Virus record (IMG/VR): IMGVR_UViG_3300045012_000049
Coordinates: 1-45,636 of that record
Direction: 5' to 3' (one strand)
DNA length: 45,636 nucleotides
DNA from: a virus
Part shown: positions 1 through 45,636 of the stretch, in pieces
How positions within the stretch are numbered: position 1 is the stretch's first letter
How the letters are laid out: every line of letters begins with the position of its first letter
The notes under the pieces: generated by a model
Told to the model about the DNA's origin: nothing
Databases searched by the model: none
What the model saw: only the letters and a program-made list of their open reading frames with translations
Position numbers and translations under genes: made by a program

Positions 1-127
1 CTGTAGGAGACCGCGACGAGAAGTGCCAAGGAACCATCCGCCCGCCTTGCGCCTCACTAGCTCGGGAGGACCGCGAAACCACTCGACGGCGCCTTGCGGC
101 GGCGTGAAGTTGTGCGCGATCACCATC
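1..127. repeat. 127-bp terminal direct repeat, left copy
   Basis: These 127 bases are identical to 45510-45636. Both copies lie inside one reading frame (RusA-like) that continues without a break across the join. This is what an assembler leaves when it closes a circular or circularly permuted molecule with a 127-base overlap. A genuine packaged end repeat is less likely, because it would be expected outside a gene and not at exactly a common assembler k-mer length. The unique genome is then 45,509 bp. Confidence 0.95.
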
Positions 128-309
128 GGCGCGCGCTTCTTCGACTTGTGTTTCTTGCAATCGCATTGACCGAAGCGCGTTCCGAGGCCGTACATGCATA
201 GGCCGCGGCCGCTCACGTGGTGATCGCGCGAGTGCCCGCAACGGCACACGTCATCGCGTTCGCCTACGCCGTTCTTAGCGCCGGGAAGCAATCCGAGTTG
301 CTCGCTCAT
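1..309 (-). CDS. RusA-like Holliday junction resolvase, N-terminal part (continues at 45057-45636)
   Basis: This is the beginning of a 253-residue protein that starts at ATG 307-309, crosses the window ends and stops at 45057. The N-terminal ~60 residues form a Cys/His-rich module (C22, C24, H26, H30, C38, C49, C51, H54) that probably binds zinc, followed by a basic KKHKSKKR stretch. The catalytic domain lies in the other part. The start overlaps the stop of the upstream deoxyribosyltransferase-like gene (ATGA), which fixes the true start here and not at the internal Met at 124-126. The zinc module fused in front of a RusA domain is an uncommon arrangement. Confidence 0.85.
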   Translation of the reverse strand, partial: MSEQLGLLPGAKNGVGERDDVCRCGHSRDHHVSGRGLCMYGLGTRFGQCDCKKHKSKKRAPMVIAHNFTPPQGAVEWFRGPPELVRRKAGGWFLGTSRRGLLQ

Positions 310-728
310 GTGCGGGCCTGCGACTGAATGCTACGAAGCGCATCGTGGTGATCGCCGAAGAGGCGCGCGCGCGGGCACGCATGTACGAAGATCGAGCGAT
401 CGAGATCGCCCGAGATCACCATCTCGAGATGGCGAAGCGCGAGAGCGTGCCCAAGCTCAACCCACGCGCCGACCGAGCCGCGTTCCTTCGGGATGAGGAG
501 CCAAAAGAGATCGGCGCGCCGAAGATCGGCTAGATCGCCGCACGCAAAGCGCCGCTGCTCGTAGCTCGCGAAGGCGGCGTCGGGCATACCCTTCGCACGC
601 GCGGCGATCACATGCGTCATCCACGTGTCGAGCACGTCAACGCCGGCGACGGAAAGATGAGACGCGAGGATCGCTAGCTCGTCGACCTCTTTGGACGCGC
701 CGGCCATGTACACACGTAGAGAGCTCAT
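306..728 (-). CDS. Nucleoside 2-deoxyribosyltransferase-like protein
   Basis: This 140-residue protein has the fold signature of the nucleoside 2-deoxyribosyltransferase/TIR-like superfamily. A beta strand (LRVYMAG) opens the protein. An aspartate follows the second core strand (ADLFWLLIP, D73), and the hallmark GAWVELGHAL helix carries the candidate catalytic glutamate E91. Family members exchange bases on deoxyribonucleosides or hydrolyse nucleotides. The length fits the smaller family members. It is coupled by 4-base overlaps to the DNA methyltransferase upstream and the resolvase downstream, so a role in nucleotide or DNA modification is plausible. An NAD-consuming TIR-like effector cannot be excluded from sequence alone. 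Confidence 0.65.
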   Translation of the reverse strand: MSSLRVYMAGASKEVDELAILASHLSVAGVDVLDTWMTHVIAARAKGMPDAAFASYEQRRFACGDLADLRRADLFWLLIPKERGSVGAWVELGHALALRHLEMVISGDLDRSIFVHACPRARLFGDHHDALRSIQSQART

Positions 729-1516
729 CGGAAGAGGGGCTCCTGTCCGCGCAGCCGCGCCTCGAGCGTGCTCGTCTCCGCCTCCGCTTTGAGCCGATCG
801 CGCGCGATCTCCGCGTACGCGGGCACGCGCTCGATCCCGATGAAGCGAAAGCCGTCGCGGAGCGCGGCGATCCCCGTCGTGGCGGAGCCGGCGAAGGGAT
901 CGAGGATCACACCGCCCGGCGCGCAGATCTTGTTGACGTGGCGCATGACGTCGACGGGCTTCCCCGTGATGTGGAACTTTTCCGCGACGTCGATCGAGCA
1001 ACGGACGACGCCCCAAAGGCACCCGACCTCGCGCTCCGTCGGCATCGGGCCGTTCGAGCCCCAAGCGACGTACTCGCATTGCGAAGCGAAGCGCCCCATC
1101 GATGGTCGCGCCTGTTCGGTCTTGTCCCACACGAGGATGCCTCGCCACGTCCAGCCGCCGACTTGGATCGCGTCGGTCACGGTCGGAAGCTGGCGCCAGT
1201 CCGCAAAGCAGCAGATCGGTGCACCGACCTTGCACACGCGGAGCGCCTCGTTCATCCAAAGCGCGCACCAATACGCGAACGAGCGCTGATCGCGATTGTC
1301 GCCCGCAAATTCCGGGCGTTGGATCAGCGTGCCCGTCATGACGTACTTCTGCGTCGGTTCGAGAGTGCGGTCGCCGCGGTATTGCCCGCCCGAGCTGTAC
1401 GGCGGATCCGTGATGAGCGCGTCGACGCATGCGTCCGGGAGCGATTGAAGGATCGCGAGCGCTTCCCCCTCGAGCACATAGGCACGTTCGCGCCCTTCGA
1501 AGACGTCCGCGATCAT
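725..1516 (-). CDS. DNA (N4-cytosine/N6-adenine) methyltransferase
   Basis: The 263-residue protein carries both class motifs: the catalytic DPPY at residues 37-40 and the SAM-binding DPFAGSATTG at about 206-215. The order (DPPY first, then FxGxxTTG) is that of beta-class amino-methyltransferases. It would methylate an exocyclic amino group in a short recognition sequence, presumably to protect phage DNA from host restriction; no restriction enzyme is next to it. It overlaps its neighbours by 4 bases on both sides. The target base and recognition site cannot be read from the sequence. Confidence 0.93.
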   Translation of the reverse strand: MIADVFEGRERAYVLEGEALAILQSLPDACVDALITDPPYSSGGQYRGDRTLEPTQKYVMTGTLIQRPEFAGDNRDQRSFAYWCALWMNEALRVCKVGAPICCFADWRQLPTVTDAIQVGGWTWRGILVWDKTEQARPSMGRFASQCEYVAWGSNGPMPTEREVGCLWGVVRCSIDVAEKFHITGKPVDVMRHVNKICAPGGVILDPFAGSATTGIAALRDGFRFIGIERVPAYAEIARDRLKAEAETSTLEARLRGQEPLFR

Positions 1517-1701
1517 TCCGGCGCCCGCTCGATCCCGGTTGCGATCTCGACGACTCCGCCATGTTCCCCGACTGCGAACGTGTGCTCATCGCGCGGACGA
1601 CCACACGCCCAGCATTCACGGAGACCCTTCGCGTCGATCACACCCAGTGATCCGCAATTCGCGCTCCACGCATGACGCTTCGGATCGTCTATCACGATCA
1701 T
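1513..1701 (-). CDS. Small Cys-containing protein (62 aa), unknown
   Basis: This is a 62-residue acidic protein with a CWAC pair preceded by a single cysteine (SANCG) and followed by DEH, a possible small zinc-binding site. It is translationally coupled at both ends (ATGA at 1513-1516 and 1698-1701). I do not recognise the family. Its position directly upstream of the DNA methyltransferase suggests co-expression with it. Confidence 0.6.
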   Translation of the reverse strand: MIVIDDPKRHAWSANCGSLGVIDAKGLRECWACGRPRDEHTFAVGEHGGVVEIATGIERAPE

Positions 1702-1868
1702 TCCGGGCGCCCCGCGGGAAGAGCGGCGCGCGCCGCGTCGACTTCCTTGTCGTCGTCGAGCTCACGCAGTCGCGCATGAACGAAGCGACGGGTCGCGATG
1801 TCGTGCGCGTTCTCTTGAACCCATCCGATGATGTCGCGAAGCCGCTGGACCTCTTGCTCGGGCGTCAT
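1698..1868 (-). CDS. Small helical hypothetical protein (56 aa)
   Basis: This is a 56-residue, highly charged and probably all-helical protein (MTPEQEVQRLRDIIGWVQEN, then an Arg/Asp-rich half). The start ATG overlaps the previous gene's stop and its own stop overlaps the next start, so both ends are fixed by ATGA couplings. No family is recognised. Confidence 0.55.
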   Translation of the reverse strand: MTPEQEVQRLRDIIGWVQENAHDIATRRFVHARLRELDDDKEVDAARAALPAGRPE

Positions 1869-1957
1869 CGTCCGTCCCCCATGCGCCAGTAGATCAGGAT
1901 CAGCATCCCGATGATCACGCCGTGAGCGACCGCGCCGATCACATCGAACCCGCTCAT
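1865..1957 (-). CDS. Tiny single-pass membrane protein (30 aa)
   Basis: This is a 30-residue peptide with a single hydrophobic helix (GAVAHGVIIGMLILIYW) and a short basic end (RMGDGR). Despite its size it is held in register by 4-base overlaps with both neighbours, which is the main support for it being real. It lies three genes below the transglycosylase-like protein, so a helper role in lysis or a membrane-inhibitor function is possible but unproven. Confidence 0.5.
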   Translation of the reverse strand: MSGFDVIGAVAHGVIIGMLILIYWRMGDGR

Positions 1958-2136
1958 GTGCGCGGCTTCCGATGCTTCGCTGCGTCGGGGCAGTGGGCGA
2001 AATGTGAGTCGCCGCGGTTCACGCCCGTCGCTTCAACCGGCATCCTTCGCTGCTTGGCCGTGATCACCCAAACGACGAGAGCGCCGCACGAGCGACACGG
2101 AACGCTCGGAGCTTGCGCAGGAATAGAAAACTTCAT
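1954..2136 (-). CDS. Small zinc-ribbon-like protein (60 aa)
   Basis: The 60-residue protein contains CRSC near the N terminus and HFAHCPDAAKHR near the C terminus, a plausible C-x2-C...H/C zinc site enclosing a VVWVITAKQRRMPVE strand-turn-strand. Small zinc ribbons of this type are common in phage early operons and usually bind nucleic acid or protein. Both ends are coupled by ATGA. Specific function unknown. Confidence 0.55.
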   Translation of the reverse strand: MKFSIPAQAPSVPCRSCGALVVWVITAKQRRMPVEATGVNRGDSHFAHCPDAAKHRKPRT

Positions 2137-2294
2137 CGGTGAACGCCCCGTCCAGCGCGGTCGACTTGCGGGCACCGCTCGAGCACGCTCGCCGGCGCTA
2201 GGGCGAATTGGACGATCACGACTGCGCAGCACACCGCCGTCATCACGACCCACACGAGCACGAGCCCCGAGACGATCCTGTCGTGATTGCTCAT
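2133..2294 (-). CDS. Small membrane protein (53 aa)
   Basis: The 53-residue protein has one strong transmembrane helix (residues ~10-33, SGLVLVWVVMTAVCCAVVIV) followed by a short polar tail ending in RAGRGVHR. It starts inside the stop of the transglycosylase-like gene (ATGA). Size, topology and position just after a murein-cleaving protein would suit an antiholin, a pinholin-like or an accessory lysis protein, but nothing in the sequence decides this. Confidence 0.55.
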   Translation of the reverse strand: MSNHDRIVSGLVLVWVVMTAVCCAVVIVQFALAPASVLERCPQVDRAGRGVHR

Positions 2295-2764
2295 GGGATC
2301 GGGATCCCCACTGCGCGATTGATCTTCGACATGCGGAAGGCGATCGGCTTCGTCGTCTCCACGCACACGCCCGTCGCGTAGACCATCATCGGCCAGCGCG
2401 GGCACTGCTTTTCGGACGCTTGCATGATCGAAAGCGCGATCCGCGCTTGATCCTCGAGGGGCATCCCAACGGGGATCCGCCGACATTCGATTTGCCACGG
2501 ACCACACGAGCGAGCGCCCTTCGCCCGCGTGCAATCGCGCGAGCCGACGGGAAGCCCGGGGCAGTCGCCCGGACGATCTTCGTAAGCGTTCTCGAAGGCG
2601 GCCCACGTGTCGAGGCGCGCGGCCCACACCGCCGGACGATCCGTATCGAACGTCACGCGCGAGATCACGATCGCGACGTTGACGTCGCGCGGGATGTCGC
2701 CGCCGGCGGTCGAGCCGAGCCAGCGAAGCGCCCAAAGCCAGCGAAGAACGCGGAAGGCGGTCAC
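2291..2764 (-). CDS. Transglycosylase/lysozyme-like protein with N-terminal hydrophobic segment
   Basis: This is a 157-residue protein from GTG 2762-2764, which overlaps the upstream stop as GTGA. Residues ~3-22 (FRVLRWLWALRWLGSTAGG) could be a signal or signal-arrest segment. The body contains WAAFENAYE and then CGPWQIECRRIP, which resemble the catalytic Glu region and the GPxQI motif of SLT/transglycosylase folds. Several Cys residues suggest disulphides outside the cytoplasm. It may degrade peptidoglycan during entry or lysis. No other clear endolysin is visible in the genome, so this is the best candidate, with moderate certainty. Confidence 0.5.
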   Translation of the reverse strand: MTAFRVLRWLWALRWLGSTAGGDIPRDVNVAIVISRVTFDTDRPAVWAARLDTWAAFENAYEDRPGDCPGLPVGSRDCTRAKGARSCGPWQIECRRIPVGMPLEDQARIALSIMQASEKQCPRWPMMVYATGVCVETTKPIAFRMSKINRAVGIPIP

Positions 2765-3033
2765 GTTTCGCACGACCACAGGTGACGTGGAGCGCGCGTT
2801 TCGGCGAGCACGCTACCAACGGTGTCCGACAACTTGACGCCATCGTCATCGACGAGGCGTTGATCGTTTGGCAATGGCACCCACGACGAGTGCTCTAGCT
2901 CCTCGTCGGCATAGTCCGACGGGCCCAAGCCGTTGGCCCCGCTATGCTTCAACACAGAGCGAGCTTCGGCCTGTGAATGCGCGGCGACGACTTCGCCAAG
3001 CTCTCTGCAATACCAGGCGCGAAGCTCACTCAC
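2761..3033 (-). CDS. Hypothetical protein (90 aa)
   Basis: This 90-residue acidic protein starts at GTG 3031-3033 and overlaps the end of the zinc-knuckle gene. The N-terminal part (RAWYCRELGEVVAAHSQAEA) looks like a small alpha/beta fold in which an environment or substrate code is read as YYCxELxEVVVAxS, a pattern shared by several small phage proteins of unknown role. No catalytic motif is seen. Confidence 0.5.
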   Translation of the reverse strand: MSELRAWYCRELGEVVAAHSQAEARSVLKHSGANGLGPSDYADEELEHSSWVPLPNDQRLVDDDGVKLSDTVGSVLAETRAPRHLWSCET

Positions 3034-3502
3034 GGACGCACCCGAAGATGAGCGGGCCGACTACACCGCGCGAAGGGCGCGTCCACGATTCGATCTTCCT
3101 CTTCCGCTTCGGGCACGCGTCCGCGTAATGACCTTCGCGACGACAAAGTCCGCACCGCGCATCGGGACGATTGCTGCGCGCCGTCGGGTTGCGTTTCGCC
3201 GCGGTCGCGTGTCCGCCTTTGCGCCCGTTGACGCGAGCCTCTTCGCTCGACCATTCGTGCGCCACGCCTCGCTCGTGCGCTGCGCGGCCGCCGAGTCCAG
3301 AGATCGCCTTCACTCGTTCGGGGCTCATGCTCGCGAAGCCCTGGATCCCTCTCTTGAGGGGCACGGGCTTGGGCGCGACGGGAGCGACGGGATCGCTGTA
3401 ATCGCGTTTGCGGAGCCGCGACACGAGAGCCTCGACGCGTTCGCGCTGCACGGCCTGTTCGATCGTCCACGTCCGCGGCTCTAGCTCGCTCTCGATTCCC
3501 AT
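3026..3502 (-). CDS. KGG-repeat protein with C-terminal CCHC zinc knuckle
   Basis: This is the first gene of the long leftward train (158 aa). Start ATG 3500-3502 is chosen for the GGGAG 10 bases upstream. Residues ~75-125 contain two stress-protein KGG-type units (GFASMSPERVKAISGLGG and HEWSSEEARVNGRKGGHA). Near the C terminus a perfect C-x2-C-x4-H-x4-C zinc knuckle (CGLCRREGHYADAC) is followed at once by PKRKRK. Such knuckles bind single-stranded nucleic acid in retroviral nucleocapsids. Its role here is unknown; the basic, modular make-up suggests a nucleic-acid-binding early protein. Confidence 0.65.
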   Translation of the reverse strand: MGIESELEPRTWTIEQAVQRERVEALVSRLRKRDYSDPVAPVAPKPVPLKRGIQGFASMSPERVKAISGLGGRAAHERGVAHEWSSEEARVNGRKGGHATAAKRNPTARSNRPDARCGLCRREGHYADACPKRKRKIESWTRPSRGVVGPLIFGCVRE

Positions 3503-3575
3503 TGCGCACGCTCCCAGGAAGTTCTCAACGCTTAGCGTCTTGCGCGCGGCAACGTCAACAGCTATTGAAGCTCCC
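3503..3575. promoter_or_regulatory. Divergent early promoter region
   Basis: This 73-base gap separates the leftward train from the rightward RHH gene. On the plus strand TTGCGC (3540-3545), a 17-base spacer and TATTGA (3563-3568) lie 7 bases before the RHH ATG. On the minus strand TTGACG (3558-3553), an 18-base spacer and TAAGCG (3534-3529) precede the 3502 start, which has its own GGGAG. The matches to sigma70-type boxes are partial, so exact start points are inference, but both transcription units must begin here. Confidence 0.45.
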
Positions 3576-3758
3576 ATGCTCCTAACGCCACGTGGGAACC
3601 GAACGACCATCGCGATCTACATCTCGAAAGACCTTGAGGCGTTCGCGCGCAAGCTCGCAAAAAAACACAGCGCGAGCGTGAGCGCCGTATGGGAATCCGT
3701 GATGCGCGACGCGCAGCGGCGGAGCAAAAAGAAATCGTCACGCGCTCTCGCCGCGTGA
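3576..3758 (+). CDS. Ribbon-helix-helix regulator (60 aa)
   Basis: The 60-residue protein has the Arc/CopG layout: a beta strand (RTTIAIYISK), helix A (DLEAFARKLAKKH), a turn (SASV) and helix B (SAVWESVMRDAQRR), ending in a basic tail (SKKKSSRALAA). RHH proteins dimerise through the strand and bind short inverted repeats. A perfect inverted repeat sits just downstream at 3769-3787 within the next promoter, so this gene probably encodes its repressor or activator. No Shine-Dalgarno is evident. The start is the first ATG after the putative promoter. Confidence 0.7.
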   Translation: MLLTPRGNRTTIAIYISKDLEAFARKLAKKHSASVSAVWESVMRDAQRRSKKKSSRALAA

Positions 3759-3762
3759 AAAC

Positions 3763-3792
3763 TTGACTATTGGAGTAGCTCTCCAATAGAGA
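3763..3792 (+). promoter_or_regulatory. Early rightward promoter with operator palindrome
   Basis: TTGACT (3763-3768) and TAGAGA (3787-3792), spaced by 18 bases, form a candidate promoter for the recombination operon. Between the boxes lies a perfect 7+5+7 inverted repeat, ATTGGAG-TAGCT-CTCCAAT (3769-3787). A protein bound there would block polymerase. The last base of the -10 box is only 6 bases before ATG 3799, so the message may be leaderless. The RHH protein encoded immediately upstream is the natural candidate binder. Confidence 0.6.
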
Positions 3793-3798
3793 TGGTGC

Positions 3799-4011
3799 AT
3801 GCTCAGTGACACCCCGTGGCGCGCCGGCAGTCGCGTCTATCGTGGCTGCGAATTGCAGATCAAGGCGACCGTCGGAGTAAGCAAGGCTCTCCCGTGGATG
3901 TGGATCTGTCTCGAATGCGGTTCCGAGAGTAGCCAAGGACACAAGACGGCCTCCGACGCAAAGAAGTACGCCGAGCGACACGTCGAGCATCGACAACGCA
4001 AACACAAGTGA
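3799..4011 (+). CDS. Small zinc-finger-like protein (70 aa)
   Basis: This is the first gene of the early rightward operon. The 70-residue protein has CLECGSESS followed by a helix with HVEH near the C terminus, giving a C-x2-C...H-x2-H zinc-finger-like spacing, and a basic end (RQRKHK). That composition suits nucleic-acid binding. No Shine-Dalgarno precedes the ATG, consistent with a leaderless start from the promoter at 3763-3792. Confidence 0.6.
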   Translation: MLSDTPWRAGSRVYRGCELQIKATVGVSKALPWMWICLECGSESSQGHKTASDAKKYAERHVEHRQRKHK

Positions 4012-4017
4012 GGCTCC

Positions 4018-4206
4018 ATGATTCGTCAGCTACTAGAGAGCGCCGCGAAGGCGCACGAAATGACCGGGCGGGGCGAGCCGCGATCGCCCCGCGTGATCGC
4101 CGGGCTTCTTCTCCGCCATCTCTCCGACGACGAGGCGCGCGAGGTCTCGAGGCTCCTCGAGGCGGCGACGCGCCGCACCCACGCGACGCTTCGCCTCGTC
4201 CGGTGA
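4018..4206 (+). CDS. Small helical protein (62 aa)
   Basis: The 62-residue protein is Arg/Ala/Leu-rich and probably all helical, with a middle helix-turn-helix-like stretch (SPRVIAGLLLRHLSDDEAREV). It starts 6 bases after the zinc-finger gene with GAGGC upstream, and its stop overlaps the next GTG start. Family not recognised. A small DNA-binding or adaptor role is possible. Confidence 0.5.
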   Translation: MIRQLLESAAKAHEMTGRGEPRSPRVIAGLLLRHLSDDEAREVSRLLEAATRRTHATLRLVR

Positions 4207-4364
4207 AGATCGCGATGATGCGATTCACAAACGGCCGTGTCGTCGCCGCGCCGCAAGGCTCGCGCCCCGAACGACAGGCCATCTTGGACATGGTTCTCTA
4301 TTTGATCTTGCACCGTTGCCCACACTGCGGGCGTTTTCACATGCCACCACCAAACCAAGCCTGA
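4203..4364 (+). CDS. Small zinc-ribbon-like protein (53 aa)
   Basis: This 53-residue protein starts at GTG 4203-4205 inside the previous stop codon. Its C terminus carries HRCPHCGRFHMPPP, a C-x2-C plus His knuckle that could hold zinc. The next gene, the RecT-like annealing protein, follows after 9 bases with its own AAGGA site. Function unknown; co-expression with recombination genes is clear. Confidence 0.5.
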   Translation: MKIAMMRFTNGRVVAAPQGSRPERQAILDMVLYLILHRCPHCGRFHMPPPNQA

Positions 4365-4373
4365 AGGATCCCA

Positions 4374-5300
4374 ATGAACAATCCGACGACGACGCCCGAA
4401 GAGAAGAAGAACGACACGACGACGCTCGCGAAGCGTGCGCCCGCTGCTTTGGAGCTCGTGCCGACGACTCAGTTTCAGATGACGCTCGAGCCCGACGGGT
4501 TCGATCAGGCTTGGCGCGTCGCGCTCATTTTCTCGACCGTGCGCTACTGCGGGATCACGACGGCCGAAGACGCAATGGCCCGCATCATGTACGGCCGCAA
4601 CTTGGGCATGACGGCCGCGGCCGCGTGCGCGAACGTCCACATGATCGAAGGCAAGCCTGGGATCGAGGCGGCGACGATGCGCGGCGTATGCCTGCAACGT
4701 CCCGACGTGTGCGAATTTTTCGAGATCGTGAGCGCTTCGCCGAAGGGCGCCACGGTCAAAGGGAAGCGCCGCGGGCACGCGCAAGTGCTCGAGGCCTCGT
4801 TCACCATCGAAGACGCGGCGACGGCGAAGCTACTCGACCGCGGGAAGAGCGACGAGGGGAAGGAGAAGAATAACTGGAACCGCTACCCCGAAGACATGTG
4901 CGTGGCGCGCGCCTCGGCTCGGCTCGCTCGAAGGCTCTTCCCGGATCTGATCCGCGGCTTCGCGACGACGGAAGAACTGAACGACATTCGCCGGCTCCGT
5001 CGTGCTGGCATCGAAGACGCCGAGGTCGTCGAGCCCGCTGGCGACGTGCCCGCGGCCGTCACGAGCTCGGCGCCGTCGAGAGACTTCGCGCGCGAGACGG
5101 AGAAGTTCAAAGCCGATTGCCTCGTCGCGAAGACGCCCGCCGATTTCAAAAAGCTGCGCGAGGACTTCCAAAGCTTCGGCGATGCGGAGCCGTGGCGCGG
5201 ACAAATGCGCACGGCGTACGACGGCGCGATCGCGCGAGCTCGCGAGGAGAAGGGCGCACCGCCGGCGGCGACGGATGCGCCGAAGGATCCGGCGAAGTGA
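4374..5300 (+). CDS. RecT-like single-strand annealing protein
   Basis: The 308-residue protein resembles the phage family often annotated as RecT-type recombinases. GRNLGMTAAAACANVHMIEG followed by KPGIEAATM matches the conserved 'G-x-x-LG...I-x-V-I-x-GKP-x-L-x-A-x-x-M' core. Downstream come a strand-rich KGATVKGKRRG hairpin and WNRYPEDMCVARASARLARR with PDLIRGF. Such proteins anneal complementary ssDNA after exonuclease resection. The C-terminal ~90 residues are a charged extension. AAGGA lies 5 bases before ATG. Its neighbour two genes on is a PD-(D/E)XK nuclease, the usual exonuclease partner. Confidence 0.72.
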   Translation: MNNPTTTPEEKKNDTTTLAKRAPAALELVPTTQFQMTLEPDGFDQAWRVALIFSTVRYCGITTAEDAMARIMYGRNLGMTAAAACANVHMIEGKPGIEAATMRGVCLQRPDVCEFFEIVSASPKGATVKGKRRGHAQVLEASFTIEDAATAKLLDRGKSDEGKEKNNWNRYPEDMCVARASARLARRLFPDLIRGFATTEELNDIRRLRRAGIEDAEVVEPAGDVPAAVTSSAPSRDFARETEKFKADCLVAKTPADFKKLREDFQSFGDAEPWRGQMRTAYDGAIARAREEKGAPPAATDAPKDPAK

Positions 5301-5590
5301 ACCGTCGCAACTGTCTCGTGTGCGAAATGGAAAGGCCGCCCGCCGCTTGCACGCGGACGCCCGGCGAAGCTTTCTCAACGGCGTATCTCATGGGCCTTTA
5401 CTCCGTTCTCGCGTGCCGAACGGAGCCCACGACGGAGATGCAGGTGTTTCTCGAGAGCCTTTGCGACGCACATCACCCACACGCGATCGCGATTCTGGAC
5501 GAGCTCATCGTCGACGAAGCCGACACGCGGATCCGAATCGCTCTCACGCGAACCCACGATCAGCAGTCACGCAAAAGGAGCGTGTCATGA
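5297..5590 (+). CDS. Small Cys-rich protein between annealing protein and nuclease (97 aa)
   Basis: This 97-residue protein begins at GTG 5297-5299 (GTGA overlap) and ends in ATGA with the nuclease start. Its N terminus (CLVCEMERPPAAC) has a C-x2-C pair with further Cys and His residues (ACRTE, CDAHHPHA), possibly a metal site. The middle and C-terminal parts are helical. Because it is locked between the two recombination proteins, an accessory role there is likely, but no known family is recognised. Confidence 0.6.
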   Translation: MNRRNCLVCEMERPPAACTRTPGEAFSTAYLMGLYSVLACRTEPTTEMQVFLESLCDAHHPHAIAILDELIVDEADTRIRIALTRTHDQQSRKRSVS

Positions 5591-6873
5591 GACCGACCGC
5601 TTCTTCACTCGAGCGCGCCGAGGCGTGCCCCGTTTCGTACGCGCTCCCGCAAATCTCGAAGGCCTCGGAATGGGCGGAGCGCGGATCGGCGATCCACGAA
5701 TTTGTCCGCGCGCGCCTCGTGAACCGCCCGATGGTCGAGGCGCTCGAGCACGTGCCCGAGGAGCTCCGCGACACGTGCCGCGGGATCGATCTCCACCGCC
5801 TCGTCGGTGACCTTGCCACGGTGCGCTCGGAAGTCGCTTACGCGATCGACGTGCGAGAGCGCACCGCGCGTGAGCTCGGCGTGAACATCCATCGGAAGTA
5901 CGAGGAGGCGGCGATCGCGCTCGGGAAACCGCTCGGGCCGTACGAGATCCCGGGAACGATCGACGTCGAAGGGCGAACGCGCCTCGGGGTCGAGCTCGCC
6001 GGCGACTTGAAGACGGGATTCCGCGGAGTGATCCCCGTCGTCGAGCACCGTCAAGTTCACTGGGAGGTCACGGCGCGCGCACTCATGGCGGAGGCGCCCG
6101 CCGTCGAGGGGAGGATCTTCAAGGTGCGCGAAGGCGGCGAGGTCGAGATCGACGCGCACCTGTTCGGCGGCTTGGAGCTCGACGAGACGCTCGACGATCT
6201 CGAGGAGATCCACAACGGCGTGATCGAGGCGCGCGACGCGTACCAGAATCACGGCGAGATCCGCGTCATGCCCGGCCCGTGGTGCGACTACTGCAACGCG
6301 AACCCGGTCTGTCCAGCGCGGACGGAGCTCGCGCGCGCCGTGACGATCAACTCGGGAACCGTCATCGCCCAGCTTACGAAGATGACGCGTGAACAGGAAT
6401 GGGAAGCGATCCTCCAGTGGAAGGCCGGCGACAAGGTGCTCGATGCGATCGGCGCGATCATGAAGTCGCGCGCCACGCAGCGAAACATGATGGGCGATCC
6501 GATCACTTCGCCCGACGGCTCGAAGTACTTCGGGCCCGTGAACTTTCAAACGTCGAGCTTTTCGAAGGAGCACGCGCTCGCCTTGCTCCGTCATCTCGGA
6601 GCCGATGAAGATCAGATCCGCGGGCTCTTCATCCCGACGCCCGTTGAGCAGTGGCGGATCTTGAACGTGCCCGGAGCGAAGAAGCCCAAGCTGACGGCGA
6701 AGCGCGCGAAGGCGCTCGAGGCGGAGAAGGCGGCCGCCGAGCTCGCGGCGAGCGCACAGCCCGCACTTCTTCCCGAAGGCCGCGGCATTCCGCGCACCGA
6801 TGACGACGAGGAGCGCCGCGGTAACGTCCACAATCCCGGCGCCGCGATGCGTGAGAAAGCGAACGAATCGTGA
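5587..6873 (+). CDS. PD-(D/E)XK exonuclease with Cas4/AddB-type Fe-S cysteines
   Basis: A 428-residue protein. AAAGGAG lies 6 bases before ATG 5587, which also overlaps the previous stop, fixing the start. Residues include H37 (GSAIHEF), GTID126, then D140-L-K142, the catalytic D...DxK of PD-(D/E)XK nucleases. C14 together with C233-x2-C236-x5-C242 is the one-plus-three cysteine pattern that holds a [4Fe-4S] cluster in Cas4 and AddB. It would resect DNA ends to feed the RecT-like protein. The C-terminal ~100 residues are a Lys/Ala-rich extension of unknown role. Confidence 0.85.
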   Translation: MRPTASSLERAEACPVSYALPQISKASEWAERGSAIHEFVRARLVNRPMVEALEHVPEELRDTCRGIDLHRLVGDLATVRSEVAYAIDVRERTARELGVNIHRKYEEAAIALGKPLGPYEIPGTIDVEGRTRLGVELAGDLKTGFRGVIPVVEHRQVHWEVTARALMAEAPAVEGRIFKVREGGEVEIDAHLFGGLELDETLDDLEEIHNGVIEARDAYQNHGEIRVMPGPWCDYCNANPVCPARTELARAVTINSGTVIAQLTKMTREQEWEAILQWKAGDKVLDAIGAIMKSRATQRNMMGDPITSPDGSKYFGPVNFQTSSFSKEHALALLRHLGADEDQIRGLFIPTPVEQWRILNVPGAKKPKLTAKRAKALEAEKAAAELAASAQPALLPEGRGIPRTDDDEERRGNVHNPGAAMREKANES

Positions 6874-7031
6874 GAGCCCACGGCCACGGCCCGTTTGCTT
6901 TGCTCAAAGAACGCGGGGAGGCGCTCGAGGAATTACGCCGATCTGTCGAATGGTGCCTCGACCATAACGGCGGCCGCATTTGCCCGTATCTCGAGAGCTT
7001 GGCTAAGAAGCCGGCGCCCAAACAACGATGA
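6870..7031 (+). CDS. Small hypothetical protein (53 aa)
   Basis: A 53-residue reading frame starts at GTG 6870 inside the nuclease stop (GTGA) and ends in ATGA with the next start, so both ends are coupled. The product (FALLKERGEALEELRRSVEW...) is a helical, charged peptide with CLDHNGGRIC, a possible metal or disulphide pair. Not recognised. Confidence 0.5.
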   Translation: MRAHGHGPFALLKERGEALEELRRSVEWCLDHNGGRICPYLESLAKKPAPKQR

Positions 7032-7555
7032 GCGAGGCGAAGCCGCCCCCATCGCCGGGAGAGCGTTCGGCGCTCGCCCTCGAGGGGATACGAGCCGCCG
7101 GCGAGCGCATCGCGGCCGCCCTCGAACGCCTCTCGCCGGCGCCGGCGCCTGCCGTCGATCTCGACCATCCCAAGCATGGGGATCCTACCGTGCCGTTCGA
7201 TCCCCGTTCGTGGAAGGGCCCCGGGTTCAAGGGTCGGCCGTTCTCGCAATGCCCGGCCGACTACCTCGAGGAGCTTGGGAAGGCGCTCGCGGAGATGGGA
7301 GCGAACGAGCCCGACGCGGTGAAACGCAAGTGGAAGGCAGTCGACGCGGCCCGCGCGAGGGGTTGGGCAGAGCGGATCCGTTCAGGCTGGAAACCGCGGA
7401 GCGCGTCGAGCTCGGCGCCGACCGCGAAAGCGCCCAGCGCTGGCGCCAGGCCGCCCCCAGCGCTCGGGAAGCCCCCTACCCCCTCGCCCCCTTCCTATGT
7501 GGCGCCTCCGTCAAATCCCGCCGCGGGAAACGACGATTTACCCGATCTCGACTGA
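7028..7555 (+). CDS. Putative ssDNA-binding/accessory protein with acidic tail (175 aa)
   Basis: The protein has a helical N-terminal third, a central ordered part (FDPRSWKGPGFKGRPFSQCPADYLEELGK...) and a long Pro/Ala/Ser-rich linker that ends in NDDLPDLD. A disordered linker with a short acidic tip is the plan used by SSB proteins to recruit partners (their tip is DDxPF). The central PFSQCPADYLE...KGWAERIR pattern also occurs in phage proteins of unknown function. Placed last in the recombination operon, it could bind ssDNA or the annealing protein. No OB-fold motif is obvious, so this is tentative. Confidence 0.45.
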   Translation: MSEAKPPPSPGERSALALEGIRAAGERIAAALERLSPAPAPAVDLDHPKHGDPTVPFDPRSWKGPGFKGRPFSQCPADYLEELGKALAEMGANEPDAVKRKWKAVDAARARGWAERIRSGWKPRSASSSAPTAKAPSAGARPPPALGKPPTPSPPSYVAPPSNPAAGNDDLPDLD

Positions 7556-7573
7556 TCGTTTCACGTGGAACCC

Positions 7574-7837
7574 TCAGTGCCCGTGCATGGCGATCAAGCG
7601 CTCGACCTCGAGGTCGGCGGCGTCTTGGAGCGCCTCCACGACCTCGCCCGGGTGCTCCTCGCAATACTCCGCGAAGGCCTCGGCGCGGGCTTGCGCGGTG
7701 CCCTTGAAGGCGGAGCGCGTGCGCTTCCAAAGGAGCACCGCCGACGGCTCGAGGTTCACGGTCACGGCCTCGTCGCGCTCGGAGCGAGTAACCCAGCCCT
7801 TGAACGCTGCAACGCTTCGGTCGGCCTTCGTGTTCAT
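7574..7837 (-). CDS. Putative RHH-like regulator, isolated leftward gene (87 aa)
   Basis: This is the only leftward gene inside the rightward block, lying head to head with 8058. The 87-residue product has an order consistent with a ribbon-helix-helix core: strand AVTVNLE, helix PSAVLLWKRTRSAF, turn KGTAQ, helix ARAEAFAEYCEE. It then has an acidic helix ending in AMHGH. A lone gene facing an operator-rich control region is the typical setting of a self-regulated repressor. GCATATAC lies just 7 bases before its ATG, suggesting a leaderless message. The family assignment is by pattern only. Confidence 0.5.
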   Translation of the reverse strand: MNTKADRSVAAFKGWVTRSERDEAVTVNLEPSAVLLWKRTRSAFKGTAQARAEAFAEYCEEHPGEVVEALQDAADLEVERLIAMHGH

Positions 7838-8057
7838 GCCTTACGTATATGCACGCGCCGGGCCATCGGGAACGCGAGTCCAAGCCCGTGTAAAGACACT
7901 CCACCGCGTGCATATGCGAAACGCTCGACGCGGTACGCACGTGCGCAGTGCGTATATACATGCGCATCCGTTCGGCCTCGGATCTCGTGTGATCGCACAC
8001 TTGCGAGCGCTGGCGCCGCGCATATGCGACGGCACGCCGAGCGCATATACTCTAACC
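7838..8057. promoter_or_regulatory. Divergent control region with five GYATATRC boxes
   Basis: This 220-base gap lies between divergent genes. It holds five 8-base boxes fitting GYATATRC: 7845-7852 (GTATATGC), 7910-7917 (GCATATGC), 7952-7959 (GTATATAC), 8020-8027 (GCATATGC) and 8043-8050 (GCATATAC). The outermost two are mirror images and each ends 7 bases from the ATG of its gene. They double as TATAC-type -10 boxes (TATACT 8046-8051 plus; TATACG 7849-7844 minus). A 10-base palindrome CGCACGTGCG lies at 7936-7945. In such GC-rich DNA these AT cores are striking and likely operators. Confidence 0.6.
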
Positions 8058-8261
8058 ATGACAACGCAAACGATGAAGGTTCTCGCGGGCACGAAACTTC
8101 GCGCGGAGTTGGCAAACCGTTTCAACGGATCCCGCGCAGTTGGGAACGACTACCTCGCCGTGCGGTACACCGCGGACGGTCGACGGATGAACATCGTCCA
8201 GCGTTTCGGCGAAGACCGCGCTGCTCGAGATCGCTTCATCGAACTTTGGAACGGACCCTGA
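8058..8261 (+). CDS. Small hypothetical protein (67 aa)
   Basis: This 67-residue basic protein (LRAELANRFNGSRAVGNDYL, then VRYTADGRRMNIVQRFG) has a predicted helix-strand-strand-helix order. The ATG lies 6 bases after TATACT, so a leaderless message is likely. It heads the second rightward operon and faces the putative regulator at 7574-7837 across the GYATATRC boxes. A regulatory or early host-interacting role is plausible. No known family is recognised. Confidence 0.55.
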   Translation: MTTQTMKVLAGTKLRAELANRFNGSRAVGNDYLAVRYTADGRRMNIVQRFGEDRAARDRFIELWNGP

Positions 8262-8274
8262 AAGGAAGAAGACC

Positions 8275-8697
8275 ATGAGCTCTAAGAAGAAGACAACGAA
8301 GGCCGCGCACGACAGTTACAAGGCTCGCGAGAAGAGCGGCCGCCCCATGATTTGCGTCACGCTCTCGGCGGAGGCGCGCGACAAATTCGCAGCGCACTGC
8401 GCCGAGCACGGGCTGACGAAGGGCGACGCGATTGCGCGATGGCTTGGCATCACCACGACGCTTGCCGCACTCCTCCTCGCCTCGGGATGCAACGTCACGC
8501 CATCGCCGGCGCCCGAGAACGAGTGCCCGACCGCATGCGACGAGGCCGTCGCCCCGTGCGAGACCTACCAAAACAACGTGTGCGCGCACACGTGTCTCGA
8601 CGAGCAGCCTTGCTTCACGCAGTGCGAGGAGGCCGCCGCGGCCGCGTGCATGAGCACGGACGAGTCCTGCGTCGCCGCTTGCCCGGTGTCGCAATGA
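8275..8697 (+). CDS. Ribbon-helix-helix domain fused to Cys-rich lipoprotein
   Basis: The 140-residue product joins two parts that normally live apart. Residues 1-57 are basic and RHH-like (strand PMICVTLS, helix AEARDKFAAHCAEH, turn GLTKG, helix DAIARWLG). Residues ~53-72 form a lipoprotein signal peptide (RWLGITTTLAALLLASGC, acylated Cys C72). It is followed by a domain with four C-x3-C pairs (CPTAC, CAHTC, CFTQC, CVAAC). AAAGGAAG precedes the ATG, so translation begins at the RHH part. The only internal in-frame ATG is codon 25. A lipoprotein-only form would need a rare start such as ATT 8431. The stop overlaps the next start. Confidence 0.7.
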   Translation: MSSKKKTTKAAHDSYKAREKSGRPMICVTLSAEARDKFAAHCAEHGLTKGDAIARWLGITTTLAALLLASGCNVTPSPAPENECPTACDEAVAPCETYQNNVCAHTCLDEQPCFTQCEEAAAAACMSTDESCVAACPVSQ

Positions 8698-9044
8698 GCG
8701 CCGTAAGCGCGACGCTCGAAGAGGCACAGGCGATCATGGCCGAGGAGGATCAAAGCACGCGCCCATTGTCGGAACGCGCTCGCCTCGCTAACGCGCTCGT
8801 TAGCGCATGCTCCGCAAACCGATCCAACGAAGAGACGATCGGCCATCTAGAGGCGCAGGTCGCGCAGCTTCGCGTCGCGCTCAGCGGAATGGAACAGCGC
8901 TTCGTGGCAGAGCGCGATGCGCACGTTGAAACGCAACGCGTCGCGGAGCATGCCGCGAAAGACGCGAACGAGCTGTCGACGCTCCTTGAGCAAGCCCGAA
9001 CGGAGATCAGCGACTTGCGAGAGCTGCTAGGAGCGAAGCGATGA
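8694..9044 (+). CDS. Coiled-coil protein (116 aa)
   Basis: This 116-residue protein from ATG 8694 (ATGA overlap) is almost wholly helical. Heptad-like runs occupy residues ~45-112 (HLEAQVAQLRVALSGMEQRF, VAEHAAKDANELSTLLEQAR), a long coiled coil. A spanin-type or structural rod role is conceivable because it follows a lipoprotein gene, but it has no signal or membrane helix, so a cytoplasmic coiled-coil accessory protein fits better. Confidence 0.6.
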   Translation: MSAVSATLEEAQAIMAEEDQSTRPLSERARLANALVSACSANRSNEETIGHLEAQVAQLRVALSGMEQRFVAERDAHVETQRVAEHAAKDANELSTLLEQARTEISDLRELLGAKR

Positions 9045-9066
9045 GCAAGACGAAGGAGGCGTCCCG

Positions 9067-9219
9067 ATGAAGAAGCGTCCGCCTCCGAAGCTCCGCGGCG
9101 GGTTCCCATGGGAGCCGTGCCCGGCGTGCGGCGTCCTCCAAGTGTGGGACGTCAAGCGCGGGCCCGTCCCGCCTTGCATGGCGTGTGATGGGATCGAGAT
9201 GGCGGAGCGCCCCAAGTGA
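9067..9219 (+). CDS. Small zinc-ribbon protein (50 aa)
   Basis: The 50-residue protein is organised around CPAC and CMAC, separated by 16 residues, the four-Cys plan of a rubredoxin-type zinc ribbon. GGAGG lies 8 bases before ATG 9067. Its stop overlaps the next GTG start. Basic at the N terminus (MKKRPPPK). It probably binds nucleic acid or a protein partner; the function is unknown. Confidence 0.6.
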   Translation: MKKRPPPKLRGGFPWEPCPACGVLQVWDVKRGPVPPCMACDGIEMAERPK

Positions 9220-9905
9220 TCGCCGCTCTCTTCGTAGAGCCTTCGGGCGTGTACGCCGGCCTTCCCGACGTCGACCCGTGGGACGCGAAGAGAGACGCCC
9301 GCGCATACCCCGGACCGCACCCCGTTGTCGCGCATCCCCCATGCGAGCGTTGGGGACGCTACTGGTACGGCGGCCCGTCCGCGAAGGTGCGACGCATCGC
9401 CGGCGATGATGGGGGATGTTTCGCCGCGGCGATTGCGGCCGTTCGCAAATGGGGGGGCGTCTTGGAGCATCCCGAAGCGTCTAAGGCTTGGCTCGCCTTC
9501 GGGCTCCTCGCTCCGCGTCGCTTCGTAGGATGGGAAGCCGCCGGCGATTTCATCGGATGGCATTGCTGCGTCGAGCAAGGTCATTACGGGCACCGTGCGC
9601 GTAAGGCGACTTGGCTGTACGCATGCAAGGTGCGAACGCTCCCTAGCTTGCAGTGGGGTCCGTCGGTCGATCGCGCGGCCGTCGACGGCGGATTTCACAC
9701 GGCGGAAGAGCGCCGACGGTTTCGCAAGCTGCAAAAGGGCGCGGGCCAGGTGGAGCGCGGCCTTCGTAACGCATGGCTCGCCGAGCGCGCGAAGCGCCTC
9801 GGGAAAGAATGGTGCTCGCCCGAACGCATGGGCAAAGCGGAGCGACTTGCAACGCCGATCCCCTTCCGCGACTTGCTCCTCTCGATCGCTCGGAGCGTCT
9901 CGTGA
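9216..9905 (+). CDS. Conserved phage protein with HPPC-W motif (229 aa)
   Basis: This is a typical member of a widely distributed phage family of unknown function. It opens with MIAALFVEPSGVYAGLPDVD (GTG read as Met), then has VVAHPPCERWGRYW, DDGGCFAAAIAAVRKWGGVLEHPE, and ends with TPIPFRDLLLSIAR. The PPC-x-x-W patch recalls the PC motif of cytosine-C5 methyltransferases, but no SAM-binding glycine loop is visible, so I do not assign that activity. A possible role is in DNA or nucleotide modification. It is coupled by GTGA overlaps on both sides. Confidence 0.65.
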   Translation: MIAALFVEPSGVYAGLPDVDPWDAKRDARAYPGPHPVVAHPPCERWGRYWYGGPSAKVRRIAGDDGGCFAAAIAAVRKWGGVLEHPEASKAWLAFGLLAPRRFVGWEAAGDFIGWHCCVEQGHYGHRARKATWLYACKVRTLPSLQWGPSVDRAAVDGGFHTAEERRRFRKLQKGAGQVERGLRNAWLAERAKRLGKEWCSPERMGKAERLATPIPFRDLLLSIARSVS

Positions 9906-10072
9906 GCCCTCGAGGTGACGCCGGATATGCGATGGGCGACGCTTTGCGCGAGCGCGGCGAGCTCGTGCCCGTGAATCCGCGCGCCGAGCTCGCCGGCCCG
10001 CTCCTCGTCCTCGGCCTGCTCGTGGCGTCGCTCGTGGCGCTCGTGCGTCGACGTCGCCGGCGTTGGTTCTGA
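9902..10072 (+). CDS. Small membrane protein with polyarginine C terminus (56 aa)
   Basis: This is the last rightward gene, starting at GTG 9902 within the previous stop. The 56-residue product has a single transmembrane helix (GPLLVLGLLVASLVALV) directly followed by RRRRRRWF. The positive-inside rule places the C terminus in the cytoplasm. It could be a lysis accessory or a membrane-bound inhibitor. No family recognised. Confidence 0.55.
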   Translation: MSPRGDAGYAMGDALRERGELVPVNPRAELAGPLLVLGLLVASLVALVRRRRRRWF

Positions 10073-10080
10073 GACGGCGT

Positions 10081-10185
10081 CGGCGCGTGCGCTCGAGTGT
10101 GCGGACCGATTCGGCTTCCGCCGTGGTTCCTATTCGATGGGAGGGTGCGTGTAGGATCCGGCCGGACGAGTGAGCGCACGCGCCG
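10081..10185. repeat. 14-bp inverted repeat at the convergent junction
   Basis: CGGCGCGTGCGCTC at 10081-10094 is the exact reverse complement of GAGCGCACGCGCCG at 10172-10185. The 77-base interval holds no gene. The arms lie between the ends of the rightward and leftward transcription units. They could pair in RNA from either strand and act as a bidirectional stop or as a barrier to read-through; there is no U-run, so it is not a standard intrinsic terminator. Confidence 0.5.
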
Positions 10186-10196
10186 GCCTTGAGGCT

Positions 10197-10211
10197 CTGA
10201 CGCTACGTCAG
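10197..10211. terminator. Hairpin at the end of the leftward train
   Basis: CTGACG-CTA-CGTCAG is a perfect 6-bp stem with a 3-base loop. It overlaps the stop codon of the last leftward gene and faces the rightward unit. No T-run follows on either strand, so it may protect RNA ends or weakly terminate. Confidence 0.4.
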
Positions 10212-10471
10212 TAGCAGCGCTCGAGGCAAGTCTCGAAGACGGAGCACGCTCCGCCGTCGGAGCGTCCGCCGAAGACGTCGCAAAGCTCCGCCGTCGTGAG
10301 CTCGCACTGCTCGCCGCCTTCCGCCTCACACGCGGCCGTCGCCCCGCTCGTGACCTCCGCCCAATGCGGGAAGGCCTCGTCGCACGACGCACGGCAATCG
10401 TTGCCCGGCGCCGTCGATGCGCACCCGGAGACGGAGACGACGACGACGGCGGCGCCGAGCCAGCGGATCAC
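10208..10471 (-). CDS. Twin CX3C lipoprotein (87 aa)
   Basis: This is the last gene of the leftward train. GTG 10469-10471 overlaps the upstream stop. MIRWLGAAVVVVSVSGC is a short lipoprotein signal with acylated C17. The mature part has a CRASC motif near its N terminus, several further Cys, and CLERC near the C terminus, a twin C-x3-C helical hairpin plan. The signal's RWLG start and the C-x3-C motifs match those of the RHH/lipoprotein fusion at 8275-8697, which suggests common ancestry. It would be exported to the outer or inner membrane. An outer-membrane spanin or exclusion role is possible. Confidence 0.7.
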   Translation of the reverse strand: MIRWLGAAVVVVSVSGCASTAPGNDCRASCDEAFPHWAEVTSGATAACEAEGGEQCELTTAELCDVFGGRSDGGACSVFETCLERCY

Positions 10472-10872
10472 GATCCGAGCGCCGCGTAACTGATCAAGCC
10501 TTCGCCGACTTGGGCTTGGCGCAAAAAGAAACGGAGCCCCGTGATCCCGCCTTGCGACGGCGCCGCGGGCATCGCGTAGATCATGGTCGCGCCGTTCGGA
10601 AGATCGGGCGAGAAGTTACCGCCCCACGCGCACCCGAGCGGTTGACCCGTGAGATTCTCGATCATGATGAACGTCGCCGCGGCCGCGATGCCCGGAAGCG
10701 AGACGTCGATCTCCGTGCCTTCAGCGGTTCCGTCCAGTACGGGCGTCTCCCCCTTCAATGCGATCGTGTACGGGATCACTGTCGCTCGAGCGGCGGGCTT
10801 GAACGTGTTGCCGTCGGCGTCCGTCCACTCGTAACTGAAAGTCATCTTGCCCAGTCGTGCGGCGAGTCCCAT
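10468..10872 (-). CDS. Hypothetical beta-rich protein (134 aa)
   Basis: The 134-residue protein from ATG 10870-10872 has AAGGAG 8 bases upstream. It is rich in predicted beta strands (MTFSYEWTDADGNTFKP, ATVIPYTIALKGETP, GLRFFLRQAQVGEGLISYAA) and lacks signal or membrane segments. That pattern suits a small virion decoration or tail-associated protein. Its place among lipoproteins and a holin-like gene gives no firm clue. Confidence 0.55.
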   Translation of the reverse strand: MGLAARLGKMTFSYEWTDADGNTFKPAARATVIPYTIALKGETPVLDGTAEGTEIDVSLPGIAAAATFIMIENLTGQPLGCAWGGNFSPDLPNGATMIYAMPAAPSQGGITGLRFFLRQAQVGEGLISYAALGS

Positions 10873-10877
10873 GGCGA

Positions 10878-11096
10878 TCACTCCTTGCTTGGTGGCGGTG
10901 CGGGTTCAGTGTCCGGGATCCGCTCGTCGTCGCGGTGTTCCCAGTTGTACTTGGTTGCGACGCTCATGCGAACTTGACCGCGACCGTTGCAAAGCTTGCA
11001 CGTGATCTCGCCGGCGCTCGCTCCGCTCCCGTCGCACTTGGGGCAGTCGGGATCGTCGAGCCGTATCGTTCCCGAAGATCCGCCCGACGTAGTCAC
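10878..11096 (-). CDS. Small DnaJ-type zinc-finger protein (72 aa)
   Basis: The 72-residue protein starts at GTG 11094-11096 (GTGA with the upstream stop). It contains one complete pair of CxxCxGxG-type repeats, CPKCDGSG and CKLCNGRG, separated by 9 residues, as in the cysteine-rich domain of DnaJ where each pair binds one zinc. There is no J domain. The C terminus is acidic and Pro-rich. It could be a small chaperone-like or protein-binding factor. Confidence 0.7.
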   Translation of the reverse strand: MTTSGGSSGTIRLDDPDCPKCDGSGASAGEITCKLCNGRGQVRMSVATKYNWEHRDDERIPDTEPAPPPSKE

Positions 11097-11368
11097 AGGC
11101 CCTTCGCCGCTTGGGCGATTGCGATCCCGCCCGTGATCGCCCCCTCGAGGGGCACAAGGATGTTCGCGATCTCGACGACCTCGGCGAGGATCTTCAAGAT
11201 GACGGACCACGCGCTTACCGTAACGATCCCAGCGGTCGTGTAGGCGGCGACCATCGCCTCTTGCTCGGCGTGAGTCGCGGCGAGAAAGCCCTCGAGATCC
11301 GTCGCCGAGAGCGACGTCAGCGTGACGATCTTCGAGATCGCTTCGTCCCGTGTCACGGTGCGGAACAT
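11093..11368 (-). CDS. Small hydrophobic protein (91 aa)
   Basis: Residues 1-40 are polar and helical (TRDEAISKIVTLTSLSATDL). Residues ~43-88 are hydrophobic with two possible membrane helices (TTAGIVTVSAWSVILKILAE and NILVPLEGAITGGIAIAQAA). The start overlaps the preceding lipoprotein gene by 16 bases. Size and topology would fit an antiholin or holin-type protein, and the neighbouring lipoproteins make a membrane-linked function likely. Confidence 0.5.
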   Translation of the reverse strand: MFRTVTRDEAISKIVTLTSLSATDLEGFLAATHAEQEAMVAAYTTAGIVTVSAWSVILKILAEVVEIANILVPLEGAITGGIAIAQAAKGL

Positions 11369-11625
11369 CCAATCCCGGCGTCGACGACGACGAAGCCGTT
11401 ACGGTTCGCGATCCCCCACTCCGAGCAATACGCGGCCCGCTCGAGCGCGGCCGCCGGCGTCGCCGCGTCGAGCTCGGCGTAGCTCATCGCGTTGAGCTGC
11501 GCGCCTTGCTTCACGGCTGTCACGTCCGTAGGTGATAGCCCGCCGCCGCACGAGACTGCTATCAGTGCGGCGGCGAGCCCGAGAGGCCGCGCAAGGCGCT
11601 CCCGATTTTTGGGTAGTCCGGTCAA
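11353..11625 (-). CDS. Lipoprotein (90 aa), TTG start
   Basis: A start at TTG 11623-11625 overlaps the upstream stop (TTGA) and places a clean lipoprotein signal at the N terminus: TGLPKNRERLARPLGLAAAL then IAVSC with acylated Cys 26. No ATG or GTG gives a sensible start, so TTG is preferred. The mature part is a short helical domain with two Cys near the end (AAYCSEWG, GIGC). It is the second of three lipoproteins in this region. Role unknown; one of them may serve as outer-membrane spanin. Confidence 0.6.
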   Translation of the reverse strand: MTGLPKNRERLARPLGLAAALIAVSCGGGLSPTDVTAVKQGAQLNAMSYAELDAATPAAALERAAYCSEWGIANRNGFVVVDAGIGCSAP

Positions 11626-12494
11626 GCGGCCGCCTTCGGCGGGAACATCGCGACGATCGGGTTCACGTTCGAGGCGTTGCCCCCGAGCGCGATCCACGCC
11701 TCGGCTTGATCGCTCACGTGGCGGCCGTGCGAGTCGAGCCCGGTTGCCTTCGAAAACTGCAACGCGGAGAACGTCACGAACGCTTGGGGATCCACGGACG
11801 CGATGAACGCCGGCGATACCCAGCACCATCCGCCCCACGTCCAGAGGCGAACGTTGCCGCTCGCGTCGACGTCCGCTTGCGCCGTGAAGTGCCCGTTGTT
11901 CGGATCGGGCGTCATCGCGGAAAGGAACGACGCGCCGGTCTGGAACTCTTGAAGGAACGCATCGGGCACGGACCACGCCATGTTCACGGCGAAGAACTGA
12001 TCGATCATGTACTGACACAGCGGGCCGTTCGTGATGTCGAAGTCCATGTGATCGCAAACGGTCTGCGTCGTGTCGCCGGCGATGCCCGTGATCCAAATGC
12101 CGGCGGGAGTGTCGGGCCCTTCGGCCGTCGCGACGAGCATGTCCTCGTCCGTGCCGTTGTCTCCGCCGCTCACGGCTTCGTATTGCGCGACGAGCGCGGC
12201 CTGATCGACGCTGCACTCCGTGAAGCCGGGCTTCCCTTGCCCGAACGTGCGGATCTGATCGATGTGAGCGCACATGACGGGCCCGCAATCGCCGTACGTA
12301 TCGTTCCCGAGCATCGGGCACGAGCACGTCGCGTTGCCCGTGCAATCGACCGGGAGCGATGTCGTGGGCACGCTCGAGGCCGTGCACTTGGGATGCGTCT
12401 TCTTCGCGCGCATCGTGTCGCGGTGCGTGAAGTGCACCCATCGTTTGTGTTTCGGGAGCCACTTCTTCTTCGCCGTCGCTGTCTTCGTCGTCAT
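11622..12494 (-). CDS. Putative papain-like cysteine peptidase (290 aa)
   Basis: The N-terminal 30 residues are very basic (KKKWLPKHKRWVHFTHRD). CSCPMLGNDTYGDCGPVMCA follows, where C70 sits at the head of a helix as in papain-fold (C39/C1-like) enzymes, and GH202FT with WTWGGWCWVSPAF lies in the position expected for the catalytic His and the strand after it. Related proteins with 'GNDxYGDC' occur in phages and bacteria without defined roles. It may process virion or host proteins or cleave peptide cross-bridges of the cell wall. The fold assignment is by motif only. Confidence 0.55.
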   Translation of the reverse strand: MTTKTATAKKKWLPKHKRWVHFTHRDTMRAKKTHPKCTASSVPTTSLPVDCTGNATCSCPMLGNDTYGDCGPVMCAHIDQIRTFGQGKPGFTECSVDQAALVAQYEAVSGGDNGTDEDMLVATAEGPDTPAGIWITGIAGDTTQTVCDHMDFDITNGPLCQYMIDQFFAVNMAWSVPDAFLQEFQTGASFLSAMTPDPNNGHFTAQADVDASGNVRLWTWGGWCWVSPAFIASVDPQAFVTFSALQFSKATGLDSHGRHVSDQAEAWIALGGNASNVNPIVAMFPPKAAA

Positions 12495-12841
12495 TGTGCA
12501 CCCGCGTCAGTCTGTAGCGCTTGCCACTGTTGAAGATGGGAGACGTAGACTGAGCTCACGACGGCGCCCTTGCGAGTCGTGACGGTGCCCGCGTCGTTCA
12601 CTTGCGCGTTCGCGATGAGCGCCGCAATGTCGGCGTAGAGCTCGGCGGCCGTGAGCCCGCAATCGGCGAGCGTTTGCGCCAAGAGCGCCGGCGTAGGGGT
12701 CTGCGTTACGTCCGTGATTACGTCCACGGCACACGCGGCCGCGTTCGTGATCACGTTCGGCAGATTCGCCGGCGGAGGACATGCGACGACGAAGGCGAGG
12801 CACGCGCTTACGAGTGCGCCGTAGACGGCTTGGGTTCTCAT
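12491..12841 (-). CDS. Lipoprotein (116 aa)
   Basis: ATG 12839-12841 begins a 20-residue signal (RTQAVYGALVSACLAFVVA) ending at C21, a good lipobox (VVAC) followed by PPPANL. The mature domain is helical with two Cys (AAACAVD, ADCGLTA), so it may hold one disulphide. It lies directly after the holin-like gene (2 bases apart) and is coupled to the peptidase-like gene by ATGA. An outer-membrane spanin is one candidate role; no inner-membrane partner is obvious. Confidence 0.65.
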   Translation of the reverse strand: MRTQAVYGALVSACLAFVVACPPPANLPNVITNAAACAVDVITDVTQTPTPALLAQTLADCGLTAAELYADIAALIANAQVNDAGTVTTRKGAVVSSVYVSHLQQWQALQTDAGAQ

Positions 12842-12843
12842 GG

Positions 12844-13188
12844 TCAGGCTGCTTTCTTTTCTGCGATTGCGTTGTCGTTCGCGGGCGGAGTCGGCGCACG
12901 CTTGTACGCGTCGAAGTGTTGCTTGACGGTGACGCCGGCGACGTTGCCTCCAATGGCGACGAGCGACGCCACGAGCGCGGCGAACCATGCGGCCCCGTTC
13001 TTCTCAGGTGCGGCGACGATCGAGGCGACGCCAGCGGAGAGGAAGATCGCGCTAAGCGTGAGGTAGGGAAGCCACGCCTTCGGCACGGTGATCACGCCGA
13101 GGAACGAGCCGGTGTTGACTGCTTGCGTGACGTACCCGGCGACAATGCCGAGGAGCGCGATCACGACCGTTGTGTAGGAGAGAACCAT
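12844..13188 (-). CDS. Holin-like membrane protein (114 aa)
   Basis: The 114-residue protein has three predicted transmembrane helices (about residues 4-24, 38-60 and 66-86) and a charged, basic C-terminal tail (NDNAIAEKKAA), the size and topology of a class I holin. It would form lesions in the inner membrane at lysis time. It sits between the receiver-domain membrane protein and a lipoprotein. A second small membrane protein (2133-2294) near the transglycosylase-like gene is a rival candidate. Confidence 0.6.
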   Translation of the reverse strand: MVLSYTTVVIALLGIVAGYVTQAVNTGSFLGVITVPKAWLPYLTLSAIFLSAGVASIVAAPEKNGAAWFAALVASLVAIGGNVAGVTVKQHFDAYKRAPTPPANDNAIAEKKAA

Positions 13189-13219
13189 GGTGCGTCTTCT
13201 TTCGTTGGTTGGGCAGAGT

Positions 13220-14050
13220 CTATTTCAGACTGGAGGCCGGGGCTAGCGTGGTTGCCACCTCGCGCGTGATGCGGCCGTAATCAACGCGCTCGGGTTTCGG
13301 TTGCAGAGCGGATACAAGCCATACGAGGCCTCCGAGCAAGATCGCGACGATGGGAAGCGCGGTTTTGATGAAGCGGAAGCCGCTTCGGATCTCTTCGACG
13401 TTCGCGCTGATCTCCCGCACGAGCCCGCGCTTTCCCGGCCCGTTGTCCTCGAAGTGTCCCTCTTGCTTCGTCATGCGCTCTCGCAAGTCTCTGATCGCCA
13501 TAGCGACCGGCTCGTGTTGCTCGGCAAGCTCCGTGACCTTTGAGATTTCCTTCTCGTCGTAATCCGGGAGGCGCGGAGCGCTGTTTGCGCGCGCTCGGTA
13601 CGGGGCGCGAGGTGTATCGGGCGGAGGCGGAACGGAGTAGCGCGGTCCGCGCGGCTTCATGCAAGTAAGGAACGGACGGATCATCCGATCGATCGCGGGC
13701 ACTCGGTAAGGCTTCTCGATCACGGGAAGCGACTCTCCCGTCGTCGGTGCGCGGTAGCGTTCAAGCTCTTCGACCACGCCAGGGATCCCAAGCGCGCCGG
13801 TCGCGATCACGATGCGCTCGAGGCGCGCCGGCGCTTGCGCCTGTAGCTGCGAAAGGATCGCGAGGCCGCTCGGACCCTTGCCGAGCATGAGATCGAGAAA
13901 CGTGACGTCGATCTCTTCTTCGCTAAGGAGCCGCGCAAGAGCTCTGTTCGCGTCGTGTTCGAGGATGACTTCGTGGCGCTCCCGCATCAGGCGTTGGAAC
14001 ACCTCCAAGATCGGCCGCTCGTCGTCGACTACAAGAATGACGAGTCTCAT
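13220..14050 (-). CDS. CheY-like receiver domain fused to a membrane anchor (276 aa)
   Basis: Residues 1-125 form a complete two-component receiver domain: acidic pocket D9-D10, phosphoacceptor D53 (FLDLML), T84 (IATGA) and K113 (EKPYR) are all present. Residues 134-160 are a Pro/Arg-rich linker, ~165-215 a charged coiled coil, and ~220-240 one transmembrane helix (ALPIVAILLGGLVWLVSAL). A short tail follows. No histidine kinase is encoded in the genome, so a host kinase or small phosphodonor would have to act on it. It is coupled by ATGA to the receptor-binding gene upstream and lies next to the holin-like gene. Confidence 0.85.
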   Translation of the reverse strand: MRLVILVVDDERPILEVFQRLMRERHEVILEHDANRALARLLSEEEIDVTFLDLMLGKGPSGLAILSQLQAQAPARLERIVIATGALGIPGVVEELERYRAPTTGESLPVIEKPYRVPAIDRMIRPFLTCMKPRGPRYSVPPPPDTPRAPYRARANSAPRLPDYDEKEISKVTELAEQHEPVAMAIRDLRERMTKQEGHFEDNGPGKRGLVREISANVEEIRSGFRFIKTALPIVAILLGGLVWLVSALQPKPERVDYGRITREVATTLAPASSLK

Positions 14051-14778
14051 ACGATTGTGAACCCATATCGAGCGTTGACGTACGCGACGAGCTTTGCAAG
14101 ATCACCCGCGCTGATCGCGCCTTGTGCAACGATGACTTCGGCGATCTTGCCGTTCAGCGGATCCGACACGCCGTCACCACCACACCCGATCGTCAATCCG
14201 GTCGGCGCATCGATTCCACACGAAAGCCCGGTGACTGGCGTGGACGAATTTACGTACATCGAGCTTGTCGTCGTTTCAAAGACGGCACCCAAGAACAGGG
14301 GAGCACCAGTGGGCGCGATCCCGCTCGACGCGAGGAGTCCGGCGCGCATGCTGTAGTGACTGAAAATGATGTCGACGGCCGCGTGATTGAGCGCGAGATC
14401 ATCCGTGTAGGTCTCGTTCGTTCCCGCGTCGTCGTTCCCCACGATGAAGACCGAATATGGTTGCGAAGGGGCGACGGACCACACGCCCGTTTGTAGAAAC
14501 TGCGTGCTCGCGGCCACGAACAAGAGTGTCGCTTGGTGATTGTAGGACGCGTCCGAGGCCGTATGCGTCGGCCGCGCGGGTGCGCTCGACTGCAACGCGT
14601 TGCGGTTCGTGTCGCCCGCACCGCTTTGATCTGCCCATGCGCTGACTCCGCCCGCCACGAGCGTCACTCCAAGGTCGGCGCGTAGCCACAGAAGCGCGCC
14701 GGCGATCTTTTGCGGAGTCCACACCGCCGGAGCCGATACACCACCAAAGCCCAGTCCCAAGCCTAGCCCGAGGTTCAT
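14047..14778 (-). CDS. LamG/concanavalin-like tail fibre or adhesin protein (243 aa)
   Basis: Start ATG 14776-14778 overlaps the tail spike stop (TGATG). After a Gly-rich N terminus, ALLWLRADLGVT and VSAWADQSGAG match the opening of LamG-type carbohydrate-binding sandwich domains, and KIAEVIVAQGAISAGDLAKL with YVNARYGF matches their typical end. This fold binds glycans. The position right after the spike marks it as a receptor-binding accessory. Confidence 0.75.
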   Translation of the reverse strand: MNLGLGLGLGFGGVSAPAVWTPQKIAGALLWLRADLGVTLVAGGVSAWADQSGAGDTNRNALQSSAPARPTHTASDASYNHQATLLFVAASTQFLQTGVWSVAPSQPYSVFIVGNDDAGTNETYTDDLALNHAAVDIIFSHYSMRAGLLASSGIAPTGAPLFLGAVFETTTSSMYVNSSTPVTGLSCGIDAPTGLTIGCGGDGVSDPLNGKIAEVIVAQGAISAGDLAKLVAYVNARYGFTIV

Positions 14779-17700
14779 CAGTAGCTCGATTCCAAAGTGT
14801 AACGCACCGTGCTCCACACGCTTCCCGATCCGCCACCTCCGCCCGAGTGAACGGTCATCCCGGATTGCCATGCGAGCGGAAGTGTTTTCGCCGGAAGATG
14901 TGTCGTGATCGTTCCGCTCGCCGTCGTGTTCGCGGTGAGATCGTTCAGCGTCCAGGCGATAGACGAGGCGTCCGGCGTGGCGACGAGTTCAAGCTCGATC
15001 AAGTTCCCCGTAACGATCGGGATGCCAGAGTCGGCCACGGTCACAGCTGCGCCGTCGCACGAGATGATCTTCCAGTTGCCAGTAAAGGCCCCGCCCGAAG
15101 CTGTGAGCGTGAAGCCGGCGCCTACAGCTTGCACCGTGGTCTGCGTCGTCCAATCGATGTTGGTAGCGGTCGACACCTGAGTCATGTCCAGCATGCCCAC
15201 GAAGGCGTAGACGGTTGGCGACGGGTCCACGAAGTCGATGCCAAAGCGCGTGGTCAGCGTGAACCCGCCGATCCCAGCCGCGTTCCCTCGAAGCACAGCG
15301 CCGGTATCGTTGGATGTGATCAGGTAGCTTCCGAGCCACACCGGACCGCCCGATCCAGAATATGCAAACCCACGCGAAGAGCTCCCTAGGAGCGTGGTCG
15401 CGTCTTGTGGCTGTACGTTCGAGTTGCCGATCGAAAGTAGGCAGTTGAGACCCGGTGTCTCGCCGCTGATCGTTCCTAGGCTTCCTGACCAGTATTGAAC
15501 ACGCGTTTGCGAAAGAAGCTCGCCGACGTCGGGAGACGTGGATGCTGATGCCGGTGCGTCAAGATAGATCCATCGCGACGTCACACCGTCATAGAGGAAC
15601 CGCGCCGACGATGTGCGTGCGGGCAGAACGACATCAGCTCCGGTCAACGTTGTGATCCGATTCGCGGCCGTGCTCGAGGCGTCTTCATGTGTGATCGTCA
15701 TCGCTTGCGCTGTGGTGTTCAAGATCGTCAACTCGGCACCGTCGGTGCCCCCGACGAATCCGCCGAGCGCAAAGGCGCCCGTTGGGCCAGTGATGCGCAA
15801 GAACGACGTGAGCGTCGGGGAGATCGATACGTTCGAGTTGAGGCCATTGCTTACAGCCTTAGAGCTGTGACGCGCGCCGATCACGCCGAGTACGTCGACG
15901 CCAGCGAGCGTGTTGGGGCGACAGTTGACGCCCACGCCCCCGCTTCCGTCGAGACAGCTTTCAACGATGCCCGCGCTTGCCGGGTCGACGTCGAGCATCT
16001 GACCGGCGACCGAGGAGCCCGAGCCGCCGGGCGGAAGGTTGCCCGTGCATGTGAGCGCGATCACGTTCGCCGCGTTCGAGACGGGCGGAACGGTCATCAA
16101 CCGACAATCGTTCCCCGTCAGTCTGCACCCATAGATCACGCCGACCACGTCAAGGAGAGGAACGTCGGTTGTCCCGGTGACGTTGTCGAGCGTGAGATTG
16201 TAGACGGTGCCGATCGATTTGATCGTAGAGACAGTCGATCCCTCACCCGAGCAGTCTTGGATGCGGAGCCCGAAGCAATTCCCTACTTGGCCGAAATTCT
16301 TCCCGCACTCGAAGGCGCAATCTCGGATCACGTTGTCGACGCCATCGCCGGCCACATACCAGCCGTTCGAGGCGCCGTTGAAGTTGGCTTGTTGCAACGT
16401 GTTCTTATTTCCGCTCGTGCCGCTCGTGAAATAGAACGAGCCGACGCGGTAATCGAAGGCGCTATCGGCGCCACGGTCTTCGGTTTGATCCGTGAGGGGA
16501 TAGCCGTGCGTCCCGTCTTGCACGCCATCGAAGTGCATGTTCAGCGCGAGACACGCCTCGCACCCGTCGAAGGACAGCTTGTTTTTGAAGCCGCCGATCC
16601 GAATGTCGCGCACGAGCACGCCGACGTCGCCGACACACTCGATCCCGACATCGTTGTAGAGGTTCGCGTAACAGGCGCCGCCAGAGGCGAGCGTCTCCGT
16701 CACGGGTTGCAACATGTCTGTGCTGCTTACGGTCATGACGGTTGCGGTCAGAGCGACGATCGTGTGTCTGTAACTGTTCTGATAGTTGACAAACGTGTCG
16801 GCCCAATAGACCGTTTGCCCGACCGCGAATCCGTCGGAGATGAACGAGCCGGTCGACCGTGTGTATGTGCGCGCCGTCCCGTTGACGGTGATCGACGGCG
16901 AGCCGCTCATCGTGACGACGTCGGCGTTTCCGCCTTCGTTCGTACCCGCGATCTCGAAGCCTTCGAAGATCGTTCCGTTGCGCGAATTGGAGTCGAGATA
17001 GTGCCCGAGCTGCACACCCACACCCGTTCCCGAGAATACGAACGTGGTCCCGCCGGGGAGCGGCGCGTTCGAGCCGCTGTCACCTCCGCGGCCTTCGTAG
17101 TCGCTCGTTCCGTGCCCCATGATCCGCATGTCGAAGGGCCACGGCCCGATCGTCTTGGAAAAAAGGTACTTCCCTGCGGGATATTCGAGCTTGTTCTGTT
17201 GCTGCCCGAACACGTTGAGCGCGGCGAGCATCGCCGCGTGAGCCGCGGCGTTATCCGTCACACCGTCGCCGATGATCCCGTAGTCGGTCGGCGTGATGTA
17301 CTTCGCGAGCTCGGGCTGAACGAAGATCGCCCCGTTGACGTCGCAAACCCCGACGTACTTCAAGCCCGACACGCACGCCGAGTCGGTCACGCGTACCGGG
17401 TTGCCCAACGCATCGATCCCAACCTTGCACGCGTAGCCGTTTCCGAGACTCACGACGCCCGGAGGGACTAGGCCTTGCGTGACCATCACGATCGTGTCGT
17501 TCGGTGCGCCGGCCGTGATCGCGATGCCGGCGGGAAGAATCGAGACGCCTTGCTTCGCCGTTACTGCGAGCACAACGTCGCCGCTCGAGGTCATAGCGAC
17601 CTGCCCGGCGGCGAAGGTACTGCTCGAGGCCGCGACGGTTTGCGACGCTTCGACCGTTGCGGTGATATGCGTCGTGTCGTTCGTCGCATCGTCGGTAATC

Positions 17701-17810
17701 GCAAATGCGGAGCCATCGAAGCTGAGATTGCCTCGAGGCGTGACGGGGACGCCCTCTTGCTGGACTGCCGAGACAACACCGAAGCGCGAGATGTTGGGAA
17801 TATTGCTCAT
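14778..17810 (-). CDS. Tail spike, right-handed beta-helix type (1010 aa)
   Basis: ATG 17808-17810 starts the protein; there is a 4-base overlap with the Gly-rich gene. The N-terminal ~170 residues are a virion-binding domain. Residues ~175-190 (TPTDYGIIGDGVTDNAAA) carry the DYGAxGDGxTDD signature that opens pectate-lyase-like beta-helices, followed by LEYPAGKYLF and hundreds of residues of short strand-turn repeats up to ~720. The C-terminal 250 residues are a beta-rich, LamG-like carbohydrate-binding part (GFTLTTRFGIDFV, WTLNDLTANT). It would bind or cleave host surface polysaccharide. It is the largest protein of the genome. Confidence 0.88.
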   Translation of the reverse strand: MSNIPNISRFGVVSAVQQEGVPVTPRGNLSFDGSAFAITDDATNDTTHITATVEASQTVAASSSTFAAGQVAMTSSGDVVLAVTAKQGVSILPAGIAITAGAPNDTIVMVTQGLVPPGVVSLGNGYACKVGIDALGNPVRVTDSACVSGLKYVGVCDVNGAIFVQPELAKYITPTDYGIIGDGVTDNAAAHAAMLAALNVFGQQQNKLEYPAGKYLFSKTIGPWPFDMRIMGHGTSDYEGRGGDSGSNAPLPGGTTFVFSGTGVGVQLGHYLDSNSRNGTIFEGFEIAGTNEGGNADVVTMSGSPSITVNGTARTYTRSTGSFISDGFAVGQTVYWADTFVNYQNSYRHTIVALTATVMTVSSTDMLQPVTETLASGGACYANLYNDVGIECVGDVGVLVRDIRIGGFKNKLSFDGCEACLALNMHFDGVQDGTHGYPLTDQTEDRGADSAFDYRVGSFYFTSGTSGNKNTLQQANFNGASNGWYVAGDGVDNVIRDCAFECGKNFGQVGNCFGLRIQDCSGEGSTVSTIKSIGTVYNLTLDNVTGTTDVPLLDVVGVIYGCRLTGNDCRLMTVPPVSNAANVIALTCTGNLPPGGSGSSVAGQMLDVDPASAGIVESCLDGSGGVGVNCRPNTLAGVDVLGVIGARHSSKAVSNGLNSNVSISPTLTSFLRITGPTGAFALGGFVGGTDGAELTILNTTAQAMTITHEDASSTAANRITTLTGADVVLPARTSSARFLYDGVTSRWIYLDAPASASTSPDVGELLSQTRVQYWSGSLGTISGETPGLNCLLSIGNSNVQPQDATTLLGSSSRGFAYSGSGGPVWLGSYLITSNDTGAVLRGNAAGIGGFTLTTRFGIDFVDPSPTVYAFVGMLDMTQVSTATNIDWTTQTTVQAVGAGFTLTASGGAFTGNWKIISCDGAAVTVADSGIPIVTGNLIELELVATPDASSIAWTLNDLTANTTASGTITTHLPAKTLPLAWQSGMTVHSGGGGGSGSVWSTVRYTLESSY

Positions 17811-19033
17811 GCGATCCCCCTGATTGTAACAGTCGCCGGCCCGCCGGCTCCGCCCGCTCCGCCCGTCGAGGCAACGGCCGTAGATCCGACGCCTCCGCCT
17901 CCGCCTCCGCCTCCGCCCGCGTTGCCCGATGCCGCACCGCCGGCGACTCCGTTCCCGCCGTCGCCAGACGCTGCACCGCTCCCGCCCGCTCCGCCGGAGC
18001 CTCCGTTGCCGAGCGCCGCACCGCCTCCGCCTCCGCCTCCGCGGCCGCCGGCGTTCGTGTGTGCGACGCCCGCGGCTCCCGCCGCTCCGCCGAGCCCCTC
18101 CGAGCTCGTCGTCGTGAAGTTGTCCGCTTGCGAACCCGCGCCGGCGGCCGCGCCGGAAAACCCGTCGAGCGCATACCCGCCAGATCCGGGCCCACGCGTG
18201 GGATAGAGCGTCGAGTTGCCGGTGAAGTTGTAGGGCGCCTGATGCGGAGATCCTCCGGGCGCCGTCGAGCCGCCGGGCGTGACAACGGTGTCCGTGCCCG
18301 AGCTCGCGCCGCCTCCGCTCCCCCCCATCCCGCCCGATGAGATGAACTGCACAGGCCCCGTGCGAGAGATACCGCTCGCTCCGCCGTCCGAACCGTCGGC
18401 GCCGGGGTTGAGCGCCGCACCACCCGCTCCGCCCGCCCCGCCTCCGTCCGCGAAGACCGCGTGATTGCCTCCGGGGTTCGTGAGGTAGCGCCCGACAACG
18501 CGACGGCCGCCTGCGCCCCCGCCTCCGCCCGAAGGCGCGGTCGTTCCCGAGGCGACGCCGCCGTAGCCTCCGCCTCCGCCTCCGCCCGAGTTTTCGATCG
18601 TGATCTCGATCTCGTTCAGCGTCGGAGGACACGGCCACGTTACCCCGGGGTAGGGTTGGTTCGTCCACGAGACGACGTATTGCAGCCGCGCTTCCGAGTC
18701 GAGCGCGAGCCAACGGCCCGTGCCCGTCGTCGGTGCGACCACCATCACACCGTCCGCGAAGAACGTCGCATAGGTCGACTTGTTCAGGATGTACCGACCG
18801 AAGCCGATCACGTACCGATACGAACCCGCCGCGATCCCTGTCGTGTTCACGGCCTCGAGCGCGGCAATGTTCGCGAGCGATCCGGCGAGGCCGCCCTGCG
18901 CGAGGTGGGCTACGTCATCGATGAGCGCCTCCATCGGAGTCCCGATGTCGGCCGCATCGGGCGGATCGGAGTCGTCCGGTACGTCGATCGGATCGGACCA
19001 GTTGTCGGGGTTGCCGGTGTAGGGGGAAGGCAT
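17807..19033 (-). CDS. Glycine-rich tail fibre/adhesin (408 aa)
   Basis: The N-terminal ~140 residues (NPDNWSDPIDVPDDSDPPDA, then helical AHLAQGGLAGSLANIAAL) form an attachment domain common to tail proteins of this group. From ~149 to the end there are nine or more blocks of (G)n and GGxGGxG separated by loops, resembling the polyglycine type II helix sandwich of T4-like gp38/S16 adhesins. Such adhesins bind receptors through the loops. It lies between the tail-protein-I-like gene and the spike, as expected for a distal fibre. Confidence 0.75.
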   Translation of the reverse strand: MPSPYTGNPDNWSDPIDVPDDSDPPDAADIGTPMEALIDDVAHLAQGGLAGSLANIAALEAVNTTGIAAGSYRYVIGFGRYILNKSTYATFFADGVMVVAPTTGTGRWLALDSEARLQYVVSWTNQPYPGVTWPCPPTLNEIEITIENSGGGGGGGYGGVASGTTAPSGGGGGAGGRRVVGRYLTNPGGNHAVFADGGGAGGAGGAALNPGADGSDGGASGISRTGPVQFISSGGMGGSGGGASSGTDTVVTPGGSTAPGGSPHQAPYNFTGNSTLYPTRGPGSGGYALDGFSGAAAGAGSQADNFTTTSSEGLGGAAGAAGVAHTNAGGRGGGGGGGAALGNGGSGGAGGSGAASGDGGNGVAGGAASGNAGGGGGGGGGVGSTAVASTGGAGGAGGPATVTIRGIA

Positions 19034-19036
19034 GGC

Positions 19037-19876
19037 TCAGTCTCCGTAAATCACGTGGTAGTCGTTTGGATCGGCCTCGGGTTGGACGAAGCGACACGAG
19101 CGCGGGCGTCCGCTGCGCGTGCGGTAGGGAGGCGCGGCCGCGTAGCTGTTCTGCCCCCAAGTCCCATCTGGCATCGTCGTCATGTCCGAGGGATTGAAGA
19201 GCGTCGAGTCGTACGTGTAGATCAGGCCGCGGACGTACGTGTGCGCGCTCTTCCACGTGTCGACGATCGATCGAATGGCGTCGACGTCGACACGCGGGAT
19301 CTGAAAACCGAGCCCCCAACCGTTCACGTTGAGCACGCCCCAATACCACGCTGGGTACGTCGCCGACGCGATCGGCCACGGCGGGACGAACACGATGATC
19401 CAGATCTCCGACCAAAAGCCCGCGCGCTCGGGGTTCGAAAGGCTGTCGTAATCCCAGCCGCTCGCGTAGTTGACCGTGTTCGTCCCGTCGCTGTTTAGCG
19501 TCGTCATGACGCCGTAGCGATTCACGACGATCACCTTGGGATTTCCGGCGACGTACGCTTGGACCATCTTCGCGAGCGTGAGCGCTGTTCCCGCGGTCTG
19601 CCAAAGCGTGAGCCATTGAATGAGGCGCGACGAGAACGCCGCGATCGTCTCCGTCATCCCTTGGATCATCCCGCGTGATTGACCGATCAGCGGGAGCGCG
19701 GTCGGAGTCCCGACGCCAGGCCAACGCGCATAGAGAGCTTGAAGGAGCGTCTCGTAGCCAATGTCGGCGAGGAAGACCATCGTCGTGAGGAACTTCCAAC
19801 CCACGGGGCGCGTGAGCCAAACAGGCACACGCGCCGAGAGCGCGGCGATAAAGCTTTTGGAGGTCGGATCGCTCAT
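19037..19876 (-). CDS. Tail protein I-like baseplate/fibre connector (279 aa)
   Basis: The protein follows the baseplate J-like gene, the place of gpI/gp48 in P2- and Mu-like phages. It is helical at the N terminus (KSFIAALSARVPVWLTRPVG, FLADIGYETLLQAL) and beta-rich and aromatic in the rest (GFWSEIWIIVFVPPW, WYWGVLNVNGWGLG). Aromatic WSEIWIIVFV-type strands are typical of tail protein I. It joins the baseplate wedge to the fibres. Confidence 0.6.
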   Translation of the reverse strand: MSDPTSKSFIAALSARVPVWLTRPVGWKFLTTMVFLADIGYETLLQALYARWPGVGTPTALPLIGQSRGMIQGMTETIAAFSSRLIQWLTLWQTAGTALTLAKMVQAYVAGNPKVIVVNRYGVMTTLNSDGTNTVNYASGWDYDSLSNPERAGFWSEIWIIVFVPPWPIASATYPAWYWGVLNVNGWGLGFQIPRVDVDAIRSIVDTWKSAHTYVRGLIYTYDSTLFNPSDMTTMPDGTWGQNSYAAAPPYRTRSGRPRSCRFVQPEADPNDYHVIYGD

Positions 19877-21033
19877 GACGTGGGAGCGGTGACAAACCGC
19901 ACGATCAGTGTGGTGGCAAGCGCGGCGACCTCGCCGGCGTTCAGAAGAAGGTCTCCCTCGCTGTTATCGATCGCGAAGATCGCCGGGTTCGCCGCCGTCG
20001 CGGCCGCGTCGATCGCCTCGGCGTAGAGGTACCCCTGCGAGCTCGGCGGCTTCGGGAGTCCGCCGACGTAGTAGTTGGAGACGAACGCGATGAGCGCCGC
20101 GTTGACCTGATCGGAGAGGATCGACTCGCTCAACCCGGGCGTCGTGATCGCCCACACCGTCAGCGTGTTCGTGTAGTCGACGACGCTCGCCGAGTCGACG
20201 AGGCACGTCACGCAGTCGGGAACCGCGACGGCTTGAAGGTTCGCGGCGACCGCGGCGACGTCGCCGGCGCTCGCAATGCCCGAAGGCGAGGCGAGGTAGA
20301 CCTGGACGATCCCCGTTGAGCTCGACGGGGAGATCGACCAGCGGTTCACGTTCACGGGCGACCCGTTGTCGAGAGCCGTCTGGATCCCGTACTCGTATGC
20401 GCCTCGAGGTCCCGCCATCGAAAGCGCGCCGAGCTTCGCCTTGCAAAGCAGAACGAGGTTCGGGTCGCTCATCGCGTCTTGCCCGACGATCGCCGTCGTG
20501 TTCGTGACGGTCACGCCGCTGTCGGGAGCGACGACGACGATCACGTCGCCGGGCGCTGCGTTGTTACCGCTCCCGAGCACGGTTGCGATCACGGGCACGG
20601 GCACGAGCGAGGCGCCGGGCGCGAGCGTGAACGCGGCCGTGTTGAGGAAGAAGACACCGGGGTTCTCGGAATCGTTATCGGTCTCGACCTGCCACTCGCC
20701 TGGTTGGTACGTGTACGTCCCGCCGCTCGAGTTGCTCGCGAGCACGGTGCCCGTCGCGTACGTCGCTTGCGGCCTCGAGACGCCGTAAACGTAGAGGGCT
20801 AGGTTCGTGAGCCAGTCGCCCGTCGACGTGTCGAGGTACGCGCCGGCGGCGAAGTCAGCGATGAGCGCCGACAAGATCGCGAACGTGACGGCCACGACCA
20901 TGAGGATCGAGCGCGCCACGCCGCCGGGTCGCCAAAGGTTCGCGGGGAGACCTTGCGAGACGAGCCAAGCGATCATCGAATTGAAGATCTGCGTGGTCGT
21001 GCTCGCCGTCGTGAGCTCGCCGATCGTTAGCAT
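19873..21033 (-). CDS. Baseplate J-like protein (386 aa)
   Basis: Residues ~35-110 (LWRPGGVARSILMVVAVTFA, LDTSTGDWLTNLALYVYGV, RPQATYATGTVLAS) match the Mu gp47/P2 gpJ family, including the 'GxWLxxLA...G..R..A..A.G' core. The domain that follows contains TNTTAIVGQDAMSDPNLVLL, the typical 'G.D.ESD..L' turn, then RGAYEYGIQTA and a repeated beta-alpha-beta domain. It builds the baseplate wedge. The start may be ATG 21033 (TGATG overlap) or GTG 21036 (GTGA). Confidence 0.88.
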   Translation of the reverse strand: MLTIGELTTASTTTQIFNSMIAWLVSQGLPANLWRPGGVARSILMVVAVTFAILSALIADFAAGAYLDTSTGDWLTNLALYVYGVSRPQATYATGTVLASNSSGGTYTYQPGEWQVETDNDSENPGVFFLNTAAFTLAPGASLVPVPVIATVLGSGNNAAPGDVIVVVAPDSGVTVTNTTAIVGQDAMSDPNLVLLCKAKLGALSMAGPRGAYEYGIQTALDNGSPVNVNRWSISPSSSTGIVQVYLASPSGIASAGDVAAVAANLQAVAVPDCVTCLVDSASVVDYTNTLTVWAITTPGLSESILSDQVNAALIAFVSNYYVGGLPKPPSSQGYLYAEAIDAAATAANPAIFAIDNSEGDLLLNAGEVAALATTLIVRFVTAPTS

Positions 21034-21434
21034 CACTCACCTACCCCGCCGGCGAGCACCGACGTTTGAAGGGTTCCGTCGTCCACTTGGATCGTGACGT
21101 TCATGGTCGTCTTCGCGCTCCCGTCCGGGTCGACCGTGACTTGCACGGTTGCGACGGCGGAGTCCACACGATCGTCGGCTTGGAGCATATTCTCCGCGGC
21201 CGCGACGAAGCCTTGCCCGTTCTGTTGGAGCATCTTCGACGAGACGGCGGAGATCCCGACGCCGCGCGTCGGGTCGTCCGGGTTCGATCCGATCTCTTGC
21301 TCGAGCACGTGCATGCAATCTTGTTCGATCTGATCTTCGACCGTTTCGGTTTCGGTCGCGAACTGGCTCATGTCGTCGCCGCTCGGGCCGAAGGTCCAGA
21401 GGAGATCCGGGCAATACTGCGTCGCGTTGCTCAT
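21033..21434 (-). CDS. Baseplate wedge protein, gp46/W-like (133 aa)
   Basis: The 133-residue protein has VEDQIEQDCMHVLEQEIGS with PDDPTRGVGI, the pattern 'V.Q.v...L.t..Ge...dP..Gv' shared by T4 gp25/Mu gp46-type wedge proteins, and ends in beta strands (TMNVTIQVDDGTLQTSV). It would nucleate sheath assembly together with the J-like protein directly downstream. Confidence 0.75.
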   Translation of the reverse strand: MSNATQYCPDLLWTFGPSGDDMSQFATETETVEDQIEQDCMHVLEQEIGSNPDDPTRGVGISAVSSKMLQQNGQGFVAAAENMLQADDRVDSAVATVQVTVDPDGSAKTTMNVTIQVDDGTLQTSVLAGGVGE

Positions 21435-22678
21435 GAGCCCTCGAAGTTCTGCGTTTGTCCCTCAAGCGGGAAGGTCGAGACGAGCGTCGCAAGTGAAGCG
21501 ACGGCCGCTTGCACGCCCGCATACGTCGCCGGAAGCAACGCGGGCAAGAGAGGATCCCCGTTCATCGCTCCCCAAAAAGCAGTCAGGATCGTTTGGAGTT
21601 GAATGGTTGCCGCGCCGAACGTGACGGCTTGCGCCGAGGCCGGGATCCCCGCTTTCACGAGCGGCGATGAGAGATCGAGCTCTTGCGCGGCGGAAAGCGC
21701 GAGCGTCGTCGGTGTGCGGCCGTCGAAGCCGACGATCCGCGGAAGCGTCGGGCTGCCCTCGAGGAACTGGACGAGCACGATCAGGCCTTGCTGTGCTCCC
21801 GTCCAAGTCGCCGCCATTCCCGGAAGCCCGGGCATCACGTTCACGAACGGAAGCTTTGCGGGAACGCCGGCGGACTTCGAAACGAGCTGTAGGTTCAGCC
21901 GGCCGTCACTCGACTGCGTGACGATGCGGTAGCGGTAGGTCTGTAGGAGCGGGCTCGGAGCGGCGAAGCCCATGACGAGCGCCTCGAGCGCGCCGTCGAG
22001 GCGCCCGACCGCGCTCGCCGAATGCCAGATCACGCCGTGCATGCCCGATGCGTCGAAGACCATTTCGACGTCCCGCGCGGTGATCGTCTCGAAACGTGAG
22101 TCTACGAAGACCGTTCCCGGCCACACGATCGTGCCGGGCTCCGCCGAAAACGTCGCGCGGCGTTGTAGGGGATCGTACTCGAGCACGATCACATCATCCG
22201 TCGGCGTCGAGCTCGGCCACTGCGCTACCTGCGTGATCCCGTTCTGATCGACGTACCAGTCGCGACCGTCTAGCACTTGCGAGGCGCGGCCCGCGTAGGT
22301 CTCGAAGTCGGTTGCGTAGTTGACCGGCGAGCTGTCGACGACCGTCTCGCCGATCTCGCCGGCGATCTTCGCGAGCACGGTCGACGAGGAGACGCCGACG
22401 GATGCGTCATTGTGGAACGGCTCGGGCACGAGGATGTTCCCCCATCCGTTCGCGCCAGCGACAAGGCGAGCTCGTGCCGTGTCGCCTAGATGGCCCGTGC
22501 CTCGGGGATCGATCGTGCCCGTGAACGTCACGCCGGCGATCGTGAGCGTTTGCTGGCCCGTCGGTAGCGGATCCGTACGGTTCACGTCGTCGAGCGTGAG
22601 GTCAGCGATCCACGGGCCCGTCCATCCCATGAGAAGAACGCATTTCACTACCGTGAGCGTGCCGAGCTGCATGCTCAT
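21431..22678 (-). CDS. Baseplate hub with spike-type OB domain (415 aa)
   Basis: The first ~240 residues have the hub pattern of Mu gp44/P2 gpD proteins (VLAKIAGEIGETV, WYVDQNGITQVAQW). Residues ~245-300 contain RYRIVTQSSDGRLNLQLV and MPGLPGMAATWTGAQQGLIV, with PRIVGFDG. That is the OB-fold entry of gp45/gpV spike proteins. The C-terminal helix replaces the usual beta-helical needle. It combines hub and spike functions in one chain, or a separate tip is missing. It lies between the tail gene 22675-23316 and gp46-like. Confidence 0.68.
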   Translation of the reverse strand: MSMQLGTLTVVKCVLLMGWTGPWIADLTLDDVNRTDPLPTGQQTLTIAGVTFTGTIDPRGTGHLGDTARARLVAGANGWGNILVPEPFHNDASVGVSSSTVLAKIAGEIGETVVDSSPVNYATDFETYAGRASQVLDGRDWYVDQNGITQVAQWPSSTPTDDVIVLEYDPLQRRATFSAEPGTIVWPGTVFVDSRFETITARDVEMVFDASGMHGVIWHSASAVGRLDGALEALVMGFAAPSPLLQTYRYRIVTQSSDGRLNLQLVSKSAGVPAKLPFVNVMPGLPGMAATWTGAQQGLIVLVQFLEGSPTLPRIVGFDGRTPTTLALSAAQELDLSSPLVKAGIPASAQAVTFGAATIQLQTILTAFWGAMNGDPLLPALLPATYAGVQAAVASLATLVSTFPLEGQTQNFEGS

Positions 22679-23316
22679 CGGTGCCCGCTTGCTCTCGCGG
22701 CGAGCCGCGCTTCGATGTCTTGCCGCTTCGATCGCATTTCAAGTTGGGCAGCGTCGAGCGCCGTCGGCGCAACCTTTTTCGGATCGGGGATCGGCGCCTT
22801 CGGCTTCCCGAGCGCCGGCTTCGGGCCCTTCCACTGCGACCACTGAATCGTCTTCGTCCAACGTTGCGGCGGTTGCCCTACTGCCGTCCAACCCCCGATG
22901 AACTCGGGCACGATGATCGTGATCCCGACCTCGGCGAGGAACGGATGGTAGACGCCGAGCGCCTTCGGCCGCGGGACGTTCGGAAGAAACGCGGAGTTGA
23001 GTTGCTTCTGTTGCGGCTCTTTGACGAGGTACTTCTTCGCCCACGCGGCCCATGCGTCGATCTGATCTTGGCGCGTGACCTCGAACGTGGTCTCGAAGAC
23101 GTTGAGATCCAAGCCCGTGAAGATCAGATAGGCGCCCGAGTACCCCCAGCCCTTCTGTTTCTGCCACGTGAACGGGATCCCGTGCTTCTTCACGGTCATG
23201 ACGCCCGGCGTCCAGTCGGCGCCGATGCGAAGCGCGTCCGCCTCGGAACGTCCGTCGGGATCTCCGACGATCGGCACGTTGAAAGACGTCACGGGGTTCT
23301 GACGGGTGCGGACCAT
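22675..23316 (-). CDS. Tail/baseplate hub adaptor protein (213 aa)
   Basis: Following the tape measure, this 213-residue protein has IPFTWQKQKGWGYSGAYLIF and LDLNVFETTFEVTRQDQIDAW, a pattern found in small hub-proximal tail proteins of Mu-like and related phages. Next come a PHP-like VYHPFLAEVGITIIVPEFIG strand pair, then a Pro/Lys-rich tail (WKGPKPALGKPKAPIPDPKK). It probably connects tube and hub, the site of Mu gpN. The family is inferred from context. Confidence 0.55.
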   Translation of the reverse strand: MVRTRQNPVTSFNVPIVGDPDGRSEADALRIGADWTPGVMTVKKHGIPFTWQKQKGWGYSGAYLIFTGLDLNVFETTFEVTRQDQIDAWAAWAKKYLVKEPQQKQLNSAFLPNVPRPKALGVYHPFLAEVGITIIVPEFIGGWTAVGQPPQRWTKTIQWSQWKGPKPALGKPKAPIPDPKKVAPTALDAAQLEMRSKRQDIEARLAARASGHR

Positions 23317-25265
23317 TACGGGGTCGAGCCTCCGACCGCGGCGGGCATGAAGCCGCGCTTTCGATTGATCTCCTCGGCGACTTGCACGAGCGCGGCGCGA
23401 ACCTGCGTGACCATCCCTTCGAGCTCGGAGCCGCTCGCCTTGCCGCTGTAGTGCACCACGACCGCGCCGGCCTCAACGTTCACGCCTCCGCCGCCGCCGC
23501 CTCCGCCGGCGGGCACGATGCGTTCACCCTTGCCGATCGACGCGAGCCCCTCGCCGGGCGCCGCGCGCACGGTTGCGAGCCCTTGCGTGTTGATGCCTTC
23601 GACGACTCCGCCTTCCGCGTGCCCCGCGAGCCCGAACGTAGCGAAGTTCACGGCATTGTTCACGAGACCCTCGCCGGGCTTTTGTGGGGAGAGGGAGCCG
23701 AACGCTTGTTTCTGATCATGCCCGACCGCCTCGGCGAGCTTTCCGGCGAGCTCGACCGCCTTGTAGAGCGCGGCGCCGAGAGCGACGACGCTCGCAACGA
23801 TGAGCGCGACATTCGTAGCGATTGCGGCGAAGGTCGCGGCGATCGCGATGGCGGCGAACTTTCCGGCGTTGAGCGCGGCCGTCATGACGTCGATGTTGTC
23901 GAAGATCTTGGTGTTCCCGAATGTGTCGTCGAGCTGCAATCGCAGGTCGAGATAGGCGATCTCGAGGTCGAGCGCGGCGAGGATCATTCCCTCGATAAAC
24001 TGCTTCATCACGGGTTCCGTCGTGGTCACGCTGTCGACGAGGCCGCCGCCGAAGCCCTCGAGTAGCAGTTTCAGCGATGCGCCCGCTTCGTTGCTTTGAT
24101 CGACGACGGAGGCCAGATCCTTGAACGCGGCGAGGAGCGGCTCGAGGTTGATCGACTTCGTGAGTGACTCCCATGCTTCCTTCGCCTTGAGGAAGATCAC
24201 GTCGAGCGAGAACATGTTTTTGGTGTTCACGCCGCCGAACTTCGATTTCGTCACGTCCGCGAGCGCCTTCGCGAAGTCATCGGTCTTCACGCGGTTCTCG
24301 ACGAGCGCCTGACCGGCCTCTTCGAGCGGGACGTTGAGGTTCTTCGCGATCGCGCCGGCGACGTCTTTGAACTGGAACCCGAGGTTCGCGTCTCGGAGCT
24401 CCGTCGCGCCGAGGCCAGCGCGCCCCGTGTTCTTTCCGCGCAGCCCTAGCTCTTTGATCTTGTTCGCCGCTTCGGGCCCGATCGCGGCGCCGGCTTGGCC
24501 CATGGCGTTGAGTGTGTCGACGAGCTCTTGCCCGCCGAGGCCGGCGAGCGTGAGCTCGGAGGCCATCTTGTTGATCTCCTCGCGCGGCGTTTTGATTTTC
24601 CGCGCGAGCTCTTCGACTTGGTTCCCGAGGCGCTCGGCGTCCTCTTCGGAGCCATCGAACGCGGTGCGCATGAGTTGCTGGTTTCGCAACATGTCGCCCG
24701 CCGTGACGATGAAGCTCGCGAGCTTGAAGGTAGCGACTCCGATCGCGACTCCGAGTGCGGCGATTGCGGCGACGGCGGCGACGGCGCCGATCGCGAGGAG
24801 CCCCTCGGCTCCGCCGGCGCTCGTCATGAGATCGCCGAGGCTCCCGATCTTGTTTTTCAGATCGGCAACGGGCCCGCCTACGCCCTCGAGCGCCTTCCCG
24901 AGCGCGTCGTTCTGCTTTGCGAGCTTCGACGCGCTGTTCTTCTCCGCCTCCGCGCGCAGTTTCTTGTGCGCCTCCGTCAATTTCTCGTAGCTCGTGCCCG
25001 CCTTCGTGATCTGGACGCTCGCTTGCGCGATCGCGTCCTTCTCTTGCTGGATCTTCTCTTTGAGCTGCCGCGCGACGTCGATGTTCACGACGGAGCCTTG
25101 CTGCATTCGCTTCAGCGCGCTCTCGTATCCCTTGACGGAGGCTTCGGCCGCGCCGATCTGGCGACGAAGTTTGTCGAGAGCGCTTGCGCCCTCTTCTCCG
25201 ACTTCCTTCGCGTTAGAGTCGAATTGGATCGAGTATTTCGCCGGGCTTCCCGCTCTACTCGCCAT
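23316..25265 (-). CDS. Tape measure protein (649 aa)
   Basis: The N-terminal 150 residues are a charged coiled coil (YESALKRMQQGSVVN, LKEKIQQEKDAIAQASVQIT). Residues ~150-195 are a hydrophobic membrane-active stretch (LLAIGAVAAVAAIAALGVAI). A helical middle follows, a second hydrophobic segment lies at ~460-500 (AAIAIAATFAAIATNVALIV), and the tail has a Gly/His AGHAEGGVVEG region. That order is typical of tail length rulers. At about 0.15 nm per residue it predicts a tail near 100 nm. The ATG overlaps the end of the frameshifted chaperone frame, the usual arrangement. Confidence 0.9.
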   Translation of the reverse strand: MASRAGSPAKYSIQFDSNAKEVGEEGASALDKLRRQIGAAEASVKGYESALKRMQQGSVVNIDVARQLKEKIQQEKDAIAQASVQITKAGTSYEKLTEAHKKLRAEAEKNSASKLAKQNDALGKALEGVGGPVADLKNKIGSLGDLMTSAGGAEGLLAIGAVAAVAAIAALGVAIGVATFKLASFIVTAGDMLRNQQLMRTAFDGSEEDAERLGNQVEELARKIKTPREEINKMASELTLAGLGGQELVDTLNAMGQAGAAIGPEAANKIKELGLRGKNTGRAGLGATELRDANLGFQFKDVAGAIAKNLNVPLEEAGQALVENRVKTDDFAKALADVTKSKFGGVNTKNMFSLDVIFLKAKEAWESLTKSINLEPLLAAFKDLASVVDQSNEAGASLKLLLEGFGGGLVDSVTTTEPVMKQFIEGMILAALDLEIAYLDLRLQLDDTFGNTKIFDNIDVMTAALNAGKFAAIAIAATFAAIATNVALIVASVVALGAALYKAVELAGKLAEAVGHDQKQAFGSLSPQKPGEGLVNNAVNFATFGLAGHAEGGVVEGINTQGLATVRAAPGEGLASIGKGERIVPAGGGGGGGGVNVEAGAVVVHYSGKASGSELEGMVTQVRAALVQVAEEINRKRGFMPAAVGGSTP

Positions 25266-25931
25266 GTTCGACCTCCTCTTCTTCCTTCTCTTCGGCCTCG
25301 TCGTCTTCGTCGATCAAGTCGCACAGCCCGAGCTTCCCGATCAGTAGGAGCGCGCCGGCCTCCGCTTTGATGTTCTCCTCGTCGTCGGCGTCGTCCTTGT
25401 CTCCCGCCCCGCGAAACAGACTGACGACACACGAGGCGGCGAGACCGGGATGTTTGCGAGCCTTCCCGTAAAGCTCATCTATTTTTTTGAGCGCTCCTTT
25501 AGCTGCGTCCCGTAGAGAGCGACGCCGGCGTCAAGCAGTAGGCTTTTCGCGCCCTTCCAATCGTCGAAGAGCTTGACGACCTCGTCCCACTCCGCCGGCT
25601 GCACGATGACCGAGCGGAAGAACTCCTCTTGATCGGCGTCCGTGAACTTCGACTTCGTGAGCCGATGAAAGATGATCGACGCCGCTTTCTTCAAGACGAA
25701 GAAGCCGCGGGGTGTGTCGACGATGGTGAACGTGATCCCGTCGCGCATCATCCAATCGCCGTCTTCGTCTTTGCGGAGCTCCTCGCCGCCGGTCTTCTCC
25801 GCCCACACCTTTTTGAGCGCGGCGCGTTCGATTTTCTTCGCGGTTGCTCGAGCGCGATCGCGTGCGGCCTCGGCGCGCTCCTCTTCTTCGATGGCTTGGA
25901 GTTGAGCCTCTGTCTCTTCGGTGCTCGCCAT
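25255..25931 (-). CDS. Tail assembly chaperone, -1 frameshift product (225 aa)
   Basis: If the ribosome slips back one base on A-AAA-AAA (25488-25482), reading passes the frame-0 TAG at 25481-25479. It continues for 75 codons (IDELYGKARKHPGLAASCVV...) to TAG 25257-25255, inside the tape measure start. The extension is helical, then very acidic (DDADDEENIKAE, DEDDEAEEKEEEE). This is the G/GT or Mu 41/42-type arrangement: the long form binds the tape measure, the short form the tube protein. Confidence 0.82.
25479..25931 (-). CDS. Tail assembly chaperone, short form (150 aa)
   Basis: This is the frame-0 product: a charged helical N terminus (TEETEAQLQAIEEEERAEAA), then a small domain (DWMMRDGITFTIVDTPRGFF, WDEVVKLFDDWKGAKSLLLD) and KERSKK at the slippery site. 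It lies between tube and tape measure, where the chaperone is expected. It would coat the tape measure during tube polymerisation. Confidence 0.82.
   Translation of the reverse strand: MASTEETEAQLQAIEEEERAEAARDRARATAKKIERAALKKVWAEKTGGEELRKDEDGDWMMRDGITFTIVDTPRGFFVLKKAASIIFHRLTKSKFTDADQEEFFRSVIVQPAEWDEVVKLFDDWKGAKSLLLDAGVALYGTQLKERSKK
25482..25488 (-). promoter_or_regulatory. Slippery site for programmed -1 frameshift
   Basis: The minus strand has seven A residues read TCA-AAA-AAA-TAG in frame 0, the strongest bacterial A-AAA-AAA slippery heptamer, directly before a stop codon. A -1 shift opens a 75-codon acidic extension. No long run of A occurs elsewhere in this GC-rich coding region. Confidence 0.82.
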
Positions 25932-25935
25932 GGGC

Positions 25936-26442
25936 TTAGATGGTCAACGAGCGGACGACGCTCGCGACTTGCATCCCGTTGGTTTGGATCGGGTTGACGA
26001 CTCGGAACTGGACTTCGATCTCGCTCGCGGTCGTGCCCTCCGAAAAGTCGATCTTGGGCGAGACCGGCCGCACGAGCGGGAATGAGAAGTCGATCGCGCC
26101 GACGAGCTCCTCGTAAAGCGAGAGCTGGACGTCGTGCTCGATGTCCGAGAGCCCCATCGTCAGCGGCGTACCGCCGGCGAGCACGAGGAGCTTTTGCGCG
26201 ATCCCGTTGAAGGTCGGAGCGGTGCCGAGCCACTCGTCGACGAGGAAAGTGATCGCGAGCATGTCGGGCTCGTACTTTCCAGCCGTGAGACCGATCGGCG
26301 TGCCGTCGCGCTTCGCGCAGTAGACGAGCTCGTCCGTCACTTTTTCGCCGAACCCGATTTTACGGATCCGCTCCGAGGCGATGCCGCCGATTCGGAATTT
26401 CACGCTGTTCCACGAGAACTTTTTGCGACCGATGCGAACCAT
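25936..26442 (-). CDS. Tail tube protein (168 aa)
   Basis: Placed between sheath and chaperone, this beta-rich 168-residue protein fits the Mu gpM-type tube: KKFSWNSVKFRIGG at the N terminus, GLTAGKYEPDMLAITFLVDE in the middle and SLYEELVGAIDFSFPLVRPV near the end. AGGAGT lies 6 bases before ATG. It stacks as hexamers to form the inner tail tube. Confidence 0.85.
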   Translation of the reverse strand: MVRIGRKKFSWNSVKFRIGGIASERIRKIGFGEKVTDELVYCAKRDGTPIGLTAGKYEPDMLAITFLVDEWLGTAPTFNGIAQKLLVLAGGTPLTMGLSDIEHDVQLSLYEELVGAIDFSFPLVRPVSPKIDFSEGTTASEIEVQFRVVNPIQTNGMQVASVVRSLTI

Positions 26443-26454
26443 TCGAGACTCCTA

Positions 26455-27993
26455 TCAGGCTCCGAAGCCCGGCTGCGTTGACGCGACGATCGTGCGCTCG
26501 AAGTAGGCGTTGACGACGAAGCCCTTGATGTAAACGGGCATCACGATCGCCACGGTGCCCGTGAGCGTCGCGCCTGTGAGGGGCATGGCGTCGTCTCGAG
26601 AGAGTGCGAACGCGGCCGTCTGGACGAGGTTGCCGACGACATCGTTGATCGCATCGTTGACGGGTTGCTCGATCGAGCGCGCGCTGTCCTCTCGAATGAA
26701 CCCGGTTTGGAGGTCGGTGTTCACGCCTCGCGACATGAGCAGCACGAGCGCGCCGTAGCCGGCGGTGCACGCAACGTTCATGGTTCGGATGTATTGCGCG
26801 AAGACGTACTGGGAGCCCGGGTTGCTGATCGCCTTCGGGTTCGTGATGAACGCACCGATCAGGTTGGACCACGATCGGAGCGTGACGAAGCGCTGATCGT
26901 CGAGGCCGGGGTTCGCGTCCTCATCGTGGAACACGGGGTTGTTGTTCTCGTCGTACAGCCGGACCCCGTTAGGGAGCGGCCCGAGATCGACCTCTGCGGC
27001 GTCGGTCGTGATCCCGATCGACATGAGTTGAATCACGAAGGGCCAGTTGGCAGAGCGCACGAGGTCGACGCCGTATTGCGGATCGGTCATGAACGCCGCG
27101 TCGACCGCGACGCACCCGTTGATCGAGGCGAGCGCGCTCGAAAGCGTCGTCATGCGCGCGAGGTAGGCGGCTTCCGTCTCGACTCCGTCCCATGCGGCGC
27201 CTTGCTTCGGGTTCGCACCCATCGAAAACATGCGATAGCGGCCGCGAGACTGGTATGCGGTCAGCGCCGTGTCGACGTCCGTTAGGCTCGTCGACGTGAC
27301 GTCATGGCCGGCCACGACGATGCACTCGAAGGGTAGGTTCGCGGCGAGCAAGATCCCGACCGCCGTGTTCACGTCCGTCGCCGAGAGGCGCGGGCCCGTG
27401 CACGGACATGTGAAGTAGTCGCCGACGCCGACAAGGCCGCCGATGACCGTCTTGTTCGTCGTGAGGTCGAACTTCACGCCGGTGTTCGGGATGGTGATCG
27501 AAAGCGCGGTGCCGAGCTGTTGCGGAGCGCTCCACACCTTCGCCGGGTCGAGAATGTCTCGCGCATCGATCGAGTACTGATACTGAATTCCCGTCGTTCC
27601 CGTCGTGCCGCTCGTGAGGAACGATATCGCGACGCCGGGCGCGAGCCCCTGGAAATCGTCGAGGGGTGTCACGCTCATGTCGCCCGTAATGAAACCGCCG
27701 CCGCCGAGCGTGCCCGTTCCCGTGTAGACGATCGTGCCGTATGAGCCGGCCGTCGACGGAATGACGCGCAACAGGACCGCTTGCTTGTTCACCTGCGGTT
27801 GCAGCGCCGCGAAGAGTGACGTCAGCATCCCGTAGCCGTAGGTCGCGAGCGCTTGCGTCGGCTTCGTCGCGCCTTGCGGCGTCGACGGGCCCATCTGACA
27901 CGGCGCGAGGATCGCGGCGATCCCTACGAAGTCTTGCGTGGGCGGAACGCCGACGCCGGCCTTCAATTTGTTGAGCTGTACGCTAGGGAGCAT
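26455..27993 (-). CDS. Contractile tail sheath protein (512 aa)
   Basis: The 512-residue protein has the Mu gpL-like layout: a short N-terminal arm (PSVQLNKLKAGVGVPPTQDF), an inserted beta domain (GTIVYTGTGTLGGGGFITGD) and a C-terminal core with AFITNPKAISNPGSQYVFAQ and QTGFIREDSARSIEQPVNDA. The last part contains the conserved strand used to interlock subunits. GAGAGG lies about 8 bases before ATG. Its presence defines a myovirus. Confidence 0.88.
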   Translation of the reverse strand: MLPSVQLNKLKAGVGVPPTQDFVGIAAILAPCQMGPSTPQGATKPTQALATYGYGMLTSLFAALQPQVNKQAVLLRVIPSTAGSYGTIVYTGTGTLGGGGFITGDMSVTPLDDFQGLAPGVAISFLTSGTTGTTGIQYQYSIDARDILDPAKVWSAPQQLGTALSITIPNTGVKFDLTTNKTVIGGLVGVGDYFTCPCTGPRLSATDVNTAVGILLAANLPFECIVVAGHDVTSTSLTDVDTALTAYQSRGRYRMFSMGANPKQGAAWDGVETEAAYLARMTTLSSALASINGCVAVDAAFMTDPQYGVDLVRSANWPFVIQLMSIGITTDAAEVDLGPLPNGVRLYDENNNPVFHDEDANPGLDDQRFVTLRSWSNLIGAFITNPKAISNPGSQYVFAQYIRTMNVACTAGYGALVLLMSRGVNTDLQTGFIREDSARSIEQPVNDAINDVVGNLVQTAAFALSRDDAMPLTGATLTGTVAIVMPVYIKGFVVNAYFERTIVASTQPGFGA

Positions 27994-28005
27994 GGGGGGA
28001 TCCTC

Positions 28006-28602
28006 TCAACTCGACGGGTTCTTGTTCACGACTGCGTTCGCGGGAACGATCACTCTCGATGCGACGTCGAAGTACGTCGAATCCACTTCCGCGATCATCT
28101 GGTACTCGGTGCCGAAGCGAAGCTCGGCGGGCTTGCGGTTGTAGCGGTGTTTCTTCCACTGCAAATTCGCTCCGCCGGCGTTCGAGCCCTTCGTTGCGCG
28201 GTAAACGAATTCCTGCATTTGCTCGATCGCGTTTTGTTGCGCGAGCTCGTCGAAGGCGGCGTCGGGCGATGACTGATCGCCGGCCCAAAGACAGAACGTG
28301 ACGATCTTGGGTTGCGTGAAGAGCCCGCGCGCGCTCGCGTTGCCCACTGCGTTCTCTTCGAATTCGCCCGGCCCGACGATCCCGACGGGATCGCCGTCGT
28401 CGCCCTCGAGCGTGCCCGGTACGACGATGATCCGATTCGTTCCGCCTTGCGGGTCGGTGATCATCTTCTGACGCTCGCGCCATCCGAAGAGCACGGGCGG
28501 CCCGTCGGCGGGATAGCCCGGCCAGTAGGTCACGAGGAACGCGCTCATGTCCTGCGTGAGCTGCACGAGCGCGGAGTCGTTGAAATTCGGCCGCGCGTTC
28601 AT
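28006..28602 (-). CDS. Tail terminator/neck protein, Mu gp37/38-like position (198 aa)
   Basis: The 198-residue protein starts at ATG 28600-28602 (overlaps the previous stop). It is alpha/beta with FNDSALVQLTQDMSAFLVTY at the N terminus and IVTFCLWAGDQSSPDAAFDE in the middle, plausible for a tail terminator. Position just ahead of the sheath agrees. Family by context and weak pattern only. Confidence 0.55.
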   Translation of the reverse strand: MNARPNFNDSALVQLTQDMSAFLVTYWPGYPADGPPVLFGWRERQKMITDPQGGTNRIIVVPGTLEGDDGDPVGIVGPGEFEENAVGNASARGLFTQPKIVTFCLWAGDQSSPDAAFDELAQQNAIEQMQEFVYRATKGSNAGGANLQWKKHRYNRKPAELRFGTEYQMIAEVDSTYFDVASRVIVPANAVVNKNPSS

Positions 28603-28976
28603 TGCGGCCTCGCTTGCGCGATCACGCTGTCGAGCGCGTCGGCAATGTACGACGGGATCGGATCGCCCTCGTCCGGGATGAGCTGTCGCCGCGGGTGCGC
28701 GCCGTCCTCTTTGAAGCGCTGGTGGTACGCCTCCACGCCTTCGACGACGAGCTCCACGACCGTTCCGTTCGCCGAGGCGCTCACGGCGTTGGCGGCGTTT
28801 TTGAGCGCTTGCGATCCGTCTCTCTTCGCCTTCCACGGCTTCCCCTCGGGATCCTTGCCCGCGGCGACGTTCTTCTTCGCGGCCGCTTCGATGGCGGGAG
28901 CGGCGAGGCGAGCGATGTCCTCGTCGAACGTGCCGAGCTTCTTCATGTCGGCGATGAAGTCTTCGATCGTGCTCAT
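28599..28976 (-). CDS. Phage virion morphogenesis protein, gpG/gp10-like (125 aa)
   Basis: The sequence MSTIEDFIADMKKLGTFDED, KPWKAKRDGSQALKNAA and YHQRFKEDGAHPRRQLIPDE follows the pattern of Mu gpG/P2 gpS tail completion proteins: an N-terminal helical pair, a 'GkpW..kr' turn and a C-terminal 'H..G....R..ip' stretch. It joins head and tail. Both ends are coupled by 4-base overlaps. Confidence 0.72.
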   Translation of the reverse strand: MSTIEDFIADMKKLGTFDEDIARLAAPAIEAAAKKNVAAGKDPEGKPWKAKRDGSQALKNAANAVSASANGTVVELVVEGVEAYHQRFKEDGAHPRRQLIPDEGDPIPSYIADALDSVIAQARPQ

Positions 28977-29842
28977 GCACCACCACTTCCGCTCGGCGTG
29001 TTCTCGTCTTCGTTGCGGCCTTGCCAACGCTGGCGACGGCTCGCCGTGTACGGGCTTTGCTCGGAGTACGAGAGCGGAGTCGGGGCGGTCACGCTCGAGT
29101 TGCCATCGTCGGCGAGCGCGAGCTCGAGCAAACCGTTCTGTCCGTCGGCGGCCTCTTTGAGCTCGGCCTCGGCCGTGTCGGCGGCTTTCTCGATGTCGTC
29201 GCGATCGGATTCGCTTTGCGGCGACCATCCGCGCTTCGCGAAGAGATCGCGCGCCACCATCTTCGTCACCCATCGCATGATGAGGTTGGCCACGGGATCG
29301 GGCCACGGGTTCGCGGCCGTCGGTGCGGGGTAGCGCTTCACGAGGCGCGAGATGGTCTTGTCGGTGTGATCGTCGATCGTCGTCGTGACGAAGTTGGGCG
29401 TGATGACGAGAAAGAGCTCGCCGGCGGGCACGGCAACGCCCGAGGCGGCTTGCGCGATCTCGACGGAGAGCGCATCGCCGCTTGCGATCGCACTCTCCAA
29501 GATCGGAACGACAACTGGCACCCCTTGTGACCATGAAAGACTGTCGGTCGCGAGCTGCGCGAGCGTGACCGGCGAGCCTCCGCCCGTGCGATCGAAGACG
29601 GTCAGCGTTGCGTTGTTGGTGGGGTCCGCCGCAAGCGCCGAGGCGGGCACGAACAGAACCTGCTCGAGTACTCCCGCGTCGTCCCATACCCCGATCGTGG
29701 TCTCGGGCACCGGAATGCCGGCGGCCGTGTCGGGCGTCGGCTTCTTCCACTGAATCCCCTGCAAGCGGCGGAGGTCCGCCGCGGGCATGACAATCCGCGC
29801 TCGAAGCTGATCGACGGTCAGAAGGGGGACGGGGTAGGGCAT
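28973..29842 (-). CDS. Head-tail connector (gp36-like) with inserted beta domain (289 aa)
   Basis: The outer parts have the helical gp6/gp36 adaptor character (RRLQGIQW near the start; VANLIMRWVTKMVARDLFAK near the end) with an acidic helix (DRDDIEKAADTAEAELKEAA). Between residues ~50 and 155 lies a beta-rich piece (VWDDAGVLEQVLFVPAS, TLTVFDRTGGGSPVTL, DALSVEIAQAASGVAVPAGE) not usual for the family, suggesting an inserted decoration-type domain. It would sit below the portal. Confidence 0.6.
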   Translation of the reverse strand: MPYPVPLLTVDQLRARIVMPAADLRRLQGIQWKKPTPDTAAGIPVPETTIGVWDDAGVLEQVLFVPASALAADPTNNATLTVFDRTGGGSPVTLAQLATDSLSWSQGVPVVVPILESAIASGDALSVEIAQAASGVAVPAGELFLVITPNFVTTTIDDHTDKTISRLVKRYPAPTAANPWPDPVANLIMRWVTKMVARDLFAKRGWSPQSESDRDDIEKAADTAEAELKEAADGQNGLLELALADDGNSSVTAPTPLSYSEQSPYTASRRQRWQGRNEDENTPSGSGGA

Positions 29843-29845
29843 GGG

Positions 29846-30163
29846 TCAGTAGAGAAAGAGGATGGCGGTTACGTCGGTTCCCGTCGCGAAGACTTGCGCG
29901 ACGGCGATCGGGAGGAATTGCCCGGCCGCGAGACCTTCGAACTTCACGGTGCCCGTGCCGTCCGCCATGAGCACGGTCAGATTCCCGCTTCCCGCGCCTC
30001 CGATGTAGAGCCCCCAAGACGTCAGCACGTTCCCTTGCGGATCCGTGTTGCCCGGGATGGCTCCGGCCTCGCCGGGCGTGTCGCTCGGCGTGCAAGCCAT
30101 CGCGCCGACCGCGCAGCGCGCGGGTGCGTCGATGATTTGCTTGGTTTGCTTCTGGACGGTCAC
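29846..30163 (-). CDS. Small beta-rich structural protein (105 aa)
   Basis: GTG 30161-30163 overlaps the previous stop. The protein has a beta-rich pattern with GLYIGGAGSGNLTVLMADGT, FEGLAAGQFLPIAVAQVFAT and a final AILFLY strand, common in small phage head proteins (decoration or minor capsid). Two Cys lie near the N terminus (ARCAVGAMAC). Position in the head-to-tail region supports a virion role. Confidence 0.55.
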   Translation of the reverse strand: MTVQKQTKQIIDAPARCAVGAMACTPSDTPGEAGAIPGNTDPQGNVLTSWGLYIGGAGSGNLTVLMADGTGTVKFEGLAAGQFLPIAVAQVFATGTDVTAILFLY

Positions 30164-30426
30164 TTCTTCGCCTTGCTCGCGGGAGCGGGTGCGCCCGAGC
30201 TCGCGATCACTCCCATGAGCGCCGCGGCGGGATTCTTGTCGCCGTCGCGCCGAGCGCTCCAATCCTCGGCGAGGATCTGAGCGGCTTCGCACTGCTCGGG
30301 CGTGAAGTCGACGTCCGCGAGCGCGTAGAGCTTGCGGAGGCCAGGTAGAAGCGCCTCGAGTTGCACATTGTGGCCGCCGCCGATGAGTGCCGCGACGACC
30401 GTGCGCTGTTCTTTCGTGATCTTCAT
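30160..30426 (-). CDS. Small head-region protein (88 aa)
   Basis: Start ATG 30424-30426 is chosen for GAGAGG 7 bases upstream. The 88-residue helical protein (MKITKEQRTVVAALIGGGHN, FTPEQCEAAQILAEDWSARR, Lys-rich end) lies just after a terminator below the capsid gene. It resembles the small head-tail proteins found after capsid genes (Mu gp35-like position). Function unknown. Confidence 0.55.
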   Translation of the reverse strand: MKITKEQRTVVAALIGGGHNVQLEALLPGLRKLYALADVDFTPEQCEAAQILAEDWSARRDGDKNPAAALMGVIASSGAPAPASKAKK

Positions 30427-30444
30427 GGTTGGACCTCTCACCCC

Positions 30445-30476
30445 AAAAGCCCGGACCGCTCACGCGGTGCCGGGCC
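30445..30476 (-). terminator. Intrinsic terminator after the capsid gene
   Basis: On the minus strand, GCCCGG-C-ACCGC, a GTGA loop and GCGGT-CCGGGC form an 11-bp stem with one bulge, followed by TTTT (30448-30445). It sits 23 bases after the capsid stop and before the next gene. Partial termination here would make capsid mRNA more abundant than tail mRNA. Confidence 0.75.
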
Positions 30477-30498
30477 GTTGGGGTTCGAAGGGTCAGGG

Positions 30499-31593
30499 TT
30501 AGGTCGCGTCGACCCGATAGATCATGAACGGGTGTCCGGGAGCTACGGCGTTCCTTCCGTGCGTGAGCCATTGGAGCTCTTGCGCGCGGTAGAGGATCGC
30601 GTCGAGACCGGTTGCCGAGCCCATGCCCGAGTAGAACTGGATCGCGAACGGTTCGCGGTTTTGGTAGACGACCGCGCCGAGCTGATCGGCCTTCGCGATC
30701 TGCTCGCACACGACGTAATACGTCGTGTCCGAGCCTCCGTTGGCTGCGCTGAGCTCGGGGGCTTCGATCGGCTCGCCGAATCCGTACTTTCGGATCAAGC
30801 CCTCGATGTCCTGCGAACCGCCGCCGCTCCCGGCCGCGGCCGCGATGAACTTCGCGTCCGTGGTCTCGGCCACTCGCGCCGTGAGAGCGGGCGGATGCAC
30901 GAGCAGCGTGGGCTTGAGAAAGCGCGGCGTAATGCCGTTCGGCATTTTGATCGCGCCTGCGATGTACGCGTACACCTTGTTCAGGTTGTTTCGCGCCGTC
31001 TCGATCGTCGACGCGTTCGTCACGTCGATCGGGCAAGCGCCGGGGTACCCCTGCGTGCCGCTTGCCGATCCCGTGAACCAGTTGGCGAAGGCTCCGAGCG
31101 CCGTGTTGTTCGGGTTGAACGGATGCGCGCCGGTGGCGGCGGAGCTCACGGTTTCCGTGTCGACGAAGAGGTTTTTCCCGTCGTAACACGTCGCCGTGTT
31201 CGCCTTGACCATCGACATGATTTGCTGTTGAGGCCAATAGGCGCCGAACGCGGAGATGTTCTGCACCCACTTGGTACCGACCGCGACGCCGTTACCGTCG
31301 AGGTCTTCGAATTGCTGCTTGCGTACTCGGAGCCCCTTGCCGGCGTCGCTGTTCACGATCGTCTGCTCGATCATCGACATGTCGTCGAACTTGACGTTAC
31401 CGCCCAGCCCCTGCGACTCGATGAACGCGGAGTCCTGCAACCATCCGATTACCTCCTGTTTCGACTCGGAGGTCATCATCTTGGTGAAGCGCTGGAAGTA
31501 CAGCGTCGCCAACATGCGGGCGTACTCGTTCGTCTGTTGCACCCGAAGGCGCGACTCGAAGTCGAATACGAAAGATGCGTCTACGATGGGCAT
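30499..31593 (-). CDS. Major capsid protein, Mu gpT-like
   Basis: The 364-residue protein starts with MPIVDASFVFDFESRLRVQQ and has the gpT pattern: long N-terminal helix, FGAYWPQQQIMSMVKANTAT, FVDTETVSSAATGAHPFNPN, RFLKPTLLVHPPALTARVAE and DAILYRAQELQWLTHGRNAV at the end. AAAGGAAAAG precedes ATG. It follows a protease/scaffold gene and a decoration-type gene. HK97 fold is expected. Confidence 0.88.
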   Translation of the reverse strand: MPIVDASFVFDFESRLRVQQTNEYARMLATLYFQRFTKMMTSESKQEVIGWLQDSAFIESQGLGGNVKFDDMSMIEQTIVNSDAGKGLRVRKQQFEDLDGNGVAVGTKWVQNISAFGAYWPQQQIMSMVKANTATCYDGKNLFVDTETVSSAATGAHPFNPNNTALGAFANWFTGSASGTQGYPGACPIDVTNASTIETARNNLNKVYAYIAGAIKMPNGITPRFLKPTLLVHPPALTARVAETTDAKFIAAAAGSGGGSQDIEGLIRKYGFGEPIEAPELSAANGGSDTTYYVVCEQIAKADQLGAVVYQNREPFAIQFYSGMGSATGLDAILYRAQELQWLTHGRNAVAPGHPFMIYRVDAT

Positions 31594-31616
31594 TGTCTTT
31601 TCCTTTCACGCCGGCG

Positions 31617-32051
31617 TCAGCCGGGTGCTCCGATTTCGAACGCCACGCCGTAGGTGGCCGAGACGGCGAGAATCACGCCCGCGCGCGATTGGTTCGTCGA
31701 GTTGATCGAGACCGTTTGATCGTCCGAGACGTAGCAAACGGATCCGACGTTCGCGGCGGTGATCGTCCCGTCGTTCGCGCGCCAGAGAAGCGTGCGCTCG
31801 CGAAGGAGATCGACGTTGACGGGCTGGTCGACGGAGCCGAGCGGGCCCGCCGAGGTCGCGTCTTTGTGCTCGGCGAAGATCCCGAGGAGGTACGAGTACC
31901 CCGTCCCGGAAACGGCCGTGTAGACCTTGCCGTCGGCGAGCTTGAGGAGCGCGGTCCCGCCCTTGTAGGCGAGCTGTCCGGCTTTGAGAGTGAACTGTCG
32001 ATAGCTCCACGCCTCGGAAGAGACGAGGAGATCGGCGGCGAGCGCTGTCAT
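31617..32051 (-). CDS. Capsid decoration protein, DUF2190-type (144 aa)
   Basis: The 144-residue, all-beta protein (FTLKAGQLAYKGGTALLKLA, SYLLGIFAEHKDATSAGP, VCYVSDDQTVSINSTNQSRA, ending in YGVAFEIGAPG) matches the small capsid-associated proteins that occur next to the protease and capsid genes. It likely trimerises on the capsid surface. Overlap of 4 bases with the protease gene. Confidence 0.72.
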   Translation of the reverse strand: MTALAADLLVSSEAWSYRQFTLKAGQLAYKGGTALLKLADGKVYTAVSGTGYSYLLGIFAEHKDATSAGPLGSVDQPVNVDLLRERTLLWRANDGTITAANVGSVCYVSDDQTVSINSTNQSRAGVILAVSATYGVAFEIGAPG

Positions 32052-32839
32052 TGTCCGATCCCTTTCTGGTTGGCGTGAACGCGTTGCAGCGCTTCCGTTT
32101 CGGTCGCGCCCTTCTTCTGTTCGGCGGCGAGCGAGGCGAGGTAGCGCTTTGCGTCCTCGGGCGTCGCGTTCGGGTTCATCTGGAACTTGCGATCCGCGCT
32201 CTCACGCGTGAACCACGTCTCCTTGGGCATCGTGCCCATCTTGCGATCGAGGAACGTGGCGAGCGAAATCGCGTTGCCGCCTTCATCGATGACGGTCTGC
32301 TTCGACGTCTCGGCGGTGCCGCTGCGCGTGTTCTCGTCGCCCTTGCCGAGCGTGTGCACGGCGGTGCCCGCGGCGGCGAAGTTCTCGAGGACGCTCGCGT
32401 GATGTCGCTTCACGACGCGCGAGAGTTGCTCGAGCGAAAAGTCGGCGTAGGTCGCCCGGTCGCCCTCGGGAAGCGCGGCGAGAATGAGATCGCGCTGCGC
32501 TTTCTCCTCGGCGGCCTTTTTGCCCGCTTCGAACTTCGTGAGCGCGGACGCGGCGATCGACTCTGCTTTCTTCTCGTCGTCGTCGGCGCTCGCCTTCTTC
32601 TCTTCCTTCTTTTCGGGAGGCGGAGGCTCGGCGGCTTTCTTCTCTTCCTTCTTCTCCTCGCCGTCGGAAGCCTTCTTCTCTTCCTTCTTCGGCTCGTCCT
32701 TCTTCTCGCCCTCGTCGGGGAACGCCGCCGCGAACTTCGCGCGGATCGCCTTGCTGAGCGCGGCTTTCTTGCTCTCGTCCTTTTGCTCGCCGAAAGCGGC
32801 GATGCACTCGGCAAGAGACATCTTGTCGTAGTCTTCCAT
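32048..32839 (-). CDS. Scaffold from in-frame internal start, Mu gpZ-like (263 aa)
   Basis: ATG 32837-32839 (MEDYDKMSLAECIAAFG) lies in the protease frame at the domain border and has GGAG 6 bases upstream. In Mu, gene Z is a scaffold made from an internal start of gene I, so a free scaffold chain is expected here too. The product would hold the acidic KKDEPKKEEKK repeats and the C-terminal helices without the protease. Confidence 0.6.
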   Translation of the reverse strand: MEDYDKMSLAECIAAFGEQKDESKKAALSKAIRAKFAAAFPDEGEKKDEPKKEEKKASDGEEKKEEKKAAEPPPPEKKEEKKASADDDEKKAESIAASALTKFEAGKKAAEEKAQRDLILAALPEGDRATYADFSLEQLSRVVKRHHASVLENFAAAGTAVHTLGKGDENTRSGTAETSKQTVIDEGGNAISLATFLDRKMGTMPKETWFTRESADRKFQMNPNATPEDAKRYLASLAAEQKKGATETEALQRVHANQKGIGQ

Positions 32840-33382
32840 TGTCTTCTCCGTGCTCGAGGTTGCGAGCGTTGTGACGTCCCACGTTGCGGGGTTGTTCGTG
32901 ACGGCCATGTTGAGGAGCCGCGCGATCTCGCCCGTCTTCTTTTTGGTCTCGTATGCCGGTGAGAAGTATTTCCACTCGGGAACGCTCTTCGTGAAGCCCG
33001 AGCGAACGGCGTCCGTCCACTCCACGTTCACGGCCCACAGGTTCCCGTTGCGAACTTCGATGTCGAACCATCCGACGGCTTTGTGATTCTCCGGCGGAGC
33101 TTTCTCGTTCAGCGACATGTGGTCGACGTCGATCGAGAAACGATTTTTGCGCGCGGCTGCCGAAGCGATCAGGGTCTTGGCGCTTTCCTTCGTGAAGAAG
33201 TGTTCGCCGTGGTCCGTGATGTTGCTGCCCTCGTGCCAGATCAGGAACGCCGTCGGAACGCCGTCTTCGGAGCGCTCGACGTCGCTCGAAGCGCTGATCG
33301 TCATCGTGTGGAGATCGCGCTTCGCATCGTCGGAGGCCTTTGCGACGATCAGAGCGTAGGAGGCGACGCTTCCTAATCTCAT
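32048..33382 (-). CDS. Head maturation protease with C-terminal scaffold, Mu gpI-like (444 aa)
   Basis: Residues ~40-180 are the Mu I-type protease: FLIWHEGSNITDHGEHFFTK, then DVDH88MSLNEKAPPENH with the candidate catalytic His, and VPEWKYFSPAYETK with S121. From ~185 the chain is scaffold-like: acidic and Lys/Glu-rich repeats (KKDEPKKEEKKAS, GEEKKEEKKAAEP) and a helical end. The protease cuts scaffold and capsid during maturation. Confidence 0.87.
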   Translation of the reverse strand: MRLGSVASYALIVAKASDDAKRDLHTMTISASSDVERSEDGVPTAFLIWHEGSNITDHGEHFFTKESAKTLIASAAARKNRFSIDVDHMSLNEKAPPENHKAVGWFDIEVRNGNLWAVNVEWTDAVRSGFTKSVPEWKYFSPAYETKKKTGEIARLLNMAVTNNPATWDVTTLATSSTEKTMEDYDKMSLAECIAAFGEQKDESKKAALSKAIRAKFAAAFPDEGEKKDEPKKEEKKASDGEEKKEEKKAAEPPPPEKKEEKKASADDDEKKAESIAASALTKFEAGKKAAEEKAQRDLILAALPEGDRATYADFSLEQLSRVVKRHHASVLENFAAAGTAVHTLGKGDENTRSGTAETSKQTVIDEGGNAISLATFLDRKMGTMPKETWFTRESADRKFQMNPNATPEDAKRYLASLAAEQKKGATETEALQRVHANQKGIGQ

Positions 33383-34791
33383 GCCGCGATCCTCACTCTT
33401 TCGATGCGCTCGAGCACGCTACGGAGCTCGTGCACCGTTGCCATGACCGCGGCACGCGCTTCAGTCTGATCTTGCGGCTCGTTTTCGGGCGGGAGCTCTT
33501 TCTCCGCGTCGAGCGGCGTCCCGTCGAGGCGTTGCAGCGGGACGCCTTGCTGCGTGGCGAGCTCGCGCGCGTCGATGCGCATCCCGTACACTTGGAGCGC
33601 CTCGTTTGCGGCGCCTAGCGCCTCGCCGAACGTCTTGAGCGCTTCCCCGTCCGCTTTGAGATCCTTCGGCGGCTTCGTATCCCACGCGATGATCGACATG
33701 ACGTCGAGCGCGTCGATCCCGAAGTGAGCGACAACCCATTGCGGGAGCACCTGCGTGTTGATCGTGTGCGCGAGACCCTCGGCGGTTGAATCGATGAGGT
33801 CGGAGCGGATCGACTTGTGAATGTCCGCGTTGGCGAAGCCGGCGCCGCCGTCGGTCGTGACGGTTTGCCCGGCGATCGCGATCATCATCTCGCGCTCGGA
33901 GCGATCGATCGTCTCGCCGAACGATTCATACCCGCGGCCGTTCGATTCAATGATCTTCACGTCCCAGCCGGGCGGGAGCTCGAAACACTGGTTGATGCCC
34001 CACGCGATGAGCTGGTCGAGCATCCCGCCGCGCTGCGCGACGGTTGCGCCTTGCGGCGACACGGCCGCACGTGCGGGGTTCGCGAGCTTCGCCTCCCAAT
34101 TCGCGCGATGGAGCCTCGCGTGGGACTTGTCGATCCAAGCTTGCCCAAGGGCACGCCAAAGCGAGTTGCGCCACGGGGCGACGCGGCCCGCCGGCGTGTG
34201 AAGAACCCAGCGTCCATCACCCGGCGTGATCGGGAGCAAGCCGACGATCGAGTTGTAATACCAACGCGACTCGTTCCACCTGTAGACCAGGTGTTGTGGG
34301 TCGAGCCGCACGAGCACGGGGAAGTTGCGACCCTTGACGGGCACGAGCTCGCCGATCGCGACGCCGAGGTCGATCCCGTCCTTCGCGAGGAGCGCAAGCT
34401 CTGACTTCGGGCACATGTCGTCGAAGACGCCGCGCGTACCCTCGCGCCCCTCGAGGCGTTGGCACATGTCGGCGCGCCCGTAGAAGCGCTTCGGGAGTCT
34501 CACGAGCCCGTCGGTTCGCGTCGACATGAGGCCGGCGAGAACGCCGTCGCCGAGGAACGCCTGACAGAGGAGCGCGGCGGGTTGGAGCTCTCCGTTGTCC
34601 GCGGCGCCTTGCGCGCTCTCGAGATCGGCGAGGTACCACTTGAGCTTCGTGATCGAGAGCGGATAGAGGTTCCCGCCGAAGGCCTTGCGCACTTCTTCGA
34701 TCGTCTTGTCGCCGATCGTCGGGAGCGCCGACGGCGGAGCCTCGTACGTCGAGATCCCGAGGAGCGCCGCGACTGATTCACGCCAGCCCAT
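33379..34791 (-). CDS. Portal protein, DUF935/Mu gp29-like (470 aa)
   Basis: ATG 34789-34791 overlaps the terminase stop (TGATG). The protein shows the DUF935 order: DGVLAGLMSTRTDGLVRLPK, DGIDLGVAIGELVPV, VLVRLDPQHLVYRWNES, RVAPWRNSLWRALGQAWIDK, WDVKIIESNGRGYESFGETI and AIAGQTVTTDGGAGFANADI. The C terminus is an acidic, Pro-rich tail. It forms the dodecameric DNA channel. Confidence 0.9.
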   Translation of the reverse strand: MGWRESVAALLGISTYEAPPSALPTIGDKTIEEVRKAFGGNLYPLSITKLKWYLADLESAQGAADNGELQPAALLCQAFLGDGVLAGLMSTRTDGLVRLPKRFYGRADMCQRLEGREGTRGVFDDMCPKSELALLAKDGIDLGVAIGELVPVKGRNFPVLVRLDPQHLVYRWNESRWYYNSIVGLLPITPGDGRWVLHTPAGRVAPWRNSLWRALGQAWIDKSHARLHRANWEAKLANPARAAVSPQGATVAQRGGMLDQLIAWGINQCFELPPGWDVKIIESNGRGYESFGETIDRSEREMMIAIAGQTVTTDGGAGFANADIHKSIRSDLIDSTAEGLAHTINTQVLPQWVVAHFGIDALDVMSIIAWDTKPPKDLKADGEALKTFGEALGAANEALQVYGMRIDARELATQQGVPLQRLDGTPLDAEKELPPENEPQDQTEARAAVMATVHELRSVLERIERVRIAA

Positions 34792-36425
34792 CAGCGGTTC
34801 CCTCGCCAAGCGTTTTCGGCGGCGTACGGATCCATCCGTGGCACTCGGCGCGTTGCCGCGGCCGCGGCCTCTTGCGCGTTCGCCGCGACGTTGCGCGCGA
34901 CGATGGCTTCAACGTTGTCGGGTTCCCAGCACGCGAGGCAAAGCGCGTCGAAGCTGTCCGGCGAGCGCCCGAGGATCTTGCGCAGCGTGTCTTTGTCCGT
35001 CGCCTTCGCGCGGCCGCTCGGCGTCCCGTGCCACTCGGGCGCGTGGAGTTCTTGCTGTAGCTTCGGGTCGGGCGGGATGGCTCCGCCAGCCTTGACCCAC
35101 TCTTCGCATGCGGCGAAGAGCTCATCACGCACGCGGTCGAAGCGATCCGGCGCGCGCTGCGCACGGTGCCCGGCGTGGATCCCTACGACCGTCATCTCGC
35201 GCGCGTTGTCGGTGCTCGAGGCGGCCCACGACGCAATGTGCGCGTACGTCGCGAAGCCAAACGCCTCGGCGTCGATGGCGATGCGTGGCGGCTCGCGATC
35301 GCTGTACCCCTCGGCGAGCTCCAAGAGGTGAGCGCGGAGGTTCACGAGCAAGCCAGCGACCGTGATCGAGCGGTAGCGCGCGATCCTCACGACTTTCTTC
35401 CCGCGGCGGAAGACGCACACGGTTTCGTCTCCGTTCGGGCCCGAGCCCGCAACGTCGATCCCGCCTCGAAGCTCGCCCGTTGCCGGCGTCTCTTCGTAGC
35501 GATCGACGGCTTCGTTGATCTGGTGAATCGTGAGCATCTTCCGCTCTTCGTTCGTCGGAAACTGCCCAAGGACGCGGACCTTGTAATCGAGCGAGTCTTC
35601 GCCCCAAGCCGCCTTGCGCGCCTCGCACCACTCGCGAGTCGCGAGACCCGGGACGAGCATTTCGCCGCTGATCGCGTTCGGCGTTTCCGTCGACGCGACG
35701 CTGAGCGTTTTCCACTCGCCGCCGTTTTCGATTTGTTCCGAGGGTTGGAAGACGTCGAAGAACTTCCCCGTCGTGCGCGTCGGGTTCGAGGTCAGAACCA
35801 TCTTCCCGCCGCCGGCGAGGTTGCCTTCGAAGGCGGCGAAGAGCGTCTCCGCGCACCCGCTCGCCTCGTCGACGAGGTAGAGCACTGCAACGCCCGACGT
35901 GCCCGCGACGGCTTCGGCCTCGCGCGCGGAGAGCCCGACGATCTCGCGGAGGTCGGGCGCGATCAGCCCGGTCTTCGCGTGCTCCGCCGGTCGGCAGTCG
36001 AGCGGGATGCCCGAGCGACGGATGACGAGCACGAGCTCACGCCACAGCACCTTGTCGACTTGCCGCTCGGCGCTCGACGTGAAGAGCACGCGGGCGTCGA
36101 CGCGGGTGCAGAACCACCAAAGCGCGAGCCATACGTCGACGCGCGACTTGCCGACCTTGTGACCCGACTTGATCGCGACGTGATTGCAGTCGCGCACCGC
36201 CTCGAGGATCTCGATCTGCTTTGCGGTCGGGGAGTCTCCGAGGATCTCTTCGACGAAACCGACCGGGTCGTTCGCGTATCGGAGATCGGGCCAGCGCTTG
36301 CCGGCGATGCTCTCGAGCGCCTCGGCGAGGTCGAGCGCGAGCGACGGCTCCCGTCGTCGGGCATACGTTCCGCCCCGCGTCCGATGACGCGGCGAAAGCG
36401 ACTCATGGACGCCGGCTTGGCTCAC
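34791..36425 (-). CDS. Terminase large subunit
   Basis: Walker A at residues ~87-94 (SGHKVGKS), Walker B with catalytic Glu at ~181-188 (VLYLVDEA) and SNP-T coupling motif (LTSNPTRTTG) give the ATPase. D324 (GGIDVAGSG), D384 (IAIDAEAFG) and an Asp near PDSFDALCL give the RNase H-like nuclease. The start is uncertain: GTG 36423-36425 is chosen, GTG 36467 is an alternative, and neither has a clear ribosome site. It packages DNA into the prohead with the small subunit. Confidence 0.9.
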   Translation of the reverse strand: MSQAGVHESLSPRHRTRGGTYARRREPSLALDLAEALESIAGKRWPDLRYANDPVGFVEEILGDSPTAKQIEILEAVRDCNHVAIKSGHKVGKSRVDVWLALWWFCTRVDARVLFTSSAERQVDKVLWRELVLVIRRSGIPLDCRPAEHAKTGLIAPDLREIVGLSAREAEAVAGTSGVAVLYLVDEASGCAETLFAAFEGNLAGGGKMVLTSNPTRTTGKFFDVFQPSEQIENGGEWKTLSVASTETPNAISGEMLVPGLATREWCEARKAAWGEDSLDYKVRVLGQFPTNEERKMLTIHQINEAVDRYEETPATGELRGGIDVAGSGPNGDETVCVFRRGKKVVRIARYRSITVAGLLVNLRAHLLELAEGYSDREPPRIAIDAEAFGFATYAHIASWAASSTDNAREMTVVGIHAGHRAQRAPDRFDRVRDELFAACEEWVKAGGAIPPDPKLQQELHAPEWHGTPSGRAKATDKDTLRKILGRSPDSFDALCLACWEPDNVEAIVARNVAANAQEAAAAATRRVPRMDPYAAENAWRGNR

Positions 36426-36555
36426 CCGTGCAGAGGTACACCGCAAGGCTTGCGGAGCGCCGCGCACAAACTTGCAATGCGTGGTGCAACTTTGACACCG
36501 CCCCGCATTCGAGCGGGCTTGCCCCTAGGACGCGCGATTGCATTCCGGGGGCGGA
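36426..36555 (-). other. 130-base gap between terminase genes
   Basis: A short hairpin, CCCGC-ATTCGA-GCGGG (36502-36517), is the only structure seen. The longer candidate start of the large subunit (GTG 36467) would cover part of the gap. It might hold a leader for the large subunit or a pac site, but no direct evidence supports either. Confidence 0.3.
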
Positions 36556-37146
36556 CTACCCCCCAAGCTCCGCCGATCGGAGCGCCTCCACTACGGCGCC
36601 CGCCGCCTCCGGGTGCCCGCGAAGCGCCTCGAGGAGGGTTCGCTTCATCCGAGCCCATGCCGAGAGGCCGATCAGCATCGCGAGCTGTTCCCGCTCGTCG
36701 AGCGAGGTCTGAACCTGAAAATAGAGCCCGGCGACCGTTTGCAACATGGCGACTTGTTCCTTCGGCGTCGCCGCGGCGAAGTCGCCCGTCCGCGTGCGGA
36801 GCTCTTCGAGCTTCTCCGCAAGGATCTCCCGAAGGATCTCGCCGGCGGTACGCGCCTTGCCGTCTTGCCTCGCCTTCGCCTTCGGTTCGAGCGCGTTCAC
36901 GCGGGGCACTTCCCACGCGCCCGCCTCGATCCGGTAGAGCGCGGCGATCTCCTCGCGTTGCTTCGGCGTCGGTCGTGTCTCCGCGCCGATCCATCGCCCG
37001 ACCGTCGACGGCTCGATCTCGAGGTCGTCGGCGATCCGCTTGTTCGTGAGCCCGAGGCGCGCGAGACGGTAGGAGCCTTCCGAACGTTTCAGCCCGCGCT
37101 TGTTCTTCGGAGGCTTCGGTTTCTCGACGCGCGCGACCATCATCAT
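36556..37146 (-). CDS. Terminase small subunit (HTH, 196 aa)
   Basis: After a basic N terminus (KPKPPKNKRGLKR), a helix-turn-helix SYRLARLGLTNKRIADDLEI, with EPSTVGRWIG as recognition helix, binds DNA. The helical body and the C-terminal WARMKRTLLEALRGHPEAAG region are oligomerisation-type. It lies directly upstream of the large subunit. Three ATG codons in tandem (37146, 37143, 37140) compete; the first overlaps the previous stop. Confidence 0.75.
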   Translation of the reverse strand: MMMVARVEKPKPPKNKRGLKRSEGSYRLARLGLTNKRIADDLEIEPSTVGRWIGAETRPTPKQREEIAALYRIEAGAWEVPRVNALEPKAKARQDGKARTAGEILREILAEKLEELRTRTGDFAAATPKEQVAMLQTVAGLYFQVQTSLDEREQLAMLIGLSAWARMKRTLLEALRGHPEAAGAVVEALRSAELGG

Positions 37147-38036
37147 TCGCCCGACGCTTGGAGCCGATGAAAGAAGCGCCGATACGGAAGCGGGCAAACG
37201 TCCTTCGCAATCTCGCGGGCGATCTCCGCGCCAAGCTCACGATCACGCAGCATGATCGGCGCGTGCATGTGAACCCCATGCCCGGGTGCGTAGAACATCC
37301 CGAGATGGATCGGCGGCTTCGCCCAATGGTCGGGGCTGTTCCAGACGATCTTGTGATCGGTGCGCCTCGCGTCTTCCCACGTGACTTGCGACGATCGGTA
37401 TAGGTGCGCGTCGTAGCCCTCATTCGTCGACGGGAGCGAGAGATCGTGATCGATGATCGTTGGGATCGGGTGCCAGATCTTGATCCCGCGCGTCATACAG
37501 AAGAGCGCGATCAGGTTGTCCTCGCTGCGCGTGAACGAATTTAGCGCGCTGCAATCGTACGCGCCGGCGACGAGCTCGTTCGCTCGAAAGCTTTGGAAGT
37601 CGAGCGCGACGTCGCGCCGCATCGCGAAGCCTTGCCCGACGAGTCCGTCGACCGTTGTGTAGGCGACCTCGCCGGCGGCGAAGAGCGTCCGTGCCGCGGG
37701 GAGGCCGGCGTGGAAACAGATCACCTTTGCGCCGCTCCCGTCGAGCATCGCGATCATGGTTTCCCAAAAGAGCTTCGTTCCAGGCGTGCGCTGATCGTCT
37801 TGCGTGACGAAGAAGACGTCCGCGTCGGTCGTCGCGAACCATCGAAACTGATCTTCCTGCCAGATCCACGACGGCCCGCGGATCGTCTCTTCGTGGTACG
37901 GGCCAACCGGCGTTGTGGAGTCTTCGATTTCGCTACTGCCAGGCGCGTCGACGCCGAGCGATTCGCGAAGGCGCTTGATCGTTTCGGCGCGCTCGGGGAT
38001 CCACGGCGCGTGCACCACTGACGTTGCGATCTTCAT
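37143..38036 (-). CDS. GT-A type glycosyltransferase-like protein (297 aa)
   Basis: The protein opens with a strand MKIATSVVHAPWIPERAETI. Residues 67-81 (FATTDADVFFVTQDD) carry the D71-A-D73 motif that binds nucleotide-sugar and metal in GT-A enzymes. RSEDNLIALFCMTRGIKIWH and PTIIDHD give the acceptor-side strands. It is coupled to two SAM-transferase-like genes upstream. A virion- or host-glycan-modifying role is likely. Alternatively it may glycosylate DNA bases. Confidence 0.7.
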   Translation of the reverse strand: MKIATSVVHAPWIPERAETIKRLRESLGVDAPGSSEIEDSTTPVGPYHEETIRGPSWIWQEDQFRWFATTDADVFFVTQDDQRTPGTKLFWETMIAMLDGSGAKVICFHAGLPAARTLFAAGEVAYTTVDGLVGQGFAMRRDVALDFQSFRANELVAGAYDCSALNSFTRSEDNLIALFCMTRGIKIWHPIPTIIDHDLSLPSTNEGYDAHLYRSSQVTWEDARRTDHKIVWNSPDHWAKPPIHLGMFYAPGHGVHMHAPIMLRDRELGAEIAREIAKDVCPLPYRRFFHRLQASGE

Positions 38037-38668
38037 GTCGACCTCGTGAGATTGTTCGCTGCCCATTGCCTCCACGCCGCAGCCTCCGTTGCGTCGTGGA
38101 TCTGCGGCCTCGCGCTCCACACCGTTCCGTCGACGGCGAAGTCCGTCCACTCGTGCCGCGCTCGCGCTTCGTCGACGGCTTTCACGACGCCCGGCGCATC
38201 GCTCGTGTAGTCGTGCCCGCAAATCATCCCGCCCGGCTTCACCTTGGGAAGCCACAGGCGAATGTCATCCTTTGCCGCTTCGAACGAGTGATCCGCATCG
38301 ATGAAGACGAAGTCGAAGTAGCCGTCGTCGAATAGGCGCACGGCTCGCTCCGAGCTCGCGCGCACAAATCGGATCATGTCGAGCTCCTCGGGCAAGGTGT
38401 GCCGAAAGAGATCGCGCGAGATCTGAACCCAGCCGGGCGCCCACTCGTCGACGCCCCAAAGCTCGACGCCGCCTTTGTTCTCGCGGCGGAGGCGCTGCGC
38501 GAGAAATGCGAGCGAGCGACCTCGGGCGACGCCGAGCTCGAGGAAGCGCGCGGTGTAAGAGCAGTCGCGCGCGAGGCGGTCATACCAGGGAAGAATGTCG
38601 TCGCTGTAGCCTTCAAGCTCGGGCCGCCACGCTTTCGACTGCGCGATCGTCATCGTGATCTCGCTCAT
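38033..38668 (-). CDS. Class I SAM methyltransferase-like protein A (211 aa)
   Basis: TARFLELGVARGRSLAFLAQ is the SAM-binding loop (ELGxxxGxS). FVFIDADHSFEAAKDDIRLW with VKPGGMICGHDY is the typical post-core of the Methyltransf_24/CmcI-type enzymes, where the acidic residues may bind metal. Members methylate sugars or small molecules. It resembles 39970-40605 in the same segment (FVFxDxDH, PKVKxGGxxxGHDY, PGVVxAV), a paralogue. Confidence 0.75.
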   Translation of the reverse strand: MSEITMTIAQSKAWRPELEGYSDDILPWYDRLARDCSYTARFLELGVARGRSLAFLAQRLRRENKGGVELWGVDEWAPGWVQISRDLFRHTLPEELDMIRFVRASSERAVRLFDDGYFDFVFIDADHSFEAAKDDIRLWLPKVKPGGMICGHDYTSDAPGVVKAVDEARARHEWTDFAVDGTVWSARPQIHDATEAAAWRQWAANNLTRST

Positions 38669-39372
38669 CGTCGCCCCCACACTTGGAACTTCGCGCCGGC
38701 GGCGAAGGGTTGGAAGCCGCGCGTGTCGAGCGCGTGAGCGGCGCCCGCGAAGCGCGAGCCGTGCCTCACGTCGACGAAGACGAGCTTCACGCCCGCCCAA
38801 TCGATCGGCATGAGGATCATGTCCGCCTCTACATCGGCGCTCTCTGCCTCGAAGTGCACCGCGTCGACGGCGATCCCTGGAACCTTGACCTTGATGTCGC
38901 CCATGGCGGCCGCAAGCTCCGAGCGCTTCGCGTCGACGAGCGCGCGGACCTCTTCGTAGAACGCCGCGAGCTCGATCGTTCGGCACGTCGAGCCCGGCGG
39001 CCCGTTGATCGCGCACATCTTCGCCTTGTCCTCGTCGGGTTGGATCATGTCGACCCACGCGTACGGGAAGCGCGAGTAGAGCCACGCCGCGAACGCCCCG
39101 CTTCCCGGCGCGAGGTCGAGCACGGTTCGGATGTGCGGCTCGTTCTGCTCGCGCGGGAAGTCGTACCGCCCGGCGAGGATCGCGAGCGTCTCGTCGACCT
39201 CTTCGAACGATGCAAGGATCTCCGTTGCGGGGTACTGCGTGAACGAGAGCGAGCCAATCGCCGCGCCGAGACTTCCGATGATCGCCGCGCGATCTAGTCG
39301 CACGAAGCGCAGCCCGGGTTTGCGATCGATCCCGAGTTGCGGCGGTTCGATCAGTTTGCTGATCCCTCTCAT
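38665..39372 (-). CDS. Rossmann-type methyltransferase-like protein (235 aa)
   Basis: TVLDLAPGSGAFAAWLYSRF (residues ~83-102) is a SAM-binding motif I, and AYAWVDMIQPDEDKAKMC provides a following acidic strand. DMILMPIDWAGVKLVFVDVR fits the core strands. The N-terminal 80 residues are an extra helical part with FEEVDETLAILAGRYDF. Substrate unknown. It is coupled on both sides by 4-base overlaps. Confidence 0.55.
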   Translation of the reverse strand: MRGISKLIEPPQLGIDRKPGLRFVRLDRAAIIGSLGAAIGSLSFTQYPATEILASFEEVDETLAILAGRYDFPREQNEPHIRTVLDLAPGSGAFAAWLYSRFPYAWVDMIQPDEDKAKMCAINGPPGSTCRTIELAAFYEEVRALVDAKRSELAAAMGDIKVKVPGIAVDAVHFEAESADVEADMILMPIDWAGVKLVFVDVRHGSRFAGAAHALDTRGFQPFAAGAKFQVWGRR

Positions 39373-39626
39373 GACTTGACCTCGTAGGTTCCACTCACGG
39401 CCTTGATCGCCTTCCGCATGTTCTCGCGCGAAGCCTCTTCGAAGTTGATCGACGCGAACGGGGCGAGCTCGACGCCTCCGACACGGATCCGCACGCCCTC
39501 GTAGGGATACCAGCGGAGCGAGGCGTACCGCCGCGCAGCGCTTCGACCCTTGCGGCCGCCGTACTTTATCCGACGACAGAGCGTTACGACGCTCGCGCCC
39601 GACGTGTTCGTCGAGAGGATCCTCAC
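39369..39626 (-). CDS. Small basic protein (85 aa)
   Basis: The 85-residue, Arg-rich protein (RRIKYGGRKGRSAARRYASL, then beta-strands WYPYEGVRIRVGGVELA) may bind nucleic acid or a charged polymer. It is within the transferase cassette, coupled both sides. No family recognised. Confidence 0.5.
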   Translation of the reverse strand: MRILSTNTSGASVVTLCRRIKYGGRKGRSAARRYASLRWYPYEGVRIRVGGVELAPFASINFEEASRENMRKAIKAVSGTYEVKS

Positions 39627-39973
39627 GGCTTCACGACCAGTTGAGCGCGAGTGCTCACGAGGTCGACGCGGATCCGCGTGAGGACGCGCTGCGTGAGTCG
39701 GTCGCGCGCACGGGTTAGTTCGTCATCGATCTCTACGCCGTCGAACACGCGCTCGATCGCGTCGATGTTGCGGATCGACACTTCGATCATGTCTCGCATC
39801 GCTTTGAGCACGAGGTCAAAGCTTCCCCGCTCGACGTCGCACTGCTCTCGACGGCCTCGCTCGTATTCACTCATGGCGGCCGCGCGCTCGGTGCGGAGCT
39901 CGCGGCGGAGCTCGTCGTTCTGATCGAGCAAGGTTTGCACGCTACCGCGCCTGCGCTTCGTCGGCTTCTTCAT
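39623..39973 (-). CDS. Coiled-coil protein (116 aa)
   Basis: The 116-residue protein is nearly all helical, with a basic N-terminus MKKPTKRRRG and heptad-like QTLLDQNDELRRELRTERAA. An acidic middle helix and LTRIRVDLVSTRAQLVVKP follow. It is coupled (ATGA) to the second SAM-transferase upstream and to 39369-39626 downstream. Role unknown. Confidence 0.5.
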   Translation of the reverse strand: MKKPTKRRRGSVQTLLDQNDELRRELRTERAAAMSEYERGRREQCDVERGSFDLVLKAMRDMIEVSIRNIDAIERVFDGVEIDDELTRARDRLTQRVLTRIRVDLVSTRAQLVVKP

Positions 39974-40605
39974 CGTTTGCTCCCGTACGTGTTTGGTTTC
40001 ACCCGGTGCCACCACGTCGACGTCTCGCCGCGTTCGGGCGTTCGGATCTCGCAATCCCCGAAGAACGCGGTGTGCACCGCTTCGACGACGCCGGGGAACA
40101 TCGGGCCGTAGTCGTGTCCGGCGAGCACGCCGCCGACTTTGACCTTGGGGAACCATGCGACGATGTCCTCGAGCGGTGCGCGCCCGCGGTGATCGCCGTC
40201 GACGAAGACGAAGTCGAGCTCTTGATTTCGGAACATCGTCGAGGCCTCGAGGCTTCGCATGCGATGGATCGAGAGGAGCTCGATCTCCTCGCGCGTGCCG
40301 TGCTCGAGTAGCGAGCGAAGCCCAGCGTTGAATGCTCCGCCTTCGCGCATCGATTCGTTGAACCATTGCGCGCCGAACGTGTCGGGATCGTTCACCCAAG
40401 GGTCGACGCAGTGCATGTAGATCCTTTTCCCGCTCGCGAGGATTTGCTGCGCCATCCAAAGCGCCGATCGGAAGTACGCCGTCCCGATCTCGACGAAGAC
40501 CGCGCCGTCCGCCGCCCCGTCGATCGCTTGCTGGTAGACCGCCTGATAGTCGAACCAGCCCTTCAAGCCCGGGCGCCATGTGAAATCGTATTTACCGTCA
40601 CTCAT
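39970..40605 (-). CDS. Class I SAM methyltransferase-like protein B (211 aa)
   Basis: GAVFVEIGTAYFRSALWMAQ is a SAM-loop (EIGxxxFxS), and LDFVFVDGDHRGRAPLEDIV with PKVKVGGVLAGHDYGPMFPG repeats the pattern of 38033-38668. Same length (211 aa) as that protein, so the two are probably diverged duplicates. It probably modifies a sugar, lipid or nucleotide. The start ATG 40603-40605 is four bases after the membrane protein gene. Confidence 0.75.
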   Translation of the reverse strand: MSDGKYDFTWRPGLKGWFDYQAVYQQAIDGAADGAVFVEIGTAYFRSALWMAQQILASGKRIYMHCVDPWVNDPDTFGAQWFNESMREGGAFNAGLRSLLEHGTREEIELLSIHRMRSLEASTMFRNQELDFVFVDGDHRGRAPLEDIVAWFPKVKVGGVLAGHDYGPMFPGVVEAVHTAFFGDCEIRTPERGETSTWWHRVKPNTYGSKR

Positions 40606-40609
40606 CGGA

Positions 40610-40861
40610 TCACCAACCCCATCGATGCGCGAGCGCAATGCCGAACGCGGAAGAGAACACCGTCACGACGAAGAACGTCGCGAGGATCACGAACGCGGCG
40701 CACCCGAGGCCGGCGAGCTTCGGACGCGGGAGCGCTCCGCCGATTGCCTTCGAGCGCGCTTCCCTCATGCTCTCGGCTTGCGCTTGCGCGCGTTTGAGCG
40801 CCTCCGCGTGCTGCGCGGCTTGCGCGATCTTTTCGGGCGGGACGCCCTCGTTCGTTGTCAT
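40610..40861 (-). CDS. Small membrane protein (83 aa)
   Basis: The 83-residue protein has an N-terminal helical, charged half (GVPPEKIAQAAQHAEALKRA) and one transmembrane helix near the C terminus (LGCAAFVILATFFVVTVFSS). Topology is N-in with a short tail. Coupled by ATGA to the upstream gene. Unknown role; perhaps superinfection exclusion or envelope interaction. Confidence 0.5.
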   Translation of the reverse strand: MTTNEGVPPEKIAQAAQHAEALKRAQAQAESMREARSKAIGGALPRPKLAGLGCAAFVILATFFVVTVFSSAFGIALAHRWGW

Positions 40862-41103
40862 CGGTGCCTCCACGGTCGCAAACAGACTTTCTTTCCGCGT
40901 GATGCGAGATGAGCGCGGAGCGCGAGCGCGCGCTCTCGAGTGAAGCGCGAGGCGTTCTCGCGGTAGACGGTCAGATCGGGCGTGAGGTCGGAGAAGTTCC
41001 GCACCGTCTCGATCTCGCCCTGCGCGTTCTTCACTTGGATCCACGCCGGGCGGTTCAGCGTGAGGTATGCGCCCGTCACTTCGTCTTGGAGAATGTGACT
41101 CAT
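40858..41103 (-). CDS. Hypothetical protein (81 aa)
   Basis: An 81-residue protein with beta-strands (GAYLTLNRPAWIQVKNAQGE) and a basic C terminus (RGKKVCLRPWRHR). Coupled both sides. No family recognised. Confidence 0.5.
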   Translation of the reverse strand: MSHILQDEVTGAYLTLNRPAWIQVKNAQGEIETVRNFSDLTPDLTVYRENASRFTRERALALRAHLASRGKKVCLRPWRHR

Positions 41104-41783
41104 CGCTTCGCCTTCCGTCGAAGCTGTTCGAGCTCGACCTCTCGCCGGCCCAAGATCTCGCGCGTCGCGCGGAGCTCCTCGGTAACCATCCCGAGCGCGG
41201 CCTCCATCGCGTTACCTCGCGCGACGGCGGAGCCTTCGCGACAGTACTCCCGCGGGTCGTCGAACGTGATGGGCGTGACGGCCAAGTTGACGCCTTGCGC
41301 GATTCTCATCGCCTCGGCGTCGCGCCCGAGACCGCATCGTTCGCACACCCACATCGCGCCGTCGACCGTCGTGAATGAGTGTTTACACGGGAGATGATCG
41401 GGCACCGAACGGCCGATCGGTTCCACGCCAGCGCCGTAAACGAGCTCGGGGAATTTGAGATCCGACGCGTCGCTCGTGCCGTGAATGAGGCAGAGGGGAT
41501 CCGGGCATCGCATGAAGCCGCGCTGGGTGAGATCCTCGCCCGTCTCCGCATCGCGGCCGCACGTGCACGCGTTGACGAAATCGATTCGGTCGACGCGAAC
41601 GACCATCGGGAGATCTCGTTCGAGCACGGCACGAATGGCGGCGGGTCGCACCGCATCGATCCGCGTGATCGTGATGCGCGCGTCGACCTTCGCCTGCCTT
41701 CCGTCTTCGTCGACGTCCAGCCCGATGATGTGACGCGAGACCGTCTCGCGTAGAAGCGAGAGCACTTTGGGGATCTGCCTCAT
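41100..41783 (-). CDS. Zinc-binding hypothetical protein (227 aa)
   Basis: The N-terminal 75 residues form a small alpha/beta domain (PKVLSLLRETVSRHIIGLDV, ARITITRIDAVRPAAIRAVL). Then two Cys/His groups appear, C-T-C...C-P-D-P-L-C-L-I-H and CKHSF...WVCERCGLG, both of zinc-ribbon type. A C-terminal coiled coil follows (TEELRATREILGRREVELEQ). It might bind nucleic acids or regulate early genes. Not recognised. Confidence 0.55.
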   Translation of the reverse strand: MRQIPKVLSLLRETVSRHIIGLDVDEDGRQAKVDARITITRIDAVRPAAIRAVLERDLPMVVRVDRIDFVNACTCGRDAETGEDLTQRGFMRCPDPLCLIHGTSDASDLKFPELVYGAGVEPIGRSVPDHLPCKHSFTTVDGAMWVCERCGLGRDAEAMRIAQGVNLAVTPITFDDPREYCREGSAVARGNAMEAALGMVTEELRATREILGRREVELEQLRRKAKR

Positions 41784-42337
41784 GATGCAACGTCCTTTGC
41801 AACCCCATGGTCGGGGTCGTGGTTGAAGAAAAATTCGCGCACCCCACGGTGCGAAGACTCCCCTGACTGTTTTATCGCGATGCTCGCGTTCACTTGCGCC
41901 TCTCTCGCTTCATGCGTTCGATCTCGAGGCGTTGACGGCCAACGATGAGCGTGAGATCGCTCGCGCTCGTGACACAAGGCGCGGAGCGTTCCAAGGTCGA
42001 CGGCCGCAAGACCGTTGATCTCGCATAGCTCGCAAGGCGCGAGGTCTTCGATCACGGTGTGCCCTACGGATACGGGAATGTGGAGCCTGAACGCATCGCC
42101 GAGGCGATCGAGGCCGCGGCCGCCGAGTAGCGAGCTTGTCCGCGGGTGCGAGTGCACTTCGAAGCGTGCGTGATCTTTCTCGAGCGAGGCGTGCACAGAC
42201 GAGACTTGCGGCGCGCAGGCGCGAGCGATTGCCAACCAATCCGTGTCTTCGAAATTCTTTGGCGTCATGGCGACCGATCCTTCCGTGAAAACCGTTTCGA
42301 TACCGCACGCAGCGGCGAAGTCTCGCGTGAGTTTCAT
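41780..42337 (-). CDS. Hypothetical protein with HNH-like Cys/His patch (185 aa)
   Basis: The middle of the protein contains APCELCEINGLAAVDLGTLR followed by ALCHERERSHAHRW, recalling the second half of an HNH nuclease (CxxC...LxxLCxxCH), but the catalytic D-H pair is not visible. Whether it is a degenerate HNH or just a zinc protein is unclear. ATGA overlaps on both ends. Confidence 0.45.
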   Translation of the reverse strand: MKLTRDFAAACGIETVFTEGSVAMTPKNFEDTDWLAIARACAPQVSSVHASLEKDHARFEVHSHPRTSSLLGGRGLDRLGDAFRLHIPVSVGHTVIEDLAPCELCEINGLAAVDLGTLRALCHERERSHAHRWPSTPRDRTHEAREAQVNASIAIKQSGESSHRGVREFFFNHDPDHGVAKDVAS

Positions 42338-42789
42338 TCGAGCCCCAAGTCTTCAAACGGATCGCTCGAGCGCGTGAGCTCGTCGTGGTGATCGCGTTCG
42401 AGCTCTTCGACCTCGGAGGCCGTCATCGGGCGCCGTTCGATGCGAGGCGGATCGCGTGGGATCGCGTCGAGGTTCTCGAGGATCTTCGCGCACGCTGCGA
42501 TCCCGATCTCTTTCTTCGGGTCGAGCCGTTGCGCTTCGCGGATCGACTCGTGAAGCTCTCGTGCTCGTCGACGCTCGCGACTCTCCACGCCGGGCAACGT
42601 TCCCGACTCGCCTTGCTTCGGTTTCTTCGGAGCCGTTGCGAGCCAAAGCGTCCAGCGATAGGCGAGGTTCTCCGTCGGCACGCTCCCGCCGTTCTTCTTC
42701 ACGAAGTTGCGCCATTGCGCTTCGGGATCGAGCACGTTCGCGGCGACGGCGATCGCCTCGAGGCCTTTGGGGATCTTCTCTTCGCTCAT
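42334..42789 (-). CDS. Replication accessory-like protein (151 aa)
   Basis: The 151-residue protein lies directly after the initiator gene (ATGA). Its core VLDPEAQWRNFVKKNGGS and ENLAYRWTLWLATAP recalls the C-terminal 'F..Y...KG....DW..aW..Wl' segment of phage replication proteins that load the host helicase. The rest is charged and helical, with an acidic DPFEDLGLE tail. It may cooperate with the initiator. Assignment is tentative. Confidence 0.5.
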   Translation of the reverse strand: MSEEKIPKGLEAIAVAANVLDPEAQWRNFVKKNGGSVPTENLAYRWTLWLATAPKKPKQGESGTLPGVESRERRRARELHESIREAQRLDPKKEIGIAACAKILENLDAIPRDPPRIERRPMTASEVEELERDHHDELTRSSDPFEDLGLE

Positions 42790-43628
42790 GCTTTCTTCTC
42801 GTCTCGATAATTTTTCAAAGGATGCTGCTGCTCGTGTCGGATCGAATGCTCGCCGGCTATCGCGCCGACAGCCACGGGCCCGGCGCCGATCGCTCGTTCG
42901 CGTTCCTTCTCGCGCGCCTTGCCTCGATCGCTTGCGACCTTCGCCCGTGCGAGCCCGATCAGGAACGCCGGGTCGTCGCCCTTGTGCTCGGGCTGCTCGG
43001 CGATGGTGCGAAGCGCGTGCTGCTCGTCCTCGTCGAGCTCGGGCTCTCCAGACCGGATGGTCGTGTCGGTCGGCTTAGCAGCAGCACGGGTTGGCGTGTC
43101 ACGGGACAGCACAGAAGGCTCAGCACAGAGGGCAATTCGATTTTGAACCCCCTCGCGTCGTGACGCAGCTGCGTCACGTTCCGTGACGCCCCCCCCTGAC
43201 TGCGTCACATCCTGTGACACTATAGGGTCACGTTTTGTGACGATCGACCTCGCGGCCGCCGCTGCGCGCGCAGAGCCCCCGAATTCGGCCTGTGCGCGCT
43301 CTCGGGACGCCTTGGCGCGTGCCCGGTCGCTTTGGGGTGCCTCTTGCGCCTTCATGAAATTGGGCATGAAGAGCACCGCTCGTGAGTCGTCGAACACCAC
43401 GCACCCGTCCTCGAGGAGCTCGGCGAGATGAGGCTCGATTTCCGCCGCCGGTGCGCCGATCGCCACGGCGACGCCCTTCAAGCCTAGGCGGCCAAGCGGA
43501 AGAACGCCGGCGCGATCGACCTTGCGCAAGATGAGCGAGAAGAGCCCGCGCGCATGCCACGAGAGCGCGAGGAATTCGGGCGTGTCGCGCGTGTAGAGGC
43601 GCACATAGCGTTCGTCTTCCCATCTCAT
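42786..43628 (-). CDS. Replication initiator (winged-helix, DnaD/O-like; 280 aa)
   Basis: Residues 1-110 have the typical N terminus of phage replication initiators: MRWEDERYVRLYTRDTPEFL, SWHARGLFSLILRKVDRAGV, then IGAPAAEIEPHLAELLEDGC and VLFMPNFMKAQEAPQSDR. That is a winged-helix DNA-binding domain. A linker of ~80 low-complexity residues encodes the iterons at 43159-43241. The C-terminal ~90 residues are acidic/helical (ELDEDEQHALRTIAEQPEHK). It would bind the origin and recruit host helicase; the phage has no helicase or polymerase of its own. Confidence 0.72.
   Translation of the reverse strand: MRWEDERYVRLYTRDTPEFLALSWHARGLFSLILRKVDRAGVLPLGRLGLKGVAVAIGAPAAEIEPHLAELLEDGCVVFDDSRAVLFMPNFMKAQEAPQSDRARAKASRERAQAEFGGSARAAAAARSIVTKRDPIVSQDVTQSGGGVTERDAAASRREGVQNRIALCAEPSVLSRDTPTRAAAKPTDTTIRSGEPELDEDEQHALRTIAEQPEHKGDDPAFLIGLARAKVASDRGKAREKERERAIGAGPVAVGAIAGEHSIRHEQQHPLKNYRDEKKA
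43159..43241. other. Iteron-like origin of replication inside the initiator gene
   Basis: Three 15-base spaced palindromes GTCAC-N5-GTGAC occur at 43173-43187 (spacer GTTCC), 43204-43218 (ATCCT) and 43227-43241 (GTTTT). They are preceded by a perfect 20-base palindrome CGTGACGCAGCTGCGTCACG at 43159-43178. The GTCAC starts are 31 and 23 bases apart. They fall in the linker of the initiator gene, the same plan as the iterons in lambda gene O. I infer the origin here. Confidence 0.7.
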
Positions 43629-44161
43629 CGCGGGAGCTCCTCGAAGTGACACGCGCACGAGCATTCGAGCTCGCAGAAACCGATCGAGCACTTCGGGCAA
43701 TCGGGTTGGGAGAGCGGCGGAAAGTCCGGCGGAACGATGCGCACGAGATCCGTCGAGGGAACGAGCACGAGATCCTCGCCGGCGAGGCGCTTGCGCTGGA
43801 CCTCGATCTCCCGATCGATCGCCGACGAATCGAGCGGCCTGTCGAATGTGTTCGCATAGTGCCCGACGTCTTCGGCTGGCTCGTGCGGCGCGAATCCGTT
43901 GGCCATCGCGCGCTTCATGCCGGCGAAGGCCTCCGCGTCCGTGTCGATCTTCGGCGCCTTCGCGGCCGCGGGCCCGTCGAGCGCGGCGAGCCGCTTCGCC
44001 TCTTTGATCGCATCGTCGACGCGCCCGAAGACGCCGACGGATTGCTCGGCGAGGGGCTTTCGCTTGTCGAAGACGGCGAACTGGCCATCGGTGCGCATGA
44101 AGACGCGGATCTCGCCGAAGACGAGCCCCGCGCGTGTCATGTTCGGGACGGTCGGCTTCAC
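43625..44161 (-). CDS. Hypothetical protein with C-terminal Cys cluster (178 aa)
   Basis: GTG 44159-44161 overlaps the previous stop (GTGA). The N-terminal half is strand-rich (GLVFGEIRVFMRTDGQFAVF, helical REAKRL part), the middle contains a HEPAEDVGHYANTFDRPLDS stretch, and the C terminus has CPKC, CELEC, CACH, a probable zinc site. It lies directly before the initiator and ends in ATGA with it. Function not recognised. Confidence 0.55.
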   Translation of the reverse strand: MKPTVPNMTRAGLVFGEIRVFMRTDGQFAVFDKRKPLAEQSVGVFGRVDDAIKEAKRLAALDGPAAAKAPKIDTDAEAFAGMKRAMANGFAPHEPAEDVGHYANTFDRPLDSSAIDREIEVQRKRLAGEDLVLVPSTDLVRIVPPDFPPLSQPDCPKCSIGFCELECSCACHFEELPR

Positions 44162-44325
44162 TTCGGGATCTTCCGATTCTCTGGAAAGCCCTTGCACCAT
44201 GCGCGGTACTTTTCGAGCTCCTCGGCTGGCGTGCCTTCGACGAACGGCACGGACAGCGCGAGCTCGGGCACGTTCGGGAGCGACGGCGTTACGAACGGCG
44301 CCGCTTTCACTTTGAGCGAGCCCAT
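44158..44325 (-). CDS. Small hypothetical protein (55 aa)
   Basis: A 55-residue Pro-rich protein (KAAPFVTPSLPNVPELALSV) with a helical C terminus (AEELEKYRAWCKGFPENRK). ATG 44323-44325 overlaps the upstream stop as TGATG, and its own stop overlaps the next start. It may be an unstructured peptide with a short binding motif; function unknown. Confidence 0.5.
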   Translation of the reverse strand: MGSLKVKAAPFVTPSLPNVPELALSVPFVEGTPAEELEKYRAWCKGFPENRKIPK

Positions 44326-44528
44326 CACGCGCTCGCGTCCGTGAACGCGGCCTCGAGCGCGAGGCGCGCCTTGCTCAGGGTGCGCTCGACGTTATCGCGA
44401 GTCCCGGGCACCTGGCATTGAACCGAGATCAGCATCGAAACGATCACGCCTTGCCCGTCGTCGCGAACCGCGGGCACCTGATACGCGACCGATCGCTTCG
44501 TCTCTTCGTTGCGAATCGTGAGACTCAC
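44325..44528 (-). CDS. Small beta-rich protein (67 aa)
   Basis: A 67-residue protein from GTG 44526-44528 (GTGA with the upstream stop). Strands TKRSVAYQVPAVRDDGQGVI and VSMLISVQCQVPGTRDNVER are followed by a helix (SKARLALEAAFTDASA). No family recognised. Confidence 0.5.
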   Translation of the reverse strand: MSLTIRNEETKRSVAYQVPAVRDDGQGVIVSMLISVQCQVPGTRDNVERTLSKARLALEAAFTDASA

Positions 44529-44818
44529 GACCGCCGGCCTTTCTTCCGAGAGCGCGGCGCCTTCGCCGGTTTGTCTTCCTTCATCTTCGCGACCTTGAGC
44601 TGCGCGTTCATCTCGAGCGTGACCGTCAGTCCCTTCTCGCGTGCGGGGTACTTCTTCAGCCCGTACTTCTGCATTTTCGCGATGAGCTCGTCGCGACGTC
44701 GCTTGAAGAAAGTGTGTTTGCTCGCGAGCTCGTCGGCGGCGTCCTGATAGTTCTGCGCGGCCTCGTTCACGTCGGCGTGAAACGTTGGCTCGGTTCCTTT
44801 GATCTGCATTTGCGCCAT
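44525..44818 (-). CDS. Small charged helical protein (97 aa)
   Basis: The 97-residue protein (MAQMQIKGTEPTFHADVNEA) has a coiled-coil-like middle (DELASKHTFFKRRRDELIAK) and a very basic C-terminal end (KAPRSRKKGRRS), suiting nucleic-acid binding. AAGGGA lies before ATG. It is next to the initiator operon start. Identity unknown. Confidence 0.55.
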   Translation of the reverse strand: MAQMQIKGTEPTFHADVNEAAQNYQDAADELASKHTFFKRRRDELIAKMQKYGLKKYPAREKGLTVTLEMNAQLKVAKMKEDKPAKAPRSRKKGRRS

Positions 44819-44829
44819 GTGGGATCCCT

Positions 44830-45066
44830 TCAGTCTTGTTTCGTTGGTGTGCTGACCGTTTGATGTGGTTTGAGCCCCGCGACGAGCTCGGTCCCCGAAG
44901 CGATGTAGATCCGCCCAAGCTCCGCCGGCGGCGTCATGCCCATGAGCGAGATCGTCCCCTCGTGACGCACGAGCACGTTCACTTCGCACCCTTTGGGGAG
45001 TAGCCGCTGGATCACGGGAGCAATCGCCGTGAGAAATTCTCGTTCTTGCTCGGGCGTCAGATACAT
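44830..45066 (-). CDS. Small hypothetical protein (78 aa)
   Basis: The 78-residue protein starts at ATG 45064-45066, inside the end of the RusA gene. It is alpha/beta (YLTPEQEREFLTAIAPVIQR, CEVNVLVRHEGTISLMGM, YIASGTELVAGLKPH). Not recognised; the position suggests an early or replication role. Confidence 0.55.
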   Translation of the reverse strand: MYLTPEQEREFLTAIAPVIQRLLPKGCEVNVLVRHEGTISLMGMTPPAELGRIYIASGTELVAGLKPHQTVSTPTKQD

Positions 45067-45636
45067 TCGCGCTTCCCTTCCCATTTCAATTCGACTTGAC
45101 ACGCGAAGACTCCACGCTCGCCGGGCTTGGCTTGCGTGTAGAAGATGGGAAGCTTGCCGGGCTCGGTGCCGGCCACGCTGAAAAGCTCGTCGTCCATGTC
45201 GAGCGCCTCGGCGATCCCGTCTCGAACGCCCTTGCATGCGCCGATCAGGTTGTCGTCGTCAAGGCGCCCCGAGCTCACGCGAATGATCGTCGTCTTCGAA
45301 GGCCTCGATCCGAGCACGGCGCCAAGATGCTTGTGCGCTTGCTCGAGCGCGGCGACGATGCGGTACGCGTGCGACTTGCGACGGTTCGCAGCGGCGGCGT
45401 AGAGGCGAGCCATCGTCGCTTTGGACGTCGACGGGCCCGCGTGAACGTTGAGGCTTTCGATCTTCGAAGACTTCGAGAGCGCCATGTACACGAGGAGCGT
45501 GCGATCTTCCTGTAGGAGACCGCGACGAGAAGTGCCAAGGAACCATCCGCCCGCCTTGCGCCTCACTAGCTCGGGAGGACCGCGAAACCACTCGACGGCG
45601 CCTTGCGGCGGCGTGAAGTTGTGCGCGATCACCATC
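45057..45636 (-). CDS. RusA-like Holliday junction resolvase, C-terminal part (continues from 1-309)
   Basis: The catalytic half of the 253-residue protein whose start lies at 309. The SSGRLDDDNLIGACKGVRDG stretch, then AEALDMDDELF, is the signature of phage RusA-like endonucleases: D-D-D-N (D187-D189 of the full protein), K196, D200 and a later acidic DD pair that bind Mg2+. RusA dimers cut Holliday junctions, clearing branches before packaging. The protein is longer than E. coli RusA (120 aa) because of the N-terminal zinc module. Confidence 0.85.
   Translation of the reverse strand, partial: MVIAHNFTPPQGAVEWFRGPPELVRRKAGGWFLGTSRRGLLQEDRTLLVYMALSKSSKIESLNVHAGPSTSKATMARLYAAAANRRKSHAYRIVAALEQAHKHLGAVLGSRPSKTTIIRVSSGRLDDDNLIGACKGVRDGIAEALDMDDELFSVAGTEPGKLPIFYTQAKPGERGVFACQVELKWEGKRECI
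45510..45636. repeat. 127-bp terminal direct repeat, right copy
   Basis: Identical to bases 1-127. When these are merged, the RusA-like reading frame is uninterrupted from 309 back to 45057. This indicates circular closure of the assembly. Confidence 0.95.

Follow-up and report, generated by a model that had tools for sequence, protein, structure and literature searches.

A phage-encoded receiver domain fused to a membrane helix in a late operon, and its possible part in the timing of lysis

The receiver gene and its neighbours

The DNA analysed (the window) is IMG/VR record IMGVR_UViG_3300045012_000049, positions 1 to 45,636, ie 45,636 nt of a linear and possibly incomplete viral record. It carries the gene set of a contractile-tail phage, with terminase, portal, protease, capsid, sheath and tape measure. 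A gene for a protein of 276 amino acids lies in a tightly packed late operon, which runs from the tail genes through this receiver gene to a holin-like gene, a lipoprotein gene and the gene for a 290-aa protein (Table 1).

Table 1. Coordinates of the receiver gene, the parts of its product and the adjoining genes.
Feature	Position	Strand	Basis and remarks
LamG-like virion protein gene	14047..14871	(-)	phrog_10356 virion structural protein, E 4.9e-12; stop overlaps the ATG of the receiver gene by 4 nt
Receiver gene, 276-aa ORF	13220..14050	(-)	ATG start
Receiver (CheY-like) domain, residues 1-128; phospho-acceptor Asp53 at 13892-13894	13667..14050	(-)	PF00072 over cut-off; D9, D10, D53, T84, K113 intact
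Pro-rich linker, residues 129-165	13556..13666	(-)	sequence SVPPPPDTPRAP; codon-position-2 GC up to 0.69
Helical stretch, residues 166-229, probably cytoplasmic; coiled coil uncertain	13364..13555	(-)	low-confidence model; Pro181 and GPG breaks
Single C-terminal membrane helix, residues 231-249	13304..13360	(-)	Kyte-Doolittle hydropathy 2.41; N-in, C-out predicted
Holin-like protein, 114 aa, about 3 TM, charged C-tail	12844..13188	(-)	hydropathy; no family match
Small lipoprotein, lipobox FVVAC, possible o-spanin-like part	12491..12841	(-)	sequence
290-aa protein, papain-like Cys/His motifs, candidate lysis peptidase	11622..12494	(-)	motifs GDCGPVMCAH and NGH...WTWGGWCW, by eye only; no family match

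The receiver domain matched the Response_reg profile PF00072 at 38.8 bits in a six-frame search and at 36.9 bits with hmmscan, against a curated cut-off of 30.2 bits. The sequence-only reading of this DNA had named five receiver residues as intact, and all are where it had placed them, in a domain that is genuine. AlphaFold models made from single sequences had pLDDT values of 49.5 and 49.1, with strands and helices alternating in the receiver part, and a Foldseek search with the low-confidence model (pLDDT 49) gave no significant match. Because the pLDDT was low and Foldseek uninformative, the fold assignment rests on the profile match and not on the model. Pfam gave only PF00072 and a match to the cREC family PF20274 below its cut-off (18.5 bits vs 27); there is no output domain in the 276-aa protein, including a C-terminal DNA-binding domain of the PhoB/OmpR type.

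The Pro-rich linker that had been described is present, and its high GC at codon position 2 is that expected of a stretch rich in Pro, Arg and Ala. The coiled coil said to follow it was upheld only in part: the segment is helical in the low-confidence model, but a coiled coil there is doubtful because Pro181 and a GPG at about residues 204-206 break helices. The claim of a single membrane helix was confirmed, there being one strong hydrophobic segment in the protein. The genome had also been said to lack a kinase, and no HATPase_c match was found in the record, which is linear and may be incomplete.

The adjoining gene had been called holin-like. Its size, about three membrane segments and position agree with that description, but it has no match to known holin families and no relatives of it were found, so the label rests on size, topology and position. 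The downstream genes match no known family, and 'lysis module' is accordingly a term drawn from topology, gene order and a sister phage described below. The 290-aa protein, with its GDCG...NGH motifs, may be an endolysin or a lysis peptidase.

Receivers in related phages and in Alteromonas phages

Relatives of the phage were gathered with TerL, portal and baseplate profiles and combined with earlier sets, and 124 virus records, many of them fragments, were screened for PF00072. Sub-threshold matches in three records (G009-G011) were set aside as chance, being located in virion-type genes. Apart from these, two of the 124 records hold a receiver. One (G069) is a close sister phage, with a portal protein 49% identical, and is the only other close family member with a receiver among these records. 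Its receiver stands alone with the phospho-site residues intact, and is preceded by a protein of roughly 100-118 aa whose C-terminal membrane helix is weak. The lysis-type region of this sister phage (L171, 4295-8087) contains the receiver, a membrane protein, a papain-like peptidase (PF00112-like), two lipoproteins and an Rv2525c-like glycoside-hydrolase-like protein; the PF00112-like protein has the same kind of position as the 290-aa protein in the window. The other record (G031) is a distant relative, whose receiver comes after an HTH segment in surroundings of the early type (L062, 1456-2043).

No homologue of the fused protein was found in viral contigs, INPHARED or related loci, and its C-terminal half searched alone gave chance matches only. 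The suggestion that a fused receiver-linker-membrane-helix gene might be found beside holins in related phages was thus not borne out; the form that recurs is an unfused pair. Phage-labelled INPHARED matches to the fused protein were rejected, as they appear to be bacterial contigs that were submitted under phage names. A DNA pattern scan for VVDDERP gave 14 matches, none in a receiver, a multi-host receiver alignment was too divergent for a collection scan, and a generic receiver consensus returned mainly mislabelled bacterial DNA from INPHARED. The entries 'Listeria phage LM', 'Staphylococcus phage SA Kay', 'Acinetobacter phage MD-2021a' and many named 'Bacteriophage sp.' are contigs with chromosomal-type two-component genes. 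Such contigs heavily contaminate INPHARED, swamp receiver searches and hide other cases.

Output-less receivers recur in six lineages of Alteromonas phages: V22, A5, PB15/XX1924, H4/4-R8W, R9Y1-3 and V19. V22 and A5 were reached by text search and not by position; the receivers of A5 and XX1924 as queries added PB15, XX1924, H4/4, R8W and R9Y1-3, and V19 came after. The proportion of lysis-linked receivers is therefore biased, since the survey of isolates was seeded with receivers already known to be lysis-linked. In all six lineages a gene for a small one-helix membrane protein precedes the receiver gene, frequently overlapping it, and the location is nearly always a lysis cassette. There is exactly one receiver per genome (9/9 records tested) and no kinase domain over cut-off (0/7 records tested), with one weak sub-threshold match in A5.

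In A5 the gene for a helical membrane protein is followed by those for the receiver, an Rz-like spanin (phrog_4297), a 2-TM protein and an endolysin, and in V22 the order agrees as far as the 2-TM protein. The gene annotated in both as a CheY-like auxiliary metabolic gene overlaps the spanin gene by about 30 nt, inside the lysis cassette (L253, 10251-12365; L254, 11370-13039). In PB15 a helical protein with a C-terminal TM is followed by the receiver, an M15 peptidase and a 3-TM holin of the Pfam GTA type; XX1924 is similar, and the receiver of this lineage adjoins the M15 peptidase or a DUF5675 protein. H4/4 and R8W have a class II holin, a one-TM protein, the receiver, a 2-TM protein and the terminase, and R9Y1-3 a one-TM protein, the receiver and a GH108 endolysin. 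The one-TM gene and the receiver gene share 4 nt in H4/4, R8W, R9Y1 and XX1924. The membrane partner in PB15/XX1924 consists of a cytoplasmic helix followed by a C-terminal TM, which is the layout of the C-terminal half of the 276-aa protein. H4/4 gp44 and R8W g48 (L259/L260, 4492-4953) are named 'DNA-binding response regulator', yet Pfam gives a receiver only, without a DNA-binding domain.

Like the 276-aa protein, the lysis-cassette receivers of these phages (V22 gp30, A5 gp11, PB15, XX1924, H4/4 gp44, R8W g48 and R9Y1) are output-less, lack a cognate kinase and are tied to a one-helix membrane protein. They differ in that a gene of its own encodes each of the two parts, whereas in the 276-aa protein these form one fused chain. 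The Alteromonas pairs lie beside holin or endolysin genes, and the gene in the window beside a holin-like 3-TM protein with no family match. D9, D10 and D53 are invariant across ten aligned divergent phage receivers, and the loss of D53, which would have spoken against the sequence-only reading, is not routine. The phospho-Asp is lost only in V19 (L263, 4227-4950), where the one-TM protein is paired with a pseudo-receiver in which that residue is replaced (PDLLFIPASEKG) and the Lys is also gone; the V19 pair is encoded on the opposite strand and flanked by tail genes, with a multi-TM protein and a DUF5675-like protein close by. Phosphorylation is therefore not needed everywhere. Where the Alteromonas receivers have been discussed in print they are not treated as lysis genes: the 'CheY-like' genes of V22 and A5 were published as class II auxiliary metabolic genes of a host-recognition module (PMC7289586, PMC10579305), and the R8W gene as PhoB, an auxiliary metabolic gene (PMC8228385). 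No description of a receiver as a component of a lysis cassette was found in the literature searched.

Comparison with known systems and origin of the receiver

The closest parallel in topology is gp63 of phage N4, an experimentally shown class III pinholin of 110 aa, in which cytoplasmic juxtamembrane mutations speed lysis (PMC12642591). In both proteins a cytoplasmic helical N-terminal part precedes one membrane helix at the C-terminus, N-in/C-out, the topology that marks class III pinholins, although the orientation is a prediction for the 276-aa protein. Both genes follow tail genes in the lysis region, and in the N4-like phage A5 the membrane-protein/receiver pair (gp10-gp11) stands at the position of N4 gp63. 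The likeness is one of topology and position, with no claim of homology, and gp63 lacks a CheY-like domain. The 'receiver domain' of the N4 preprint (PMC12642591) is a short juxtamembrane stretch, not CheY-like, and the name is a coincidence.

Other receiver proteins resemble the 276-aa protein in part. RomR of M. xanthus combines an N-terminal receiver, in which the phospho-Asp is Asp53, with a Pro-rich region towards its C-terminus (PMC3420945), so that architecture and the position of the phospho-Asp are alike, but it functions in polarity and no membrane helix is reported for it. The cREC domain of jumbo phages (PF20274) is likewise receiver-like; the 276-aa protein falls below its cut-off, however, and no NAD/ADP-ribose or RNA-repair neighbours were seen. 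Bhz63 carries a different kind of system, a full two-component pair of DNA-binding regulator and kinase, away from lysis genes.

In NCBIfam the receiver matched best those of EspA and EspC, two Myxococcus hybrid kinases (E 9.6e-9 and 1.5e-7), with both matches far below the curated cut-offs; the 276-aa protein differs from these in lacking a kinase part and in being fused to a membrane anchor. By portal protein, Mx4 of Myxococcus is among the nearest isolate phages (about 30% identity), and no receiver was found in Mx4. A myxobacterial host would fit the EspA/EspC matches and the portal likeness, though these are not proof of it. In a small tree the receiver joined host hybrid-kinase receivers, apart from those of the Alteromonas phages. 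The tree had few rows, and those from hosts had been selected for their likeness to this receiver, which biases the placement; it points weakly to an independent recruitment and does not support common descent with the Alteromonas lysis receivers. Because the receiver does not group with them, a function shared with them would rest on convergence.

A possible role in lysis timing and its rivals

We propose, giving it about an even chance, that the 276-aa protein belongs to the lysis module as a membrane protein under the control of its receiver and that lysis timing responds to the state of the host phosphorelay. The idea had been raised in the sequence-only reading, and it now has strong circumstantial support, as several phage lineages that are unrelated to one another carry output-less orphan receivers in their lysis cassettes, in every case behind the gene for a one-helix membrane protein; the effect on timing itself stays conjectural. 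The 276-aa protein fuses parts that are separate in the Alteromonas phages, which by the classical fusion argument suggests that receiver and membrane protein are functionally linked. Together with the layout in PB15/XX1924, the pinholin gp63 and the position of the A5 pair, the fusion makes receiver control of a holin-type membrane protein the most likely function.

The sequence, the domain, its residues, the topology prediction, the gene order and the recurrence are observed, and to these we would add the following steps. The protein would lie in the inner membrane, N-in/C-out, as gp63 does. Host histidine kinases or acetyl phosphate would phosphorylate Asp53, which may alter dimerisation or contacts of the receiver. 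The altered receiver could then change the assembly either of the 276-aa protein, were it itself a pinholin, or of the adjacent holin, were it a regulator, and the time of lysis would in that way be set by the signalling or metabolic state of the host.

Several findings count against receiver-controlled lysis. The 3-TM neighbour lacks a holin-family match, the TM of the partner is N-terminal in most of the Alteromonas phages and C-terminal only in PB15/XX1924, and a receiver is present in just one further close member of the family. Accessory genes, moreover, have a known hotspot at the end of the late operon, and tail-fibre/lysis junctions commonly gain them. The strongest rival builds on this: an accessory gene that taps host signalling, as a phosphate sink or as a mimic of chemotaxis or phosphorelay components, with the lysis genes nearby merely as an insertion site. 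We consider it unlikely, though a serious competitor. It is the published reading for V22 and A5 (class II auxiliary metabolic genes) and for R8W ('PhoB'), and the rarity of receivers in the phage family agrees with it, but it leaves unexplained both the repeated one-helix membrane gene overlapping and preceding the receiver and the fusion in the 276-aa protein. The 'PhoB' of R8W and H4/4 has no DNA-binding domain, and a soluble phosphate sink would need no membrane anchor.

The loss of phospho-Asp and Lys in V19, which also counts against control by phosphorylation, would be accommodated if the receiver did no signalling and were a dimerisation or binding scaffold for a lysis membrane protein. 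Both single receivers and pseudo-receivers can act through protein contact. All five active-site residues are nevertheless kept in the 276-aa protein, and the three Asp positions are invariant in the ten divergent phage receivers, which makes such a scaffold improbable. Least probable by far is interference with host polarity or motility, in which the target would be motility or development signalling and not lysis. The architecture of receiver and Pro-rich region resembles that of Myxococcus RomR and FrzS, RomR in particular sharing Asp53 (PMC3420945), and the EspA/EspC and Mx4 likenesses point to the same bacteria; yet neither RomR nor FrzS gave a sequence match, RomR is not known as a membrane protein, a myxobacterial host is itself conjectural and a motility gene would hardly be expected in a late operon.

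Receiver control of a holin-type membrane protein may extend beyond this phage. More tentatively than for the 276-aa protein itself, we suggest a class of lysis-timing sensors, in which receivers were recruited several times by unrelated phages, are tethered to a holin-type membrane protein and read the phosphorelay or acetyl-phosphate state of the host, so that bursting is tied to host physiology without transcription; the 276-aa protein would be the fused form. Few cases are known in which the time of lysis is tuned to the condition of the host, among them the dual start of lambda, RI/T of T4 and superinfection in N4. If the proposal is true, a lysis-cassette receiver connects bacterial two-component signalling directly with the holin, and the 'PhoB' and 'CheY' auxiliary metabolic genes of R8W, V22 and A5 would be reinterpreted. 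The question is testable in isolated, culturable Alteromonas phages. A fused protein here, and neighbouring genes in the cassettes of unrelated marine phages, suggest that phages may read the signalling state of the host at the moment of cell bursting.
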